This document shows, in pieces, positions 1 through 64,000 of a DNA stretch of 64,000 nt; the first letter of the stretch is position 1; every line of letters starts with the position of its first letter. The translations under genes were made by a program, and so were the position numbers. The stretch covers positions 248,001-312,000 of the forward strand of contig NZ_QCXS01000004.1 in the NCBI RefSeq assembly GCF_003260015.1. The letters are read 5' to 3'. A model generated the notes under the pieces. The model worked only from the letters and a program-made list of their open reading frames with translations, was not told the origin of the DNA and did not search any database. This DNA is from Nakamurella deserti (GTDB lineage Bacteria; Actinomycetota; Actinomycetes; Mycobacteriales; Nakamurellaceae).

Positions 1-630
1 CGCAGCGCCGTCGGCGTCACCCTGGATGTAGCGGACGAGCTCGGGCGAGTAGTAGTTCATGGTGCCGACGATCTCGTCGGCCGGCGGCGGACTCCCCTGC
101 ACGTAGGAGTTGTCGAAGTCGATGAGCTTGGTGGTGTGTCCGCGTTCGGTCCGCTTGACGAGGACGTTGCCCGGCTTGAGGTCGCTGTGCACGATCTCGA
201 GGTCGTGCAGGATCTTCAGGCTGTGGGCGACGGTCTTGAGCAGCACCAACCGGGTCGGGAAGTCCAGCGCCGCCACCTGGGCGACGTCCAGCCCGGCGAC
301 GTCGATCTTCTCCGTCACCTTGTAGTACTTCGCTCCGTGCCGGAAGAAGTCCAGGGTCGCCACCAGGTTGCCGCCGTACCGGGTCACCGGACCGAGGGCG
401 GCCATGATGCCCCGGTGGTGTGCCTCGAAGGCCGCACACCGGGAGCGCTTGCGCGCCTTGGTGCGAGGACCGCCCGGGGCGTCGTCGTCGGGATAGGTCG
501 GGCTCAGGAAGCGCTTCAGGAAGTACTCTCGCCCACCGCGCTCGGCGAAGGTCCACTCGCTGAGGCCGGCCCCGACGACGCGGAACTCCTCGGTCAGCGT
601 GTAGCCGCCGATGACGTCACCGACGGTCAT
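1..630 (-). CDS. Ser/Thr protein kinase, TerY-P type (C-terminus outside window)
   Basis: This is the first 210 codons of a eukaryotic-type protein kinase; the rest lies beyond position 1. Visible motifs are the ATP lysine in YFLKRF, the catalytic loop HSDLKPGN and the metal site LIDFDNSY, followed by an activation-segment NYYSPE. HSD replaces HRD and DFD replaces DFG, so the kinase is non-canonical although the catalytic Asp, Lys and Asn are present. The ATG at 630 overlaps the stop of the upstream phosphatase gene by 4 bp (ATGA), so the two are translationally coupled. With the phosphatase and the vWA protein it makes the kinase-PP2C-vWA triad known as TerY-P; that assignment comes from gene order and motifs. 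Confidence 0.85.
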   Translation of the reverse strand, partial: MTVGDVIGGYTLTEEFRVVGAGLSEWTFAERGGREYFLKRFLSPTYPDDDAPGGPRTKARKRSRCAAFEAHHRGIMAALGPVTRYGGNLVATLDFFRHGAKYYKVTEKIDVAGLDVAQVAALDFPTRLVLLKTVAHSLKILHDLEIVHSDLKPGNVLVKRTERGHTTKLIDFDNSYVQGSPPPADEIVGTMNYYSPELVRYIQGDADGAA

Positions 631-2159
631 GATTCCTCCGCCGGGGCCTCGGACAGGTGACGCTCGTAGTCGCCCCGGTAGGCCGACCACAGCTCGGCGG
701 ACAACTCGGCGTGCCGGTTGCGCAGGATCTCCAACTCCAGCTCCAGTCGTCGCAGGTCCATCGACGCGGCGTCGAGGGGGCGCACGTGGTCGTTCTCCAC
801 CGCGTGACCGCGTGCAGCGAACAGGTCGCGCAGCGCGGTGTGGTCGGCGCCGACCGCGACCACCGCGAGGGCGGCGTCGTCGCCGGTCACGGCGGCGATC
901 TGCCGTTGCACCGCGACCGACCAGTCCTCGACGTCCTCGGAGGTCCGCAGGGTGGTGAGCAGCAGGTGCTCGAAGTGCATCGGTGACGGCAGGTATCCGA
1001 AGGCTCCGTCGGTGGCGGCCACCAGCAGGAAGGGAGCGGTCAGGTCGACCCGCCGGGAGTGCACGACGAACGGCACGTCGGCCGAGATGGCGTTGCTCAG
1101 CACCGAATCGGCACGCAGGTTGGCCATCGCGTCCGAGGGGTCGCGGAGGTCGTCGGGGGTCAGTTGGGCGGCTCCCCGGGCCGGCTCCAGCAGGTAGACG
1201 CGGGAGTCACCCGCCCAGAACAGCTGACCGTCCCACCGGGTCGAGTCCGGTGCGCGGCGCCTGACGACCGCCACGGCCATCGTGGTCGGCAGCGCCCGGA
1301 TCAACCGGGACCGCAGCGCGGACCGGGGTGCGTGCAGCGCGGCGAGGGTCTCCTTCAGGGCTGCGCCGATCGCGGCGTGCAGCTGGTCGGCCACTCCGGG
1401 CCCGTCGAGATCGCCACCACCGGAAACGATGTCGTCCAGAGAGCGGTCGACCACGTCGCGGACGACCCGGGACGCGAGGTACGCGCCGGTCCGGGGGCCG
1501 TCGGGGGTCTCGTAGACGGTGCCGCCGGCGCCGCCCATCCCGTCGAAGACGCCGACGACCACGAGGTCGCGCGCGCGACGCAGCAGGGGGTCCGCGTCCT
1601 CGCCCTGACCGAGGACCCGGTGCAGGTTGAAGCCGAAACCGACGGTGTCGGCCGGCGCGGTGCCGTCGGCGGTGACCGGGAACGCCGGCGCCCGGCCCGT
1701 CCCGGCGACGTCGTCGGTGTGCGCGTCATCGGCGGCACCATCGGGCCGGAGGGCGGATCCGTCGCCGTCGGAGTCCCGCTCCACCACCGAAGCGGTCGCG
1801 GGCGGCTCGTCGGACATCGCGCCGGGATCAGTGGCCGCCGGAGCGGATGCCGCGGGCGCGGAAGCGGCCGTACCGTCGGCGGGGTCCGTCCCTCCAGCGG
1901 CGGCCGTCACCTCGGCGGCAGCCGTCACGTCCGGGGCAGCAATTGCCTCAGGGGCGACGGCCCCTTCTGCAGCAGCCGTCCCTTCAGGGGCGACGGCCCC
2001 TTCTGCAGCGGCCGTTCCTTCGAGGGCGACCGTCGCTTGTGGGGCAGCGGTCACCTCGGGGGCGGTCGTCGCGGGCACCGGCTCCGGCACCGGGTCGATC
2101 AGCCGCACGGGTGGGCCGTGTTCGGGGAGGGCGTCGCGCGGCGGGACCTCGCTGGTCAC
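627..2159 (-). CDS. PP2C-family protein phosphatase with low-complexity N-terminus
   Basis: A 510-residue PPM/PP2C metal-dependent phosphatase, expected to remove phosphate from Ser/Thr set by the adjacent kinase. The four metal-site motifs are all present: FDGMGGAG, GDSRVYLL, ATDGAFGY and TGDDAALA. About 170 N-terminal residues are an Ala/Val/Pro/Glu-rich tail with a duplicated 12-residue unit, probably disordered. I start at GTG 2159 because it overlaps the stop of the vWA gene by 4 bp (GTGA); an upstream extension in the same frame would run inside the vWA domain and is a shadow. It is the middle gene of the three-gene operon. Cytoplasmic, with no signal peptide or membrane segment. Confidence 0.9.
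   Translation of the reverse strand: MTSEVPPRDALPEHGPPVRLIDPVPEPVPATTAPEVTAAPQATVALEGTAAAEGAVAPEGTAAAEGAVAPEAIAAPDVTAAAEVTAAAGGTDPADGTAASAPAASAPAATDPGAMSDEPPATASVVERDSDGDGSALRPDGAADDAHTDDVAGTGRAPAFPVTADGTAPADTVGFGFNLHRVLGQGEDADPLLRRARDLVVVGVFDGMGGAGGTVYETPDGPRTGAYLASRVVRDVVDRSLDDIVSGGGDLDGPGVADQLHAAIGAALKETLAALHAPRSALRSRLIRALPTTMAVAVVRRRAPDSTRWDGQLFWAGDSRVYLLEPARGAAQLTPDDLRDPSDAMANLRADSVLSNAISADVPFVVHSRRVDLTAPFLLVAATDGAFGYLPSPMHFEHLLLTTLRTSEDVEDWSVAVQRQIAAVTGDDAALAVVAVGADHTALRDLFAARGHAVENDHVRPLDAASMDLRRLELELEILRNRHAELSAELWSAYRGDYERHLSEAPAEES
1951..2022 (-). repeat. Two tandem 36-bp repeats inside the phosphatase tail
   Basis: Two near-identical 36-bp units begin at 1951 and 1987 (ggggcgacggccccttctgc...). 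They preserve the reading frame and encode a 12-residue Ala/Val/Pro/Glu unit twice. The flanks hold more degenerate copies, so the tail length probably varies between strains. Confidence 0.8.
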
Positions 2160-3217
2160 ACCGAGTTGCCGATGCTGTCGATGATGGTGCCGTAGTCGAC
2201 CTCCGACAGCCCACCGCCGGCCTGCGACGGGTGGTGCACGACGTTCTCCCAGTTGGCCGAGATGTCGCTCCAACCCGGTCCGTCCGGAGCGAACAGGATG
2301 AGCCGCTTGCTGCTCGGCCCGAGGAGCCCCTGGGCGTCCTCCCACAGATCGGTCAGCGCATCGAAGTCGGCGGGCACCGATCCCGCGAGGTCGGGCGGCA
2401 GGACCGACCGGTCCAGCGGATGCGCCGGCTGATCGGTCCACACCACGATCACCTGGCGCCGGCGGTCGCCCGCCGAGGTCCACGGGGAGGTGATGGCCAG
2501 CGCCACGGCCTCCAGCCCCGATTCCGGAGCGTCCCCGCCGCCCTCGGCGACCAGTCCGTTGACGAACTGGTCGAAGAAGATCTGCTCGGCCGGCAACCCG
2601 AAGAACGCGGACTCGATGAGCGCGTTGTCGGTGTTGACCGAGAAGTCGCGGAACGCCACGACGCGCACCCGCAGCTGGTCGACGTGCTTGCCCTTGTCGG
2701 TCAGGTTCGTCTGCACGTCGTCGTAGAACCTCAGGGCGTTGGTCTTCACCGCGTCCAGCACCGGGTTCATGCTGCCCGTCACGTCGATGCAGAACACGAT
2801 GTCCACCGCGTAGCTCAGACTCCGGGCGGCCGGTGTCGCCATCGACCGGCCGGCCGGGGCGGCCGACGCGGCCGGGTTTGTGGCGGCGGTTCCCGGATCG
2901 GCCGCCGGAGGCGGTCCCTGCGTCAGCGGGGGTGGCGTGGCGTCCGACCCGGCGCCGTCACCGGAGCCCTCCGATGATGTCCCGGACGCGGGATCCGCGA
3001 CGCCGACGGACGGCTGGTCCGCGACGGCGGTCCCGGTCGGGTCACCCAGGTCGGTCCTGGCCACGTCGCCGAAGTCGGTCCCGGCCGGGTCGTCCGGGGC
3101 GGTTCCGGCCGGGTGGCCCGGGTCGGTTCCGGCCGTCGCGGTGGTCGGCTCGGTCGCGGCATCGTCGCTGCTCAGGCCCGTTTCGGGGGACGGCTCGGGG
3201 GTTCGTTGGTCAGTCAC
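2156..3217 (-). CDS. TerY-like von Willebrand factor A domain protein
   Basis: A 353-residue protein whose C-terminal 215 residues form a vWA domain. The metal-ion-dependent adhesion site is visible as IDVTGSMN (a DxTxS form). The N-terminal 130 residues are a Thr/Asp/Pro/Gly-rich linker with repeated GTD/DP units. TerY-type vWA proteins are cytoplasmic and usually partner a PP2C phosphatase and a kinase in tellurite- and stress-linked TerY-P systems; both partners follow directly, each with a 4-bp overlap. The start is the GTG at 3217. No other ter genes (terZABCDEF) are in view, so the stimulus is unknown. Confidence 0.85.
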   Translation of the reverse strand: MTDQRTPEPSPETGLSSDDAATEPTTATAGTDPGHPAGTAPDDPAGTDFGDVARTDLGDPTGTAVADQPSVGVADPASGTSSEGSGDGAGSDATPPPLTQGPPPAADPGTAATNPAASAAPAGRSMATPAARSLSYAVDIVFCIDVTGSMNPVLDAVKTNALRFYDDVQTNLTDKGKHVDQLRVRVVAFRDFSVNTDNALIESAFFGLPAEQIFFDQFVNGLVAEGGGDAPESGLEAVALAITSPWTSAGDRRRQVIVVWTDQPAHPLDRSVLPPDLAGSVPADFDALTDLWEDAQGLLGPSSKRLILFAPDGPGWSDISANWENVVHHPSQAGGGLSEVDYGTIIDSIGNSV

Positions 3218-3319
3218 GGACAGGTCTCCGATGTGTGGGCGTCACGCGCCGGGCGAACCGGCCTTCTCCCGGGGCCTTACCCCCGAAGGGAGGTGTTGAG
3301 CGGTGGGCCGGCCGGTGGT

Positions 3320-3440
3320 GGCACGGACGTCGCCCGGTGGCGGCACTAGGGCACGGACGCCGCCCGTTGGCGGCACTGTGGCACGGACGCCGTTCCGGCG
3401 GTGGCGCCGTGGCACGGACGCCGTCCGGTGGCGGCGGCAC
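3320..3440. repeat. Four-copy 30-bp minisatellite with hairpin potential
   Basis: Units begin with ggcacggacg at 3320, 3350, 3380 and 3411, a period of 30-31 bp with no spacer. Copy 2 contains the perfect inverted repeat gccgcc-cgtt-ggcggc, and the other copies contain weaker versions. The array fills the space between the TerY-like gene and the small helical protein, and no gene reads through it convincingly. Confidence 0.8.
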
Positions 3441-3596
3441 AGGCCGATCTGTCCGGTGCGGCCCACGCCGGCGCGACGATGGCCCCGGCACGACACGATC
3501 GTCGTCGGTGGGAATCCACGGCGTTCGCGGTAGGTTGTCGCCGCGGTCGTCCCACGCACCCGCACCATGACCGAGACCGACCACAGGGAGATCCAC

Positions 3597-3824
3597 ATGA
3601 GCCTCACCGAACGAGCCCGGGAGACCACCGACGAAGCGGTCGACAAGATCAAGGACGTCGCGGAGACCGTCGGTGTCAGCGCGGCCGTGGTCGCGTCCGA
3701 GACCTGGGACAAGGCCAAGGACGTGGCCGAGACCGTCGGTCACAAGATCGCCGATCTCGCCGAGGACCTGAAGGACAGGGTGACCGGATCCGGCGAGGAC
3801 GCCGACACGCGCTCGGACTCCTGA
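3597..3824 (+). CDS. Small hydrophilic amphipathic-helix protein
   Basis: A 75-residue, highly charged protein without signal or membrane segment. It has a heptad/11-mer-like pattern in which KIKDVAETVG recurs as KAKDVAETVG about 23 residues later, typical of CsbD/YtxH/LEA-like stress proteins, but I cannot assign a family with certainty. The ATG at 3597 is chosen because AGGGAG lies about 8 bp upstream; an in-frame ATG at 3567 has no such site. It is monocistronic, pointing away from the TerY-P operon. Confidence 0.75.
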   Translation: MSLTERARETTDEAVDKIKDVAETVGVSAAVVASETWDKAKDVAETVGHKIADLAEDLKDRVTGSGEDADTRSDS

Positions 3825-4008
3825 CCGCACCCGGGTCGACAACCGCCCGGTCGCGCTGTTCGCGAGACCACTGATCCCGCAACATCCTCGATGTCCGCGG
3901 CTCGCCGGGACGCCGGGACGCCACGGGACCGTGCCGCGGCGTGTCGACCACGGTCGGCGCCGCGACGCACCGCCACCACGTCGGCCGGGGCGTGGCAGGG
4001 TGTCCGGC

Positions 4009-4971
4009 ATGAGCCCCGCCACCGATCCCCGGACGTACGACCTGGACGCAGTGCGGCGACGGGTGCTGCCCGAACGCGGCGGAGCGGTCGACGACAGCAT
4101 CCCGCAGCTCGCCGACGCCGATCCGGAACTGTGCGGCCTCGCGCTGGTGCTCGCCGACGGCAGCACTCACGCGAGCACCCAGAGCGACGTGCCGTTCAGC
4201 GTGCAGTCGGCGGTCAAGCCGTTCCTGTTCGCGTTGGCGCTGCTGGACACCGGCGGTCAAGCCCTCGACCGCATCGGCATCGAACCGACCGGTGAGGCTT
4301 TCGACGCGATCAAGCTGGAGACCTCCACCGGGCGCCCGCCCAACCCGATGGTCAACGCCGGCGCACTGCTGACCGCGGCGCTGGTGGACGGCGGGGACAC
4401 CGACGCGCGCACCGACCGCATCCTGCGTGGCTTGTCGGCGTTCGCCGGTCGCGACCTGGAGATCGACGAAGGGGTGGCGCGCAGCGAACATCTGTGCGGC
4501 GACCGCAACCATGCCCTGGCCCATCTGATGCGCGCCGAAGGCACCCTGACCGTGAGCGCGGACGACGCGGTCGCCGTCTACGCGCGAGCGTGCGCAGTGC
4601 TCGTCGATGCGCGGACACTGGCGGTCATGGCCGCGACACTGGCGTTCGGCGGCACCAACCCCGTGACCGGAGACGTGGTCGTACCGCCCGACGTCGCCCG
4701 CGACGTGGTCTCGGTGATGGCGACCTGTGGGGTGTACGACGGGTCGGGACGCTGGATGCGCAGCGTCGGCGTGCCGGCGAAATCGAGCGTCTCCGGGGCG
4801 ATCGCCCTCTCCGCCCCCGGCGTGCTGGGTGCGGCCGTCGTCAGCCCGCCACTGGACGAGCAGGGCACCAGTGTGCGTGGCCGTCTGCTCGCCGAGCATC
4901 TGTCCGACGACCTCGACCTGCACGTGTTCGGCCGGCGGGCAGGATCGGCCGCGGACCTGCCGGCGGGGTAG
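4009..4971 (+). CDS. glsA: Glutaminase
   Basis: A 320-residue protein of the bacterial glutaminase family (beta-lactamase-like fold), which hydrolyses L-glutamine to glutamate and ammonia in the cytoplasm. The catalytic SxxK is seen as Ser67-Ala-Val-Lys70 within FSVQSAVKPF. The family motif NPMVNAGAL and the C-terminal KSSVSGAIALSAP, equivalent to the usual KSGVSGGI, are also present. Length fits the family (about 300-330). The ATG at 4009 is preceded by an AGGG box. It stands alone between genes on other strands, and a small inverted repeat follows the stop. Confidence 0.9.
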   Translation: MSPATDPRTYDLDAVRRRVLPERGGAVDDSIPQLADADPELCGLALVLADGSTHASTQSDVPFSVQSAVKPFLFALALLDTGGQALDRIGIEPTGEAFDAIKLETSTGRPPNPMVNAGALLTAALVDGGDTDARTDRILRGLSAFAGRDLEIDEGVARSEHLCGDRNHALAHLMRAEGTLTVSADDAVAVYARACAVLVDARTLAVMAATLAFGGTNPVTGDVVVPPDVARDVVSVMATCGVYDGSGRWMRSVGVPAKSSVSGAIALSAPGVLGAAVVSPPLDEQGTSVRGRLLAEHLSDDLDLHVFGRRAGSAADLPAG

Positions 4972-5003
4972 GCGGATGGAGGATCGGGGATCGGTCGTCC
5001 GCC
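4971..5003. terminator. Possible bidirectional terminator hairpin
   Basis: ggcgga at 4971-4976 pairs with tccgcc at 4998-5003, extended by about two more pairs including a wobble. It lies between the convergent ends of the glutaminase and RibD-C reductase genes. There is no T-tract, which is usual in such GC-rich DNA. Confidence 0.35.
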
Positions 5004-5017
5004 CGGAGACCCCGACG

Positions 5018-5599
5018 TCAGCGGCGCACCTGGAAGCGCAGGTGCAGGACGCGGTCGCCGGGGATCACCACGTCGGGATCGGTCAGCAGGTGCTGGGTGG
5101 CGACCGAGCCGAAGTAGCGCCTGCCGGACCCGAAGACGACAGGGACGACGTCCATCCGCACCTCGTCGACCAGGCCGGCCGCGAACACCTGGCCGCCGAC
5201 ATCGCCGGCGGCGACCTCCACCGTGCGGTCGCCTGCCAGCTCCCGCGCCCTGGCCACGGCGGATTCGACACCGTCGACGAAGTGGAACGGCGCGGCGGGA
5301 TCCCATCCCGCCGGCGCCGGGCGGTGCGTCACGACGACCACATGGTCGATCCCGCTCGGCGGCACCCCGTCCCAGCCGTCCGTCAGGTCGAAGACCCGAC
5401 GACCGGCGACCGTCGCCCCGATCCCGTCCCAGTAGGGCCGGGTGTAGTCGTACGAGGTCTGTGACACCGTCAGCTCGCCGCCCGCGTCGAGCGGCACGTC
5501 ACCGGCGGTCAGCCACTCGAAAAGCGGTCCCGGCTGGTCGTTCTCGTCGGCGATGAAGCCGTCCAGCGACACCGTGCCGTACATGACGACCTTACCCAC
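5018..5599 (-). CDS. RibD-C / dihydrofolate-reductase-like protein
   Basis: A 193-residue single-domain member of the RibD C-terminal/DHFR-fold family (YyaP/YwjB-like), NADPH-dependent reductases mostly of unknown substrate. Seen in the sequence: the N-terminal MYGTVSLDGFIADE, the central ATVAGRRVFDLTDGW and the C-terminal ELAGDRTVEVAAGDVGGQ and FGSGRRYFG segments. The start is GTG 5599, because TGGAGGG lies 5 bp upstream; an in-frame ATG at 5584 is the alternative. Monocistronic. A decayed relative of the same fold sits at the far end of the window. Confidence 0.85.
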   Translation of the reverse strand: MGKVVMYGTVSLDGFIADENDQPGPLFEWLTAGDVPLDAGGELTVSQTSYDYTRPYWDGIGATVAGRRVFDLTDGWDGVPPSGIDHVVVVTHRPAPAGWDPAAPFHFVDGVESAVARARELAGDRTVEVAAGDVGGQVFAAGLVDEVRMDVVPVVFGSGRRYFGSVATQHLLTDPDVVIPGDRVLHLRFQVRR

Positions 5600-6116
5600 G
5601 GGACCCTCCACTGTGCCGGGATGCGCCCACGGTAGCGCGCGCCGACCCCGGCGTCCTGCGTAGGGACGTTCCACCCGGGCGCCGGCTGCGCTCGGGCGAC
5701 CACCCGGCGGGGCGGGACGGGCACCGGCGGTCCGACCCGACCGGCGCCGGGCGAGCACTGCCCTGAACCGGGGCGGCACGGCGGCGTCGGCACGACCGGG
5801 GCGGCGGCGTCACACACGGGCGACGTCGGCACGGCGGCGGCGGCACGACCGGGCGGCGGCACGACCGGGCGGCGGCACGACCGGGCGGCGGCACCACCAC
5901 CGTGTCGGACGCACAGGAGCGGGCCACGGGAACCCCACGACGGTGCCGAGAGCGGACGGACCGCGTGGTGCGCCGACGACGGTGTCGGCGCGACCCGGCA
6001 GCTCGTCGCAGGCGCCTTGCCGCGCTGGTCGTGGACGTGGCCGAAGCGCGGGGTTGACGAATCGTGTCGTTCTCGCGCGCTCCTACCTGCTTCCCTCGCC
6101 ACCGGCCCGGTCGTCG
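5600..6116. other. Intergenic region with short tandem repeats
   Basis: About 500 bp without a supported gene. It holds the 16-bp tandem array at 5845-5892 and degenerate ggcggcac-rich DNA around it. Reading frames here are very rich in Arg, Pro and Gly and look like artefacts of GC content. Confidence 0.6.
5845..5892. repeat. Three-copy 16-bp tandem repeat
   Basis: The unit acgaccgggcggcggc starts at 5845, 5861 and 5877 with no spacer. It shares the ggcggcac core with the minisatellite near 3.4 kb, though unit lengths differ. Confidence 0.85.
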
Positions 6117-6962
6117 TCATCCGGTGACATTGCCGGGCGTGCGGGCACCGTCGTGTGTGCGGTCGTCGTCGAGGTAGGCCAGGACCGCCCGTGCCGTCTC
6201 GTCCGGTGCGCTGACGTGTGGGCAGTGGCCGGTCGCCTCCAATTGGACGAAGGCGCTGCCGCGGAGGTGGCGGTGCACGTACAGCCCCACCTCGACGGGC
6301 GCGAGGATGTCGTCGCTGGTCTGCAGGATCAGGGACGGCACCGACACCTGGTCCAGCAGCCGCCGGGCGTCGCTGAGGAAGGTGACGCGGGCGAAGTTGT
6401 ACGCGATGTCGGGCCGGGTCCGACAGAAACTCGTGGTGAGCTCGTCCTGCAGCTCGCCCGGCTGTCCCGCGCCCATCACGGCGGGGGCCATCGCCGCCGC
6501 CCAGCCGAAGTAGTTGCTGTCCAACGACTCGAGGAGGCCCTCGATGTCCGCCTCGCTGAAACCCCCGGCGTACCCGTCGTCGTCGATGAACCGGGGGGAC
6601 GGTGACACGAGGACGAGTCGCCGGAACAGGTCCGGCCGACGCACGGCGGCCGCGACACCGATCATCGAGCTGACGCTGTGGCCGACCAGAACGACGTCGG
6701 CGAGGCCCATCTCGTCGCACAACTCGAGGATGTCGGTCGCGTAGCCGTCCAGGTCGGCGTATTTCCCGGGATCGTAGGCGGCCAGATCCGACCGTCCGGA
6801 CCCGACCAGATCGAACACCACCACCCGAAACTTGTCGGTGAACGCCGGCAGCAGCCGGTTCCACATGTTCTGGTCACAGCCGAAGCCGTGGGCGAACATC
6901 ACGACGGGACCGTCCGGCACACCCAACGTCCGCGCGAAATGACGGGACACCGCAGACGTCAT
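6117..6962 (-). CDS. RsbQ-like alpha/beta hydrolase
   Basis: A 281-residue alpha/beta hydrolase closely resembling Bacillus RsbQ, the positive regulator that works with the PAS-PP2C phosphatase RsbP in energy-stress signalling. The oxyanion strand FAHGFGCDQNMW, the nucleophile elbow GHSVSS with Ser96, an acid at Asp217/218 in SDDILAP and His246 in TGHCPHVS fit the RsbQ triad almost position for position. The start is ATG 6962 with an AGGAAGGA box about 7 bp upstream. No rsbP lies next to it, so a signalling partner, or a small hydrophobic substrate as in the related D14/KAI2 receptors, is inference only. Confidence 0.85.
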   Translation of the reverse strand: MTSAVSRHFARTLGVPDGPVVMFAHGFGCDQNMWNRLLPAFTDKFRVVVFDLVGSGRSDLAAYDPGKYADLDGYATDILELCDEMGLADVVLVGHSVSSMIGVAAAVRRPDLFRRLVLVSPSPRFIDDDGYAGGFSEADIEGLLESLDSNYFGWAAAMAPAVMGAGQPGELQDELTTSFCRTRPDIAYNFARVTFLSDARRLLDQVSVPSLILQTSDDILAPVEVGLYVHRHLRGSAFVQLEATGHCPHVSAPDETARAVLAYLDDDRTHDGARTPGNVTG

Positions 6963-7798
6963 CACCGGTTCCTTCCTGCAGGCTGGTCACCGACCCGGCC
7001 AGCCGGCGGGTCGAGGAGCTCCTGACGCTGCCTGCAGGAACAGGCCCCACCCGGGCAGAGCGCAGGTGGAGCGTTTCTCACGATAACCCCGCCCCGTACG
7101 GGCGCCGGCGGTACCGCGGAAGATCACCGCATCGCCGACCGGCCCACTCCGCTCGGTGAGCGGAGCACTCGTCGGCTTCATCCAGTCGTGGCGGCCGGGC
7201 CGGGATGTGGTGGCGGTGAGCCGTGGACGGGATTGGCCGCAGCTGCGAGGAGCGCCGCGGAGTACGTCGGCCCGCGTCCACCCGGCCGGCCGGCTGCGGT
7301 GTGCTGAAGTCCCGGCCGCCACCACGCCCCGCGTCCGTCGTGAATCCGCTGCGATACGGCGGGCACCGGTGATGTCGCTGTGGCACCGGGCGATCGGTCG
7401 AGCCATCGGTGAACGGATCTCGCGATCGCCGTGGTTCACAGCCCGTACCGGTCGTACAGGCGGGGTAGCGCCCCGGTGCTGAGGACTCGTCCGACAGCCC
7501 GACGCGTCGGACGGCCGGCACGGTGCGGGTGGCCGCGCCGGCGGTGTCGTGGATCAAGCTGGTTGCGACTGCGGTGAGACCTCCGCTGCTACTGCGGTTC
7601 TCGAGCGCGACGACGCGCCGGCCGCCGTCGGCGGCAGGGGCGACCGCAGCGTGGTCGAGGGGTTTGACGGTGGGCACAGCGGTGACGGCGACGACGGCCC
7701 CGCCGGCGGCGGGCTTCTCCGCGGCGGCCGGCTCACGCATCGACCCGGTCGCCACCCGTCACCGGCGAGGCCTGGTGACGACGCCACCGGTGAGCGGT
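6963..7798. other. Intergenic region, no supported gene
   Basis: Over 800 bp with several open frames of 60-225 codons on both strands, none with a recognisable motif or a convincing ribosome-binding site. The longest, on the minus strand at 7078-7755, begins with an Ala/Val-rich stretch and turns into Arg/Pro/His-rich sequence typical of non-coding GC-rich DNA. It could hide a decayed gene. Confidence 0.5.
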
Positions 7799-8359
7799 TC
7801 AGGCGCGCAGGCCCCGGTCGATGAACGCGATCATCCAGGTGAAGCTGGTGTCGACGTCGGTGGCCATCTGGAACCCGTCGGAGGCTTCGAGGGTGGCGAA
7901 GCCGTGCAGGATGCTGCGCAGCATGCGCAGGGCGTGGATGCGGTCGCCGGGGTCCGGTCGGTATCCCTGCAGCACGGCGGCGAAGGAGTCGAGGGTGCGC
8001 TCCAACGCGACCGCGAGGGGGTCCTGCGGGCCGGTCAGTCGGACGCCGACGGTCGCGGCGTACCGGCCCGGGTACCTCGTGACGTAGCTGCGGACCGCCC
8101 CGGCCGCCGCGGTGAGGGCGTCCCGGCCGGCGCGGCCCTGCATCGCATCCCGGAGCTCGTCGCCCAGCTCGGTCGCGGCGAGGACGGCGACGCGATGGGT
8201 GAGGTCGGCCATCCCGTCGACGTGCTTGTAGAGCGACGGTGCGCGCACGCCCAGGCGTTCCGCGACCAGGCTCATGCTCAGGTGGGCCAGGCCGACCTCG
8301 TCCGCCACCACCGCCGCCGCGGCGGTGACGACCGCAGGATCGAGTCCCGCTCTAGGCAT
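7799..8359 (-). CDS. TetR-family transcriptional regulator
   Basis: A 186-residue TetR-type repressor. The N-terminal helix-turn-helix is visible around residues 25-48 (LSMSLVAERLGVRAPSLYKH), followed by a divergent ligand-binding domain rich in Ala and Leu. The ATG at 8359 overlaps the 3' end of the hydrolase gene by 8 bp, so it is the second gene of a two-gene operon and probably controls it together with itself. A short palindrome just upstream of the operon is a candidate operator. The inducer is unknown, most likely the substrate or product of the hydrolase. Confidence 0.9.
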   Translation of the reverse strand: MPRAGLDPAVVTAAAAVVADEVGLAHLSMSLVAERLGVRAPSLYKHVDGMADLTHRVAVLAATELGDELRDAMQGRAGRDALTAAAGAVRSYVTRYPGRYAATVGVRLTGPQDPLAVALERTLDSFAAVLQGYRPDPGDRIHALRMLRSILHGFATLEASDGFQMATDVDTSFTWMIAFIDRGLRA

Positions 8360-9203
8360 GGTCGACCGGAGTGGTGGGCAGGGTCCGGCGCAGGAACGGC
8401 AGCAACAGGGTGATCAGCTCCGCGGGGGTCTCGGTGTGTGGGTAGTGTCCGGCGCCGTCGATGACGGCGAGTTCGCCCACCCCGTCGGGGAGATCGCCGA
8501 GAATGCGCACGCCTTCGGCCCGGGGGTCGGCCCAGTCCGGGTCGGCGCTGCCTTCGACGACCAGGACGGGGCAGCGCACGTCGGCCAGCCGGGCGCCGGC
8601 GTCCTTCGGGGAGGTCCTGGCCATCGCCCGCAGCGCCGCCATGCGTTCCGGCCGGCGCAGCGTGGTCTCGATCCGGGCACGCTCGGCGTCCCAGTCGGCC
8701 GGCTTGTTCGGGATCGCGGCGTCGAGGTAGGCCAACCAGCCCCGCAGGCTGCCCGTCATCATCACCTTGGCCAGCTGCACCGTCCCGGCCCGGTGCCGGC
8801 TGTTCCGGACCAGCCCGACCAGGTCGACCGATTGCGCGCGGGTGAACGGCGCGAGCTCGACGACGCCTACGACCAGATCCGGGGCCGTCGCGGCCGCGAC
8901 GGTCGCAGCACCGCCGCTGATCGACTGCCCGACGACGACCGCAGGGCCGCCCAGGCGACGGACCACCGCCACGAGATCGCGCGCGATGTCCGCGCGCTGA
9001 TAGCTGGGCCATTCGGCGCTGGAGTCCCCGCAGCCGCGGATGTCGACGTTGGCGACCCGGTAGCCCGCCGCCACGAGCTCCGGGACCACGAACCGGTAGG
9101 AATGCCGACTGTCCCCCATGCCGTGCGCCAGCACCACGAGCGGTCCGGTACCGCTGACCTCGTAGGCGATGGTCCCTTCGGGGGTCTTCAGATACTCCAG
9201 CAT
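8352..9203 (-). CDS. Alpha/beta hydrolase
   Basis: A 283-residue alpha/beta hydrolase. The oxyanion-hole motif LAHGMGDSRH, a nucleophile elbow GQSISGG (Ser in GxSxS context), an acidic residue in EGSADPDW and a late His in DGAGHYPH form a full triad. Starts further upstream are possible, but ATG 9203 is preferred because TTGGAGA sits 7 bp upstream. It is the first gene of an operon with the TetR regulator. The reaction (ester, epoxide or haloalkane type) cannot be read from the sequence. Confidence 0.85.
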   Translation of the reverse strand: MLEYLKTPEGTIAYEVSGTGPLVVLAHGMGDSRHSYRFVVPELVAAGYRVANVDIRGCGDSSAEWPSYQRADIARDLVAVVRRLGGPAVVVGQSISGGAATVAAATAPDLVVGVVELAPFTRAQSVDLVGLVRNSRHRAGTVQLAKVMMTGSLRGWLAYLDAAIPNKPADWDAERARIETTLRRPERMAALRAMARTSPKDAGARLADVRCPVLVVEGSADPDWADPRAEGVRILGDLPDGVGELAVIDGAGHYPHTETPAELITLLLPFLRRTLPTTPVDHA

Positions 9204-9228
9204 GACGGTCTCCAATGGCTACGGGATA

Positions 9229-9241
9229 TAGCTAGAAGCTA
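9229..9241. promoter_or_regulatory. Candidate TetR operator
   Basis: The perfect inverted repeat tagct-aga-agcta lies 26 bp upstream of the hydrolase start, inside an unusually AT-rich stretch. Its position over the promoter of a hydrolase-tetR operon suggests autoregulation. This is inference from position and symmetry. Confidence 0.45.
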
Positions 9242-9692
9242 CTACGCATAGCCGGAACCGTCAACGCGGGCAGCAGCACCTCCGCGGTTCCGTTCGGATG
9301 TGCACCAGCCCTTCCGCCGTCCGCGAGGTGATCGAGCGCCCGAACGAGACCGCGACGCCGGGTCTCGGACCGGACCTGCGGCCTCGACGCCGACAGGCCA
9401 CTCACCACGAATCCTGCGAGTGCTGGTCCCACGACCTGACCTCGCGTCTCCACGACCTCACACCAGCCGTCGAACGGCGGCTCCCGATCGACCGAGCGGA
9501 CCGACAGCGGACCCGCCGCGTTCCGTGCCCCCGGGCCCGACAGCGGCCGGGCTCCGCATCACCGCCGACGAGGTCGCACTGCCGAGGCCCACGACATCGC
9601 CATCATCGATTACTCTCAGCACCACCTCTGTCACGTTTCGTCAAACAGTGCGGTACGGCGACGACGGTCTGTGGTGGTGTCTGGGAGTTGTG
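9242..9692. other. Intergenic region upstream of the c-di-GMP gene
   Basis: About 450 bp between divergent genes. The frame of the downstream gene stays open back to 9300, but the extra 131 codons are Arg/Pro/Thr-rich and resemble no domain, so I treat this as leader and promoter DNA. Confidence 0.55.
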
Positions 9693-12386
9693 ATGGACGG
9701 ATCCATTGACGTCGCACGGGATGGTCGGGGACGCCTCCCGAGTGGCTCGTGTGTCGGCGGCGCCGGGACGTGCTGCCACGCCCACAGCCCTGGGCCGGAG
9801 GCACCGGCGGACACCTGGGCAAGCGTCGGAGCTGCGCTTTCCGCCGTGGAGCAGCGTGAACGCGCGCTGCAGAGGGCGCTCGCCGCCGTGCAGGAGCGTG
9901 AGCGGGCGTTGCGGGCTGCGGAGGAGCTCGCACAGCTGGGCAGTTGGATCTGGGAAGTCGGCTCGGATTTGGTGACCTGGTCCGAGCACGTCCACCAGAT
10001 CTTCGGCACCGATCCCGCCGGCGCGCCGGCGGTGTACGACGTGTACGTGTCGATGTTGCACCCCGAGGACCGGGAGCGGGTGCTGTCGGCGATCCGGGAG
10101 GCGACCGCCACCGGCGGAAGGTACGAAGTCGACCACCGCATCGTCCGACCGGACGGCCAGGTGAGGGAGCTCCGCGGCCGGGGGCGCGCTGAGACCGATC
10201 CGTCCGGGCGTCCCGTCCGGTTGATCGGAAGCGTCCAGGACGTCACCGAACTGACAGCCGCCGCCCGGGAGATGAACCGCTCCCGGGACCTGTTCGCGGG
10301 GGTGCTCAACGCCGCGACCGAGCAGTCCATCATCGCCACCGACCCTGACGGCATCATCACCGTCTTCAACACCGGCGCGGAACGCATGCTCGGCTACACC
10401 GCGGCGGACATGATCGGCACGACCCCCGAGCGTCTCCACGACGCCGCCGAGATCCGCGCCCGCGCCGCAGAGCTGGGCATGGAACCGGGGTTCGACGTGT
10501 TCCTGGTCCGCGCGGCGAACGGGCAGGCCGAGACCCGGGAATGGACCTACATCACCCGGGACGGCCGCCGGTTGCTGGCGTCGATCACGGTCAACGCCAT
10601 GTACGGGCCGTGCGGTGAGGTCACCGGTTTCATCAAGGTCGGTACCGACATCACCGAGCGGGTGCAGGCGCAGGTCGCGCTGCAGGAGAGCGAGTCCCGG
10701 TTCCGGGACATGTTCCGGTTCGCGCCGAACGGGATGATGCTGTTCGGTATCGGGAAACGGAATCTGGGCCGTTTCGTCCAGGTCAATCCGGCCATGACCC
10801 GACTCACCGGCTACACCGAGCAGCAGCTCCTGGCCATGACCATGGCCGACCTGGTCGCGCCGGACGACCTGGAAGGCTACTGGGAGCGGCTCGAGATGTT
10901 CCGCGAGAATCCGGTTCTGGACGGTCCCGTGGAGCGGCACTGGATCCGCGCCGACGGCGACGATCTGTGGGTGCAGGTCAATCTGAGCCCGGGCGATGCC
11001 ACCGCGGGCAGCGCGTACGTCGTTGGTCAGGTGGAGGACATCACCGCCCGCAAACAGGCCGAGGCGACCCTGCGTCGTCAGGCGCTCCACGACGGATTGA
11101 CGGGGCTGCCGAACCGTCTGCTGTTGATGGACCGCATCGAGCACGCGCTGGCGGTGAGTACCCGCATCGACCGGCACGTGGGAGTGCTCTACATCGATCT
11201 CGACGGTTTCAAGTCGATCAACGACACCGCCGGTCATGCCGCAGGCGACCGCGCGTTGGTCCACGTGGCGCACCAGATCCGGGCGGTCCTGCGGCCCGGC
11301 GACACCGTTGCCCGTCTGGGCGGTGACGAGTTCGTGGTGGTGTGCGAGAACCTCGACTCCGCCGAGGCCGCGATCGCGATCGCCGGGCGGGTCCTGGGAG
11401 CGATCCGCACTCCGCTGACCATCGACGGAGGTCTGTTCTCGCTGGGCGGCAGTATCGGTGTCGCCCTGTCCGAACACGGCTCGAGCCCGGGTCAGCTGCT
11501 GCAGTTGGCCGATCAGGCCATGTACGTCGCCAAGGGGACCGGGAAGGGCCGGGTCGAGGTCAGCGGTGTCGCGGACCCCGCCCACCTGGAGCAGTCAGCC
11601 CGGGCGACCCGGTTCATGCGGCTCACCGCGGAGCTCGATCTCGCCGTTGCCCGGGACGAGTTGGTGATGTTCGGCCAGCCCGTCCGTGACCTGCGCAACG
11701 GCGCCGTCGTCGCCGTCGAGACACTGCTCCGCTGGGCGCATCCGATACTGGGGATCCTGACACCCGGGGCGTTCCTGGACGTCGCCGAAGCCACCGACGT
11801 GATGCTCCCGATCGGCCGCCGGGCGCTGCGGGAGTCCTGCCGGATGGCAGCGGCCTGGGCAGACGTCGGAGGTACCGGCGCGCCGGCGGTGCACGTCAAC
11901 GTCTCCGGGCGGCAACTGGAGTCCGGCAGCCTGCACCAGGAAGTCACCCAGGCCCTGGAGGACTTCGGCCTCGCCCCGTCGCGGCTGGTGTTGGAGCTGA
12001 CGGAGACGCACATGCCGCTGATCGCCGATTCGCTGCGCTCCGATCTGCAGTCCCTCCGCGATCGTGGTGTCAAGGTCGCCATCGATGACCTCGGCACGGG
12101 ATACAGCAGCCTCACCCGCATCACCGAGCTGCCGGTGGACATCCTCAAGATCGACCTGAGTTTCGTCGCCGGGATGGAGACAGACCCGGCGTGCGCCGCC
12201 GTCGTCCGCGGCGTCCTCGCCATCGGTGACGCGCTCGGCCTGGACGTCATCGCCGAAGGCGTCGAATCCCCCGTCCAGATGCAGCGCCTCGTCGACTACG
12301 GCTGCGTCCTGGCTCAGGGATACCTGTACAGCCGGCCGTTACCGGAACCGGAGTTGCTCGCTCACCTCTCAGCCGGCGCCGGCTGA
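9693..12386 (+). CDS. PAS-GGDEF-EAL cyclic-di-GMP enzyme
   Basis: An 897-residue cytoplasmic sensor enzyme without membrane segments. A short coiled coil (about 50-75, built from repeated QRERAL/QERERAL) precedes three PAS domains (about 80-195, 205-335 and 340-465). The GGDEF domain follows, with the intact active-site motif GGDEF at 543-547 and the inhibitory site RPGD at 534-537 five residues ahead. The EAL domain reads ETLLRW from Glu676 with DDLGTGYSS at 798, AEGVES and NVSGRQL, so its metal ligands look complete although Ala of EAL is Thr. Both synthesis and hydrolysis of c-di-GMP are possible. The start is ATG 9693 with GGGAG upstream. Confidence 0.9.
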   Translation: MDGSIDVARDGRGRLPSGSCVGGAGTCCHAHSPGPEAPADTWASVGAALSAVEQRERALQRALAAVQERERALRAAEELAQLGSWIWEVGSDLVTWSEHVHQIFGTDPAGAPAVYDVYVSMLHPEDRERVLSAIREATATGGRYEVDHRIVRPDGQVRELRGRGRAETDPSGRPVRLIGSVQDVTELTAAAREMNRSRDLFAGVLNAATEQSIIATDPDGIITVFNTGAERMLGYTAADMIGTTPERLHDAAEIRARAAELGMEPGFDVFLVRAANGQAETREWTYITRDGRRLLASITVNAMYGPCGEVTGFIKVGTDITERVQAQVALQESESRFRDMFRFAPNGMMLFGIGKRNLGRFVQVNPAMTRLTGYTEQQLLAMTMADLVAPDDLEGYWERLEMFRENPVLDGPVERHWIRADGDDLWVQVNLSPGDATAGSAYVVGQVEDITARKQAEATLRRQALHDGLTGLPNRLLLMDRIEHALAVSTRIDRHVGVLYIDLDGFKSINDTAGHAAGDRALVHVAHQIRAVLRPGDTVARLGGDEFVVVCENLDSAEAAIAIAGRVLGAIRTPLTIDGGLFSLGGSIGVALSEHGSSPGQLLQLADQAMYVAKGTGKGRVEVSGVADPAHLEQSARATRFMRLTAELDLAVARDELVMFGQPVRDLRNGAVVAVETLLRWAHPILGILTPGAFLDVAEATDVMLPIGRRALRESCRMAAAWADVGGTGAPAVHVNVSGRQLESGSLHQEVTQALEDFGLAPSRLVLELTETHMPLIADSLRSDLQSLRDRGVKVAIDDLGTGYSSLTRITELPVDILKIDLSFVAGMETDPACAAVVRGVLAIGDALGLDVIAEGVESPVQMQRLVDYGCVLAQGYLYSRPLPEPELLAHLSAGAG

Positions 12387-12412
12387 CGAACTGCTCGACG
12401 CCCGACCCCCCG

Positions 12413-12427
12413 GCCGGTTACACCGGC
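12413..12427. terminator. Small hairpin at the end of the lacI gene
   Basis: gccggt-tac-accggc is a perfect 6-bp stem spanning the stop codon of the minus-strand LacI gene, between it and the convergent c-di-GMP gene. It may help terminate either transcript. Confidence 0.3.
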
Positions 12428-13521
12428 GCAGGAACCGCACCGGAGGTCGGTGGCGCGCCCATGCTCTCGCGTTCGACGAACCGGGTGGCGACCGTGATCC
12501 GACGGTCGGCTCCGTCGTCGCCGTGGATGCGCCCGAACAGCCGCTCGGCAGCGACCCGTCCCATCTCGTACGCCGGTTGCACCACCACCGACACCGGGGG
12601 CGTGACGAAGGTCGTCCACTCCAGGTCGTCGAAGCCGAGCAACGAGATGTCCTCCGGGATCCGAAGCCTGGTCTCGGCCAGTCCGACGAAAGCGCTCCTG
12701 GTCATGTAGCTGTCGGCGGTGAAGAGCGCCGTCGGCGGCACCGCCAGTTGCAGGATCCGCCGCACCGCCTGCCGTCTGAGCTCGGGCTCGTTGTGCGGGA
12801 TGAAGGCGACGAGGTCCTGATCGGGGGGGATCCCGGCGTCGGCGAGGGCCTTCAGATAGCCCCGCGCCCGGTCCGCCGAGGGACGCGACGGGCCGGAGAT
12901 GCGGGTACCGGTCGATGACACCTTCAGGGTGGGCGGCTCCTCCGGTTGCACCGACACCAGGAAGCCGATCCGCCGGTGCCCCAGCGCGACGAGTCTGCCG
13001 ACGGCCGTCCGGGTGGCGCTCTCGTTGTCGGCCACCACGCTGTCCACACCGAGACCCTTCAGCTGCCGGTCCAGCATCACCATGGGCAGCCCGTCGTGCC
13101 CCATCGCGTCGAGATGCTCGTGTTGGCGGACCGAGATCGGGGACAGGATGAGTCCGTCGACCCGGTGGGACAACATCGCAGCCGTGGCCGTCTTCTCGAG
13201 ATCCAGTCGGTTGTCGCTGTTGGATACGAAGACCTGATAGCCCTGGTCGGAGGCGACATCGCAGATGCCGCGCATCGCGGTGGAGAAGAAGGCGTCGGAG
13301 ATGTCGGCGCAGACGAAGCCGATGGTGTCCGACCGCCCGTTGCGCATGGTGCGGGCGATCCGGCTCGGCCGGTAGCCGAGCTGCTCCGCCGCAGCCTGCA
13401 CGCGGGCCTGGATCTCCTTGGACGTGTAGCCGTACCCGCCCAGAGCCCGCGCCGCGCTCGCACGTGAAACACCCGCCGCCGCAGCGACATCGACGATGGT
13501 GTGCTGAGTCGCCCTGTTCAT
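12418..13521 (-). CDS. LacI-family transcriptional regulator
   Basis: A 367-residue LacI/GalR repressor: an N-terminal helix-turn-helix (TIVDVAAAAGVSRASAARAL, about residues 8-27) and the hinge ending SRIARTMRNGRSDTIG lead into a periplasmic-binding-protein-like sensor domain (SLLGFDDLEWTTFVTPPVSV near the C-terminus). The start ATG 13521 has GGGGGTG upstream. It is the last gene of the frl operon, 31 bp after the cyclodeaminase-family gene, so it is probably the operon's own repressor. The 14-bp palindrome with a central CG upstream of frlB has the form expected of a LacI operator. Confidence 0.9.
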   Translation of the reverse strand: MNRATQHTIVDVAAAAGVSRASAARALGGYGYTSKEIQARVQAAAEQLGYRPSRIARTMRNGRSDTIGFVCADISDAFFSTAMRGICDVASDQGYQVFVSNSDNRLDLEKTATAAMLSHRVDGLILSPISVRQHEHLDAMGHDGLPMVMLDRQLKGLGVDSVVADNESATRTAVGRLVALGHRRIGFLVSVQPEEPPTLKVSSTGTRISGPSRPSADRARGYLKALADAGIPPDQDLVAFIPHNEPELRRQAVRRILQLAVPPTALFTADSYMTRSAFVGLAETRLRIPEDISLLGFDDLEWTTFVTPPVSVVVQPAYEMGRVAAERLFGRIHGDDGADRRITVATRFVERESMGAPPTSGAVPAPV

Positions 13522-13552
13522 CGTTCACCCCCGGTCCGGGCGGCCGGCGCGC

Positions 13553-14518
13553 TCACAGCTCCACGTGGGTACCGACACCGGCGGCCGCCGCCGAAGTGTA
13601 GGCGGACAGCGCCAGCGCGGCGTCCTGCACCCCGAGCCCGGAGCTGTGGAACACCACGATCTGATCGTCCGCGGTGCGGCCGGGACCGCCGTCGATCACC
13701 GTGCCGACGAGGCCCACCGCGCCCGGGGACGCGCGGACCGACTCGGCCGCGGCGACGAGTGGTCCGACCGAACGCTCCGCGCCGGGGCCGTCGACGAACG
13801 TCAGGTCCGCCCGCATGGAGGCCGGGAGGTCGATCTCCCGTCGATCCGGTGCGTAGGAGCCCATGGTCAGCACGGTCGTTCCGGCACCCAGCCACCGGCC
13901 CTGCAGCACCGGCTCGGCGCTGGAGGTGCAGGTCGCGATGAGCGTGCTGTCGCGGGTGAGTTGGTCAGGTCCGGATGCGACGGTGACACCCGACCGTTGC
14001 CAGCCACTGTCGGTGGCCACCCGGCGTCGACCCGCCTCCGACGGGCTCCACACGGCGGTGGCGTCGAGGGGCAACACCGCCGCCGCCAGGCGGGCCAGTT
14101 CACCGGCCTGCGCGCCGGTGCCGAAGATGCCGAGTCGCACCGGTCCCGACCCGATCAGGGCAGCAGCCGCGGCCACCAGCCCCCCGGCGGTCCGGAGAGT
14201 GGTCACCGTCGCGCCGTTGAGCAACGCGACCGGCACACCGGTCGTGCGGTCGTGCACGGTCACCGTCGCCTGCACGGTGGCCACGCCACGGCCGGTGTTG
14301 GCCGGGACCTGCACCCCTGTCTTGAACACGGCGCCACCCGCCGGGATGACAGCGCCGTGCGCGAAGACCAGATCCTTCTCGGTCGGACCGGTGAAGTGGA
14401 AGTGGCCGCCGCCGGGCCCCGTCCCGTCCGCGGCGAGGCGGTAGGCGGCGGCCTGCGAGGCGATGACGGCCGCCGGCGTCAGTACGGCCCGGATGTCACC
14501 GTCGGACAGGATCAGCAC
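13553..14518 (-). CDS. Ornithine cyclodeaminase / mu-crystallin family enzyme
   Basis: A 321-residue NAD(P)-dependent enzyme of the OCD/mu-crystallin superfamily. Visible are the substrate-lysine region VFKTGVQVPANTGRG, the core LLNGATVTTLRTAGG and the dinucleotide site IFGTGAQAGELARLA. Family members cyclise ornithine to proline or lysine to pipecolate, or reduce cyclic ketimines such as piperideine-2-carboxylate. It follows the ABC ATPase by 3 bp in the frl operon. Because the neighbouring operon encodes pipecolate-type lysine breakdown, a lysine cyclodeaminase or ketimine reductase making L-pipecolate is the most economical role. That is inference; the substrate cannot be read from the sequence. 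Confidence 0.85.
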   Translation of the reverse strand: MLILSDGDIRAVLTPAAVIASQAAAYRLAADGTGPGGGHFHFTGPTEKDLVFAHGAVIPAGGAVFKTGVQVPANTGRGVATVQATVTVHDRTTGVPVALLNGATVTTLRTAGGLVAAAAALIGSGPVRLGIFGTGAQAGELARLAAAVLPLDATAVWSPSEAGRRRVATDSGWQRSGVTVASGPDQLTRDSTLIATCTSSAEPVLQGRWLGAGTTVLTMGSYAPDRREIDLPASMRADLTFVDGPGAERSVGPLVAAAESVRASPGAVGLVGTVIDGGPGRTADDQIVVFHSSGLGVQDAALALSAYTSAAAAGVGTHVEL

Positions 14519-14521
14519 GGG

Positions 14522-15352
14522 TCACAACACCCGCGACAGGAAGGCGCGGGTGCGCTCCTCGCGCGGGTCGCCGAACACAGCGGCCGGACTGCCGGACTCG
14601 ATGATCCGGCCACCGTCCATGAACACCACCCGGTCGGCGACATCGCGGGCGAACTTCATCTCGTGGGTCACGACGACCATCGTCATGCCCTCGTCGGCGA
14701 GAGAGCGCATCACGTCGAGCACCTCGCCCACGAGCTCCGGATCCAGCGCCGACGTCGGCTCGTCGAAGAGCATCAGGCGTGGCTTCATCGCCAGCGACCG
14801 CGCGATGGCGACCCGTTGCTGCTGGCCACCGGAGAGCTGGTCGGGGTAGGCGTCCGCCTTGGCGGCCAGGCCCACCCGGTCGAGGAGTTCACGGGCCTGG
14901 GCCTCGGCGGCGCGCCGGTCGGTGCCGCGGACGACGACGGGGCCCTCGGTGATGTTGTCGAGCACCCTACGGTGCGGGAACAGATGGAACCCCTGGAACA
15001 CCATCCCCATCCGCCCCCGCTGCACCGCGAGCTCACGCGACTTCATCCGACGGAGCTCGTCGTGGCGCCAACAGTGACCGATGGGCTCGCCCTCGAGGTA
15101 GATGTGCCCGGAGTCGGGCACCTCAAGCCAGTTCACGCACCGCAACAGCGTGCTCTTGCCCGATCCGGAGGGCCCGATCACACACTGGACCTGGCGGGAC
15201 CGCACGTCGAGGGAGACGTCGAAGAGCACCTGGTGCGTGCCGAAGCTCTTGTTCACGTTCTCGATGCGCAGCAGCGGGACGTCGCCCGCAGCCGGCCGGG
15301 TCGGCCGGCCCGCCACGGTGGGGACCACGGAGTGCGTGCTGTCGGTGGACAT
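14522..15352 (-). CDS. Polar amino-acid ABC transporter ATP-binding protein
   Basis: A 276-residue ABC ATPase of the polar amino-acid uptake family (GlnQ/HisP type). It has Walker [10 protein letters not shown], the Q-loop QGFHLFPH, the signature LSGGQQQR, Walker [15 protein letters not shown] and the switch His in VVTHEMKFA. It starts 1 bp after the permease stop and is followed after 3 bp by the cyclodeaminase-family gene. With the permease and binding protein it energises import of the substrate handled by FrlD and FrlB, which by context is a glycated amino acid rather than a free sugar. Confidence 0.92.
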
Positions 15353-15353
15353 C

Positions 15354-16289
15354 TCAGCCCTTCTTGAAGGACGGCAGGAAGCGCAGACGCGAGGTCGACG
15401 CCACGGACGAGCCGTGGGACGACGTCAGCCGCTTCTCGATCTGCTGCTGGACGACGGTGAACACGGTGGCGAGCACGAGGTACCACGCCGTCGCCACGAG
15501 CAGCAGTGGAATGGTCTGGTAGTTGCGGGAGTAGATCATCTGGGCGCTGTACAGCAGGTCCGGCGTGGCCAGCACACTCACCAGCGAGGTGAACTTCAGC
15601 ATCGAGATCAGGTCGTTGCCGATCGGCGGAATGATGATGCGCAGGGCCTGCGGCAGCACCACCCGCCGCATCGTCTGCGCTCTGGACATCCCGATCACCA
15701 GGCTGGCCTCCGTCTGGCCGCGCGGCACCGCCTGGATGCCGGCGCGGATCATCTCGGCGGCGTAAGCGCTCTCGGTCAGCGCCAGCCCCAGGATCGCCGC
15801 GGTGAAGGAGGAGATCAGCGAGTTGGTGTCCCACTCGGCGATCGTCGGCCCGAACGGGATCGACACCGTGGTGGTGGGGATGAGGGTGGCCAGGTTGAAC
15901 CAGAACACCATCTGCACCAGCGGCGGGACCCCGCGGAAGAACCAGATCCAGAGCCAGCTGACGCCGCGGAACAGCGGGTTCGCCGACAGTCGCATCATCG
16001 CCAGCACGACGCCGATGGCCAGACCGATCACCATCGCCAGCGCGGTCAGCTGCAACGTCTTGAGCAGACCGTCGAGGATCTCCGGATCGAAGAGGTAGTC
16101 GAGGAAGACCCCCCACCGCATGTTCTCGTTCGACACCAGCAACCGGACGAACAGGGCGATGGCGACGACGACGACCGCGCCGCCGACCCACCACCACGGA
16201 TGCCGCACCGGGATGGTGTGCACCCCGGCAGCGCTACGGAACTGCGGCGGATCGGTCTGCTGCCCGGCAGCGGGCGACGTGACGGTCAT
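15354..16289 (-). CDS. Polar amino-acid ABC transporter permease
   Basis: A 311-residue inner-membrane permease of the HisMQ/GlnP family. An N-terminal cytoplasmic tail is followed by a first membrane span (about 32-52) and the conserved permease core; the EAA-type loop is seen around [19 protein letters not shown], the contact with the ATPase. A single permease gene implies a homodimer. The start ATG 16289 has a GAGGAG box. There is a 127-bp gap to the binding-protein gene upstream, the largest inside this operon, and it may contain a processing or attenuation site that keeps binding-protein levels higher. Confidence 0.92.
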
Positions 16290-16416
16290 TCGGGCTCCTC
16301 GGCGGCCGTACGGGGGGGGTGGGCGGGACGGTGCGGTACGGCGGAGGTGCGACCCCCGGAACGGCGGGTCGCACCCCGGCCACCCGCTGGGATGTCGGCA
16401 CCCCAGCGGGTCGGGA

Positions 16417-17400
16417 TCAACCCTCGGGGTTCGCCTCGGTGATGAGGACGGCGTCCGTCAGGTCGCCCTGGCTGGTCACGCCCCATTCACTGCGGATCCG
16501 AGCGTAGGTCCCGTCGTCGATCACCGACTGCAGCGCAGCCTCGAACGCCGGGCCCATCTCGCTGCCCTTCGGGATGCCGACCCCGTTGTAGACCGCGTTG
16601 ATCAGCAGGTCTGAGACCTCGAGCTGCCCGGTCTGCTTCGCGGTGTACTTGAGCTTGCCGGAGCCAGCGGCCACCAACTGGACCCGCCCCGACGCCACGG
16701 CGAGTTCTGCGGACGGCTGGTCCTTGAACTGTTGGATGTCCATCGGGGAGTCGCCGCACACCGTGGCGTTGTTGTCCATCAGGTACTGGTACTCGAACGC
16801 GCCGGTGAGCACCGCCACCGACCTGCCGCAGGCGTCCTCGATGGCCGAGACCGTCAGGCCGCTGCCGGCCTTCCAGCCGAACGCGGTCCCCTCCTTCTGC
16901 AGCGGCACGAAATCGACCGTCTGCAGCCGCTCCGGGGTCACCCCGAGAGAGGCCACCGCGGCGGCGTAGCGACCGTTGCCCAGGCCCGGGATGATGGCGT
17001 CGAAACCTGTCGCCTCGTAGTGGAAGTCGACGCCGAGGCGATCGGCCATGGCCTTGACCAGGTCGACGCTCCAGCCCTTCACCTCACCGTTCTCGACGTA
17101 CTCCTCGGGGGCCCAGTCACCGAAGACGGCGACCGTGGAGCTGCGCAGGTCGGCGGGAACCAACGCGGCCAGGGAGCTGTCAGAGCCGCCGCCGGTGGCC
17201 GAGGCGGAACCCGACGGGGCGCTGACCGTGGAGCCCGAGGAGGTCGGCACGGCCGACGACGAGCCGGCCGACCACGAGCCCGACGACGAGGTCGAGGCCG
17301 ACGGCGTCGAGCCGCCACAGGCGGTGAGGGCCAGCGCGAGACCGGCGGTGGACAGGAGGGCCGCCAGGCGGCGACCGGTGGGGTGAGCGGACATGTTCAT
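16417..17400 (-). CDS. ABC transporter substrate-binding lipoprotein
   Basis: A 327-residue solute-binding protein of the polar amino-acid family (SBP_bac_3). A signal peptide ends in a lipobox ALTAC with Cys28, followed by a Ser-rich linker. The binding domain shows the usual DLVKAMADRLGV and FEAALQSVIDDGTYARI motifs. Two starts are possible: ATG 17400, or ATG 17394, which has AAGGA at better spacing. It directly follows frlD (5-bp gap), so it is the external receptor for the operon's substrate. B. subtilis frl systems use a sugar-type receptor, so the amino-acid-type receptor here is a difference worth noting. Confidence 0.9.
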   Translation of the reverse strand: MNMSAHPTGRRLAALLSTAGLALALTACGGSTPSASTSSSGSWSAGSSSAVPTSSGSTVSAPSGSASATGGGSDSSLAALVPADLRSSTVAVFGDWAPEEYVENGEVKGWSVDLVKAMADRLGVDFHYEATGFDAIIPGLGNGRYAAAVASLGVTPERLQTVDFVPLQKEGTAFGWKAGSGLTVSAIEDACGRSVAVLTGAFEYQYLMDNNATVCGDSPMDIQQFKDQPSAELAVASGRVQLVAAGSGKLKYTAKQTGQLEVSDLLINAVYNGVGIPKGSEMGPAFEAALQSVIDDGTYARIRSEWGVTSQGDLTDAVLITEANPEG

Positions 17401-17405
17401 CCTTG

Positions 17406-18245
17406 TCAGGAGACGTGCACGGACGGACGGGGGAAGTGCAGAGCTGCAGGTAACGCCCGGGCCGGACCGAAGGCCCCGAACCGTTCACAGACCGCCGCGG
17501 ACGCCCTGGCGGCGTCGGCGAGGAATTCATCCGCCGGGCGCTCCCGGATGAGCCCGGCGAGTACCACACCGATGAACGCATCGCCCGCACCGAGGGTGTC
17601 CTCGACCCGGGACGCGACCGCCGGCTGCCGCAGCACGGTCCGGCCGTCGGAGAAGACCGCACCCGAGGAGCCTCTGGTGGCCAGGGCGGTCGAGGCGCCG
17701 CGGTCGCAGGCCCAGGCCAGCAGATCCAGCGCCTCCGACTCGGACAGGTGCGACGCCGAGAAGAACGCGTGGGTGACCGACCCGATCAGGTCCTGGCAGT
17801 ACGCGTCGGCGGTGTGGACGTCGAAATCGAACGAGACAGGCACTCGCGCAGCCAGTTCCGGCACCTGCGACGTCAACTGCGCGGCGGTGCTGGAGTGGGC
17901 GATCCGGTGCGTCGCGATGAAGCGGAGATCCTCCTCGGACAAGGTGATCTCGGCGACGCCACGGTCGAAGGGGCCGAAGTGCCGGTCCCCGTCGACGTGG
18001 AAGACCGTGGCGTAGCCGGTCTCGCCCGGCAGCGTGCGGAGGCGGGAGACGTCGACGGACTCGGCGGTCAGCTCGTCACGGAGCAGGGTGCCCCGTTCGT
18101 CGGTGCCGACCGCCCCGACGTAGGACGTCGGGGCGCCGGCCCGCGCGCTGTGCACCGCCACGTTGACGCAGTTGCCCCCCGGGAACATCACGCCCTGCTC
18201 CGGGTAGCAGTCGGTGATGTTGTCGCCGACGGCGACGAGGTGCAT
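17406..18245 (-). CDS. frlD: Fructoselysine 6-kinase-like PfkB kinase
   Basis: A 279-residue ribokinase/PfkB-family sugar kinase resembling FrlD. It phosphorylates the sugar part of an Amadori product on O-6 before deglycation. The N-terminal GDNITDCYPEQ with the PGGNCVNVAV glycine motif and the C-terminal anion-hole/catalytic motif DTLGAGDAF are visible. The ATG at 18245 shares one base with the frlB stop (TGATG), so the two are coupled; a longer upstream start inside frlB is rejected. Pairing with frlB is the main basis for the substrate assignment. Another fructosamine is possible. Confidence 0.85.
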   Translation of the reverse strand: MHLVAVGDNITDCYPEQGVMFPGGNCVNVAVHSARAGAPTSYVGAVGTDERGTLLRDELTAESVDVSRLRTLPGETGYATVFHVDGDRHFGPFDRGVAEITLSEEDLRFIATHRIAHSSTAAQLTSQVPELAARVPVSFDFDVHTADAYCQDLIGSVTHAFFSASHLSESEALDLLAWACDRGASTALATRGSSGAVFSDGRTVLRQPAVASRVEDTLGAGDAFIGVVLAGLIRERPADEFLADAARASAAVCERFGAFGPARALPAALHFPRPSVHVS

Positions 18246-19276
18246 CAGTAGGCCACTTTCCACATGTAGCGACGGTCGGTCAGCGGGCGTCCCGAGAAGG
18301 ACTCGAACTGCTGCGCCAGCCGGGCGATCAGGCAGCTGGACAGGATGAAGCCACCGATCAGCGGCCGCATGGCGGCGTCCACGCCCGGCAGGGACAGCGT
18401 GGAGGTGTCCAGGACGTAGTTGCGACGGTTGTAGGTCTCCAGGAAGCGCAGCACGCGCTCACCCATCGGACGGGTCGCGTCCTCACCCATGAACACGATG
18501 ACCGGGACGTTGCCGTCGACGACCTCGAAGGCGCCGTGCAGGAATTCCCCCGACCCGGTGGCGACGGCGTGCTTGTTCTGCATCTCCTGGAGGTAGCAGG
18601 CGGCGAAGGTCTGCGCGGCCCCTTCGAGCGGACCCGAACCCAGGACGTAGACGCACTTCTCGGTGGTGCACTCGGATGCGATGGACCGCAGCAGCGCGTC
18701 GGTCTCCCACACGGAGGCCTCGAACGCCGCCGAACTCGAGCGGAATGCGGCGACCACCGCGTCGTAGTCGTCGGCCACGCCCTGCTCGCGCAGCAGCGCG
18801 AAGGCGATGAGGCCGAGCAGGATCTGCTTGGATTCGACACCCTTGTGCAGCACGATGTGCTCCGCCTGCTGGGCGACCAGGCTCTCCGGGTCCTGCGTGA
18901 CGAGGAGGACGGGTGCGCCGGCGGCTCGGGCGAAGGTGACCGCTCGGGCCGTCTCCGGAGTGCCGCCGTTGCTGCTGCTGGCGATGACGACGCTGTCCGG
19001 GCCGAGGTCGGCCGGGTTGCGCAGCATCATCTCGTCGGCGTTGATGGCGACCGCGGGGATCGGCGAGCGCTCCAGGATGAAGCGCATCGGGCCGAAGGTG
19101 AACAGCGACCCACCGCATCCGAGCAGGTAGATGATCCGGGTGGACGGGGTGATCGAGGCGGCGACGAACTCGCTGACCTGGGTCTCGATCTCAACCGTTG
19201 CGGCACGGTCGATGTCGGCGCGGAAGGTCGGCGAGAGATCACCGATGGGGCGGACGGCCTCGAGTTGCTGCGTCAT
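18245..19276 (-). CDS. frlB: Fructoselysine-6-phosphate deglycase-like SIS protein
   Basis: A 343-residue double-SIS sugar isomerase-type enzyme of the FrlB group. FrlB splits fructoselysine 6-phosphate to lysine and glucose 6-phosphate. Visible motifs are LLGCGGSLFTFGP, the phosphate-binding SSSNGGTPET and the catalytic-loop GSGEFLHGAFEVV. It is the first gene of a seven-gene operon and is preceded by an AGGAG box, a palindromic operator and a plausible sigma-70-like promoter. Which glycated amine (epsilon-fructoselysine, alpha-fructosyl amino acid or glucoselysine) is used cannot be told from sequence. Confidence 0.87.
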   Translation of the reverse strand: MTQQLEAVRPIGDLSPTFRADIDRAATVEIETQVSEFVAASITPSTRIIYLLGCGGSLFTFGPMRFILERSPIPAVAINADEMMLRNPADLGPDSVVIASSSNGGTPETARAVTFARAAGAPVLLVTQDPESLVAQQAEHIVLHKGVESKQILLGLIAFALLREQGVADDYDAVVAAFRSSSAAFEASVWETDALLRSIASECTTEKCVYVLGSGPLEGAAQTFAACYLQEMQNKHAVATGSGEFLHGAFEVVDGNVPVIVFMGEDATRPMGERVLRFLETYNRRNYVLDTSTLSLPGVDAAMRPLIGGFILSSCLIARLAQQFESFSGRPLTDRRYMWKVAY

Positions 19277-19292
19277 GAGTTGCTCCTGTTTC

Positions 19293-19306
19293 TGAGATCG
19301 ATCTCA
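19293..19306. promoter_or_regulatory. LacI-type operator before frlB
   Basis: TGAGATCGATCTCA is a perfect 14-bp palindrome with the central CG typical of LacI-family operators. It lies 17 bp upstream of the frlB start and just downstream of the predicted -10 box, where a bound repressor would block transcription. A 13-of-14 match occurs at 25513-25526. Confidence 0.7.
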
Positions 19307-19318
19307 TACGTGAGGTAG

Positions 19319-19347
19319 ATAGTGGGTGGACGGGTGGGATAAGTCAA
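19319..19347 (-). promoter_or_regulatory. Predicted frl operon promoter
   Basis: On the minus strand TTGACT (19347-19342) and CACTAT (19324-19319) are separated by 17 bp. Transcription would begin near 19312, placing the LacI-type operator within the first 20 transcribed bases. Prediction by eye only. Confidence 0.4.
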
Positions 19348-19390
19348 GGAGATCTTGGGTGGGACACGGTGCCCGCAGGCGCCGTCGCGG

Positions 19391-20545
19391 TCAGTGTCCT
19401 GCGGTGACCGGCAGTCGACCACGGCTGGCCATCGCGGCCCGGACCCGCTCGGCCGCCACCTGGCGGCCGGCCTCGTGCGGGGTGAGACCACGACGGACGG
19501 CATCGCCGAGCACCGTGACGGTGTTCGCCCGGAGCCGGGTCGAGATGGAGCCCAGGATGGCCCCGGTGTCCGGCCGGAATCCGGAGTACCGGGCGTCCAT
19601 GGCGTAGGCGGCGGCCACCACTCCTCCCGCGTTCGCGAGAAAGTCGGGCACAACTACGATCTCACGTCCTGCGAGCACGGCCTGGGCCTTCGGCGTGGTG
19701 GGCAGGTTGGCCCCCTCGACGACCAGTCGCGCCCGCACGCGGGCGGCCACGTCGACGTCGATGACGTCCTGCATGGCCGCCGGCACCAGCACCTCGCAGT
19801 CGACGGTCAACTCGGTACCCACGGGGTGGACGGGTCGTCCGAGGTGATGGACGAAGTCGTCACCGAATTCCGCCCGCGCCGCCAGCAAGGCATCCACCTC
19901 GAACCCGGCGGGATCGACGAGGGCACCACACGAGGTCGACACCGCCACGATGACGGCGTCGAGTTCTGAGAACCGGGATGCCGCAGCACCACCCACCGCG
20001 CCGAAACCCTGGATGGAGACGCGGGAGCCGGCCAGCGGGAACCCCAGCACGCCCGCCGCGGCGTCGGTGGCTTCGGCGATGCCGAACCCGGTCACGCCCA
20101 GCTGGTCGTAGGCCACTCCGCCCAGGTGCGCCGGCGTTCCGACGGCGGCACCGCGGTCCCCCAGCTCGTCCTGGATGATCGCCGCGTCGTCCTCGGTGAG
20201 TCCCATGTCGAGGCCCATCACGTATTCGCGTGGCACCTCGTTGGACAGGGCCCGGGCGAAGGCCCGGAGGACCGCCTCCTTGTCGGGAGCACGGGGGTCG
20301 GCGACGATGCCGGCCTTGGCGCCGCCGAAGAACAGGTCGACCCCGGCCCACTTCCAGGTCATCACCCGGGCCAGCCGCGCCACCTCCGCGACGGTCACCG
20401 TGGGCGCCATCCGCGTCCCGCCCTTGCCGACGCCGCGGGCGGTGTTGTCGATGACGAGCACGCCGCGCATGCCGGTCCGGCGGTGCGACACGACGACGAT
20501 CTTCTCGGGACCCCAGTCGTCGACGAGTTCCAGTGCATCGGTCAT
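19391..20545 (-). CDS. Glu/Leu/Phe/Val dehydrogenase-family amino-acid dehydrogenase
   Basis: A 384-residue NAD(P)-dependent oxidative deaminase. The catalytic-lysine segment FGGAKAGIVADP, DMGLTEDDAA and the dinucleotide motif IQGFGAVGGAAASR are visible; the length is between leucine dehydrogenase (about 365) and glutamate dehydrogenase (about 420). The ATG at 20545 overlaps the upstream FAD/FeS oxidase stop by 4 bp, with AGAGGAA as ribosome-binding site. Sitting in a lysine lower-pathway region, it could deaminate 2-aminoadipate to 2-oxoadipate, replacing the aminotransferase used in Pseudomonas. The substrate is inferred from context and not from residues. Confidence 0.85.
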   Translation of the reverse strand: MTDALELVDDWGPEKIVVVSHRRTGMRGVLVIDNTARGVGKGGTRMAPTVTVAEVARLARVMTWKWAGVDLFFGGAKAGIVADPRAPDKEAVLRAFARALSNEVPREYVMGLDMGLTEDDAAIIQDELGDRGAAVGTPAHLGGVAYDQLGVTGFGIAEATDAAAGVLGFPLAGSRVSIQGFGAVGGAAASRFSELDAVIVAVSTSCGALVDPAGFEVDALLAARAEFGDDFVHHLGRPVHPVGTELTVDCEVLVPAAMQDVIDVDVAARVRARLVVEGANLPTTPKAQAVLAGREIVVVPDFLANAGGVVAAAYAMDARYSGFRPDTGAILGSISTRLRANTVTVLGDAVRRGLTPHEAGRQVAAERVRAAMASRGRLPVTAGH

Positions 20546-23499
20546 GGTGGTTCCTCTGCTCGTGCGGCTCGCGAGGAGCCGGGTCCGGTCGATCCGGCCG
20601 GCGGCCGGGGCAGCGCCGCGGCGAGCAATTCGGCCACGTGCACTGCGGTGCGGGAGGTCTGCTGGTCGATCTGGGTGCGGCAGCTGAATCCATCGGCCAG
20701 TACGGCGGTCCCGGGGTCGGCGGCACGGACCGCCGGTAGCAGGACCTGCTCGCCGGCGGCGACCGAGACGTCGTAGTGGCCACGCTCGAACCCGAAGTTC
20801 CCGGCCAGTCCACAGCAGCCGGAGGGCAGCACCGTGTTGTCGACCCCCGCCGCGCCCAACAGGGCGGTGTCGGCGGTGAAGCCGGAGGTGGCGTGCTGGT
20901 GACAGTGCGTCTGACTGAGCGAACGTTGCGGGACGGCCGGGGGCGTGTAGCCCGGTGAGTGCGACACCAGCAGCTCGGCCAGGGTCAGCGTCGCCGCGGC
21001 CACCGAACGCGCCGACGGCCCCAGTTCGCTGTCGTCGTGCAGCAGCTCCGCGACGTCGGTGCGCAGGGCCGCGGTGCAGCTGGGTTCGAGTCCGACGACC
21101 GGGAGGCCCGCAGCCACCGCCGGTGCCAGCGACCGGACGGCCCGACCGGCGATCCGGCGGGCGACGCCGAGCTGCCCGGTGGTGAGCCAGGTGAGGCCAC
21201 AGCACTGGGTACCGGGCGGGACCCGGACCCGGTAGCCGGCGTCCTCCAGAACGGCGACACCGGCCTGCAGGACCTGGGGCGAGAAGTGGTTGTTGAAGGA
21301 GTCCACCCAGAGCATCACCGGCCCGCGTTCACCCGACCCGGCCGGGCTCCGGTGACGGAACCAGTCGAGGAAGGTGCCGTCGGCGAATCGCGGGATCTCC
21401 CGTTGCGCCGCGATCCCGGCCATCCGCTTGATCGCCGGGGCCAGCACCGACCGGGTGGCCCGGTTGACCAACCGGGGGGCACGGGCGGCCACCCGGGACG
21501 CCAGCGGCAGCCAGCCCATCGAGTAGTGCGACGCCGGTCGGAGCCGGTGCCGGTAGTGGTGGTGGAGGAATTCCGACTTGTAGGTGGCGACGTCGACGCC
21601 GACCGGGCAGTCCACGCTGCAGCCCTTGCAGGACAGGCACAGGTCCAGGGCATCGCGGACCTCGGTGGATCGCCAGCCGTCGGTGATGACCTCGCCCTGG
21701 GTCATCTCGTAGAGCATCCGGGCGCGGCCGCGCGTGGAGTGCTGCTCGTCGAGCGTCACCTGGTAGCTCGGGCACATCACGCCCGCTCCCGGCGTGGTCA
21801 CCCGGCACTTGCCGACGCCGACGCACCGACGGGACGCCTTCGCGAGGTCTCCGCCGTCTGCGGTCAGCGGTAGCAGGGTCTTCAGGGCGGGCGGCTTCCG
21901 GTCCGGGCTGATGCGCAGATCGGCGTCCACCGGCCGGGGCTGAGTGATGATGCCGGGGTTGAGGGCCTCGTCCGGATCCCAGATGGTCTTGAACCGGCGG
22001 AACAGCGCCAGCATGCCGGGGGTGTACATCAGGGGCAGCAGCTCCGAGCGGGCCTGACCGTCACCGTGCTCGCCGGAGAGCGACCCCCCGTGCGCCGCCA
22101 CCAGCTGCGCAGCCTCGGTGACGAAGGCGCGGAACGCCGCGGTGCCGGCGGCGGTCTCGAAGTCGAAGTCGATGCGGACGTGCAGGCAGCCTTCGCCGAA
22201 GTGGCCGTACACAGCTCCCTCGAGTCCGGAACGTGCCATCAACGCGCTGAACTCGCGGAGGTAGGCCCCGAGCCGGGCCGGCGGCACCGCGGCGTCCTCC
22301 CAACCGGGCCACGCCTCGGATCCGTCGGGCAAACGCGTCGCCAGACCTGCCCCGTCCTCCCGGATCTGCCACATCGACCGTGCCCGGTCCGCGTCGGCGA
22401 CGAGCTCCACGCCGGTGCAGCCGTCGGTGGCCAGGGCGGTCGCGGTCAGCGCCGCACCGAGCGCCGGCAGTGTCGCCGCCGTGCCGCCCAGCTCGGCGAA
22501 CAACCACGCGCTACCCGCCGGCAGGGTGTCGATGACGGCCCGCGTGGACGCCCGGGTGACGATGTCGGTCAGCGACCGGTCCAGTCCCTCCAGCGCCAGC
22601 ATCCGGTGCTGCAGCAACGCTGGGACCGCGTCCGCCGCGGCGACGGCGTCGCGGTACCCCAGCACGACGACGACCCGCTCGGGCGGCGGAGTGACGACTC
22701 GCAGCGTCGCGGACAGGATCACCGCACAGGTGCCCTCGCTCCCGACCAACGCCTTGGCCAGATCGAAACGATGCTCGGGCAGCAGGTGCTCCAGGGCGTA
22801 GCCGGACACCTGCCGCGGGAACCGCCCCAGCTCGGTCCGCAGCGACGCCAGGTTCTCCCGCGCGAGCGCCGCCAGCGCCCCGATCAGCCGGCCCCGCTCG
22901 CCTCCCTCGCCCACCGCGACCTCGATCTCTGCGGTGGTCATCTGGCCGACGGTGAGCACGGTGCCGCGGTAGGTCAGCACCTCCAACTCGACGACCGTGT
23001 CCGCGGTCCGCCCCCACGCCAGTGAATGCGAGCCGCAGGCGTTGTTGCCCAACATCCCGCCGATCGTGCAGCGGCTGTGGGTGGACGGATCGGGTCCGTA
23101 GAGCAGGCCGTGCGGCGCCAGGGCGGCCTGCAGGGCGTCGAGCACGATGCCGGGTTCCACGGTGGCGGTGCCGGCGACGGGATCCACCGCCAGCACCCGG
23201 TGGAAATGCCGCGAGAGGTCGACGACCACGCCCGACCCCACCGCCTGACCCGAGGTGCTGGTACCGGCGCCCCGGAGGGTGAGGGGCAGGCCGAGCTCGC
23301 GACACACCCGGACGGTGGCGATGATCTCGTTCCGGTCGCGCGGGAAGACCACGGCCGCCGGCACCCGGCGGTAGTTCGAGGCGTCGGCGGCGAAGCGGGC
23401 GCGGTGGCCGGCGTCGTCGAACGCCTCGGCGCAGCCGGCGGCGTGCAGGGCCGCCACCACGTCGGCGGACGTGGCGACCGATCGGTCGAGGACGGTCAC
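20542..23499 (-). CDS. FAD/4Fe-4S D-2-hydroxyacid dehydrogenase, YdiJ-like
   Basis: A 985-residue fusion of a GlcD/DLD-type flavoprotein with an iron-sulfur module. An FAD-binding domain (about 40-215; RGAGTSTSGQA, GGMLGNNACGSHS) precedes the FAD-oxidase cap, which includes GHFGEGCLHVRI and GSLSGEHGDGQ. The iron-sulfur section has C559, C565 and C576 followed by the canonical CX2CX2CX3C at 621-631. Two cysteine-rich CCG domains (QCCGLTW and SGCCGLAGNFG) close the protein. This is the architecture of D-2-hydroxyglutarate dehydrogenase YdiJ, which yields 2-oxoglutarate. D-lactate or another 2-hydroxyacid is the alternative; the nearby hglS gene favours D-2-hydroxyglutarate. Confidence 0.88.
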   Translation of the reverse strand: MTVLDRSVATSADVVAALHAAGCAEAFDDAGHRARFAADASNYRRVPAAVVFPRDRNEIIATVRVCRELGLPLTLRGAGTSTSGQAVGSGVVVDLSRHFHRVLAVDPVAGTATVEPGIVLDALQAALAPHGLLYGPDPSTHSRCTIGGMLGNNACGSHSLAWGRTADTVVELEVLTYRGTVLTVGQMTTAEIEVAVGEGGERGRLIGALAALARENLASLRTELGRFPRQVSGYALEHLLPEHRFDLAKALVGSEGTCAVILSATLRVVTPPPERVVVVLGYRDAVAAADAVPALLQHRMLALEGLDRSLTDIVTRASTRAVIDTLPAGSAWLFAELGGTAATLPALGAALTATALATDGCTGVELVADADRARSMWQIREDGAGLATRLPDGSEAWPGWEDAAVPPARLGAYLREFSALMARSGLEGAVYGHFGEGCLHVRIDFDFETAAGTAAFRAFVTEAAQLVAAHGGSLSGEHGDGQARSELLPLMYTPGMLALFRRFKTIWDPDEALNPGIITQPRPVDADLRISPDRKPPALKTLLPLTADGGDLAKASRRCVGVGKCRVTTPGAGVMCPSYQVTLDEQHSTRGRARMLYEMTQGEVITDGWRSTEVRDALDLCLSCKGCSVDCPVGVDVATYKSEFLHHHYRHRLRPASHYSMGWLPLASRVAARAPRLVNRATRSVLAPAIKRMAGIAAQREIPRFADGTFLDWFRHRSPAGSGERGPVMLWVDSFNNHFSPQVLQAGVAVLEDAGYRVRVPPGTQCCGLTWLTTGQLGVARRIAGRAVRSLAPAVAAGLPVVGLEPSCTAALRTDVAELLHDDSELGPSARSVAAATLTLAELLVSHSPGYTPPAVPQRSLSQTHCHQHATSGFTADTALLGAAGVDNTVLPSGCCGLAGNFGFERGHYDVSVAAGEQVLLPAVRAADPGTAVLADGFSCRTQIDQQTSRTAVHVAELLAAALPRPPAGSTGPGSSRAARAEEPP

Positions 23500-23662
23500 G
23501 GTTCACCCTTCTGCGTTGTCGAGCGGAGCTGGTCCGATCACTCTGCCTCGCAGGGCATCTCGTGCACCAGCCCCAGCAGACCGAGACAATCGGCTCGCGA
23601 GCACCAGCAATGCTTATGCTGACCGGACCGGACCGGGGTCCGTCCGAGGAGGAGGGTTGCCG

Positions 23663-24595
23663 ATGTCCACGTCGCATCATCTGCAGACACTCGAGGCGGT
23701 CTGCCGGCACGCGTCGTTCGCGGTGGCCGCCCGGGAGCTGGGATACACGCCGTCGGCGGTGTCCCAACAGATGCTGGCACTCGAGCGGTCGACGCGACTG
23801 ACCCTGTTCGAGCGGCAGCCGCACGGGATCCGGCCCACGAGGGTGGCCCTGGACCTGGTCGACGCCGGCCGACGGGTGCTGTCGGCCCTGGACGACTTCG
23901 ACCGCCATGTCCGGGATCTCGCCGCCGGCACCACCGGACGGCTGCGGATGGGCAGCTTCCCCACCGCCAGCGTGCGGGTGGTCCCGCGGGCGCTCGCCGC
24001 CTTCGCCCGCCGTCACCCCCGTTCCGAGGTCCAGCTCACCGAGTGCGAACCCGACGACGCGGTGACGATGGTGATGGACGGCCGACTGGACGTCGCCCTC
24101 GTGTACTCGTACGGACTCGACCCGCGGACCTGGCCGGTCGGCACCGGACTCCACCCGCTGCTCACCGAGGAACTGCTGTTGCTGCAGCCGATCGCACGGG
24201 AGGGGGACGCGGTGTCCGGCGGCGGGAAGGTGTCGCTGGACGGCCTCGCGGGCGCGCGCTGGATCTCCAGCCACGACGGCTCCGCGGGCGCCCGGTCGTT
24301 CGAGCGGCTCTGCGCCACGGCGGGTTTCGCGCCCGAGGTGGTCTTCCGGACCAACAACTACGACGTCGTGCGGGAGCTGGTGGCGACCGGGTTCGGGATC
24401 GCGGTGATCCCGATGCTCGGACACCGGCCGGACCGCCGCATCGACGCGGTGGCGGTGCCCGGGCCGGCGTCGTTCCGCAGGGTGTCCGTGCTGCACCGGG
24501 ACGCGACGGATCATCCACTGCTGGCCGACGCGATCGGTGCGCTCACTCACTCCGCGGCCCGGCTCGCCCCCGGCACGGATGCCGCCCCGACGTGA
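23663..24595 (+). CDS. LysR-family regulator (divergent from the FAD/FeS gene)
   Basis: A 310-residue LysR-type regulator: an N-terminal winged helix-turn-helix (AARELGYTPSAVSQQMLALE, about residues 18-37) and a two-lobed effector domain. It starts at ATG 23663 behind a strong AGGAGGAGGG box. It is divergent from the D-2-hydroxyacid dehydrogenase operon with a 163-bp shared region, the classical arrangement for a LysR protein that controls its neighbour. Its last 49 bp overlap the 3' end of the convergent second LysR gene. Confidence 0.9.
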   Translation: MSTSHHLQTLEAVCRHASFAVAARELGYTPSAVSQQMLALERSTRLTLFERQPHGIRPTRVALDLVDAGRRVLSALDDFDRHVRDLAAGTTGRLRMGSFPTASVRVVPRALAAFARRHPRSEVQLTECEPDDAVTMVMDGRLDVALVYSYGLDPRTWPVGTGLHPLLTEELLLLQPIAREGDAVSGGGKVSLDGLAGARWISSHDGSAGARSFERLCATAGFAPEVVFRTNNYDVVRELVATGFGIAVIPMLGHRPDRRIDAVAVPGPASFRRVSVLHRDATDHPLLADAIGALTHSAARLAPGTDAAPT

Positions 24596-25500
24596 GCCAC
24601 CCCGTCGGGTCCCACTTCCAACCTCGCCAGGATCCCGGTGACCGCCGCCACCGACGGGCGGGCCGCCCCCTTCCTGGACACGAGCACGATCTGCCGCTCG
24701 ATCCGTTCTGCCAGCGGGACGACCTCCACATCCGACGTCCGTAGCCGCAACATCAGGCCGGTCACCGTGGTGATGCCGACGCCCGCCTCCACCAGTGCCA
24801 GCGACGCCGCCGTGTCGGTGACCTCGTGCTGGACGTCCGGTTCGACTCCCACCCGGCGGCAGGCCGCGCGCACCGCGGCGCCGTAGTGCGTCGACACGGC
24901 CGGTAGCACCCAGGGCAGCGCGGCGGTGTCGGACAGCCCCATCGCCTTCCCCGGCCGGCAGTGCCCGCGCGGGACAGCCAGCGAGAACCGCTCACTGACC
25001 AGGGGTGACAGCACCAGTGACCGGTCCCGCGGGATGGGTGCGTCGGGGTAGTCGAGCCCCAGAGCCAGGTCGACGGACCCCGCGGCGACCGCGTCGAAGA
25101 CCTCGTCGACCTCCATGTCGCGGCTGCGCACCGCGATCCGCGGATGGCACCGTCGCACCCGGGCGAGCACGGTCGGCAGGATCTCGGCTGCGGCCGTGGC
25201 GAACAGCCCGATCGCCACCCGGCCGCCGACGTCATCGCCCAGGCCCTCGATCTCGGCCATCGCACCCCGGTGGCCGTCGAGCAGGTCGCGGGCGGACCGG
25301 GCCAGGACCCACCCCGCGTCCGTCAGTTCGACCCGGCGTCCCACGCGACGCAGCAGCTGCCGTCCGGCACTGCGCTCGAGGGCCGACAGTTGCTGCGACA
25401 CCGCGCCGGGGGTGTAACCCAGCGCCCGGGCGACCTCGGTGACGGTGCCCCGCTCCGGGAGCTCCGCGAGCGCCCTGAGCTGAACGCTCGTCCATTCCAT
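24547..25500 (-). CDS. LysR-family regulator (divergent from the oxidase operon)
   Basis: A 317-residue LysR-type regulator with a helix-turn-helix near residues 20-39 (VTEVARALGYTPGAVSQQLS). The effector domain continues to an Ala/Ser-rich tail. It starts at ATG 25500 and is divergent from the DAO-family oxidase operon, with a LacI-type palindrome 12-26 bp upstream of its own start. In Pseudomonas putida a LysR gene likewise sits among amaA, amaB and hglS, which supports a role in lysine or pipecolate control. The effector is unknown. Confidence 0.9.
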   Translation of the reverse strand: MEWTSVQLRALAELPERGTVTEVARALGYTPGAVSQQLSALERSAGRQLLRRVGRRVELTDAGWVLARSARDLLDGHRGAMAEIEGLGDDVGGRVAIGLFATAAAEILPTVLARVRRCHPRIAVRSRDMEVDEVFDAVAAGSVDLALGLDYPDAPIPRDRSLVLSPLVSERFSLAVPRGHCRPGKAMGLSDTAALPWVLPAVSTHYGAAVRAACRRVGVEPDVQHEVTDTAASLALVEAGVGITTVTGLMLRLRTSDVEVVPLAERIERQIVLVSRKGAARPSVAAVTGILARLEVGPDGVAHVGAASVPGASRAAE

Positions 25501-25512
25501 TCAGACATCCTA

Positions 25513-25526
25513 AGAGATCGATCTCA
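25513..25526. promoter_or_regulatory. Second LacI-type operator
   Basis: AGAGATCGATCTCA matches 13 of 14 bases of the palindrome before frlB and keeps the perfect 12-bp core GAGATCGATCTC. It lies in the divergent region between the second lysR and the oxidase-hglS-amaB operon, so the same LacI protein could act on both operons. Confidence 0.6.
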
Positions 25527-25676
25527 GAATGTGTCGATGGACGCGGGTCCGACGCTGCCCGCACGATGGGTCGACCGGCCCCAGCGGCCCCTCCGCACCC
25601 GGCAACGCGCCCGTCGAACGGATCGCGCGCCGGCGGTCGGCCGGCGACACAATCTCGCAGTGAAAGGGTTTCGCGT

Positions 25677-26867
25677 ATGAATGCTCCTGCGTCACGTCCC
25701 GCGCCGAACGGAACGGCGGTCGGCTCCGAGGCGGACGTCGTGATCATCGGCGGCGGCGTGATGGGCGCGAGCATCGCCTACCACCTCGCCGAGGCCGGCG
25801 TCCGCGACATCGTCGTGCTGGAACAGGGCGAGCTCGCCGGCGGCAGCTCGGGTAAGCCCATCGGCGGCGTCCGGGCCCAGTTCTCCGACCCGGTCAACAT
25901 CGCACTGGGCGCCCGCAGCCTGCGCGCCTACCAGGACTTCGGTCGGCGACCCGGCGCGGACATCAAGCTCGACAGTGTCGGCTACCTGTTCCTGCTCACC
26001 GAGCCGGCACACGTCGCCGCCTTCGAGACCAGCGTCGCCCTGCAGCAGGAGTTCGGCGTACCCAGTCGGCTCATCTCCGCGCGGGAGGCACAGCAGCTGT
26101 GTCCCTACGTCGTTCCGGACGGGCTGCTCGCCGCGGTCTACTCCCCCACCGACGGCCACGCCCGACCCGGGTTGGCCGTCCAGGGTTACGCCGCGGCCGG
26201 CACCCGTGCTGGCGTCGTCTTCGCGACCGGCACCCGCGTGACCGGCCTGGTGACGACCGGTGACCGGGTCACCGCGGTGCACACCGACCGGGGCGACATC
26301 CGCTGCCGCACCGTCATCTGCGCCGCCGGTGCGTGGTCGGCAGCGGTCGGCGCGATGGCCGGTGTCGACCTGCCGGTCCGCCCGGTCCGGCGGCAGCTCG
26401 CGTTCACCGCTCCGCTGACGCCGCCCGCTCCGCGGATCCCGTTCACCATCGATTTCGCCTCGACCGCCTACTTCCACAACAGTGACGACGGGCTGCTGCT
26501 CGGCATCGCCGACCCGGACCAGGCGGACGGCTTCGACGTCACGTGGACCGCGGACTGGCTGGACCTGTTCCGGGCCGCGGTCGCGCACCGGGCCCCCGCG
26601 TTGGCCGACCTCCCCATCAGCTCCGGCTGGGCCGGACTGTACGAGGTGACCCCCGACCACAACGCGCTGATCGGACGCTCGACCACCGTCGGGAACTTCC
26701 TCTACGCGACGGGCTTCTCCGGTCACGGCTTCCTGCAGGCGCCGGCCGTCGGCGAGGTCGTCCGTGACCTCGTGCTCGATCGCCCTCCGGTGATCGACGT
26801 CAGCGCGTTGCACGCCGACCGGTTCCTGTCGTCGACCACGATCAGACCGGAAGCCGCCGTCGTATGA
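25677..26867 (+). CDS. DAO-family FAD oxidoreductase, candidate L-pipecolate oxidase
   Basis: A 396-residue flavoenzyme of the D-amino-acid oxidase/sarcosine oxidase fold. The FAD-binding motif VVIIGGGVMGASIAYHL starts near residue 20; GGSSGKPIGGVRAQFS and the C-terminal LYEVTPDHNALIGRS with TGFSGHGFLQAPAVGE are typical of this group. It begins an operon with hglS and amaB genes. In P. putida the corresponding neighbour is AmaA, which oxidises L-pipecolate to piperideine-6-carboxylate; I infer that role here. Sarcosine- or proline-type substrates cannot be excluded. The ATG at 25677 has a GAAAGGG box. Confidence 0.8.
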   Translation: MNAPASRPAPNGTAVGSEADVVIIGGGVMGASIAYHLAEAGVRDIVVLEQGELAGGSSGKPIGGVRAQFSDPVNIALGARSLRAYQDFGRRPGADIKLDSVGYLFLLTEPAHVAAFETSVALQQEFGVPSRLISAREAQQLCPYVVPDGLLAAVYSPTDGHARPGLAVQGYAAAGTRAGVVFATGTRVTGLVTTGDRVTAVHTDRGDIRCRTVICAAGAWSAAVGAMAGVDLPVRPVRRQLAFTAPLTPPAPRIPFTIDFASTAYFHNSDDGLLLGIADPDQADGFDVTWTADWLDLFRAAVAHRAPALADLPISSGWAGLYEVTPDHNALIGRSTTVGNFLYATGFSGHGFLQAPAVGEVVRDLVLDRPPVIDVSALHADRFLSSTTIRPEAAVV

Positions 26868-26946
26868 CCGCCGTCCGTACCGTCCCGACATCCCACCCGC
26901 GACCCGGCGGAAGCCGCGCCGGCGCGGTCCCGCAGGAGGAGACACC

Positions 26947-28338
26947 GTGGTGACCCAGTGGCAGTTGAGATCCGCCTTCGCCCAGCGCCTCTCCGACATG
27001 TACGGCCGCGAGGTCCCCGCTTACACCACCCTCGTCGACGTCTCCCGCGAGGTGAACGCGGCGGTGATCGCCGATCTGGGACCGGCGGCCGAGCGACTCG
27101 GCTCGCTTCGACGGGTGACCGCGGAGCGGCACGGTGCGATCCGGGTGGGTACGCCGGCCGAGATGGCCCAGGTGGGCCGCATCTTCGGTGCCATGGGCAT
27201 GTATCCGGTGGGCTTCTACGACCTCCGCGAAGCTTCCGAGAGTGCCGTTCCGGTGGTGTCCACCGCCTTTCGTCCGGTCGATGCCGACGAGTTGGCCCGC
27301 AACCCGTTCCGGGTCTTCACCTCGTTGCTCACCCCGACCGACCGGCGCTTCTTCACCGCCGACCTGCAGGACCAGCTGGACGGCTTCCTCGCCGATCGCG
27401 AGCTGTTCGGACCGGAACTGTTGTCACTGGCGGACCGGGCGGAGGCCGACGGTGAACTGGACGACGCGACGGCGGAGCGATTCCTGGCGCTGGCAGTCGA
27501 GGCGTTCGAACTGTCGCCGGAACCGGTCGACCGGGCCTGGTACGAGACCCTGGAACGGGTGTCGGCCGTCGCCGCCGACATCGGCGGGGTGGCCAGTACC
27601 CACATCAACCATCTCACCCCGCGGGTGCTGGACATCGACGCCCTCTACCGGGCGATGACCGCGCGCGGCATCGCGATGATCGACGCGATCCAGGGTCCGC
27701 CGCGGTGGTCCGGCCCTGACGTGCTACTGCGTCAGACGTCGTTCCGCGCCCTCGCCGAGGAACGGCCGCTGCGGGAGGCCGACGGCTCGGTGACCACCGG
27801 TGCGCTGCGGGTCCGGTTCGGCGAGGTCGAGGCGCGCGGCATCGCCCTCACCGAGTCCGGCCGGGCGCGGTACGAGGAGCTGCTGGAAGCGACCGACCGG
27901 CGCGTCGCCGACGATCCGCAGGCGGTCGCCGCCGAGGTCGCCCGCGACGTCTGGGAGCACGGCTTTCCGACGTCCGAGACGGTTCTCGCCGCCGATGGGC
28001 TCGCCTACTTCGACTTCCACGCGGTCCCGACGACCGGCACCGGCGGAGGCACTCCGCCGGCCGGTCTGGCCGCTCAGCTGGAGCAGGGCTGGGTGCGGGC
28101 GGAGCCGATCGTCTACGAGGACTTCCTGCCGCGGTCCGCCGCCGGCATCTTCCAGTCCAACCTCACCGATGCCGGCACGCGCGACCTCGACCGGGAGGGC
28201 GCCGCGTACGACAGCGCCTGGATGTCGGGTGTTCTGGGCCGCGAGGTGCTCGATCCGTACCAGCTCTACGCCGCGCGCAGCGACGCCTCCCTGGCCGCCG
28301 CGCGCTCCTCCCTGGGGCTGGCGCCGACCGCCGACTGA
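26947..28338 (+). CDS. hglS: 2-oxoadipate dioxygenase/decarboxylase (DUF1338)
   Basis: A 463-residue DUF1338/HglS protein. HglS is an Fe(II)-dependent enzyme that turns 2-oxoadipate into D-2-hydroxyglutarate with loss of CO2. The metal and substrate residues of the family appear at matching places: His62 and Arg66 in ERHGAIRV, His219/His222 in STHINHLTPR and Glu293 in RFGEVEARG. The start is GTG 26947 with AGGAGGAG 6 bp ahead. It is the second gene of the oxidase-hglS-amaB operon. It is the diagnostic enzyme for the 2-oxoadipate/D-2-hydroxyglutarate route of lysine degradation, and the 985-residue FAD/FeS protein is the natural next step. Confidence 0.9.
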   Translation: MVTQWQLRSAFAQRLSDMYGREVPAYTTLVDVSREVNAAVIADLGPAAERLGSLRRVTAERHGAIRVGTPAEMAQVGRIFGAMGMYPVGFYDLREASESAVPVVSTAFRPVDADELARNPFRVFTSLLTPTDRRFFTADLQDQLDGFLADRELFGPELLSLADRAEADGELDDATAERFLALAVEAFELSPEPVDRAWYETLERVSAVAADIGGVASTHINHLTPRVLDIDALYRAMTARGIAMIDAIQGPPRWSGPDVLLRQTSFRALAEERPLREADGSVTTGALRVRFGEVEARGIALTESGRARYEELLEATDRRVADDPQAVAAEVARDVWEHGFPTSETVLAADGLAYFDFHAVPTTGTGGGTPPAGLAAQLEQGWVRAEPIVYEDFLPRSAAGIFQSNLTDAGTRDLDREGAAYDSAWMSGVLGREVLDPYQLYAARSDASLAAARSSLGLAPTAD

Positions 28339-28384
28339 CCCGCCCAGCACCTCGCTCCCCTCACCTCCGAACGAACGGACTCCG

Positions 28385-29932
28385 ATGACCGCCACCGTCC
28401 TGCCCACCTCCGACGCGCTGCGCACCCGTGCCCTCGCGGCCCTCGCCGGACTCGGGGCGGTGGTGCCCGAGGGCACGGGCCTGCGGGCCCGGACGCCGAT
28501 CACCGGAACGGACCTGTTCGACCTCGCGGCGACCACCCCGGCCGACGCGGACGCAGCCATCGCCACCGCAGCGGCCGCTTTCCTGGAATGGCGTCACACC
28601 CCGGCGCCGGTGCGCGGCGCCCTGGTACGCCGACTGGGCGAGCTGCTCCGCGAGCACAAGGCCGAGCTGGCGGACCTCATCACCATCGAGGTCGGCAAGA
28701 TCCGCTCGGAGGCGGCGGGTGAGGTGCAGGAGATGATCGACATCTGCGAGTTCGCGGTGGGCCTGTCGCGCCAGCTGTACGGGCGCACCATCGCTTCGGA
28801 GCGCCCGGGGCATCGGCTGGCCGAGACCTGGCACCCGCTGGGTGTGGTCGGTGTCGTGTCGGCGTTCAACTTCCCGGCGGCGGTGTGGTCCTGGAACACG
28901 GCACTGGCCCTGGTCTGCGGCGACACCGTCGTGTGGAAGCCGTCCGAGCTCACCCCGCTCACCGCGCTGGGCGCCAGTGCGCTACTCGCCCGGGCCATCG
29001 CCGAGGTCGGTGCGCCTGACGGTATCCACCAGCTGTTGCTGGCCGATCGTGTCGTCGGTGGGCGGTTGGTCGACGATCCGCGGGTGGCGCTGATCAGCGC
29101 CACCGGGTCGACCCGGATGGGCCGGGAGGTCGGGCCTCGGGTGGCGGCGCGATTCGGCCGGAGCCTGCTCGAGCTGGGCGGCAACAACGCGACGGTGGTC
29201 GCCCCGTCCGCCGATCTGGATCTCGCGACCGCGGGCATCGTCTTCGCCGCGGCCGGCACCGCCGGCCAGCGCTGCACGAGCCTGCGGCGGCTCATCGTGC
29301 ACGAGGACATCGCCGAGCAGCTGACCGAGCGCCTGGTCGCGGCGTACCGACGGCTGCCGATCGGCGACCCGTTCGCCGACGCGACGTTGGTCGGGCCGCT
29401 GATCTCGCGCGAGGCGCTCGACCGCATGCAGCGGGCGCTCGTCACCGCGGTGGCCGAGGGCGGCACGGTTCTGGTCGGCGGAGAGGCCCACGACGAAGGG
29501 ACCCACCCCGACGCCGCCTACGTCAGGCCGGCCATCGTGAAGGTCCGCGCGCACACCGCGACGGTCCGCGCCGAGACCTTCGCACCGATCCTCTACCTGC
29601 AGACCTACCGCACTCTGGACCAGGCCATCGCCTTGAACAACGATGTACCGCAGGGGTTGTCATCGAGCATCTTCACCCGCGACCAGCAGGAGGCCGAGAT
29701 GTTCACCGGTGCCGGCGGCTCGGACTGCGGGATCACCAACGTCAACATCGGGACGTCCGGTGCCGAGATCGGCGGCGCCTTCGGTGGCGAGAAGGAGACC
29801 GGGGGCGGACGCGAGTCCGGATCGGATTCCTGGAAGGCGTACATGCGGCAGGCCACCAACACCGTCAACTACACCTCACAGCTCGCCCTCGCTCAGAACG
29901 TCAGCTTCCTGGCTGCGCCTGACGCGGGGTGA
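28385..29932 (+). CDS. amaB: 2-aminoadipate semialdehyde dehydrogenase (ALDH7 family)
   Basis: A 515-residue aldehyde dehydrogenase that clearly belongs to the ALDH7/antiquitin group. It oxidises 2-aminoadipate 6-semialdehyde (in equilibrium with piperideine-6-carboxylate) to 2-aminoadipate. ALDH7 hallmarks are GEVQEMIDICEFAVGLSRQL, SERPGHRLAETWHPLG, the catalytic Glu263 in LLELGGNN, Cys297 in AGQRCTS and the C-terminal TSGAEIGGAFGGEKETGGGR. The ATG at 28385 follows hglS after 46 bp. Its last 40 bp overlap the convergent small membrane-protein gene. Substrate assignment is among the firmest in the window. Confidence 0.93.
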   Translation: MTATVLPTSDALRTRALAALAGLGAVVPEGTGLRARTPITGTDLFDLAATTPADADAAIATAAAAFLEWRHTPAPVRGALVRRLGELLREHKAELADLITIEVGKIRSEAAGEVQEMIDICEFAVGLSRQLYGRTIASERPGHRLAETWHPLGVVGVVSAFNFPAAVWSWNTALALVCGDTVVWKPSELTPLTALGASALLARAIAEVGAPDGIHQLLLADRVVGGRLVDDPRVALISATGSTRMGREVGPRVAARFGRSLLELGGNNATVVAPSADLDLATAGIVFAAAGTAGQRCTSLRRLIVHEDIAEQLTERLVAAYRRLPIGDPFADATLVGPLISREALDRMQRALVTAVAEGGTVLVGGEAHDEGTHPDAAYVRPAIVKVRAHTATVRAETFAPILYLQTYRTLDQAIALNNDVPQGLSSSIFTRDQQEAEMFTGAGGSDCGITNVNIGTSGAEIGGAFGGEKETGGGRESGSDSWKAYMRQATNTVNYTSQLALAQNVSFLAAPDAG

Positions 29933-30201
29933 CCCACCGCGGTGCGACGCCGCAGATCGGTCCTGCGGGTGAGGACGCCGGTGATGATCGACGCCAGCCC
30001 GATTCCGGCGATGATGTAGTGGCCGCTGCTCGCCGGCGTTCTGCCGAGGAACATCTGCGGCACGGCGATGATCATCAGGACCACGCCGGCCAGGACGAGT
30101 CGCAGGCCGGGGCGTTGCCGGAGGGACTGCTGGATCGGAACGGCGGCGGGTGTCTGCGCACTGTCGGTCGTGGTCGGTACGGCGGGGGTGGTGGTGGACA
30201 T
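29893..30201 (-). CDS. Small two-span membrane protein
   Basis: A 102-residue protein with a Thr/Ala/Pro-rich N-terminus and two predicted membrane helices (about 33-53, RLVLAGVVLMIIAVPQMFL, and about 62-80, YIIAGIGLASIITGVL), then a basic tail. ATG 30201 has GAGGAG upstream. I recognise no family. The 3' end overlaps amaB convergently by 40 bp. It is not obviously part of the lysine pathway. Confidence 0.7.
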   Translation of the reverse strand: MSTTTPAVPTTTDSAQTPAAVPIQQSLRQRPGLRLVLAGVVLMIIAVPQMFLGRTPASSGHYIIAGIGLASIITGVLTRRTDLRRRTAVGHPASGAARKLTF

Positions 30202-30494
30202 CGTGTGCTCCTCGGGTCGGGTTCCTCGGTGGGGTGTGGGACAACCATCGCTCCCGACCGCCGTCCGTGGAATCCGCTGACCGGCCGATAGGGGGGACGA
30301 GGTCGCCCACCGGTCGGGGGACGGCCCCGAGGACGGTGCCGTGACCCGGCCCGTCCGCGACGCCGACCTCGACCGGGGTGATCGGGATGTCGGCGACGCT
30401 CCGGCAGGTCGCGCTGTCCCGGGTGGAGCCGCCGGTGCGCGGTGCGGAGGCAGGACGCACTGCCGGCAGGAGCCGGGCGCCGTAAGGTGGCGGG

Positions 30495-31526
30495 GTGTCC
30501 AGCGCGATGGAGGGCGGGGGACGGTACAACCGCCACGCCTCTGCACAGGCTGCGTCCGCCCGGTTCGGGCTCGACGCGCTGGCGGCAGCCGCCGGGACTG
30601 CGCCGCGGGATCCCGCCGGTGTGGTGACCGTGGTGGACTACGGGGCCTCGGAGGGCCGTAACTCGCTGCTGCCCATGACCACGGCCGTGGAGGCGATCCG
30701 CCGCCGCCACGGCGCGGCCCAGCCGATCCGGGTGCTCCACACCGACCTTCCCGACAACGACTTCAGCTCGCTGTTCCGGACGGTCGCCGCCGACGGCGGA
30801 TACCGGCGGCCCGGGGTCTACTCCGCAGCGATCGGGCGGTCGTTCTACGAGCAGCTGGTGCCCGACGCCTCCGTCGGGCTCGGCTGGAGTGCGATCGCGG
30901 TGCACTGGCTCAGCGGCGTGCCCGGTCCTCTCGACGGGTTCTGGTTCACCACCGCCGACGCCGGCCAGTACGCCACCTGGGCGGCTGCGGCCGCCGCCGA
31001 TTGGCGTGCGTTTCTCCGGGCGCGTGCCGCGGAGATGCTTCCGGGAGCGCGGCTGGTCGTGGTGGTGGGCACCGCGGGTGGCGACGGCCGTGGGCGCCGT
31101 TCCGGTGCCGAACGTGCGATGGACGAGATCGGGCGCGGGGTCGACGTTCTCCACGACGAAGGGCTCCTCCGCGACGGCGACCGGGAGGCGATGGTCATCC
31201 CCGCCTGGTACCGCACCGCCGACGAGTGGCGCGCACCGTTCGACGACCCCGAGATGGACCTGGACCTCGAACAGCTCGAGCTGGTCGACATCGGCGACCC
31301 GCTGTGGGATCAGACCCGGTCCGGCGGCGACTACCCCACCGCCGTCGCCGCGGCCCTGCGGGTGTCCTTCGGCCCCGCGCTACTACAGACGCTCGCTGCC
31401 GACCGACGACCGCTGATCGCGGCCAGACTGTTCGACGGGCACCTCGCCCGAGCCATCGCCGAGCAACCCGCCGAGCCCTGGTTCCACTGGCGCCTGGCGG
31501 TCCTGGTCGTCGCCAAACCCCGCTGA
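30495..31526 (+). CDS. SABATH-type carboxyl methyltransferase
   Basis: A 343-residue SAM-dependent methyltransferase of the SABATH (Methyltransf_7) family, best known from plants, where members methylate the carboxyl of salicylate, benzoate, jasmonate or indole-acetate. Characteristic segments are the SAM motif VVDYGASEGRNSL, HTDLPDNDFSSLF (plant LNDLPGNDFN) and SFYEQLVPD...SAIAVHWLS. The protein is full length for the family. It starts at GTG 30495. It stands alone between operons, so the acid it methylates is unknown. Bacterial members are uncommon. Confidence 0.85.
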   Translation: MSSAMEGGGRYNRHASAQAASARFGLDALAAAAGTAPRDPAGVVTVVDYGASEGRNSLLPMTTAVEAIRRRHGAAQPIRVLHTDLPDNDFSSLFRTVAADGGYRRPGVYSAAIGRSFYEQLVPDASVGLGWSAIAVHWLSGVPGPLDGFWFTTADAGQYATWAAAAAADWRAFLRARAAEMLPGARLVVVVGTAGGDGRGRRSGAERAMDEIGRGVDVLHDEGLLRDGDREAMVIPAWYRTADEWRAPFDDPEMDLDLEQLELVDIGDPLWDQTRSGGDYPTAVAAALRVSFGPALLQTLAADRRPLIAARLFDGHLARAIAEQPAEPWFHWRLAVLVVAKPR

Positions 31527-31887
31527 CCGCAGGCACTGCCGCCCGAGGGCCGCCGCCCTGCTGCACGCCCGTGCCCCCGTCGAACCGGTCGACCGACCGC
31601 ACGCCACCGACGGATACGGACGAACGGATGCGCGGTCTGGTGGCACACGGAACGCGGTCCATGTCGCTGGCCGACGTCGAGCACGGAGGACACGTGGCCC
31701 GCCCCACGGAGGACCGCGGTTGCGGACCCCACTCACGTCCACCGCCCTCGTGTGACCGGATCCGACGCCTCTCGAGGTTCAGCCATGACCGGTTGGCGTC
31801 GACGGATGCGGTTGGTCGTGAGCGTGGCACGGCCCCCGCTGCGCCGAGTGGCGGCACAACGGGGGCCGTGGGTATCGATCGGCCGAG
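31527..31887. other. Intergenic region, nothing identified
   Basis: About 360 bp between convergent genes. No gene, clear terminator with T-tract, or repeat was seen. Confidence 0.5.
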
Positions 31888-32835
31888 TCAGCAGCCTTCG
31901 GGCATCGTCGGGAAGTCGGCGGCCGGCACTTCGAAGTTCTTCTCGTACAGCGCGGCGAGCCCGCCGTCGTTCTGCTGATCGCACAGGAATCCGTCGAGCG
32001 CGGCGACCAGGGCGGAGTTGCCCTTCTGGACCGCCCACGAGCCGTAGCCCAGGGCCAGCGGCTCGGGGAGATCGGCCTTCTTCACCTGGTCGGGGTTGGC
32101 CTTCTGGAACTGCGCGAGGATGTAGTCCTCCAGCACCGAGCCGTTGGCCCGGCCGGTGGCCACCTCCAGCAGTGCGGCACTCTGGTCGGCGAAGCCACTG
32201 ACGGTGGCGTTCGGGAAGGTCTCGGTGGCGAGCTGCTCGCCGGAGGATCCCTGCAGCGCGGTGATGATCTGGCCGCCCTGGTTGTAGGTGTCGATCGCCG
32301 GGGTCGCGGTGTCGCCCTGGGCCACGGCGAGCACGGAGGTGTACGGGACGTACGCGCGGGTGAAGTCCACGACCTGTTTGCGCTCGTCGGTGGCGGTCAG
32401 ACCGACCGACACCAGGTCGAACTGCCGGCTCTGCAGGCCGGGGATCAGGCCGGTGAAGTCGAGGTTCTGGATGTTCAGTGTGAGGCCCATCTCGGTGGCC
32501 AACGCGTTGAGCAGGTCGACGTCGTAGCCCGCGGGGTTGCCGGCATCGTCGAGGTACATCTCCGGCCGGAACTGCAGGTTCATCCCCACGGTCAGGGTGC
32601 CCGGGGTGATGAGATCGAACGCTGCGCTGTCGACCGGGGCGGAGGTGCTCCCGGACGATCCGGTGGCTGCCCCCGTTCCGGCCGGGGAGGTTGCGGACGT
32701 CGGGGTGGTCGAAGCCGTGCTCGCGGTGGTGCCGGCGGCGTCGGAGCCGCCGCCACAGGCGGTGAGGACGAGGGCGGTGGCCGCGGCGGCGGCCGTCAGA
32801 AAGCGGCGTTTCGCGGTGCTGGACAGGTTGAACAC
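31888..32835 (-). CDS. ABC transporter substrate-binding lipoprotein (second system)
   Basis: A 315-residue polar amino-acid-type solute-binding lipoprotein. The signal peptide ends in LTAC with Cys27; a Ser/Thr/Gly linker leads to the binding domain (LTVGMNLQFRPEMYLDDAGN, then VVDFTRAYVPYTSVLA). It is the last gene of an operon led by an aminotransferase gene. Sequence similarity to the first binding protein is limited, so the ligands probably differ. The N-terminal lobe lacks a clear Arg/Asp pair that would identify a specific amino acid. Confidence 0.9.
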   Translation of the reverse strand: MFNLSSTAKRRFLTAAAAATALVLTACGGGSDAAGTTASTASTTPTSATSPAGTGAATGSSGSTSAPVDSAAFDLITPGTLTVGMNLQFRPEMYLDDAGNPAGYDVDLLNALATEMGLTLNIQNLDFTGLIPGLQSRQFDLVSVGLTATDERKQVVDFTRAYVPYTSVLAVAQGDTATPAIDTYNQGGQIITALQGSSGEQLATETFPNATVSGFADQSAALLEVATGRANGSVLEDYILAQFQKANPDQVKKADLPEPLALGYGSWAVQKGNSALVAALDGFLCDQQNDGGLAALYEKNFEVPAADFPTMPEGC

Positions 32836-32860
32836 GGCGGTCCTCTCGGGAGCGGTGGCG

Positions 32861-33616
32861 TTACGGGATGGGGACGGGACGGCGCTGACCGGTGGTGGCG
32901 ATCAGTTCTTCGATCCGTCGGCGCTGACGAGAACGCAGGGCGCGGGAGAAGGCTCCCTTGGGGGGGCTCGCCAGCGACGACTCCACCACCCGGAACAGGA
33001 AGTCGATGACGAACGCGGCGAGAACGTAGATTCCGGCCGCCGCGGTGTAGAGGACGAACGGCTGGAACGTCGAGCTGACCAGATTCTGCGTCACCCGGAC
33101 CACTTCGAGCAGGCCGATGACGGTGAAGGTCGAGGTGTCCTTGACCATCCCGATGAACATGCTGCCGATGTTGGGCATGGCGACCTTGGTCGCCTGCGGC
33201 AGGATCACGGAGAAGAACACCCTGGTCGGCCGCATGCCCAGCGCCTGGCCGGCCTCCCGGTGGCCGGGTGGGACGGCGCTCAGGGCGGACCGGAAGATCT
33301 CGGCCATGAATGCGCTGTACAGCAGTGACAACGCGATCACACCGGCCTGGAAGACGCTGAACCGGATGCCGAACAGCAGCGAGACACCGAAGTACACCCA
33401 GATGACGCTGACCAGCGCGGGCACCCCGCGGAAGACGTTGATGTAGATGGCGGCGATCCAGGAGAAGGGTCGGCGACCCATCCGCACCATCGCCAGCAGC
33501 AGGCCGCCGACGGTCGCGATGACGAGCGCCACCAACGACACCCGCAGCGCGGTCAGCAGGCCGTTCAGGAGTGCCTCGTGGTTGTCCCAGACGAGTCCCC
33601 AGTCGTAGGTCCCCAT
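32861..33616 (-). CDS. Amino-acid ABC transporter permease (second system)
   Basis: A 251-residue HisMQ/GlnP-type permease with about five membrane spans. The ATPase-contact loop reads AVPPGHREAGQALGM. ATG 33616 shares one base with the stop of the ATPase gene (TGATG). Only one permease gene is present, implying a homodimer. Confidence 0.92.
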   Translation of the reverse strand: MGTYDWGLVWDNHEALLNGLLTALRVSLVALVIATVGGLLLAMVRMGRRPFSWIAAIYINVFRGVPALVSVIWVYFGVSLLFGIRFSVFQAGVIALSLLYSAFMAEIFRSALSAVPPGHREAGQALGMRPTRVFFSVILPQATKVAMPNIGSMFIGMVKDTSTFTVIGLLEVVRVTQNLVSSTFQPFVLYTAAAGIYVLAAFVIDFLFRVVESSLASPPKGAFSRALRSRQRRRIEELIATTGQRRPVPIP

Positions 33617-34410
33617 CAGCGCACCGCCATGATGAATTCTCTGGCCCGCGGGCTCTCACAGGCGTCGTAGAAGCCGCGGCCGCCGCTCTCGACGACCCGG
33701 CCGTCCTCCATGAACACGTTGAGATCCCCTATCTCACGGGCGAAACCGATCTCGTGCGTGACCACGACCATGGTCATGCCGGTCTCGGCGACGAGGCGCA
33801 TGGTGCGCAGGACCTCGCCGACGAGCTCCGGGTCCAGGGCCGAGGTCGGTTCGTCGAACAACATGACCTTCGGGTCCAGCGCGAGCGCGCGGGCGATGGC
33901 CACCCGCTGCTGCTGGCCGCCGGACAGCTGACTCGGATGGTGAGCGGCGCGCGGCAGCAGACCGACCCGGTCCAGCGCGAGGGCCGACTTCTCCTGGGCG
34001 TCGCGGCGGGACAGACCCTGCACGGACCGCAGCGGCAGGGCGACGTTGTCGAGAGCGGTCAGGTGCGGGAACAGGTTGAACTGCTGGAACACCATGCCGA
34101 CGGTGCGCCGGAGCTGCAGGGGTCGCCCCTGCGGCAGGCTCTCGCCGGGAACCGGTGTGCCGTACTCGAAACCGTCGACCTGCAGCGAGCCGGCACTCGG
34201 CGTCTCGAGCAGGTTGATGCTCCGCAGCACGGTGGACTTGCCGGAACCCGAGGGCCCGAACAACACGACGTGCTCACCCGGATAGACGTTCAGGTCGATG
34301 CCCTTGAGCACCTCGAGCGGGCCGAACGACTTGCGGACACCGCGCAGCGAGATGATCGGGGTGGCGCCGTGGGTGACCGGCCCGCCCTGGGCGAAGTCGG
34401 TGCCGGTCAT
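33616..34410 (-). CDS. Amino-acid ABC transporter ATP-binding protein (second system)
   Basis: A 264-residue ABC ATPase of the GlnQ/HisP family: Walker [11 protein letters not shown]-loop QQFNLFPH, signature LSGGQQQR, Walker [15 protein letters not shown], switch His in [12 protein letters not shown] 34410 overlaps the aminotransferase stop by 4 bp, so the operon order is aminotransferase, ATPase, permease, binding protein. It energises uptake of an amino acid probably transaminated by the first gene's product. Confidence 0.92.
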
Positions 34411-35579
34411 GACATCTCCCGTCCGCCGCCGGTGCGCCGGTACCAGTCGGCGAGCCTGCCGACCCCGAGGGTGAGCTGCTCCCGCGAGCTCGCGAGGGAC
34501 AGCCGGAGATGACTCGAGGCGGTGTCGCCGAACGCGGTGCCGGGGGCGGTGGCGACCCCGGCGTGCACGAGATGGATGGCGGCCGAGCGGGAATCGACCC
34601 CGTCGGCCAGCGGGACCATCAGGTAGAACGCGCCCGACGGTACCGTGACGGCGATTCCGGCGTCGGCGAGCAGCCCGACGACGAGGTCGCGGCGGGACCG
34701 GTAGGCGGCGAGGGTCTCGGCGACGAATTCCTGGGGGCCCTCCAGCGCCGCCAACGCCTCGGCCTGGGAAGCGGCGGTGACGCAGGACAGCAGCGGCTCC
34801 TGGAGGCGGGCGACGGTGGGCATCAGCCACGCCGGGCCGACCACGTAGCCGATCCGCGAGCCGGTCATCGCGTAGGTCTTGGAGAAGCTGAAGACGCTGA
34901 CCACGTGCTCGGCGGCCAGCGCTGCCGCGTTGGTGTGCGTCCCGTCGAAGACGATCTCGTCGTACACCTCGTCGCTGACCACGGTGACACCGTGCGCGAC
35001 CGCGAGATCCACCAGTGCGGCGATGATCTCGGCGGGGAACACGACGCCGGTGGGGTTGGACGGCGAGTTGACGACCAGGATGCGGGTCCGCGGGGTGATC
35101 AGTGCCGCCAGCTCGGCGAGGTCGGGGACGAAACCGTTTGCCGGGCGCAACGGGTAGTGCACGGCTGCCGCGCCGTAGAGCAGGGCCTGCATCTCGTAGT
35201 TCGGCCACGCCGGGTCCGGGACGAGCACCTCGTCGCCGGGCCGCAGCAGGGCGGCGAACACCGTGGCCAGTCCCTGGACCGCACCCTGGCTGATGACGAC
35301 CAGCTCCGGATCCGCGACCAGGCCGTACCGGGTGTGCAGCCGGTCGGCCAGTGCCGTCCGGAGGGCGGGGATGCCGGCGCTCTGGGTGTACCGGTTGCGC
35401 ACCCGGGCGGCGGCATGGCCGGCCGCCACGATGTGCGCGGGGGTCGCGGCGTCGGGCTCGCCGATCTCCAGCCTGACCACGTCGGGCAGACTGAGGGCGA
35501 GGTTGACGATCTCGCGGATCCCGGAACCCGGGACGGACGCAGCCGCCGGGCTGACGGTTCCCGCCATGGTGACAGTCAC
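34407..35579 (-). CDS. Class I/II PLP aminotransferase
   Basis: A 390-residue fold-type I aminotransferase of the aspartate aminotransferase superfamily. The PLP lysine is in [27 protein letters not shown] and [10 protein letters not shown] mark the PLP pocket, and an Arg near the end (SHLRLSLAS) would bind the substrate carboxylate. GTG 35579 is preferred (AAAGGA upstream); ATG 35567 is an alternative. First gene of an operon with an amino-acid importer, so it likely starts breakdown of the imported compound. Substrate unknown. Confidence 0.88.
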
Positions 35580-35720
35580 CGGCTCACCGTCCTTTCGTCG
35601 TGGGGCGATACGTCCACGGTAGGAATGCGGTGTTTCCTGCAAAGTCGGGCCACGTTACGAACTTGCGAACAGAAGGGACTGGCCGAATCCCAGTGAGCAA
35701 TCGAGAGCTACAGTGCGTGA

Positions 35721-36512
35721 GTGACCTTGCACGGAGCACACACAGGACCATCTGGTGAAGGTGGGGCGCGCATCGGCGCCTGGTCCGGGCTGGCCGGCGG
35801 TGGGACCGCCGAGATCCTCGCCCGCTCCGGACCGGACTGGTTGGTCCTCGACGCGCAGCACGGCGCCTACGAGGGCGCCGCGGTTGCGGCCACGCTGCAC
35901 GATCTGGCCGGGATCCCGGTGCCCGTCTGGGTCCGGTTGCCCGACGACAGTGCCGCGGGGATCGGGCGCGTGTTGGATGCCGGTGCGGCGGGTGTCATCG
36001 TGCCGATGGTCGACACTCCACAGCAAGCCGCCCGGATCGCCGCCGCGTGCCGGTACCCGCCGGCGGGAGTCCGCAGCTGGGGGCCGACGACAGCCCTGTA
36101 CGGCCGGTCCACGCCGGCGGCGGACGCCGCCAACAGTCGGGTCCTCTGCGCGGTGATGGTGGAGACCCGCTCGGCTGTCGCCGATGTCACCGCGATCGCC
36201 GCTACCCCGGGGGTCGACATGGTGTTCGTCGGTCCGTTCGACCTGGCCCTGTCGCTGGGGGTCGGGCTCGACGACCTGCTGGCCGATGACGCGGACGACT
36301 CACCGCTGCCGTCGGTGGTGCGGGCCTGCCGGGCCGCCGGCATCCGGGCCGGCGCCTTCGCCGGTGCGGTCGACCGCGGCGGCCGGTTGGCCGGCCTCGG
36401 ATTCACCGACGTCGCCGTGCTCACCGATGCCGGCTTGCTGGCCAGCTCCGCCGAGGCGGAGCTGGCCCGGTGGCGCGGGGGCCCGACCGCTCCCCGTCGC
36501 GCGGCCTACTGA
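35721..36512 (+). CDS. HpcH/HpaI-family aldolase
   Basis: A 263-residue class II (metal-dependent) 2-keto-acid aldolase of the HpcH/HpaI/citrate-lyase-beta fold. The catalytic His is in LDAQHGAYE, the metal ligands Glu in VMVETRSAV and Asp in VGPFDLALSLG. Such enzymes cleave 4-hydroxy-2-oxo acids to pyruvate and an aldehyde. It is divergent from the aminotransferase operon with about 140 bp between starts, consistent with one pathway in which the aminotransferase makes a 2-oxo acid. The GTG start has only a weak ribosome-binding site. Confidence 0.85.
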   Translation: MTLHGAHTGPSGEGGARIGAWSGLAGGGTAEILARSGPDWLVLDAQHGAYEGAAVAATLHDLAGIPVPVWVRLPDDSAAGIGRVLDAGAAGVIVPMVDTPQQAARIAAACRYPPAGVRSWGPTTALYGRSTPAADAANSRVLCAVMVETRSAVADVTAIAATPGVDMVFVGPFDLALSLGVGLDDLLADDADDSPLPSVVRACRAAGIRAGAFAGAVDRGGRLAGLGFTDVAVLTDAGLLASSAEAELARWRGGPTAPRRAAY

Positions 36513-36524
36513 ATTCCCGGCCGG

Positions 36525-36542
36525 GCGGGCGTACTGGCCCGC
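36525..36542. terminator. Terminator-like hairpin after the aldolase gene
   Basis: gcgggc-gtactg-gcccgc forms a 6-bp stem 12 bp after the aldolase stop, in the convergent space before the luciferase-like gene. No T-tract. Confidence 0.4.
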
Positions 36543-36652
36543 TGATGGCCTGTCCGTGCGAGCCGGCCGTCGGGAGACGGCTCGGTGCTCGCCGTGCGTC
36601 CCGTCGCCCCGGAGCGCAGGCGGTCTCGACCGACGTGTCACGGCCGGGACCG

Positions 36653-37558
36653 TCACGGTCGTCGCGCATGGGGCGCGTCATGGGCGGCGGCGCGCAGGAC
36701 ACGACACTCGGCTGCGGGATCGCCGTGTTCCCAATCGGTGTCGATGATGATCTCGTCCACTCCGGCGGTCCCGAGCTCACCCAGGCGGTCGGCGATGTCG
36801 ACGGTCCGGCCGACCGAGGACACCAGACGCAACGCGACGCGGACCGCGGCGGGATCCCGGCCGGCCGCCTCCGCGGCACGCCGAACGGTGGCGATCTCGC
36901 GGGCCAGTGCCACCGGGTCGAGCTCGGGTACCGCTTGCTGGGCCAGCCAGCCGTCGCCCAGCCGTCCCGCGCGTTTCAACGCCGCCGGTGAATGACCGCC
37001 GACGAGGAGTGGGATCGGCCGGGGTGGCGGCAGCATCAGCAGATCCTCGGCCAGCGTGTACTGCCCGCCGTCGTGAGCGGCGGGGCGCCCGGTCCAGCAC
37101 TGCCGCAGCAGACCGATCCACTCCACCATGCGCGGACCCCGGGTGTCGAACGGCATGTCCAGCGCGTCGAACTCCTCCCGGAGCCACCCTGCCCCCACGC
37201 CCAGCGCGAGCCGCCCCGGGGCCAGCGCGTCGATGCTCGCCGCCTGCTTGGCCAGCAGCACCGGATTGCGCTGCGGCAGCACCAGGGCGGCGGTACCGAG
37301 CCGGACCCGACGGGTGACCGCGGCGGCTGCGGCCAGCGCGACGAGTGCTTCGACGTAGGGGGTGTCGGTCGGCCAGGTGGCCCGACCGTCCGGGACGAAC
37401 GGGTAGAACGACGTGATCCGCGTGGGGAAGACGACGTGGTCGGCCACCCAGAGCGAGTCGAACCCGGCCGCCTCGAGGTCGACCGCCAGCGCGGCGATGC
37501 CGCGGTCGATGGCCGTCGTACCGGTGTGGGGCAGCTTCGCACCCAGGGCGATGGTCAT
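36653..37558 (-). CDS. LLM-class F420-dependent oxidoreductase
   Basis: A 301-residue luciferase-like monooxygenase-fold protein, closest by motif to actinobacterial F420-dependent enzymes (AAGFDSLWVADHVVFP, RVRLGTAALVLPQRNP, GRLALGVGAGW, IPLLVGGHSP). It is the third gene of a minus-strand operon with two SDR genes; ATG 37558 overlaps the preceding SDR stop by 4 bp. With two SDRs it suggests stepwise oxidation of a ring or alcohol compound. The substrate is unknown, and FMN rather than F420 use cannot be excluded. Confidence 0.88.
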   Translation of the reverse strand: MTIALGAKLPHTGTTAIDRGIAALAVDLEAAGFDSLWVADHVVFPTRITSFYPFVPDGRATWPTDTPYVEALVALAAAAAVTRRVRLGTAALVLPQRNPVLLAKQAASIDALAPGRLALGVGAGWLREEFDALDMPFDTRGPRMVEWIGLLRQCWTGRPAAHDGGQYTLAEDLLMLPPPRPIPLLVGGHSPAALKRAGRLGDGWLAQQAVPELDPVALAREIATVRRAAEAAGRDPAAVRVALRLVSSVGRTVDIADRLGELGTAGVDEIIIDTDWEHGDPAAECRVLRAAAHDAPHARRP

Positions 37559-38280
37559 CCGGCGGCCAGCCAGCCGCCGTCGACCGGCAGATACGCCCCG
37601 GTGATGTAGGACGCCCGCTCGGACGCGAGGAACGCCACCGCGTCGGCCATCTCCTCCGGTCGGCCGGGCCGGCCGAGCGGGATACGGCGCATCATCGCGG
37701 CCCGCCGGTCCGGATCGCCCAGAGTGCCCGCCGACATGGGCGTGTCGGTGACACCGGGGCCGACGACGTTGACCGTCACCCCGAAGCGAGCCCAGTCCAC
37801 CGCCAGCGATCTGCCCAGCATGAGCACCGATCCTTTGGAGGCCGCGTAGGCGGCCTGACCCGGCAGGGCGATCATCGCGTTCACCGAGCCGATCAGGACG
37901 ATGCGGCCGCCGTCGCCCTGTTCGACGAACCGGCGGCAGGCTGCGGCCGCGACGTCGAACGTGCCGAGCACGTTGACCTCGAGCACCTCCCGCACCGTGT
38001 CGGTTCCGAGCTCGGCCGCCGGCCCGACGCGCTCGATACCGGCACAGGTCACCAGCGTGTCCAGTCGACCGAACCGTTCGACGGTCCGGTCCACCGCCTG
38101 CTGTCCGGCTCCCGCCACCGTGACGTCCATCAGCAGGGCCATCCCACCGACACCTGCCGCCACTTTCTCCGCGGACGCCAGATCCCGGTCCGCGCAGACC
38201 ACCTCGTCGCCGCGGTCCGCCAGTCGACGGGCCACCGCCGCGCCGATCCCGGAACCCGCGCCGGTCACCAGACTGATCAT
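37555..38280 (-). CDS. Short-chain dehydrogenase/reductase
   Basis: A 241-residue classical SDR. The cofactor motif TGAGSGIG, Asp39-type acidic residue (CADRD) pointing to NAD, CAGIE in place of NAG, and the catalytic Ser/Tyr/Lys (IGSVNAM...AYAASKG) are visible. ATG 38280 overlaps the upstream SDR stop by 4 bp; a start 9 bp further upstream would lie inside that gene. Middle gene of the SDR-SDR-LLM operon. Confidence 0.9.
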   Translation of the reverse strand: MISLVTGAGSGIGAAVARRLADRGDEVVCADRDLASAEKVAAGVGGMALLMDVTVAGAGQQAVDRTVERFGRLDTLVTCAGIERVGPAAELGTDTVREVLEVNVLGTFDVAAAACRRFVEQGDGGRIVLIGSVNAMIALPGQAAYAASKGSVLMLGRSLAVDWARFGVTVNVVGPGVTDTPMSAGTLGDPDRRAAMMRRIPLGRPGRPEEMADAVAFLASERASYITGAYLPVDGGWLAAG

Positions 38281-39029
38281 GTCAACCACCCTCCGTCCAC
38301 CACCAGCACATGTCCCACCACGTACGACGCGTCCGCTGAGCTCAGGAAGGCCACCGCGTGCGCGACCTCGTCGGTGGTGCCCAAACGGCCCGCCGGGATC
38401 CGGGAGCCGGACAGGGCCGCGGTGCCGGCCTCGCCGAGCAGCCCGCGCATCAGCGGGGTGTCCATCGTCCCCGGGGCGACGCCGTTCACCCGCACGCCCG
38501 TCGGCGCCAGCTCACGGGCGGCGGCGGCGGTCATCATCCGCAGCGCCGCCTTGGAGGTGTCGTAGGCGACCATCGGCGAGCTGGACGCGGTGAACGACGA
38601 CGTGGAACAGATGTTGACGATGCTGCCGCTCCCCCGGGGGACCATCCGCCGTGCGGCCGCCCGCAGTACCACGTAGGCGCCCCGCACGTTGACCGCGAAG
38701 ATCCGGTCGACCTCCTCGATGCCGGTCGTGAGCAAGGGGGTCGTGGCCGCGATCCCGGCGTTGTTGACGACGGTGCCGAGCGGACGGCGAGCGTCGACCT
38801 CCGCGATGGCCGCCTCCACCGCGGCGGTGTCGACGACGTCGAGGACGAGCGGCTCCGCCGAACCGCCGCCACCCACGATGTCGTCCGCGGTGGCCGCGGC
38901 TGCAGGCGCGTCGCGGTCGGCGACGACGACGTGGTCCCCGCGCTCTGCCAGCCGACGGCAGATCGCGCGCCCGAGTCCGCTGCCACCCCCCGTCACCAGT
39001 GCAGCGTGAGGATATCCGTCGGTTTCCAT
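38277..39029 (-). CDS. Short-chain dehydrogenase/reductase
   Basis: A 250-residue classical SDR with TGGGSGLG, NNAG and the catalytic ICSTSS...AYDTSKA, plus VADRD suggesting NAD. It shares the fold but only moderate similarity with the next gene. ATG 39029 lacks a clear Shine-Dalgarno box and lies in an AT-rich patch, so the mRNA may be leaderless. First gene of the operon and divergent from the LLM-LLM-Lrp operon. Confidence 0.88.
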   Translation of the reverse strand: METDGYPHAALVTGGGSGLGRAICRRLAERGDHVVVADRDAPAAAATADDIVGGGGSAEPLVLDVVDTAAVEAAIAEVDARRPLGTVVNNAGIAATTPLLTTGIEEVDRIFAVNVRGAYVVLRAAARRMVPRGSGSIVNICSTSSFTASSSPMVAYDTSKAALRMMTAAAARELAPTGVRVNGVAPGTMDTPLMRGLLGEAGTAALSGSRIPAGRLGTTDEVAHAVAFLSSADASYVVGHVLVVDGGWLT

Positions 39030-39166
39030 ATGAAAATGGAACACGATGAATACTGCGCGGATGTTAAGCCGATGACACATCCGGTCGCTCATCTGAAACA
39101 CGGCCGACCTACCGTCGAGCTGTCCGGCCACACGGGGCCGGCGCTCGGGACGAAGAGGAGCTGTCG

Positions 39167-40141
39167 ATGGAGTTCGGCGCCGGTCTGTTCTGTCTGCAGT
39201 CCACCGCGATGGCCCCCCGCCATCCGACGCTCCCCTACCGCGAACTGATGACGGACGCACGCCTGCTGGAGGAGCTGGGCTACCGCAGCATGTGGCTCTC
39301 GGAGCACCACTTCTTCTACGACGGTTACTGTCCGGCGTTGCTGCCGGTGGCGTCGGCGGCGTTGTCGGTGACGAATCGTCTGCGGGTCGGTACCGGGATG
39401 ATGCTGCTGCCGTTGCAGGACGCGGAACGGGTCGCCGGTACGGCCGCCGACATCGCGTCCCGGTCCGGTGGCCGGCTCGACGTCGGCGTGGGCCTGGGCT
39501 ACCGCGACGTCGAGTTCGACGGCAAGGGCGTGCCGCCTGCGCAACGCGTCGCCCGGCACTCGGCGGGAGTGGCCGCGCTGCAGCGCATCGCGGTACCCGC
39601 CGGCGCGGCGATCTGGGCGGGTTCAGCGACGCCGAAGGGCGTGGCACGGGCCGGTGCGCGAGGACACGGGGTGCTGCTGTCGGGAGCGAACCCGGTGTCG
39701 CTGGTGCGCGAGCTGGCCTCGGCCCACCGGCAGGGCTGGGAGGACGCCGGCCGACCCGGCGGCGTCCGGCCGAAGGTCGCCGCACTCCGCAACGTCTGGC
39801 TCACCGACGATCCGACCGAACGCGCCGCCGCACTCGACTGGCAGCGCGCCAGTTACGTGCTCTACGCGGGGCTGGGCTGGAGCGTCGCACAGCAGGGATC
39901 CACCCAGGCGATGGATTTCCGCGTGGATGCCGACGCGGCCGTTGCCCAGGCCGTGGCGACCACCATCGTCGGTCCGCCCGGCGCCGTCATCGAGGGCCTG
40001 CAGGAGGTCGCGGAAGCAGGCGTCGACGACGTCGTCTTCCGCGTCATCATCGAGGGCGCACCCTCGGCCGCGATCCGCCGGGTGCTCACCCGGCTCGCGG
40101 ACGAGGTCATCCCGGCTCTGGACACGGTGGTGGCGGCATGA
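39167..40141 (+). CDS. LLM-class flavin-dependent oxidoreductase
   Basis: A 324-residue luciferase-like oxidoreductase (LEELGYRSMWLSEHHFF, RLRVGTGMMLLPLQDAER, GRLDVGVGLGYRDVEFD). ATG 39167 is preceded by AGAGGAG. The EHHF motif and length fit bacterial luciferase/alkanal monooxygenase-like enzymes that use reduced FMN. It opens a three-gene operon, overlapping the next gene by 4 bp. The divergent SDR operon probably belongs to the same pathway. Confidence 0.87.
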   Translation: MEFGAGLFCLQSTAMAPRHPTLPYRELMTDARLLEELGYRSMWLSEHHFFYDGYCPALLPVASAALSVTNRLRVGTGMMLLPLQDAERVAGTAADIASRSGGRLDVGVGLGYRDVEFDGKGVPPAQRVARHSAGVAALQRIAVPAGAAIWAGSATPKGVARAGARGHGVLLSGANPVSLVRELASAHRQGWEDAGRPGGVRPKVAALRNVWLTDDPTERAAALDWQRASYVLYAGLGWSVAQQGSTQAMDFRVDADAAVAQAVATTIVGPPGAVIEGLQEVAEAGVDDVVFRVIIEGAPSAAIRRVLTRLADEVIPALDTVVAA

Positions 40142-40914
40142 GGATCGGGACGTGGTTGACCGGTGACCGGGCGGACGACCCGGCCTGGGTGACCGCCGCC
40201 GAGCGGTCGGGGGCTTTCGGGGTGCTGGCCGACCCGGCCGGTCCGGACGGCGCCCGGATCGCCCGGGCGGCCGAGATCGCCGCCCGTACGGTCGATCCGC
40301 GGGTCGTCGTGCGGGTCGTACTCGGTGTCGAGCATCCGGTGACGTTGGCCGAGGAGGTCGCGGTGCTGGATCACCTGTCCGCCGGCCGGGTGGTGTGCGT
40401 GGTCGACACCGGAGCGCTGGACGCGTCGGCGGCCCTGGAGGATCTGACCCTGCTGCGGCTGAGCTGGTCGGCCCGGTTCTTCCGGCACGACGGGGCGCGT
40501 TGGACGGTGCCGAGCGGATTGCTCGGCGACGGGTTGCCGACGACCGTCTCGGTGACGCCGAAGCCCGCCCAGCTCGACATCCCGGTGTGGCTGGACGGTG
40601 CCGTCGCCGCCCCACTCGCCGTGTCGACCGGCCTACCGGCAGTGGCCCACGTCCTCGGCGACGTGGACCCAGCGGCTCAGGTGCAACCCGCGGCGGCGAC
40701 CCTGTCCGGGGACCTCGAGGCCGACCGGCGACTGGTGGGCGCGTGGGCGGCCGCCGCTGCCACCCATCTGCTGGTCGCGCCGGCGGCCGCCGCCGCGCCG
40801 GACAGCCTGCCGGACGTGGTGGCGCGATACTTGCAGCCCGAAGTCGGCATGCCGTCGTTCCCGCGGATCATGGCCGAGTCTGCACCGCCACACACCTGGA
40901 CGCCGCCCGTATGA
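40138..40914 (+). CDS. Short luciferase-like protein, possible LLM partner subunit
   Basis: A 258-residue protein with the LLM fold signatures VEHPVTLAEEVAVLDHLSAGR but missing the N-terminal active-site His region and about 70 residues of a full LLM enzyme. It is coupled to the preceding LLM gene by a 4-bp overlap. Bacterial luciferase pairs a catalytic alpha with a shortened beta subunit, and a similar partnership is plausible. It might instead be an independent, diverged enzyme. Confidence 0.75.
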   Translation: MRIGTWLTGDRADDPAWVTAAERSGAFGVLADPAGPDGARIARAAEIAARTVDPRVVVRVVLGVEHPVTLAEEVAVLDHLSAGRVVCVVDTGALDASAALEDLTLLRLSWSARFFRHDGARWTVPSGLLGDGLPTTVSVTPKPAQLDIPVWLDGAVAAPLAVSTGLPAVAHVLGDVDPAAQVQPAAATLSGDLEADRRLVGAWAAAAATHLLVAPAAAAAPDSLPDVVARYLQPEVGMPSFPRIMAESAPPHTWTPPV

Positions 40915-41519
40915 GCACCCGCCGACCCGACTCCGAGCCCGCGGACGCCGATGCGCCGCCGCCGCGGGCCCGAACCGCCCGCGGCTCGATGGCCGGTCTC
41001 GCCGGCGCCATCGAGCGGCAACGACCTGCCGTGCCACTGGACGCCATCGACCGCGACCTGATCCGCCGGATGGCCAAGGACCCCCGCTCGTCACAGCGCC
41101 AACTCGCGCGGGAGGTGAACATGAGCGGCCCGGCGGTGGGAGAGCGTATCGCCCGGCTCGAGCGACTGGGGGTCATCCGCGGGTACACCGTCAGCATCGA
41201 CTGGGCGGCCCTGGGCTATCCGGTGCTGGTGTACATCCCGATGAGCATCGCCCCCGGCGCCGACCTGTCGCAGATCCTCGAGGAGCTCAAGGCCATCGAA
41301 GAGCTGGAGGAGCTGGTCGCGGTCACCGGCACCTACGACCTGCTCGGCCGGCTCCGCCTGCGTGACCACGCCCACCTGCAGATGGTGCTGCTCGAGAAGG
41401 TCTGGCCGATCTACGGTCTGCAACGCATCGAGACGTTCCTCAGCCTCGGTGAGGTCAGTCGACCCGGCGTGCTGGACGACCTGCTGACCGCCGGCGAGCG
41501 TCCCCCACCGTCGGCCTGA
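40911..41519 (+). CDS. Lrp/AsnC-family transcriptional regulator
   Basis: A 202-residue Lrp/AsnC regulator with a 40-residue Pro/Arg/Ala N-terminal extension. The helix-turn-helix is LDAIDRDLIRRMAKDPRSSQ... with GPAVGERIARLERLGVI, and a RAM ligand-binding domain follows. ATG 40911 overlaps the preceding stop by 4 bp. It likely senses an amino acid and regulates its own operon and the divergent SDR operon. Confidence 0.9.
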   Translation: MSTRRPDSEPADADAPPPRARTARGSMAGLAGAIERQRPAVPLDAIDRDLIRRMAKDPRSSQRQLAREVNMSGPAVGERIARLERLGVIRGYTVSIDWAALGYPVLVYIPMSIAPGADLSQILEELKAIEELEELVAVTGTYDLLGRLRLRDHAHLQMVLLEKVWPIYGLQRIETFLSLGEVSRPGVLDDLLTAGERPPPSA

Positions 41520-41527
41520 TCCCCGGT

Positions 41528-41557
41528 GCGCCGGCATCCACCGGCCGACGCCGGCGC
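41528..41557. terminator. Hairpin between convergent genes
   Basis: gcgccggc (41528-41535) is the exact reverse complement of gccggcgc (41550-41557), an 8-bp stem with a 14-nt loop, 8 bp after the Lrp stop. No T-tract. Confidence 0.45.
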
Positions 41558-41610
41558 GCGGGAAGGCACGTGCGGACCGACGCCGGGTGCGGTGCCGACG
41601 GCGGTGATGC

Positions 41611-42882
41611 TCAGGCGACGCCCACCAGCGGCTGGGGGGATGCCGGGGCACGTCGATGGCGGATGACGCCGGCGAGGTGGGCGGCGTCGCGGGCGATGCC
41701 CGCGAACCGGCCGGATCCCCAGGTGTGCAGCCAGGGCAGCCCCAGGAAGTACAGGCCGGGCACCGCGGTGACGCCGCGGTGGTGGCGTGGATGTCCGGAT
41801 CCGTCGAAGGCCGGCAGGTTGACCCACCGGTAGTCGGCCCGGTAGCCCATCGACCAGATGACCGAGGTGATTCCGGCCGCGGCGAGATCGAGCGATCCGG
41901 GTTCGATCTTCGGTGCCCAGACCGGGGTGTAGCGGGGCTCGGTGGGGGCGTTGATGCCGTTCCGGGCGATCCAGGCGTCGATCGCGTCCTTGATGCCCTC
42001 CATCACCGCATCCGCCCGGTCCAGGCTCGCGCCCAGGGTGGGCGCGAAGGTCGCAGTGCCGTCCCGGATGTCGGTCATCCGACCGTAGAGGGCGACACCG
42101 CGGGTGGCGAAGTCGCGCAGATCGATGTCCCGGCCGCCGTCGCGTCCGGTGACATAGTGGTTGGTCTTGTCCCGCTGGGCGAGACCCTCGGGGTGGTCCT
42201 CGACCGGTCGGTCGTAGTGACCCATGTCGTGCAGCCAGGCGACGCAGTCCCGACCGCGGTAGAACCGCGCCACCCGCGGAGCGCTCCCGACCGCCAGATG
42301 GACCTGCCGGCCTTCCAGCATCAGGTCCTCGGCGATCTGGGCACCTGACTGGCCGGTGCCGACGACGAGGACCGCGCCGGCGGGCAGCAGGCCGGCGTTG
42401 CGGTACCGGCTGGAGTGCAGTTGGTGGAGGCTCGGGTCCAGCCGCTCGGCGATCCGCGGTACGACGGCTTCGTGGTAGCCGCCGGTGGCGATCACCACCC
42501 GTTCACAGGTCAGCGGCCCGTCGGAGGTGCTGAGCAGGAAGCCGCCGCCGGGCCGCTCGGCGAGGCTCGTCACCGCGACGTGCTCGCGGACCGGCGGGGC
42601 GAAGCCCTCGGCGTACCGGAGCAGGAACGTGTGTACGTCGTCGCGCACCATGAACCCGTCGGGGTCGGGACCGTCGTAGGCGTGACCCGGGAGCCGACAC
42701 TGCCAGTTGGGGGTGACCAGCGTGAAGTTGTCCCACCGGCCGGAGCGCCATTCGTGGCCGATGGTCTCCCGCTCGAGAACCACGTGGTCCACGCCGTCCT
42801 GCGTGAGGTGCCAGCTGATCGACAGTCCCGCCTGGCCGCCGCCGATGACGACGACGTCGGTGTGCTCGACCGTTCCGGTCAC
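41611..42882 (-). CDS. MSMEG_0569-family flavoprotein (NitH-like)
   Basis: A 423-residue flavin-containing monooxygenase-like oxidoreductase. It has an FAD motif VVIGGGQAGLSISWHL, an NADPH motif VVGTGQSGAQIAEDL and a C-terminal SMGYRADYRWV segment. In Nit1C clusters this is the flavoprotein that ends the operon, as here; its GTG start overlaps the MSMEG_0570-type gene by 4 bp (GTGA). It could hydroxylate an intermediate made by the nitrilase and radical SAM steps; the chemistry is unknown. Confidence 0.88.
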   Translation of the reverse strand: MTGTVEHTDVVVIGGGQAGLSISWHLTQDGVDHVVLERETIGHEWRSGRWDNFTLVTPNWQCRLPGHAYDGPDPDGFMVRDDVHTFLLRYAEGFAPPVREHVAVTSLAERPGGGFLLSTSDGPLTCERVVIATGGYHEAVVPRIAERLDPSLHQLHSSRYRNAGLLPAGAVLVVGTGQSGAQIAEDLMLEGRQVHLAVGSAPRVARFYRGRDCVAWLHDMGHYDRPVEDHPEGLAQRDKTNHYVTGRDGGRDIDLRDFATRGVALYGRMTDIRDGTATFAPTLGASLDRADAVMEGIKDAIDAWIARNGINAPTEPRYTPVWAPKIEPGSLDLAAAGITSVIWSMGYRADYRWVNLPAFDGSGHPRHHRGVTAVPGLYFLGLPWLHTWGSGRFAGIARDAAHLAGVIRHRRAPASPQPLVGVA

Positions 42883-43184
42883 CGGGTCACCGCCGGCAGC
42901 GCAGGCTTCATCGCCACGACCGTCACCATCGCACTCGCGTCGGCGAAGTGCGCCGCGCGGCGTTCGATGTCGTCGAGGGTCGCCATCGCCGAGGTGCAGG
43001 CGAAGCCGTACCTCGACCGGACACGCTCGGACGCCTCGTGCAGGGCCGCCCGTGAGCGGGCGACGAAGTCGGCCACGGCGTAGTCGGTTCCCGCGGTCAG
43101 GTGGTCGTGCATCACCAGCGACGGGGAATAGCAGTCCTGCAGCCGGCCGTCAGGCCACCGGACCTGCACGTTCATCTCAGGCAT
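42879..43184 (-). CDS. MSMEG_0570-family small nitrogen-starvation protein
   Basis: A 101-residue protein conserved in Nit1C clusters (NitG-like). It begins MPEMNVQVRWPDGRLQDCYSP and contains the family's YFVADF-like DYAVADFVARSR and a central SERVRSRYGFACTSA. No known domain or catalytic motif. ATG 43184 overlaps the nitrilase 3' end by 8 bp. Function unknown; coupling suggests a fixed ratio to the nitrilase. Confidence 0.85.
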   Translation of the reverse strand: MPEMNVQVRWPDGRLQDCYSPSLVMHDHLTAGTDYAVADFVARSRAALHEASERVRSRYGFACTSAMATLDDIERRAAHFADASAMVTVVAMKPALPAVTR

Positions 43185-44043
43185 GGGCCAACTCCGGGGT
43201 CGGGTAGGCGTCGGGGCGGCGGTCGCGCAGGTGGAACATCGCCCGCCGCGCGGTGTCCAGTTCGGCGGCGAGGTCCAGCGTCGCGACGGCGAGACCGGCC
43301 TCGACGCCGGTGTCGGCGCGGATGTCGCCGCCCGGACCGACGATCTTGGCGCCGGCGACGAAGCGCAGGGACCCGAAGTGGCCGGCCTGGTTCGCCGACG
43401 CCCACACCACCTGGTTCTCCAGCGCCCTGGCCGCGTCGAACAGGTCGAACCGCTTCTTCCAGCGGTCCTCGGCGAGATCGGTCGCACCCGCCGTCCGGGC
43501 GGCGGGCCACGCCGACATGCAGGCGATGACCTCGGCGCCGTCCAGGGCCAGCGCCCGGGCGGCCTCCGGAAAAGCCTTGTCGTAGCAGATCATCATGCCC
43601 ATGCGACCGATCGGTGTGTCGAACGCGGTGAAGGCGTCGCCGGCTGCGTAGGCGAGGCTCTCGCCCAACGGTTGGTGGACCTTGCGGTGCACGCCCAGCA
43701 ACCCGTCGCCGGTCACCGCCACGGCGGTGTTGAAGCGTCGGTCGCCGTCCTGCTCGCAGAACCCGAAAGTGAGAGTCAGGTCGCCGGCCATGGTGATGAC
43801 GCGGCCGATCTCGGGACCGTCGAGGGCCAGCGCGGGCGGCAGGGTGCGCCCGGCCACCGGGGTCGCCGCATCACCGCCGGGTCCGCCGAGCGCCGACAGG
43901 TAGCCGCCCAGCGCGGCCTCCGGCAGGACGAGCAAATTACCGCCCGCCGCCCGGGTCTCGGCGATCAACCGCCCGATGGTGGTGTAGGCCTCCTCGAGGT
44001 CCCGGCCGAAGAACGCCGCCGCGGCGGCGATGGTGAGGGTCAT
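43177..44043 (-). CDS. nitC: Nit1C nitrilase, catalytically intact
   Basis: A 288-residue carbon-nitrogen hydrolase of the Nit6803/NitC group. The Glu-Lys-Cys triad is complete: Glu42 in VLPEAALGG, Lys121 in HRKVHQP and Cys153 in MMICYDKAFPE. NitC is the cluster nitrilase shown in cyanotrophic proteobacteria to be induced by cyanide and needed for growth on it. ATG 44043 overlaps the GNAT-AIR-synthase gene by 4 bp. Its natural substrate is still unclear. A paralog with a ruined active site lies at the head of the same cluster. Confidence 0.9.
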   Translation of the reverse strand: MTLTIAAAAAFFGRDLEEAYTTIGRLIAETRAAGGNLLVLPEAALGGYLSALGGPGGDAATPVAGRTLPPALALDGPEIGRVITMAGDLTLTFGFCEQDGDRRFNTAVAVTGDGLLGVHRKVHQPLGESLAYAAGDAFTAFDTPIGRMGMMICYDKAFPEAARALALDGAEVIACMSAWPAARTAGATDLAEDRWKKRFDLFDAARALENQVVWASANQAGHFGSLRFVAGAKIVGPGGDIRADTGVEAGLAVATLDLAAELDTARRAMFHLRDRRPDAYPTPELAHA

Positions 44044-45491
44044 GCGGGTCCCAATCCGGTGAGGGTGGTGACGGCGTCGGTGGTCTCGCCGTCCGGCCAG
44101 CGGAGGCGGACGCCGGGGGCGGCCGTCAGCTCGCCGCAGACGGCGCTGGTGGCCGGACCGGCCGGTGCGACGGGGCGGTCGGCGGCGTCGGTGGTGAGCA
44201 TCGCGAACCCCGGGAAGCAGGTGAGCCAGTCACCGGCGGTGGCGCCGGCGGGTCGCGGTACCGCCGCGACGTCGAGGACGGCGCCGGTGCCGCTGGACTC
44301 GGCGAGCATCCCCAGGGTGCCGACGGCACCGGCCATGCTGACGTCCTTGGCCGCCGCCGGGGCCGTGCGCGCCACGAACGAGGCCATCGTGCGCAGCTCG
44401 GCTGCCGACCGGGTGGACGTCGAGTCCCACTGGGCGCCGGTGTAACCCGGTCGCCAACCCCCGCCGAGATCGGCGGTCACCGTGACCCTGTGCCCGACCC
44501 GGCCGCCGCCGGCCGGGACCGGCCGGTCGGTCCGGCCGAGCGCGGTGACCGACAGGGACGCCGGCACCCCGAACTGGGTGTGTCCGCCCAGCACCGGCAC
44601 GCCCCAGGCCCGGGAGGCGTCCCGCAGCCCGCTGACGATGCGACGGGCGAACGAGGCGTCCCGGGCACCGATCGCGTCGAGCAGCCCGACCGGAGCTGCC
44701 CCCATCGCGGACAGGTCGTTGACGTTGACCAGGACCGCGCACCAACCGGCCCACTCGGGGCTGCGCTCCACCATCGTCGGCAGGATCGCGTCGCACGCGG
44801 CGATGACGTCCGTGCCGGGCACCGGGGCACCGTCGTCGCCGACGAAACCGCCGCCGCCGAGGCCGGTCACGCCGTCGCGGAAGGGTTCCAACACCGACGC
44901 CAGGGCGGCCTTGGTGGCGGACGCGAGCCGCGCGATCCGGTCGATCGGATAGCGCATCTCGACGTGGGGCAGACCGTGCCGGTCCAGGGTGCGGATGGTG
45001 TCCCAGCCCAACCGGCGGAACAGGGTCTCGTTCCGTCCCTGCACCATGGCGTCGAACCGCAGGACGCCGGCGGACTCGGCGGCGGCGCAGGCCGCCCGGA
45101 TCAGCGCCGCACCCACACCGCGGAGCGCCTGTCCGTCCCGGCTGACCACCAGCCGGGAGCCGGCCCACCAACCGATGTCAGGTCCGCGACCGGCGGGAGC
45201 CAACCGGACACCGCCGACGATGTGCCCGCCCGCGCGGGCCACGATGACCACGGTGCGGGGGTCGTCGTCGACGTCGTCCCGGTCGCTGCCGGTGAACAGC
45301 TGCTGACGCTCCACGAAGGCCGCTCGCCGCAGCCGGTGGTAGGCGGCCAGGTCCGCGGCCGTCTCCGCCCGGGACAGCAGGAACGGTGCGGCGGCGGTGG
45401 CGGTGCGCGGCCCGCCGGTGAGCACGCTGACGTCCAGCGGGCCGGCCGTCGGTGTCGTCGGTGGGGCCGGCGTGGTGATCTCGCTGCGCAC
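44040..45491 (-). CDS. GNAT-AIR-synthase fusion (MSMEG_0567 family)
   Basis: A 483-residue two-domain protein. The N-terminal 170 residues form a GNAT acyltransferase (VRLAPAGRG...GVGAALIRAACAAAE); the remainder is a PurM/AIR-synthase-like ATP-binding domain (DGVTGLGGGGFVGDD, KDVSMAGAVGTLGMLAES). In Pseudomonas Nit1C clusters the two parts are separate genes (nitE, nitF); here, as in mycobacterial MSMEG_0567, they are fused. It starts at GTG 45491, one base after the radical SAM stop. ATP-dependent ring closure or amide activation is plausible; no product is known. Confidence 0.88.
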   Translation of the reverse strand: MRSEITTPAPPTTPTAGPLDVSVLTGGPRTATAAAPFLLSRAETAADLAAYHRLRRAAFVERQQLFTGSDRDDVDDDPRTVVIVARAGGHIVGGVRLAPAGRGPDIGWWAGSRLVVSRDGQALRGVGAALIRAACAAAESAGVLRFDAMVQGRNETLFRRLGWDTIRTLDRHGLPHVEMRYPIDRIARLASATKAALASVLEPFRDGVTGLGGGGFVGDDGAPVPGTDVIAACDAILPTMVERSPEWAGWCAVLVNVNDLSAMGAAPVGLLDAIGARDASFARRIVSGLRDASRAWGVPVLGGHTQFGVPASLSVTALGRTDRPVPAGGGRVGHRVTVTADLGGGWRPGYTGAQWDSTSTRSAAELRTMASFVARTAPAAAKDVSMAGAVGTLGMLAESSGTGAVLDVAAVPRPAGATAGDWLTCFPGFAMLTTDAADRPVAPAGPATSAVCGELTAAPGVRLRWPDGETTDAVTTLTGLGPA

Positions 45492-45492
45492 C

Positions 45493-46548
45493 TCAGGCCC
45501 CCACGCTCGACAGCAGGCCGCAGGCGCCGCACGCCGCGCACCCGGCCTTCTGGTCCGCACCGCGCATCCCGGACGACACGAGGAGTGCGCCGACCCGGCG
45601 GCTGACATCCTCGAGGACGTGCGCCCGCGGGGCGGCGGCGCCGTCGGCGGCGGCCAGGGTGCCGGCCAGCGGTCGGAAGGGCACCACGAAGGGATACACG
45701 CCCATCTCGACGAGTTCCCGGGCGGCGGCGACGAGTTCATCGGGGTCCTCGCCGAGGCCGACGAGGAGGTAGGTGGAGACCTGGTTCCGGCCGAACACCC
45801 GGACCGCCTCGCGCCAGGCGGCGCGGTACTCGTCGAGGCTCACCGTGGACTTGCCGGGCATCCAGGCGCGCCGGACGCGCTCGTCCATCGACTCGACGTG
45901 GATGCCGATGGACGACGCCCCCGCTTCGAACAGGTCGGTGAGGGTGGCGAGGTCGCCGGGCGGTTCGCACTGCACCTGGATGGGCAGCTCGGGCACGGCG
46001 GCCTTCACCGCCCGGACGCACCGCGCCAGATGGACCGCGCCGCGGTCCCGGCCGGCGGACGTGCCGGTGGTCATCACCATCTGCCGCACCCCGTCGAGAT
46101 CCACCGCGGCACGAGCCACCTCGGCCAGTTGAGCCGGGGTCTTGACCGCTGTGGTGGCCCCGGCCCGCAGCGACGTCTCGATCGCACAGAACCGGCAGCG
46201 GTCGGCCTCGCCGTAACGCACACAGGTCTGGACGACGGTGGTGGCCAGCACGTCCCGGCCGTGCAGTCGGGCGAGCTTCTCGTAGGGCACGCCGTCGGCG
46301 GTGGACCGGTCGTAGAACCGTGGCCGGTCCACCACCGTGAGATCGAGTCCGGTGTCGTCCCCGTCGTACAGGATGCGGTCGCCGACCACCTGGTACGGGC
46401 TGTCCTGATTGCGCGGGATGGCGGCGTTGAGTCCACCGACGACCACGTGACCGTCGTCGCTGGGACCCGCTCCGGTGCCGCGCTTCACGGGTGCATCGAA
46501 GCGGAAACCCTTAAGGGCCAGATCCACTCGTGTGCTCAGGGACGACAT
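45493..46548 (-). CDS. nitD: Nit1C radical SAM protein (MSMEG_0568 family)
   Basis: A 351-residue radical SAM enzyme of the Nit1C group. The cluster-binding cysteines are Cys109, Cys118 and Cys121, spaced CX8CX2C instead of the textbook CX3CX2C, within CVRYGEADRCRFC. A second Cys motif, CX2CX2C at 337-343 near the C-terminus, may hold an extra iron-sulfur cluster. The barrel motifs TTGTSAGRDRG and YLLVGLGEDPDEL are present. It follows the MSMEG_0572-type gene by 10 bp. The reaction is unknown. Confidence 0.9.
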   Translation of the reverse strand: MSSLSTRVDLALKGFRFDAPVKRGTGAGPSDDGHVVVGGLNAAIPRNQDSPYQVVGDRILYDGDDTGLDLTVVDRPRFYDRSTADGVPYEKLARLHGRDVLATTVVQTCVRYGEADRCRFCAIETSLRAGATTAVKTPAQLAEVARAAVDLDGVRQMVMTTGTSAGRDRGAVHLARCVRAVKAAVPELPIQVQCEPPGDLATLTDLFEAGASSIGIHVESMDERVRRAWMPGKSTVSLDEYRAAWREAVRVFGRNQVSTYLLVGLGEDPDELVAAARELVEMGVYPFVVPFRPLAGTLAAADGAAAPRAHVLEDVSRRVGALLVSSGMRGADQKAGCAACGACGLLSSVGA

Positions 46549-46558
46549 CGGGGCCCCG

Positions 46559-47080
46559 TCAGAGGTTGTAGGTCGAGTTGATGATGGCGCCCTTGCGCGC
46601 GAAGTGGATCAGCGCGTCCTGGACGTCCAACGGGTGGCACGGGATGACTCCGGGGATGAGGTCCTCCTCGCGCAGTCCGTGCAACGACAGCCCGAAACGG
46701 CAGCAGAACACCGTGCCGCCCTCGGCGATGAACGTCTCCAACGAGTTGTTGATGTTCTGCTCGCCGGGGAACGCCGAATCGCCGGTCGTCGGGAAACCGC
46801 GGGTCGCCATGCAGTTCATCGAGCCCGGACCGTAGAAGTACAGGACCGACTCGAAGCCCTTCCGCAACGCGCGGGTCGCCTGCAGGATGGCCACGAAGCT
46901 GACCGACGATTCGTGCGCGATGCCGTGCACCAGCGTCAGGTAGGACTCACCCTCCTCGGCCTGGTAGTCGGGGAAGATCTTGGTACTGCCGTAGATGGTG
47001 CTGCCCTTCGGCAGTGACGGATGCGGGATCTCGGCGACGGACTTCGCGATGTTGGCGGTGATGGACTCGTCGAACGGCAT
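46559..47080 (-). CDS. MSMEG_0572/Sll0783-family nitrogen-starvation protein
   Basis: A 173-residue conserved Nit1C protein (NitB-like), annotated in cyanobacteria as nitrogen-starvation induced. It has a DsrE-like look: VLYFYGPGSMNCMATRGFP and GTVFCCRFGLSLHGLREEDL hold Cys residues that could carry a thiol intermediate. Initiated at ATG 47080. It lies between the amidohydrolase and radical SAM genes. Confidence 0.87.
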   Translation of the reverse strand: MPFDESITANIAKSVAEIPHPSLPKGSTIYGSTKIFPDYQAEEGESYLTLVHGIAHESSVSFVAILQATRALRKGFESVLYFYGPGSMNCMATRGFPTTGDSAFPGEQNINNSLETFIAEGGTVFCCRFGLSLHGLREEDLIPGVIPCHPLDVQDALIHFARKGAIINSTYNL

Positions 47081-47190
47081 TTCCGGGGTCCTCTCGAGTG
47101 CGGTGCGGGGATGTGGGTCGGCGGTGCGGTACAGCGTCTCGACCGCGCTGTCGAGGGACCGGGGGAGGTGGCGGCTCAGCCACCGGCGGG

Positions 47191-48018
47191 TCAGGCGTAC
47201 AGGCGGTGGAAGTTGTCGTAGCGCATCATCTGGGCGAGTTCACCGTCAGCGACGGCGTTGTCGAGCCGCGCGAGTTCACCGGCGTGGTCGCCCCAGGGCT
47301 CGTCGCTGGCGAACAGGACACGGTCGTGACCCAGGCCGTGACGGTCGATCTCGGCGGCGAGCCACCGGGGCGCGAACCCGATCGCCCAGCTGGTGTCGGT
47401 GTAGACCTGCTTGCCGGCACGGATCCAGTCGAAGAACCGTCCGGAGATGAGCTTGATGTGGCCGCTCATCCCGCCGCCCAGGTGGACCAGGTGGATCTTC
47501 ACGTCGTCGCCGTAGCGGTCGACGAGCGTTCCCACTCTGTCGATGTCGGAGGCGGCCCCGGGGGAGGTGTGGATGTGGACGACGAGATCGTGGCTGCGGG
47601 CGGTGTCGAAGATGCGGGTCAGCTGCGGCTGGGAGGCCGGGTCGTCGGCGCCCCCGCCGAGCAGGAAGCTCGTCTTGAGCGCTTTGACGCCCGCCTCACC
47701 GGCGAGGGCCAGCGCCGTGTCGTTGAGAGCGGCGTCCTGTTCGCGGGGGGACACCCAGAGCCCGCAGACGACGCGTTCGTCCTTGGTGGCGGCTTCGACG
47801 ACGAGTTCGTTCAGGGCGAACGACGACGCCGGGTCGGGGACCCCGTAGTTCGGGATGACCAACGCCCGCTCGGTCCGCTCGCGCGCGAGATCGTCCATGA
47901 GCTCAGAGATTTCGGCCCTGGCGTTGACATCCGGGTTGACGGGGGGGCCGCCGTAGAACGAGTGAGCGGGCAGTCTCCCCAGGTGCCGGTGGGCATCGGC
48001 CAGCGGTGTGGGGGGCAT
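47191..48018 (-). CDS. Amidohydrolase-2-family metal-dependent hydrolase
   Basis: A 275-residue TIM-barrel amidohydrolase of the amidohydrolase-2/ACMSD-like group. Metal ligands are visible as DAHRHLG near the N-terminus (HxH), His in VVHIHTSPG, the His pair region KIHLVHLGG and the late Asp in FASDEPWGDH. These enzymes hydrolyse C-N bonds or decarboxylate. It is not a core Nit1C gene, but it is co-directional and sits inside this cluster, so it may act on the nitrilase or radical SAM product. ATG 48018 is the best start. Confidence 0.83.
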   Translation of the reverse strand: MPPTPLADAHRHLGRLPAHSFYGGPPVNPDVNARAEISELMDDLARERTERALVIPNYGVPDPASSFALNELVVEAATKDERVVCGLWVSPREQDAALNDTALALAGEAGVKALKTSFLLGGGADDPASQPQLTRIFDTARSHDLVVHIHTSPGAASDIDRVGTLVDRYGDDVKIHLVHLGGGMSGHIKLISGRFFDWIRAGKQVYTDTSWAIGFAPRWLAAEIDRHGLGHDRVLFASDEPWGDHAGELARLDNAVADGELAQMMRYDNFHRLYA

Positions 48019-48113
48019 GCGTCCAGTAAGCGGGCGCAGTGTGTCGGGTGGGTTCAGTCGTGAACAACACCAGATGTCGGGACCGCCGAATCGTGTCACG
48101 CGATCGCAACACG

Positions 48114-49232
48114 TCAGCTCCCGGCGGGCCCGTCGAGCAACCGTCGGTACAGCGTGACGTGGGCGGCGGCGGCCGAGTCCCACGAGAGGGACCGCGCCAG
48201 TCGGCGACCCGCTTCCGCCGGCGGCGGGAGCGTCGTGGGGTCGAGGACGTCGGCCAGGGCGGCGGCGATGGCCGGGACGTCGGCGGCGAATCGCACGGCG
48301 TCGCCGAACACCTCGCGGAGCACCGGCAGATCTCGGGCGACCACCGGCACACCGGCTGCCAGAGCCTCCATCGCGGCGAGCCCGAAGCCCTCCTTGGTGG
48401 AGACGAAGGGGAACGCGGCCGCCGCGGCGACCAGGCTCGGCAGCGTGTCATCGTCGACGACGCCCAGCTGCACCGGCTCGACCCCGAGTGCGGCGGCCCG
48501 CCGGTCGAAGGTGGCGCGGTAGTCCCGGTAGTCGAAGAGCGTCTCGCCGCCGGCGATGACCAGCGCGACGTCGGGGAAGCGGTCGCGCACCGCGGCGAAG
48601 GCCTCCAACAGGTCCAGGGTGCCCTTGCGTGGCTCGATGCCGCCCACCGCCAGCACGTAGCGGCCGAGCCGGTTCCTCCACCGCCGGCGGCCGTCGAGAC
48701 CGGCGGCACCGGAGGCCTTCTCGAAGCGGGCGGCGTCGACGCCGTTCGGGATCACGGCGGCGGTGCGGTGCCAGCCCGCGGCGACCTCCGCAGCGACGGC
48801 GGCCGACACGCAGACCAGTGCGCGTGGCCGGGAGACGGCCCGGTCGTGACAGGCGACGAGCTCCGGGGTGCTGAACGTGTCCAGGTGGTGCACCGTGCGG
48901 ACGCAGTCGTCCACGGCGTTGGCGCTGATGCAGTCCTGGGCGTGGACGACGTCGTAGTCGTCCGGCCGCATCGCCGCTCGCATCACCGCGATGGAGCGGG
49001 CGATGCGGGCACCGACGGATTCGTCGTCCACCGGCGGGAAGTCGACGATGCGGATTCCGACCGCCGGGTCCACCTGCCGGAAGAACGCGCGGTCGCCGCC
49101 GCGGCCGAGGGTCCAGACGTCGACCGCCGTCCCGGCGCGGACGAGCGCCTCGGCGAGCGCGAGCGTGTGCACGACACCACCGCGGGGCTTGGTGGAATAG
49201 GTCATCAGGGCGACCCGCAACGGTGGCGTCAC
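48114..49232 (-). CDS. MSMEG_0565-family glycosyltransferase
   Basis: A 372-residue GT4-type (GT-B fold) glycosyltransferase. The N-terminal sugar-acceptor lobe starts LRVALMTYSTKPRGGVVHTL; the C-terminal donor lobe has FVSTKEGFGLAAMEALAAGVPVVARDLPVLREV, with the EX7E motif typical of retaining enzymes. GTG 49232 overlaps the upstream pseudo-nitrilase stop by 4 bp. Its membership in MSMEG_0565-0572 clusters suggests that the cluster makes a glycosylated small molecule, beyond simple nitrogen assimilation; that is inference. Confidence 0.87.
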   Translation of the reverse strand: MTPPLRVALMTYSTKPRGGVVHTLALAEALVRAGTAVDVWTLGRGGDRAFFRQVDPAVGIRIVDFPPVDDESVGARIARSIAVMRAAMRPDDYDVVHAQDCISANAVDDCVRTVHHLDTFSTPELVACHDRAVSRPRALVCVSAAVAAEVAAGWHRTAAVIPNGVDAARFEKASGAAGLDGRRRWRNRLGRYVLAVGGIEPRKGTLDLLEAFAAVRDRFPDVALVIAGGETLFDYRDYRATFDRRAAALGVEPVQLGVVDDDTLPSLVAAAAAFPFVSTKEGFGLAAMEALAAGVPVVARDLPVLREVFGDAVRFAADVPAIAAALADVLDPTTLPPPAEAGRRLARSLSWDSAAAAHVTLYRRLLDGPAGS

Positions 49233-50083
49233 CTGCTCTCGGCCAGGTAGGTGTCCGGCCGTCGCTCAGCGAGGTGGTGCAGCACCCGCCGCGCCCGGGT
49301 GACCTCGGCGTGGACGTCGAGGTCGGTGAGGGCGATGCCACCCTTCGTCCAGGTGCGGGCGAGTACGTCACCGCCGGGACCCACCACCTTGGCCTGACCG
49401 AGGAAGCGCAGCCCGCCGAGGACGCCGGTCTGGTTGGCCGAGACGACGACGACCTGGTTCTCGGCGGCGCGGGCGCAGTCGTAGAGGTCGAACAACCGTG
49501 ACTGCCGGTCCTGCGGGATCCGGGCGGCGCGGTCGGTGACACTGGCCGGCCATGCGGACAGACAGCCGATGATCTCGGCGCCGCTCCGGGCCAGGGTGCG
49601 GGCCGACTCGGGGAACGTCTTGTCGTAGTCGATGAGCATCCCCATCCGCCCGACCGGAGTGTCGAAAGCGGTGAAGGCATCACCCGCCGCGTAGGCCAAC
49701 GACTCACCTGCCGGCTGGTGGACCTTGCGGTGACGACCGAGAATCCCGTCTCCGCTGACACACCAGGCGGCGTTGTAGCGGGTGCCGGCGGCGAGCTCGG
49801 TGAAGCCGAAACACACGGTCATCGGACCGGCCATCGCCACGACCGCCGCGAGTTCCGGCGCATCGAACGCGAGAGCAGGGGGCAGCTCGTCAGGGTCGGG
49901 ATGGCGTAGATCGGGCAGGTAACCACCCAGGGTGGCGTCGGGAAGCACGAGCAGATCGACCTGCCGGCGGCGGGCGTCCTCGACGATTCCGGCCACCTTC
50001 ACCAGGGCTCGTGCGACATCCCGGCCGAAGTGCCCGGCGACCGCGGCCAACCGCAGCGGACGACCGGCCACAGGTACGCGCAT
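49229..50083 (-). CDS. Nitrilase-fold pseudoenzyme (catalytic Glu and Cys replaced)
   Basis: A 284-residue carbon-nitrogen hydrolase paralog of the cluster nitrilase, near-identical over the central HRKVHQPxGESLAYAAGD region. The triad is altered: Asp49 in VLPDATLGG replaces Glu, Lys120 is kept, and Asp152 in MLIDYDKTFPE replaces the nucleophilic Cys. Without Cys it cannot do standard nitrilase chemistry. ATG 50083 is chosen because AGGG lies 8 bp upstream; GTG 50107 is an alternative. It leads the operon and overlaps the glycosyltransferase gene. A structural or regulatory partner of the active nitrilase is plausible, as such enzymes oligomerise. Confidence 0.87.
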   Translation of the reverse strand: MRVPVAGRPLRLAAVAGHFGRDVARALVKVAGIVEDARRRQVDLLVLPDATLGGYLPDLRHPDPDELPPALAFDAPELAAVVAMAGPMTVCFGFTELAAGTRYNAAWCVSGDGILGRHRKVHQPAGESLAYAAGDAFTAFDTPVGRMGMLIDYDKTFPESARTLARSGAEIIGCLSAWPASVTDRAARIPQDRQSRLFDLYDCARAAENQVVVVSANQTGVLGGLRFLGQAKVVGPGGDVLARTWTKGGIALTDLDVHAEVTRARRVLHHLAERRPDTYLAESR

Positions 50084-50438
50084 GTCGGCCACCCTAAGGG
50101 ATCCCACGAATCCGCTGACCGACCCGCAGGTGGCCCGGAACAGCCGGCGGCGGGCCTCTGGTCCGGACCGACGCCGCGACGGACGCCGATCGTCACAGCG
50201 TCATCCATCGGCAGCCGACTCTGCGCACATCACGCGTCCGAGCACTGTGAGAAGTAGTTGACGCTGCTGTCACCAACGGTGAGTGAGCACGAAACGAGCG
50301 GTACCCACCATTCGAGGTGTCCGCCCCGGGACTGGCACCTGGCCAGCGTCCTCGGATCGCCGCCGCCTCCGGACGAATCATCCCCGGCGACGTCCAGCGC
50401 TGGACCACCGGCCACTCCCTGACGAAGGAACAACGACC
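50084..50438. other. Divergent promoter region
   Basis: About 355 bp between the Nit1C-like cluster and the exported redox operon. A TTGACG hexamer at 50258-50263 is a possible -35 box for the plus-strand operon, but no convincing -10 follows at 17 bp. No small gene is supported. Confidence 0.4.
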
Positions 50439-51677
50439 ATGACCGAACGCACCCTCAGCGGCGTGCCGAACCGCCGCCTCTTCCTGGCCGGCTCCGCCGG
50501 CGCCGCCGGCATCGCCGCGCTCGCGGCCTGCTCCAGCAACGACGACACCCCTGCGGCCACCGCGTCGTCCGCCACGGCGACACCGGCCGGCCAGTTCGAC
50601 GAGGTGACGAATGCCGGCGGCAAGCTGGGCTGGGCCGGGATGGCCGTCATCGGTGCCGGTCAGAGCAACAAGCTGATGATCATCGACGCGAAGTACCACA
50701 AGATCGTCACCACCATCTACAACGAGGGCGCCTTCAACGAGCGCACCGATCCGTCGAAGTACCCGAATGTCCGTGATTCGCACGCCATCGTGTTCACCAA
50801 GGACTTCAAGCGGATGTTCACCGCCAGCGCCTTCACCTACGAGGTCTCCACCATCATCGAATACGACCCGATCACCCTCCGGGAGGTGGCCCGGGTCGAC
50901 GCCGGAACCGGTTCTCACCACATCGCTCTCACCCCGGACGACAAGTTCCTCTACGTCGCCAACCAGTACGGCGCCGACCTCACCGTCATCGACACGGCGA
51001 CGATGACGGTCACGACCACGCTGCCGGTCGGTGAGGGCCCCGACTACATCTCACCGAGCATGTACTGGGACGGTCTGGCCATCGACAGTCCCTACATGTT
51101 CGTCACGGTCGACGGCGCGAAGACCATCGCGGTCATCGACTGGAAGAAGAACGAGATCGCCAAGCAGATCCCGATTCCCGCGTCGGCCCACGGGGTCAAC
51201 CTGACCGCCGACGGGAAGCACTGCTGGGTCGCCGGTCTGGCTTTCAAGGAGGTGTGGCAGATCGACGTCGCCAGCCTGGAGATCATCAAGAAGCTGCCCA
51301 TCCCGGGATCGCCCGTCCACATCAGTCCCAGCCCGGACAACAAGTACGTCTACATCACGACCGCGGACGACCTGATCTACAAGGTCGACACCACCACCTA
51401 CCAGACCCTCTGGCAGGCAGAGGGAACCGTCATCCCCGCCCACACCGGTCTCACCCCTGACGGTAAGGAACTGTGGACGCTCAACCACGGAATGGACACC
51501 GAGCGGTACCCCTACCTGCTCGGCGGACAACCCGTCGAGGGCGTCCAAATCTGGGACACCGAGACCGGCGCGCTCATCGGCGAGATCCCGCACGAGGCGA
51601 TGCCCCACGAGATCCAGTTCGTGCCGTACGCCGCCTTCGGCACGCCCACTCCCCAGCAGGACATCAGCACCGGCTGA
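50439..51677 (+). CDS. YVTN-type beta-propeller Tat lipoprotein
   Basis: A 412-residue exported protein. The signal has a twin-arginine motif NRRLFLAG and a lipobox ALAAC with Cys31, so it should be folded in the cytoplasm, exported by Tat and lipid-anchored. The rest is a seven-bladed YVTN/cytochrome-cd1-like propeller, with blades such as HHIALTPDDKFLYVANQYGA and VHISPSPDNKYVYITTADD. No heme motif is present. It begins the operon with a Rieske protein and copper genes, suggesting a redox-accessory or metal-carrying role; the propeller alone does not show which. Confidence 0.85.
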   Translation: MTERTLSGVPNRRLFLAGSAGAAGIAALAACSSNDDTPAATASSATATPAGQFDEVTNAGGKLGWAGMAVIGAGQSNKLMIIDAKYHKIVTTIYNEGAFNERTDPSKYPNVRDSHAIVFTKDFKRMFTASAFTYEVSTIIEYDPITLREVARVDAGTGSHHIALTPDDKFLYVANQYGADLTVIDTATMTVTTTLPVGEGPDYISPSMYWDGLAIDSPYMFVTVDGAKTIAVIDWKKNEIAKQIPIPASAHGVNLTADGKHCWVAGLAFKEVWQIDVASLEIIKKLPIPGSPVHISPSPDNKYVYITTADDLIYKVDTTTYQTLWQAEGTVIPAHTGLTPDGKELWTLNHGMDTERYPYLLGGQPVEGVQIWDTETGALIGEIPHEAMPHEIQFVPYAAFGTPTPQQDISTG

Positions 51678-51729
51678 CGGCCGCCCGCCCGCCCGTCCGC
51701 CCTCCCCCGCGCCTCGTCAGGAGATCTTC

Positions 51730-52236
51730 ATGACCATCAACCACCTCGACCGCCGCACCGTCCTGCGGGGAGCCGCGATCGTCGCCGCCGGAGCCGGCCT
51801 GGCCGCCTGTGGTGACGACGCCGCGTCCCCCGCCGCGACGTCCAGCGCCGCCCCCACCACGACGGCGACCGCCATCGGGAGCTTCTCCGAAGCCCCTGCG
51901 GCACCCGTGGAGTCCTCCGACGCCACGGACGCCGGGTCGGCGGAGAACGCCCTCGGACAGGCCGCCGACGTCCCCGTCGGCAGTGGCGTCATCTTCGAGG
52001 ACGCCAAGGTCGTGGTCACCCAGCCCACCGCCGGATCCTTCAAGGCGTTCAGCGCCGTCTGCACACATCAGGGCTGCCTGGTGTCCAAGATCGAGACGGA
52101 CAAGATCCTCTGCAACTGCCACGGCAGCAGCTTCTCCATCACCGACGGCTCCGTCCTCGGCGGCCCCGCTCCCACCCCGCTGCCCGCGCAGGACATCAGC
52201 GTCGACGCCGGCAACATCCGACTGGGTTCGAGTTGA
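51730..52236 (+). CDS. Rieske [2Fe-2S] Tat lipoprotein
   Basis: A 168-residue exported Rieske protein. DRRTVLRG is a Tat motif and LAAC with Cys27 a lipobox. The cluster ligands are Cys111, His113, Cys128 and His131 (CTHQGC and CNCHGSSF), and Cys116/Cys130 would form the disulfide of high-potential Rieske proteins; the usual CPCHGS is CNCHGS. The AGGAG box is strong. No cytochrome b gene is near, so it is not part of a visible bc1 complex and probably passes electrons to an exported oxidoreductase. Confidence 0.9.
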   Translation: MTINHLDRRTVLRGAAIVAAGAGLAACGDDAASPAATSSAAPTTTATAIGSFSEAPAAPVESSDATDAGSAENALGQAADVPVGSGVIFEDAKVVVTQPTAGSFKAFSAVCTHQGCLVSKIETDKILCNCHGSSFSITDGSVLGGPAPTPLPAQDISVDAGNIRLGSS

Positions 52237-52267
52237 CGGTCGCGGTCGCGCTCCCGCTGAGCCTGTC

Positions 52268-52969
52268 GTGACCCGATCACCGTTGCTGTCCTGGCGGCCG
52301 CGACCGGGTCGTCCGACCGGCGGTCGGCCGCGGGCGGTCCGCACGGTCCTCGGAGGGATCGCGGCCGCCGCGTCGCTCGCCGCCTGCGGCGCCGAGCCCG
52401 CGGCGACGACCCCGCCGACCACCGATTCGTTGATCGGACAGGTCTGCTGCGTGGTGCCCAGCCACGGTGCCGCGGAAATGGTGGACGGCATCGAGACCGC
52501 CCACAACGGCTGGGACAACACGCTGGTCAGTTGGTTGGCCCCGCATGACGCAGTTGCCAGCCAGATGGCGGAGATGGCCGCAACCCAGGCCGGCAGTGCA
52601 CAGGTACGCGACCTCGCGGCGGGGCTCGACGCCCAGACCGCGCCGCGCTACCTCCAGTTGTCGGCCATGGCCGGCGCCTGGAGTCAGCCGATCCCGTCCA
52701 CCGATCCGGCGGACGCCGCCGGTCACGACCACGGCGGCGGCGTCACCGAAGCCGACACAGCGGCCACTCTGATCCCACTGACCGGTGCGGACTTCGACCG
52801 CGAGTACCTGAAGATCATGATCGGTCACCACGAGGCGGCCGCGGTGATCGCCGAGAACACGATCGCCAACGGCGAGAACGACCAGGCCAAGGCCCTCGCA
52901 CAGACCCTTCTCGACACGCAGGCGCCGGAGCTCGCCACGATGCAGGCACTGCTCGGCGAGGTCTCGTGA
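52268..52969 (+). CDS. DUF305-family lipoprotein
   Basis: A 233-residue lipoprotein (lipobox LAAC, Cys40) with two DUF305 (ferritin-like helical) repeats. The second carries the typical DFDREYLKIMIGHHEAA His-His motif; the first is more diverged (WDNTLVSWLAPHDAVASQMA). DUF305 proteins often accompany copper-handling genes, as here where CopC-CopD follows with a 4-bp overlap. A copper-binding or copper-oxidising role is likely but unproven. The GTG start lacks a clear ribosome-binding site. Confidence 0.82.
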   Translation: MTRSPLLSWRPRPGRPTGGRPRAVRTVLGGIAAAASLAACGAEPAATTPPTTDSLIGQVCCVVPSHGAAEMVDGIETAHNGWDNTLVSWLAPHDAVASQMAEMAATQAGSAQVRDLAAGLDAQTAPRYLQLSAMAGAWSQPIPSTDPADAAGHDHGGGVTEADTAATLIPLTGADFDREYLKIMIGHHEAAAVIAENTIANGENDQAKALAQTLLDTQAPELATMQALLGEVS

Positions 52970-54813
52970 GAAGTCGCTTCCCGTCCCACCGGCGCGCGGC
53001 CCCGGGCCTGTCGATGCGGTGGCGGGTCGTCGCGGCGATGCTGCTGGCCGCGCTGCTCACCGGTTGGTTCGCCCTGCCCGCGCTCGCACACGCCACGCTG
53101 ACCACGGCGACCCCGGGTGACGCGTCGGTCGTCGAGCGGGCACCGACGGTCGTCACGCTGACCTACGACGAGGCCGTGGGCCTCCAGAACGGCGCGGTCA
53201 AGGTACTGGCACCGGACGGCACCCGCGTGGACACCGGGGAGGCGACCACCGGGGACGGCGGCCGGTCCGTGACCGCGCCGCTGCAACCCGGACTCGCTCG
53301 AGGCACCTACACCATCCTGTGGCGGGTGCTGAGCGAGGACAGCCACTCGATCTTCGGAGCCTCGACGTTCAGCGTGGGACAGCCCAGCGCCACCGTCGCC
53401 GGTGCCGCCGTGGAAGCCGAAGCGGGCGGCGGCGACGCCGCGAAACGGCTGCTCGGTGTCGGGCGTCTGCTGCTCTACGCCGGACTGGTCCTGCTCTTCG
53501 GCGGCCTCGCCTTCCTGGTGACGTTGTGGCCGCCGGGTCGCGCGGCGCCCAGGGTGGTGACCATCCTGCGGGTCGGGTGGGTGTCGACCGTCGTGGCCAG
53601 CGTCGCCGATCTGCTGTTGCAGGGCCCGTACACCGCGGGGCTGTCGCTCGGGAGCGCGTTGGATCCCGTGCTGCTGGCGAACGTGCTCGAAACCCGGTTC
53701 GGCGTCGCGACCGTGATCCGGTTGCTGCTGCTCACCGTGGTGGCTGTCCTGCTACGCCGACTCGACCGGATGTCCCGGCCGGCACTGTCCCTCGGGACCG
53801 CAGTGCTCGGTGTCGGGGTCATGCTCACCGTCTCGGCGCTGGGCCACTCCGGCGCCGGCGACCTGGTCGTGGTGGCGATGGCGGCCGACGCGCTCCATCT
53901 CGCCGCGATGTCGTACTGGCTGGGCGGGTTGGTCCTGCTCGGACTCGTGGTGCTGACGCGGCATCCTCTCGAAGCGGCCGCCATGCTGCCTCGCTGGTCG
54001 TCGATGGCCGCGACCGCCGTGTGCGTCCTGGTCGTGACCGGCACCTTCACCGCCTGGCGCCAGGTCCGTCAGCTGGACGCCCTCGTCAGCACCGAGTACG
54101 GCGTGCTGCTGCTGGTCAAACTGGGAGTGGTGGCGGTGGTCATGGGGCTGGCGGTGTTCAGCCGCGCGCTGGTGCGCCGGCGCCTCGGCGGCCGCGTCGG
54201 GGGAACCGTCCAGCCGTCCGCGGGTGCGGTGACCGCAGCGCCCGCACTGGTGTACGCCGACGGATCGACCGCCTCGACACCGTCGGGCGGGTCCTCCGGT
54301 CCCGTCGAGACGGCCTGTTCCCCGGCCGGTGTCGACACCGCAGGACCGGTCGACACCACCCCGGCGACCGATGGTCCCGTCACCGGGAGCGGGCTGCGGC
54401 GCAGCGTCGTGGTGGAGGCGGTCCTGGCCGCCGTGGTCCTGGGCGTCACCTCCGCGCTCGTGGCCACCACGCCGGCCCGGGACACCTACTTCCCGGTCTT
54501 CGAGCAGACGGTCGCGGCGACCGACGCACTGCAGGTGGACATCACGGTGGACCCGGCGCGCACCGGACTGAACGACCTGTCGTTCTCCTACAGCGCCGAC
54601 AGCCGCCCGGTGGACGTGGTCAAGGTGTCGACGCGGTGGACGTCGGAGGACGGCACGTATGTCGTGCCCGCCGAGCTGACCCGGGCCGCCACCGGCGAGT
54701 ACCGCTTCTCGGGCCTGCTGCTGCCCAGCGCCGGGACCTGGAAACTCGCCGTCACCACGCAGACCAGCGACATCGACACCGGCACCGTCGTTCTCGCCGT
54801 CCCCATCCGCTGA
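52966..54813 (+). CDS. CopC-CopD copper-uptake fusion
   Basis: A 615-residue fusion. After a signal peptide, mature CopC should start with His42 (ALAHATL), the usual Cu(II) ligand, with a second site in DSHSIFG. Then come eight or so membrane spans of CopD, with the conserved metal-site region MAADALHLAAMSYWLGGL, and a C-terminal extracytoplasmic domain (about 510-615). CopCD proteins import copper for cuproenzymes. GTG 52966 overlaps the DUF305 stop. The actinobacterial CopC-CopD fusion layout is common. Confidence 0.88.
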   Translation: MRSRFPSHRRAAPGLSMRWRVVAAMLLAALLTGWFALPALAHATLTTATPGDASVVERAPTVVTLTYDEAVGLQNGAVKVLAPDGTRVDTGEATTGDGGRSVTAPLQPGLARGTYTILWRVLSEDSHSIFGASTFSVGQPSATVAGAAVEAEAGGGDAAKRLLGVGRLLLYAGLVLLFGGLAFLVTLWPPGRAAPRVVTILRVGWVSTVVASVADLLLQGPYTAGLSLGSALDPVLLANVLETRFGVATVIRLLLLTVVAVLLRRLDRMSRPALSLGTAVLGVGVMLTVSALGHSGAGDLVVVAMAADALHLAAMSYWLGGLVLLGLVVLTRHPLEAAAMLPRWSSMAATAVCVLVVTGTFTAWRQVRQLDALVSTEYGVLLLVKLGVVAVVMGLAVFSRALVRRRLGGRVGGTVQPSAGAVTAAPALVYADGSTASTPSGGSSGPVETACSPAGVDTAGPVDTTPATDGPVTGSGLRRSVVVEAVLAAVVLGVTSALVATTPARDTYFPVFEQTVAATDALQVDITVDPARTGLNDLSFSYSADSRPVDVVKVSTRWTSEDGTYVVPAELTRAATGEYRFSGLLLPSAGTWKLAVTTQTSDIDTGTVVLAVPIR

Positions 54814-54898
54814 GCCGGCGCTCCGCGGCGTCCGGCCACGTGCTCGCGCATCCCGGCCGCGTTCGCGACCTCGCCCACCCCACTGAAAGAGACCCCGA

Positions 54899-55672
54899 AT
54901 GAGTCATCGTGCGACCGCTGCCGTCCTGTCCGCACCGCACCGGCCCACGAGCCGCCGTCGGTGGGCCGTCGTGGCCCTGACTGCCGTCGGCCTGCTGCTG
55001 GGACCGCTCGCCGGGATCGCCTCGGCGCATGTGTCCGTCGTGTCCCCCGGCGCCACCCAGGGTGGGTACACCAAGGTGACCTTCCGCGTTCCGACGGAGA
55101 GCGACACACCCACGACGAAGGTCGAAGTGGCGATGCCCACCGACACCCCGATCGCCTCGGTCCGCGTGCAGCCGAAGGAAGGCTGGTCCTACCAGGTGAT
55201 CACGGCGGCGCCGGCGACGTCACTGGCGGGCGACGACGGAGCCGTCACCGAGATCGTGAGCCGCGTCGTGTGGACCGCGACCGGCGACGGCATCAAACCC
55301 GGCGAGTTCGACGAATTCGACATCTCCGCCGGACCGCTGCCCGACACCGACCAGGTCGTGTTCAAGGTGCTGCAGACCTACGGCGGCGGAGACGTCGTGT
55401 CCTGGATCGAAGAACCGGTCGCGGGAGCGGAGGAGCCGGAGCATCCCGCACCGGTCCTGGCCCTGGCCCCGGCGGGCGCGGATGACACCCACATGGGCAC
55501 GGCGATGGCAGCCGAGACGGCCGCTGACGGCACCACCTCCAACAGCGCTGCCGCGCAGGCGACGTCGACCGGAACGGCCACCACGCTGGCGATCATCGGG
55601 GTCGTCCTCGCGCTGATCGCGGTGGCCGGTGCGGCCTACGCCATCACCCGCGGGCGACGAACCGTCGGCTGA
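54899..55672 (+). CDS. YcnI/DUF1775 copper-binding membrane-anchored protein
   Basis: A 257-residue YcnI-family protein. A signal peptide ends at IASA, leaving His44 (AHVSVVSPG) as the new N-terminus, the ligand of the monohistidine copper site of this family. The DUF1775 domain follows, with a Trp/Glu-rich segment (DVVSWIEEP), and a C-terminal membrane span (about 225-247) anchors it. It is the usual partner of CopCD. Separated by 85 bp from the CopC-CopD gene. Confidence 0.9.
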   Translation: MSHRATAAVLSAPHRPTSRRRWAVVALTAVGLLLGPLAGIASAHVSVVSPGATQGGYTKVTFRVPTESDTPTTKVEVAMPTDTPIASVRVQPKEGWSYQVITAAPATSLAGDDGAVTEIVSRVVWTATGDGIKPGEFDEFDISAGPLPDTDQVVFKVLQTYGGGDVVSWIEEPVAGAEEPEHPAPVLALAPAGADDTHMGTAMAAETAADGTTSNSAAAQATSTGTATTLAIIGVVLALIAVAGAAYAITRGRRTVG

Positions 55673-55920
55673 CCGACGCGCCCCTGCCATCGGCCCGTGC
55701 AGGTACGCACGGTGGTCCCGGCCCGGATTCCCGCCAGCCTGCTGGTGGGACATCCGGGCTTTTCACTGTCCCTGTCTCACAACGGCTCTCGTCCCCGACC
55801 CCGGCCGTGACCGCGGTGACGTCCGTGCTCACAACGCTCGCCCGGGCGCTGTGCGTACAGCGTTACAGAAGCGGAACCCGCTGCCGCACAGGCGAAACGG
55901 CGCCCTCCTACCCTTCCGCC

Positions 55921-57324
55921 ATGACCATGAAAACGAGCGCCGAGCAGCGCCTGGACCCGCCCACGACCTCAGCGGTGGGCACCATCGAACGTCCCCGGAA
56001 GGGCCGGTGGATCGACGACTGGCGCCCCGAGGATGAGCAGTTCTGGTCCGCCGGCGGGGCGAAGGTCGCCCGCCGCAACCTGTTCTTCTCCATCGCCACC
56101 GAACACGTCGGATTCTCGGTGTGGAGCCTGTGGTCGGTGATGGTGCTGTTCCTGGGCCCGCAGTACGGCGTGGACCCGGCCGGCAAGTTCCTGCTCACCG
56201 CGACGCCCACCCTCGTCGGCGCGGTGCTTCGCCTGCCGTACACCTTCGCCGTGGCCAAGTTCGGCGGACGCAACTTCACCATCTTCAGTGCCCTGCTGCT
56301 GTTGCTCCCGTGCATCTTCATCGCCATCGTCCTGGAGCCCGGTGTCTCCTACACCACCCTGCTGGTCGCCGCCGCGGTCGCCGGTGTGGGCGGCGGCAAC
56401 TTCGCCTCGTCCATGACCAACATCAACGCCTTCTACCCGGAGCGACTCAAAGGGTGGGCTCTCGGGCTGAACGCCGGCGGCGGCAATCTCGGCGTGGCGG
56501 TCGTCCAGTTGGTCGGCCTGCTGGTGCTGGCCACCGCCGGTGCCGCGCACCCCAAGGTCATGGTGGCCGTCTACATCCCGATCATCGTGATCGTCGCCGT
56601 CGGGTCGGCCCTCACGATGGACAACCTGTCGGTGGCCAGCAACGCCAAGGGCGCCATGCGCCGGGTCGCGCGGGACGGCCACACCTGGATCATCGCGCTG
56701 CTCTACATCGGCACCTTCGGCTCTTTCATCGGCTTCGGCTTCGCCTTCGGCCAGGTGCTCCAGGTGCAGTTCAAAGGCACCTTCTCCACTCCGGTCAAGG
56801 CCGCCTACCTCACCTTCCTCGGACCTCTGCTGGGATCGCTCATCCGTCCTTACGGCGGCAAGCTCGCCGACCGATTCGGAGGCGCGAAGGTCAGCTTCTA
56901 CAACTTCATCGCCATGGGTCTGGCCACTGCACTGGTGTTCGTCGCCGCCCTGCAGACCTCGCTCCCGCTGTACCTGGTCGGCTTCATCCTGTTGTTCATC
57001 TTCTCCGGGCTGGGCAACGGCTCGGTCTACAAGATGATCCCCGCGATCTTCAGCGGCAAGGCGCGGGTCCGGATCGCCGCCGGCGCCGACGCGGTTCCCG
57101 AACGTGCCGAGGCGCAACGACTCTCCGGCGCACTGATCGGGGTGGCGGGAGCGATCGGCGCCCTCGGCGGGGTCCTGGTGAACCTGGCCTTCCGGCAGTC
57201 CTTCCTGTCGACCGGTTCCGCGAACACGGCCTACGTCGCCTTCATCGCGTTCTACGCGGTCTGTGTCGCCGCCACCTGGGTCGCCTACCTCAAGCCGAAC
57301 CCGGCCCGCGGCTGGTCGGTCTGA
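55921..57324 (+). CDS. narK: NarK-family nitrate/nitrite transporter
   Basis: A 467-residue NNP-family MFS transporter with twelve predicted spans. The nitrate signature is visible as GGGNFASSMTNINAFYP and a second Gly-rich signature as GLNAGGGNLGVAVVQ. The N-terminal 45 residues are cytoplasmic with the DDWRPEDEQFW motif found in actinobacterial NarK proteins. I take ATG 55921; a longer frame upstream has no support. It exchanges or imports nitrate and nitrite. It lies 248 bp after the YcnI gene and may have its own promoter. Confidence 0.9.
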   Translation: MTMKTSAEQRLDPPTTSAVGTIERPRKGRWIDDWRPEDEQFWSAGGAKVARRNLFFSIATEHVGFSVWSLWSVMVLFLGPQYGVDPAGKFLLTATPTLVGAVLRLPYTFAVAKFGGRNFTIFSALLLLLPCIFIAIVLEPGVSYTTLLVAAAVAGVGGGNFASSMTNINAFYPERLKGWALGLNAGGGNLGVAVVQLVGLLVLATAGAAHPKVMVAVYIPIIVIVAVGSALTMDNLSVASNAKGAMRRVARDGHTWIIALLYIGTFGSFIGFGFAFGQVLQVQFKGTFSTPVKAAYLTFLGPLLGSLIRPYGGKLADRFGGAKVSFYNFIAMGLATALVFVAALQTSLPLYLVGFILLFIFSGLGNGSVYKMIPAIFSGKARVRIAAGADAVPERAEAQRLSGALIGVAGAIGALGGVLVNLAFRQSFLSTGSANTAYVAFIAFYAVCVAATWVAYLKPNPARGWSV

Positions 57325-57440
57325 CGACGTCACCTGTCCCCCCGGTACCGACCGGAACATGCGCTGGGCCGGATCTCACCGGCCCGGCGCATTCCGCGCG
57401 CGTCAGCTCGTGACACCGACCCTGAGAAAGGCACCCCGCC

Positions 57441-57923
57441 ATGTTCGAGACCATCGACGGCATCCCGTTCCACCCCTTGATCGTCCACGCCGTCGTCGCC
57501 CTGATGCCACTCGCGTCGATCCTGGTGTTACTGGACGCCGTCTGGCCCCGGTTCCGTCGGACGGTGGGCCCACTCCCGCTCGTGTCTGCGGTGCTCGCCA
57601 CGATCTCCGTACCGTTCGCCACGAGCTCGGGTGAGTATCTGCAGGGCGCGATCGGAGCGGCGGAGAATCCGCTCGTGCAGCACCATCAGGCGTTGGGTGA
57701 CCTGATGCTGTACTGGGGCCTGGGACTGGTCGTCGCCGCAGGACTCCTCTTCGTCGTGCGTCGTCGGGTCGCCGGCGGTTCCGGTGCGCGGCGGGTGGTG
57801 CTCCCGGTGGCCGTCGCGCTCGCGGTGGCGGTCAGCGTCGCGACCATGGTGCACATCTACCGTGTCGGCGACAGCGGGGCGCGTGCCGTCTGGGAGGGCG
57901 TCGGCACGTCCGCGCTGGGCTGA
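57441..57923 (+). CDS. DUF2231 four-span membrane protein
   Basis: A 160-residue integral membrane protein with the DUF2231 hallmark GIPFHPLIVHAVVALMPLA and four spans. Conserved His residues at each end (FHPLIVH; LVQHHQALGD) could bind heme or copper. DUF2231 genes commonly neighbour Rieske and cytochrome genes. GAGAAAGG precedes ATG 57441. Exact function unknown. Confidence 0.87.
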   Translation: MFETIDGIPFHPLIVHAVVALMPLASILVLLDAVWPRFRRTVGPLPLVSAVLATISVPFATSSGEYLQGAIGAAENPLVQHHQALGDLMLYWGLGLVVAAGLLFVVRRRVAGGSGARRVVLPVAVALAVAVSVATMVHIYRVGDSGARAVWEGVGTSALG

Positions 57924-57927
57924 GCCC

Positions 57928-57943
57928 CCGGCCGACGGGCCGG
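57928..57943. terminator. Hairpin between convergent genes
   Basis: ccggcc-gacg-ggccgg, a perfect 6-bp stem with a tetraloop, starts 5 bp after the DUF2231 stop and lies 5 bp before the end of the esterase gene. It may terminate both. Confidence 0.5.
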
Positions 57944-57947
57944 CGGG

Positions 57948-58901
57948 TCAGCGGCCGGTCCCGAGTTGCGCCCAGAGGAATCCGGTGGCATCCGACGGCC
58001 CGACTCCGGTTCCGGCCGTCGGACCGGCTCCCGGCCACACGTGTCCTCCCCCGTCGACGAGAGCACGGACGACCCGTCGACCGTCGGCGCACCGCCAGAT
58101 CGTCACCGCCGCGGTGCCGTCGGTGGTCACGTCGGCGGCCTCGGGGCAGCGGGACGCCTTCCGGAACGGGGCGAGGGACGACTGCACCGAGGGGAACGCG
58201 ACCCCGTCCGGACCCGGTCCGCCGGTCGCAGGGATCGACGGGTCGGCGGTGCCGTGGACGGCGACGACGTCCGTCGGCGCCGGATCGGCACATCCGGTCA
58301 TCACCGCACCGGCGACCACACCGATTCCGGCGAGCCGGCCGGGCCGCAGACAGGCCCAGGCGTAGGCCATCACGGCGCCGTTGGAGAAGCCGACGGCGTA
58401 GACCCGACCACCCACCCCGTCGTAACGGCGAAGTCCGTCGACCAGCGCCTCCAGGAAGCCGACGTCATCGGTGCCGAGCTGACTGGCGGGTGGGCAGCAG
58501 GCGCCACCGTTCCAGGTGTCCTGGAACAGGTCGAGCAGCCCGTTCGGGTACGCGACGACGAACCCCTCGCGGTCGGCGACCCGGTCCCACCCGAAACCGG
58601 CTTGCATCGCCGACGCCGGCGTCGCCGCCGGATGCAGGACGACCACCAGCGGCGCATCCGGACCGGCACCCGGGGGATGATGCACGATCGCGGATCGGGC
58701 GCCGTCCACGGTGGTCAGCGTGACGACCCCGTCCACGGGGGCTGGTGCGAGGCCGCTGGAACCGACGCCTGCGGTGACCGTCGGGGCGGTGTCCGCGTCA
58801 GGCGCACACGCCGCGAGCAGGACCGCCAGAACCAGGGCGCCCACACCATGACGCCCCCGGCGCCGCCGTCGGGCGGACACCGGCAACACGGTCAACGCCA
58901 C
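57948..58901 (-). CDS. LpqC-like PHB-depolymerase/feruloyl-esterase-family lipoprotein
   Basis: A 317-residue secreted esterase of the LpqC/PHB depolymerase family. An Arg-rich N-terminus, hydrophobic stretch and LLAAC lipobox direct export. The triad is visible as Ser in GFSNGAVM, Asp in GTADPSIPATGG and His in DGGGHVWPG. The GTG start lies within the last 10 bp of the Cys/His-repeat gene, so the two are co-transcribed. Substrates of this family include short polyhydroxyalkanoates and feruloyl esters; which applies is unknown. Confidence 0.87.
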   Translation of the reverse strand: MALTVLPVSARRRRRGRHGVGALVLAVLLAACAPDADTAPTVTAGVGSSGLAPAPVDGVVTLTTVDGARSAIVHHPPGAGPDAPLVVVLHPAATPASAMQAGFGWDRVADREGFVVAYPNGLLDLFQDTWNGGACCPPASQLGTDDVGFLEALVDGLRRYDGVGGRVYAVGFSNGAVMAYAWACLRPGRLAGIGVVAGAVMTGCADPAPTDVVAVHGTADPSIPATGGPGPDGVAFPSVQSSLAPFRKASRCPEAADVTTDGTAAVTIWRCADGRRVVRALVDGGGHVWPGAGPTAGTGVGPSDATGFLWAQLGTGR

Positions 58902-59167
58902 CGCTCATGACAACCGCAGCGGCATGGTCCGGGGCGGTCGCGCAGCGCATCCCAGGCGGCGTCGACCCGGGCGCACGGGGCATGGTCGCCGGAACGCTCA
59001 CACGCCGGCGACAGCTGCATCTGCTCGAGATGGCACCAGCAGCCGCACTCGGCGGCGTGGTCGAGGACGGGATCCCAGGCGGCGCATGCAGAGCGGCGGG
59101 CGTCGTGGCGCACGTCGACACCGCAGGTGGGGATGGTGGGAGTCATCGTTGTCCGTGTGTCGTCCAT
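58892..59167 (-). CDS. Two-repeat Cys/His-rich small protein
   Basis: A 91-residue protein of no family I recognise, made of two 41-residue repeats. Aligned at an offset of 41, C15/C56, H21/H62, AAWD 29-32/70-73, D36/D77 and the CxCxCH triplets 41-46/82-87 all match, while the residues between vary. Each repeat would offer four Cys and two His ligands, suggesting a metal (zinc or iron-sulfur) site. ATG 59167 is close behind AGGTAAGG; ATG at residue 8 is an alternative. It overlaps the esterase gene by 10 bp. Confidence 0.72.
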   Translation of the reverse strand: MDDTRTTMTPTIPTCGVDVRHDARRSACAAWDPVLDHAAECGCWCHLEQMQLSPACERSGDHAPCARVDAAWDALRDRPGPCRCGCHERWR

Positions 59168-59598
59168 GCCTTACCTGACGTCGGGTCCGCAACCGCCGGC
59201 GACGCCGACGCGGCGTCCGGGTGATCCTCGGGTGAGGACCGGCCCGGACGTGCACCCAGCCTGCCGTCGAGATGTTGCCGTCCCGCCGCACCACCGGAGG
59301 CGGCACGTTTTTTTCGTTCACCACACCCGATCGGTGAGCGAGAGGTCGCCCCGCACCTCACCGAACCGATCATTCACCGGCGATCCACCCACCCGCCGTC
59401 GGCGGGTTCGACCCGGGTGCGCCCGACGAACGTGTTCACACATCTCCTGTGCGGCCGTACCTGGCCGAATCGTCCTCCGACGACTGGCTCACCCGCACGC
59501 CATCGACGTCGTGCGCCGACCGCCCACCGCGGGGCAGGTGAAACGACACCTGTCGAGGAGCCGGGCACAATGCTGTCGCCGGGGGCGCAGGCCCCGGC
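59168..59598. other. Intergenic region, no supported gene
   Basis: About 430 bp. A single run of seven T at 59309-59315 stands out in otherwise GC-rich DNA, but I see no stem directly before it. Open frames here are Arg/Pro-rich and unconvincing. Confidence 0.45.
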
Positions 59599-59841
59599 TC
59601 AGCGGTCGATGCCGCAGTTCGCCGCCAGCTTCGCGGGCACCACGTACCCGGCGGCGGCCGCCTCGGCGACGACGGCCCAGTTGGCGGCGTTGTCCAGCGA
59701 GGACGACGCGGCCGCGGGTGCGCCCGTGGTCACGGCGGCGGACGCCACGGGTGCGCCGGTACCGGCCAGGGTCGCCGCCGCCGCGAAGGTGCCGATGACC
59801 ACGGCGCGGTTCAGGCGGGCGAAACGGGGGATGAGTGTCAT
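59599..59841 (-). CDS. Small secreted Ala-rich protein
   Basis: An 80-residue protein. A positively charged start and hydrophobic core (RAVVIGTFAAAATLAGTG) end in a signal-peptidase-like ASAA, leaving a mature part of about 45 residues rich in Ala and Val with one Cys (LAANCGIDR). ATG 59841 has AAGG upstream. No family recognised. Confidence 0.6.
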   Translation of the reverse strand: MTLIPRFARLNRAVVIGTFAAAATLAGTGAPVASAAVTTGAPAAASSSLDNAANWAVVAEAAAAGYVVPAKLAANCGIDR

Positions 59842-60780
59842 GGTTGACCTTCCGGGTCGGATGTCAGGCGCTTTCGTGGCCTGGATGGACGTGAACTCAT
59901 GGTCGTCGCGGAATGTGAAGACCGACGCTGCCGGCCGTGTCCGCCCGGTAACCATGACCTCTTCGGGGCCCGGGTGCCGTTGTGAGATCGACGCTGAGGG
60001 CGCCACATTCGCGGCGGACCGGATCGTCACTGGCGACCGTGAACACCGCCGGGCAGAGCTGTGGCAACGCGAGGGTGCGGAGGGCCCACGCCACCCGGTG
60101 ACCTGACCTGCGAACGTTCCGGCGGTGCGCCGACGACGTCGGCGTAGCGTCACGACGCCGAGGATGACGCCTGTGCCTGCAACGATGAGGGGGATCCGAC
60201 GGCCTCGAGGGCCTCGGCGATGGCCCGGACGCCACGCCAGCGAGGGCGAGGACGACGACGAACCAGCCGCAGGCGTCCACCCGGGGTCGGAGCTCTCAGC
60301 GACCCGGACGTGTCCCCTGGTGAACGCCACCGACGACAGCGTCAGGCGGCGGGCAGCTCCGGTCTCGTGGTGCCGCGCCCGTCCTCGCTCGATCCTCAGC
60401 CGGCCTCGACGCGAGACGCTGTCGACCGGCACCGACGATGCGCGGTCTCCGGTGAGCACACGAGGTCGAGCCGCTGCCGCCGGATCAGCCCGATTGGCCG
60501 CTGGTGTCCGGTCTCGGGCCGGTTTAGGCTGAATCCGCTGAGTCCACAGCCGGTCTGGATTCGAGTCGTTTCGCCTTCCAGGTGTACCACTCGACGAGCG
60601 ACATCCCGCTGCCGCCAGAGCTTTTCCGGGTTGTGTCCGTGTGTCAGGACCGCGCTCGTGTCCCTCTCCCGTCGTTCACCCGGGTCGCCGACCCGGCATG
60701 GCGTCAGCTGTGTCGCCGTCCCACCCAGCGCATCAGGATGCCCTGGTGCGCTGGGGCGTGTCCTCGGGTGGTGCTGAGCG
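59842..60780. other. Long intergenic region with a possible gene remnant
   Basis: About 940 bp without an intact gene. On the minus strand at about 60115-60285, three frames in succession read like one short two-span membrane protein: DACGWFVVVLALAGVA, then VRAIAEALEAVG, then IPLIVAGTGVILGVVTLRRR. This could be a frameshifted remnant or chance. Confidence 0.35.
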
Positions 60781-61086
60781 GTGTCGGCCGCTCGGGCCGT
60801 CTGGCCTGCAGAACTGATCGAGCGCCGGCGGCGGCTCGAGCTCGAGCGACCGATCCGCCGGGCCGACGACGCGAGGCGCGCCGGTGTGGACGCGCTGCGG
60901 TCCGCGCTGTCCGGATGCCCCTGTCCGCGCTGGGACGTGGAGACGGATCACCGTGGCATCGGTGCGTGGTGGTGCGTTTCCTTCGACGAGGTCGTCACCC
61001 CGATGTGGGTGGCGATCGACGAGCAGGAGCCGTCCCTGCGGCGCGCCGCCCGTCAGCGCTCCGCCCACCACGTCAGTCGCCGGTGA
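60781..61086 (+). CDS. Hypothetical protein
   Basis: A 101-residue frame with codon usage like real genes here (high GC at third positions). The N-terminal half is a charged helix (LIERRRRLELERPIRRADDA), the C-terminal half has three Trp and the segment GIGAWWCVSFDEVVTPMWVA, and CPCPRW may bind metal. GTG start with a modest GGTGG box. No family recognised. Confidence 0.5.
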   Translation: MSAARAVWPAELIERRRRLELERPIRRADDARRAGVDALRSALSGCPCPRWDVETDHRGIGAWWCVSFDEVVTPMWVAIDEQEPSLRRAARQRSAHHVSRR

Positions 61087-61243
61087 TCCGGCACTCGGGT
61101 GGGCTTCTCGGTTCCACCCGCGCAGGTGGCCAGGGCACCTGTCCCGCGGTCGCCGGCCGCTGCGACCCTGGTCGGTGGCCGGAAGCGATGCCGATCACCA
61201 CCGCAGGTCGCGTGCAGGTTCGCCTGGTTCGAAAGGGTGTCCG

Positions 61244-61969
61244 TTGACGGAGGTTCCCCGGTTCCTGTCGGTCTTTCAGCAGCTGAAGTCGGTCGTCGAC
61301 GACGGGCCGTGGTCGATGGCGACGCGGGCGGCAGTGGCCGTCGTCGAAGTGCTCCCGGCCGTCGAAGGCGCAGTCGTGTGTTTCTCCCAGGCCGAAGGCA
61401 TGCGGGTACCGGTCGGGGTCAGTGACAACCACGCATTGTTGGCTGAGCAGCTCGAGTACACCGTGGGAGAAGGCCCTGGGCACGAGGCGTTGCGCCGGCG
61501 GCGCCAGGTGGTGGCCGGGGCGGACTTCGCGCACCGGTGGCCCGTGTTCAACGATGTCCTGTTGTACGGAACCGGGTACCGGGCCGTCCGCGCCCTGCCG
61601 CTACCCCACGAGGCGGCCGTGGATCAACGAGGCGTGCTGCTGCTGATGTACGGGACCGCCCGAGAGGCGGACCGACTCACCGAGAACCAGCGTCTGGACC
61701 TGGCCCAGTTGGCACTGCTGATCGGTCAGGCGTTGATGGTCATCCCAGATCCGTTCACCGCCCCGTCCGGCTGCGACGCCGGCGCCGACCGCGTCGCTAG
61801 GCGGGCTGCGGTGGCGCAGGCGGTCGGCATGATCATGGCGGCGCACCACCTGTCGATGCCCGACGCGTTCGCGGTGCTGCGTGGTTATGCCTACGCCCGG
61901 ACCGAACTCGTCGACGACGCGGCCACGAACATCGTCACCCACCGCGTCCCCGTCCACATTCTGGCGTGA
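61244..61969 (+). CDS. GAF-ANTAR regulator
   Basis: A 241-residue protein with an N-terminal GAF sensor domain (about 15-165, including EQLEYTVGEGPGHEALRR) and a C-terminal ANTAR domain (about 180-235; AQAVGMIMAAHHLSMPDAFAVLRGYA). ANTAR proteins bind paired hairpins in nascent RNA and prevent termination. The TTG start at 61244 is preferred because AAAGGG lies 7 bp upstream. Paralogous to the next gene; no target hairpin pair was located by eye. Confidence 0.85.
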   Translation: MTEVPRFLSVFQQLKSVVDDGPWSMATRAAVAVVEVLPAVEGAVVCFSQAEGMRVPVGVSDNHALLAEQLEYTVGEGPGHEALRRRRQVVAGADFAHRWPVFNDVLLYGTGYRAVRALPLPHEAAVDQRGVLLLMYGTAREADRLTENQRLDLAQLALLIGQALMVIPDPFTAPSGCDAGADRVARRAAVAQAVGMIMAAHHLSMPDAFAVLRGYAYARTELVDDAATNIVTHRVPVHILA

Positions 61970-62450
61970 TGGTCCAGAACGGCCGTTGACGCTGAGCCCG
62001 GGGGCCCGGAGTGGCACGGACGGACACCGCCCGGCCCGGGGTCACCTCCGCTCGGAGAAGCGGTCGCGACGGACAGGTGGGGCCGTGCCGGACTTCGGAC
62101 GGTTCGAGGAACACCACGAACGCCGCGGTGACCGCGCCCGGGCGAGGATGATCACCCGGAGGGGCGCGCGCCGTTCCGCGGTGCCAGGCAGCGGTTTCTG
62201 CGCGCTCTCCAGCGGCAGAGTGTCCTGTGCTGCCCGCCGGCGTCGGCGGCCGGTGGCCTGGATGCCGACACTGCCGAGCCGGCCGTCGCAGGCCCGGACC
62301 GCCCGTTCACCGCCGGACCGTAAGGGGCGGCTGGACACGGGCTGGGCGTTCTGCGGGCATAGTCGGGTGTGCGGGATGGTCGGTCGGACCACGGCGCCGG
62401 TCCCGGCGACAGCGACGGAGCTGGCGGACGTGCGAGGTCCTGGAGGTTCG
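61970..62450. other. Intergenic leader of the second GAF-ANTAR gene
   Basis: About 480 bp with no supported gene. As an ANTAR protein gene follows, this leader is a candidate for RNA-level self-control, but no paired hairpin was confirmed by eye. Confidence 0.4.
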
Positions 62451-63182
62451 ATGTCGATGGCACGAAGGTTCTCGGCTGCGCTGCGGACGATGCGCACCGC
62501 GGATGGCACGCCGCCGACGGGGGTCGCCGAGGTGGCGGCTGCCGCCGTCAACGCCATTCCGGGTGTGCTCGGCGCCGTGATCTGCGTCCACGGCGACCGT
62601 GACGCTCCGAATTCGCGTCTGGCCGTCAGCGTCAGCGATGCCCAGGCACTGCTGGTGGAGCAGCTGGAGTACACGGCGGGAGCCGGACCGGGCCTGTACG
62701 CGGCGCACACCGGCTGCGTCGTCCGCGCCGGCGTCGACCTGGAACGACAGTGGCCGGCGTTCAGCGACACCGTGTTCGCGCGTACCGACGTCCGGGCCGT
62801 CTACGCCGCGCCGTTGTCCGACGGGCACCAGTTCCTGCACGCGGCGCTGGTGCTGTACTTCCGCGACGCACCGTCCATCGACGCTCTGGACGAGACCGAA
62901 CTCCGTGACGTGACCGCGGCGGTCGCTGACGCCGTCGTCGACGCCACCCCCGCGATCGCCTCCCTGGCCGACACCGTGCCGGCCGACACGCCATCGTCGG
63001 ATCCGCTCCGAGAACGACTCGCCGTCAACGTCGCGGTCGGCATGGTCATGGCGACCTTGAACGTCGTGGCGTCGGACGCACTCGCTGTGCTGCGCGGGTT
63101 CGCCTGGTCTCATCAGACCGTCCTGGAACCTGTCGCCGCCGACATGATCTCCGGCGAGCTGCCGGTGACATCGGTTGCCTGA
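62451..63182 (+). CDS. GAF-ANTAR regulator (paralog)
   Basis: A 243-residue GAF-ANTAR protein. The GAF domain carries EQLEYTAGAGPGLYAAH, nearly the same as the first paralog; the ANTAR domain reads AVGMVMATLNVVASDALAVLRGFAW with fewer aromatic residues. GGAGG lies 5 bp before ATG 62451. The pair probably arose by duplication and may have different RNA targets. Confidence 0.85.
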   Translation: MSMARRFSAALRTMRTADGTPPTGVAEVAAAAVNAIPGVLGAVICVHGDRDAPNSRLAVSVSDAQALLVEQLEYTAGAGPGLYAAHTGCVVRAGVDLERQWPAFSDTVFARTDVRAVYAAPLSDGHQFLHAALVLYFRDAPSIDALDETELRDVTAAVADAVVDATPAIASLADTVPADTPSSDPLRERLAVNVAVGMVMATLNVVASDALAVLRGFAWSHQTVLEPVAADMISGELPVTSVA

Positions 63183-63397
63183 TCGGGTCGCTCCTGATGG
63201 CCAGTCACTTCGCCTCGATCGCCCAGCCTTCAGGGTGGCGTGTCGGACGGCTGACCTGTCGGGGGCCGGTTCGGCTGCGCTACCGGCGCACCTCGTCGAG
63301 TCGTACCGGCTGGAATCGGCTCGGGGGGTGGTCGGCCTCACCGTCGGTCGACTGTGAACCGTGACCGATCTGCGCCGCCCGAGCTAGGGACGAGTGG
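63183..63397. other. Short intergenic region
   Basis: About 215 bp; no gene or clear hairpin recognised. Confidence 0.4.
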
Positions 63398-63823
63398 TCA
63401 CGGGTGCAGGGTGGGCCGGTGCATCAGTTTCTGGATGTCACCGTCGAACGTGCGGCTCGCGAGGAGCTGCGGGTCGAGACCGGTGACGCCGTCGATGATG
63501 TGGACCGGCCGGTGCGTCCGGTGAGCATCGGGAAGACGGTCAGCCCGATCCGGTCGACCACTCCGGCGGCCATCAGCGACCGGTTCATCGCCACGCTGTC
63601 GCGGGATGCCGGAGCAGGTCGGATTGCTGCTGCAGGCGGGCGGCGAGGTCAACGGCGTCGCCGGCCACTACGACGCCGGGCCGGCCGAATGGGCCGCCGA
63701 GGGTACCGGACAGCACTGTCGTCGGGTGGCGGCGCATCTTCGTGGGCCAGGTGTCGCCGTCGTCGGTGCTGTCGGCCCAGAACTTCGAAAAGAGCCGACC
63801 GGTGTCGGCGCCGAGGATGGTCC
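63398..63823 (-). pseudogene. Frameshifted RibD-C/DHFR-like pseudogene
   Basis: Three consecutive minus-strand segments in three different frames together give the C-terminal two-thirds of a RibD-C/DHFR-like protein: about 63605-63823 (ILGADTGRLFSKFWADS ... HPTTVLSGTL), about 63509-63602 (VAMNRSLMAAGVVDRIGLTV) and 63398-63508 (LLASRTFDGDIQKLMHRP). Intact relatives run these motifs in one frame, and the intact copy near 5.3 kb has the same fold. Two frameshifts therefore seem to have inactivated it. The N-terminus is degraded or lies toward the window end. Sequencing error cannot be excluded. Confidence 0.65.
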
Positions 63824-64000
63824 GCTGATGTGCGCTGCACCGGACGGCGCGGTGCTCGGGGAACTCCGAGCCCTGCTTACCCAGGAGCCATCCCCGTCAC
63901 CCGTGTAGGACCCGTACCCGTCCAGACTGGGAACACATCGAAGGAGTGGGACGCAGTCGTGGGCTCCTCCCCGGGGGCCGCCGTCGATCCGGCTCTGATC
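63824..64000. other. Window end, no gene assigned
   Basis: Probably the decayed 5' part of the RibD-C-like pseudogene and its upstream region. GGAGTGGG before GTG at 63960 on the plus strand could be the start of a gene that continues beyond the window. Confidence 0.3.

Follow-up and report, generated by a model that had tools for sequence, protein, structure and literature searches.

A gene cluster in the 64,000 nucleotides of Nakamurella deserti DNA analysed here (the window) encodes two paralogous CN hydrolases, one of the active type (ACT) and one, referred to here as DD, that has aspartate at the positions of both the catalytic Glu and the catalytic Cys. DD belongs to a conserved clade of pseudo-nitrilases with an Asp-Lys-Asp (D-K-D) site; a search of the open-access literature, judged by title and the start of the abstract, returned no report of such an inactive CN hydrolase. 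What would a CN hydrolase without its nucleophile be kept for? The explanation that we favour, with somewhat better than middling confidence, is that DD serves the actinobacterial Nit1C-like pathway (that of the gpr operon of Mycobacterium smegmatis) as a non-hydrolytic accessory protein with a buried Lys-Asp pair at its core.

Two CN hydrolases in a gpr-type cluster

DD is encoded on the minus strand, from an ATG at 50083 down to 49229 (an alternative GTG start lies at 50107), and its product has 284 residues. Numbered from the ATG, these include Asp49 (GAC) at the position of the catalytic Glu, Lys120 (AAG), the second Glu, Glu127 (GAG), and Asp152 (GAC) at the position of the catalytic Cys, so that the Glu-Lys-Cys pattern of the family, the triad of a competent CN hydrolase, reads Asp-Lys-Asp in the window. 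The preliminary description had named Asp49, Lys120 and Asp152 in 49229–50083; the codons GAC, AAG and GAC confirm this, and the strand, which it had omitted, is the minus strand. It had also placed an intact Glu42-Lys121-Cys153 copy 5 kb away in the same cluster, and the codons agree here as well: ACT (44043–43177, minus strand) has Glu42 (GAG), Lys121, Glu128 and Cys153 (TGC). The two proteins are 55% identical and both are matched by PF00795 (E 6.9e-30 for DD and 1.5e-32 for ACT), DD reaching 104.7 bits against a gathering cut-off of 23.2. The idea of an active/inactive pair in one cluster is supported.

The DD stop codon overlaps the GTG start of an MSMEG_0565-family glycosyltransferase (GT; 48114–49232; TIGR04047, 458.8 bits, cut-off 259.85) by four bases (GTGA). 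The genes further along, on the minus strand like these two, encode an amidohydrolase-2 protein (47191–48018; PF04909, E 5.3e-15; ATG at 48018 assumed, frame open to 48183), a NitB-like protein of the MSMEG_0572/Sll0783 family (46559–47080; TIGR04044, 252.3 bits, cut-off 109.85), a NitD-like radical SAM protein of the MSMEG_0568 family (45493–46548; TIGR04043, 508.9 bits, cut-off 303.7), an MSMEG_0567 fusion of GNAT and AIR-synthase-like parts (NitE/NitF-like; 44040–45740; TIGR04050 with 495.9 and TIGR04045 with 99.7 bits, both over cut-off), ACT, a small NitG-like protein of the MSMEG_0570 family (42879–43184; ATG at 43184 or 43175; TIGR04042, 126.6 bits, cut-off 79.85) and the MSMEG_0569 flavin-dependent oxidoreductase (FMO, NitH-like; 41611–42882; TIGR04046, 656.3 bits, cut-off 498.35). 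As the first matched residue of the fusion is 122, its true start is probably internal. Apart from the amidohydrolase and the two CN hydrolases, every cluster family passes its curated NCBIfam cut-off. A GlnR-like motif in a loose form matches 29 times in the window against a mean of 37.8 expected, i.e. at chance level. Of two exact matches to the motif, one (48095–48110) falls inside the 95-base gap between GT and the amidohydrolase (48019–48113), a possible site for a promoter of the cluster's second half; the same scan of the window found no exact match ahead of DD.

Is this a Nit1C cluster, as the preliminary description had called it? The label holds for the companions. The radical SAM, GNAT, AIR-like, NitB-, NitG- and NitH-like set is present in one stretch, with TIGR04042–04046 and TIGR04050 over cut-off (TIGR04049, AIR_rel_sll0787, stays below, 175.1 against 321.3), and these counterparts of NitB, NitD, NitE, NitF, NitG and NitH are shared with the canonical cluster (PMC1199592, PMC11049912). 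It does not hold for the nitrilase. According to Podar 2005 (PMC1199592), Nit1C is strictly tied to subfamily-1 nitrilases, and in both sources the canonical cluster has the subfamily-1 nitrilase NitC/Nit6803, whereas the window has two short CN hydrolases outside that family: against the Nit6803 model (TIGR04048, cut-off 502.6 bits) DD scores 30.7 and ACT 28.7 bits. The rest of the window's genome gave no Nit6803-family match at E <= 1e-20, and among 21 genomes searched, 11 of them with radical SAM or GT but no DD in prior searches, none had a Nit6803 nitrilase over cut-off in place of ACT or DD (weaker matches occurred in G476, G508 and G177). Because neither CN hydrolase belongs to the Nit6803 family, the cluster is not canonical Nit1C.

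Judged by its genes, it is an actinobacterial Nit1C variant of the type of the gpr operon, MSMEG_0565–0572, of M. smegmatis. The eight gene families of that operon, as given in PMC6039565, are all clustered in the window, which differs in its additional amidohydrolase and in placing DD-GT first. The order 0572, ACT, 0570, FMO, radical SAM, 0567, DD, GT is found in several Mycolicibacterium and Mycobacterium loci, so that by order alone MSMEG_0566, syntenic with DD, can be assigned as DD and MSMEG_0571 as ACT. A DD profile run against the GTDB species collection gave 476 confirmed stretches, and the best 80 of these, all actinobacterial to judge by record title, were used. DD does lead the cluster in the window, as had been stated, but not in most loci: among the best 80 of the 476 stretches, DD and GT come last in 78 among those cluster genes that were detected, the two exceptions being one that ends with DD near a contig end (L070) and one with DD alone (L110).

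What has been said of these genes in M. smegmatis? The gpr operon is under GlnR control (PMC4222082, PMC6039565). MSMEG_0566 is 2.96-fold up under nitrogen limitation (PMC4617892), and expression in nitrogen-starved wild type exceeds that in a glnR deletion 8.94-fold for MSMEG_0566, with 48.04 for MSMEG_0571 and 4.33 for MSMEG_0565 (PMC4222082), which indicates that MSMEG_0566 is expressed along with its operon. PMC4617892, PMC6039565 and PMC4222082 name it an aliphatic amidase, and PMC6039565 describes it as a putative one that could aid nitrogen assimilation; the D-K-D site argues against such a role. In Pseudomonas, canonical Nit1C has been connected with the assimilation of cyanide (PMC11049912).

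Conservation of the pair and of the altered site

How widespread is the pair? In an even set of 397 genomes from the window's order, with no more than six candidates scored in each, 64 matched, and 62 of these carry both DD (E 9.2e-130 or better) and ACT (E 2.5e-116 to 1.6e-94). Under that scoring, none of the 397 had DD without ACT or ACT without DD; an ACT-only genome is detectable at the threshold used (1e-70), except where a contig end cuts the gene, as in G560, a 57% complete genome whose truncated ACT falls below threshold and in which no DD was seen. Of the 64, G049 and G057 have no more than a degenerate third copy and are not counted in the 62. The radical SAM family occurs in 68 of the 397 genomes and covers 60 of the 62 with DD, the other two (G490, G540) being fragmented assemblies, and the GT family occurs in 69, including all 62. 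Outside the window's class, G429 has the DD/ACT pair, GT and most cluster genes. Physical linkage of the pair is not universal: in Rhodococcoides trifolii DD and ACT lie inside different contigs, ACT together with FMO. In Kitasatospora and G569 the genes are near contig ends with identical sequence in common (at least 80 and 516 bases), so that they may be linked there. The notion that DD can live without ACT, prompted by L042 and L067, was rejected, as ACT is located elsewhere in both genomes.

The residues were read in all 62 order genomes (63 DD and 64 ACT copies). ACT is Glu-Lys-Glu-Cys in 64/64. In DD, Lys120 and Asp152 are each found in 63/63, position 49 is Asp in 61 (Gly in G474, His in G540) and position 127 is Glu in 61 (Val in G628 and G648). 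The loci from the best 80 of the 476 stretches give 97 DKDE, 2 YKDE, 1 DKDD and 100 EKCE rows, the last including outgroup and other-class proteins; Tyr at position 49 comes from two Aeromicrobium loci, and the DD of G429 has Asp at 127. This locus tally has 110 CN-hydrolase ORF rows, with genes of overlapping loci counted more than once; the other ten rows, dropped before counting, are four fragments, four degenerate third copies, L117, which is E-K-C with DD as its best match, and L096, with an odd 5' part. Column counts rest on 71 loci in which both genes are present; in the remaining 9 of the 80, one copy was missing owing to de-duplication, a contig end or an ACT located separately. Since position 49 drifts while Lys120 and Asp152 are fixed, the unvarying core of DD is Lys120-Asp152 and not Asp49, which weighs against a simple Asp/Asp catalytic dyad.

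Could the site have acquired another chemistry instead? DD would then be a neofunctionalised enzyme whose Asp152-Lys120-Glu127 site catalyses a different reaction on a pathway intermediate, such as acyl or glycosyl transfer with Asp as the nucleophile or a metal-assisted step. The invariance of Asp152 and Lys120 in the 63 copies, the mostly conserved active-site shell and the newly conserved charged residues Arg185 and Lys247 speak for it, but Gly, His or Tyr at 49 and Val at 127 (2/63) would be unusual at positions that act as base in catalysis or bind a metal, and Cys96 and Trp214, both invariant in ACT, vary freely in DD. We regard this as unlikely. The shell itself (Lys120, His122, Glu127, Trp178 and others), retained in almost all DD copies, is shared with ACT; its conservation is also what a new catalytic use of the pocket predicts, and to that extent counts against an accessory protein.

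Selection was compared between the two genes. Pairwise identity across the 62 genomes averages 0.671 in DD and 0.662 in ACT, with DD showing the greater similarity in 1007 of 1891 genome pairs, and the median dN/dS (Nei-Gojobori; 285 non-independent pairs drawn from the 71 loci, with DD identity >= 0.8 and dS of 0.15–1.5) is 0.106 for DD and 0.101 for ACT, with the lower value in DD in 102 of the 285. By these measures purifying selection on DD is close to that on ACT. A contrast that put DD ahead of ACT in conservation (0.718 against 0.646) was withdrawn, as the set had been picked by DD likeness; a 12-genome sample not picked in this way gives 0.691 and 0.677. The outcome set beforehand as telling against the preliminary description, a form private to this genome and under relaxed selection, is not what was found: both forms are present in 62 of 62 genomes, and the dN/dS values differ little. 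A decaying pseudogene or an assembly error could also explain why two of the three catalytic residues are gone. That reading, like relaxed selection or sequencing error, is rejected by a dN/dS near that of ACT and by the unvarying Lys120 and Asp152, and DD moreover forms a single clade with a member (G429) outside the window's class; we give it practically no credence.

Fold and origin of the clade

The AlphaFold model of DD has a pLDDT of 91.6 (ACT, 88.8), and its best fold match is the PH0642 amidase 6ypa (Z 35.2, rmsd 1.6 Å over 254 residues), followed by N-carbamoylputrescine amidohydrolase (Z 34.0), the filament nitrilase 8uxu (Z 33.3) and Nit6803 (Z 32.4). The α-β-β-α CN-hydrolase fold is thus intact in the predicted structure. 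With the nearest folds of the PF00795 superfamily, PH0642 (1j31, 6ypa) and 5h8i, DD shares the fold, length, catalytic Lys and second Glu; it departs from the superfamily, with its catalytic Cys and Glu, in having Asp for the Cys and Asp (rarely Gly, His or Tyr) for the Glu. By analogy with the family, Lys120 and Asp152 may be in contact as a salt bridge. The preliminary description had also proposed that the pair could form mixed spiral oligomers, and this finds no support: spiral nitrilases need longer C-termini, while DD and ACT have only 284–288 residues and the closest folds are short amidases of the PH0642 type (Z about 35). For helical filaments of DD or ACT in general, the short length argues against such assembly, and the fold scores of the modelled protein (33.3 for 8uxu, 32.4 for Nit6803) do not decide the matter.

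Where does the Asp/Asp form come from? It recurs as a clade. A tree was built from 66 proteins left after thinning at 80% identity, among them 28 DD and 26 ACT rows, and in it the DD rows form one clade on a single branch (support 100/98). Next to this clade stand four standalone Glu-Lys-Cys proteins that do not belong to the window's class (support 95/88), and around these no operon was recognised by eye in the ORF lists. The tree does not resolve ACT into a single clade, and the long outgroups leave the root unsure. Position 152 is Cys in the four sister proteins and in all 26 ACT rows, which points to an active ancestor that was probably converted once. Own or nearly own to DD in the tree are Asp152, Asp49, Arg185, Leu197, Gln230, Lys247 and Glu273, and the last five of these, constant or almost constant in DD and scarce or missing in the rest of the tree, suggest a gained function. 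Tyr201 is fixed in DD, yet it is present in 5 of the 26 ACT rows. Gln194 and Leu228 of DD are common to the sister proteins, so here the change occurred on the ACT side.

A putative accessory protein and its partners

As the nucleophile position lacks a thiol and position 49 tolerates Gly, His and Tyr, we infer that DD does not act on nitriles or amides by the hydrolytic mechanism of the family. Its conservation under ACT-like constraint indicates that its function is probably something other than cleavage. An inactive paralogue kept under selection beside an active one is the general pattern of pseudoenzyme partners, and DD follows the same pattern. In the accessory-protein explanation, Asp152 would pair with Lys120 in the old active site to give a fixed charged pocket, which would stabilise the fold or hold a pathway metabolite. 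The protein would then act in trans, binding an intermediate for the next enzyme or regulating or scaffolding a partner, for which the active nitrilase, the glycosyltransferase and the radical-SAM module are candidates. DD may also bind the product, as suggested in the preliminary description.

Which partner would it be? The lines of evidence conflict: co-occurrence favours ACT, adjacency favours GT, and co-divergence gives ACT no special support. As a special case of the accessory-protein explanation, DD may be an obligate non-catalytic subunit of ACT, with mixed dimers or tetramers built through the conserved CN-hydrolase dimer face and tuning stability or specificity. In its favour, DD and ACT co-occur in both directions in 62/62 order genomes and are kept together even where unlinked, in R. 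trifolii. Among the positions where DD and ACT differ, each with its own conserved residue, are Gln194/Trp195 and Leu197/Arg198, which lie in helix 193–209 of the model, a helix of the dimer face of the superfamily. The presence of Gln194 in the sister proteins, on the other hand, places that change on the ACT side, and in L067 DD has remained beside the other genes although ACT and FMO lie outside the cluster. Co-divergence, a weak test over 68 loci chosen for DD likeness with the other cluster genes partialled out, gave DD partial r values of 0.37 with MSMEG_0572, 0.34 with radical SAM, 0.25 with FMO, 0.15 with GNAT/AIR and 0.13 with GT; specific DD-ACT co-divergence was not found in this set (−0.07), against 0.72 for ACT-FMO, which speaks against the heteromer. 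On balance such an obligate subunit seems to us a possibility worth entertaining, though a doubtful one.

GT could be the partner instead, if DD binds an acceptor metabolite for delivery to the MSMEG_0565 glycosyltransferase, whose gene follows immediately downstream. GT lies directly 3' of 62 of the 63 DD copies in the order sample, overlapping it in the window, and two ACT-type clusters from outside the window's class (G156, G177) lack both GT and DD within the fetched stretches. GT without DD, however, is found in 7 of the 69 GT-positive order genomes, DD without an adjacent GT in G569 and L110, and the DD-GT partial r is the low value just given for the loci chosen for DD likeness; we think this partnership improbable. 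Equally speculative is a more specific proposal, in which DD would be a new site made of a buried Lys120-Asp152 pair with Glu127 and Arg185/Lys247, serving non-thiol handling of a Nit1C/gpr intermediate that would be handed to the adjoining glycosyltransferase.

What does this mean for the pathway and for the family? Many soil actinobacteria keep a double-Asp sister protein beside a normal nitrile- or amide-cutting enzyme and guard it about as strictly. The findings question the 'aliphatic amidase' label of MSMEG_0566 and the generic 'carbon-nitrogen hydrolase family protein' labels elsewhere. A D-K-D protein that travels with an active nitrilase implies that the actinobacterial pathway needs a second, probably non-hydrolytic, CN-hydrolase subunit.

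Position of the DD-GT pair in the cluster

The operon at 41611-50107 opens with DD, the CN hydrolase that carries Asp49-Lys120-Glu127-Asp152 and no catalytic Cys (49229-50083, minus strand), followed by GT, the MSMEG_0565-family glycosyltransferase. This is unlike 78 of the 80 loci from named genomes, where the same two genes are the final ones of the cluster, so the cluster has been rearranged in the window. Between GT and the amidohydrolase gene, the gap includes one site (48095-48110) that fits a loosely defined GlnR-like motif exactly; across the window this motif occurs at chance level.

Relatives of DD and degenerate copies

Where does DD belong among the CN hydrolases? The 66-protein tree places it closest to standalone Glu-Lys-Cys enzymes from outside the window's class (L115, L117, L121 and L123), whose neighbourhoods, judged by eye, show no clear operon. 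The same tree puts an additional, degenerate third CN hydrolase, found in four genomes of one genus (L016, L017, L030 and L031; matches from 1501), inside the lineage of ACT, the Glu-Lys-Cys paralogue of DD (43177-44043). The Lys120-Glu127 stretch of this third copy is shortened or altered, Ser or Gly replaces the Cys in two of the four, and no further cluster genes were found in the 15 kb around two of them (L183 and L184).

Plasmids, other clusters and an isolated DD

Large Rhodococcus plasmids (NZ_CP113952.1, NZ_CP088909.1, NZ_AP026692.1 and NZ_CP034156.1) carry a gene that is DD-like by identity (72-76%), and each holds a second match that is perhaps ACT. A different type of cluster combines GT (39-42% identity) with the MSMEG_0568 radical SAM protein (42-47%) in the three fetched loci, L171 (G034), L172 (G542) and L173 (G524), and both families were also matched in G466; the 397-genome search gave no ACT or DD profile match in these four genomes, and a search of 21 genomes gave no Nit6803 (TIGR04048) nitrilase above the cut-off. 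In a Lacisediminihabitans MAG, DD lies close to the contig start (L110:223-1206) and GT was not found in the 9 kb after it.

Contig ends and the ACT-FMO module

Sequence carrying MSMEG_0572 is shared between contig ends, with 516 identical bases at the end of L175 and the start of L177 (G569) and at least 80 at the end of L180 and the start of L042, reflecting either gene duplication or assembly overlap. The divergence of ACT is tightly coupled to that of FMO, the MSMEG_0569 flavin oxidoreductase (partial r 0.72 over 68 loci), and in R. trifolii the two genes share a separate contig (L179; L067). ACT and FMO behave as a module separable from the other cluster genes.
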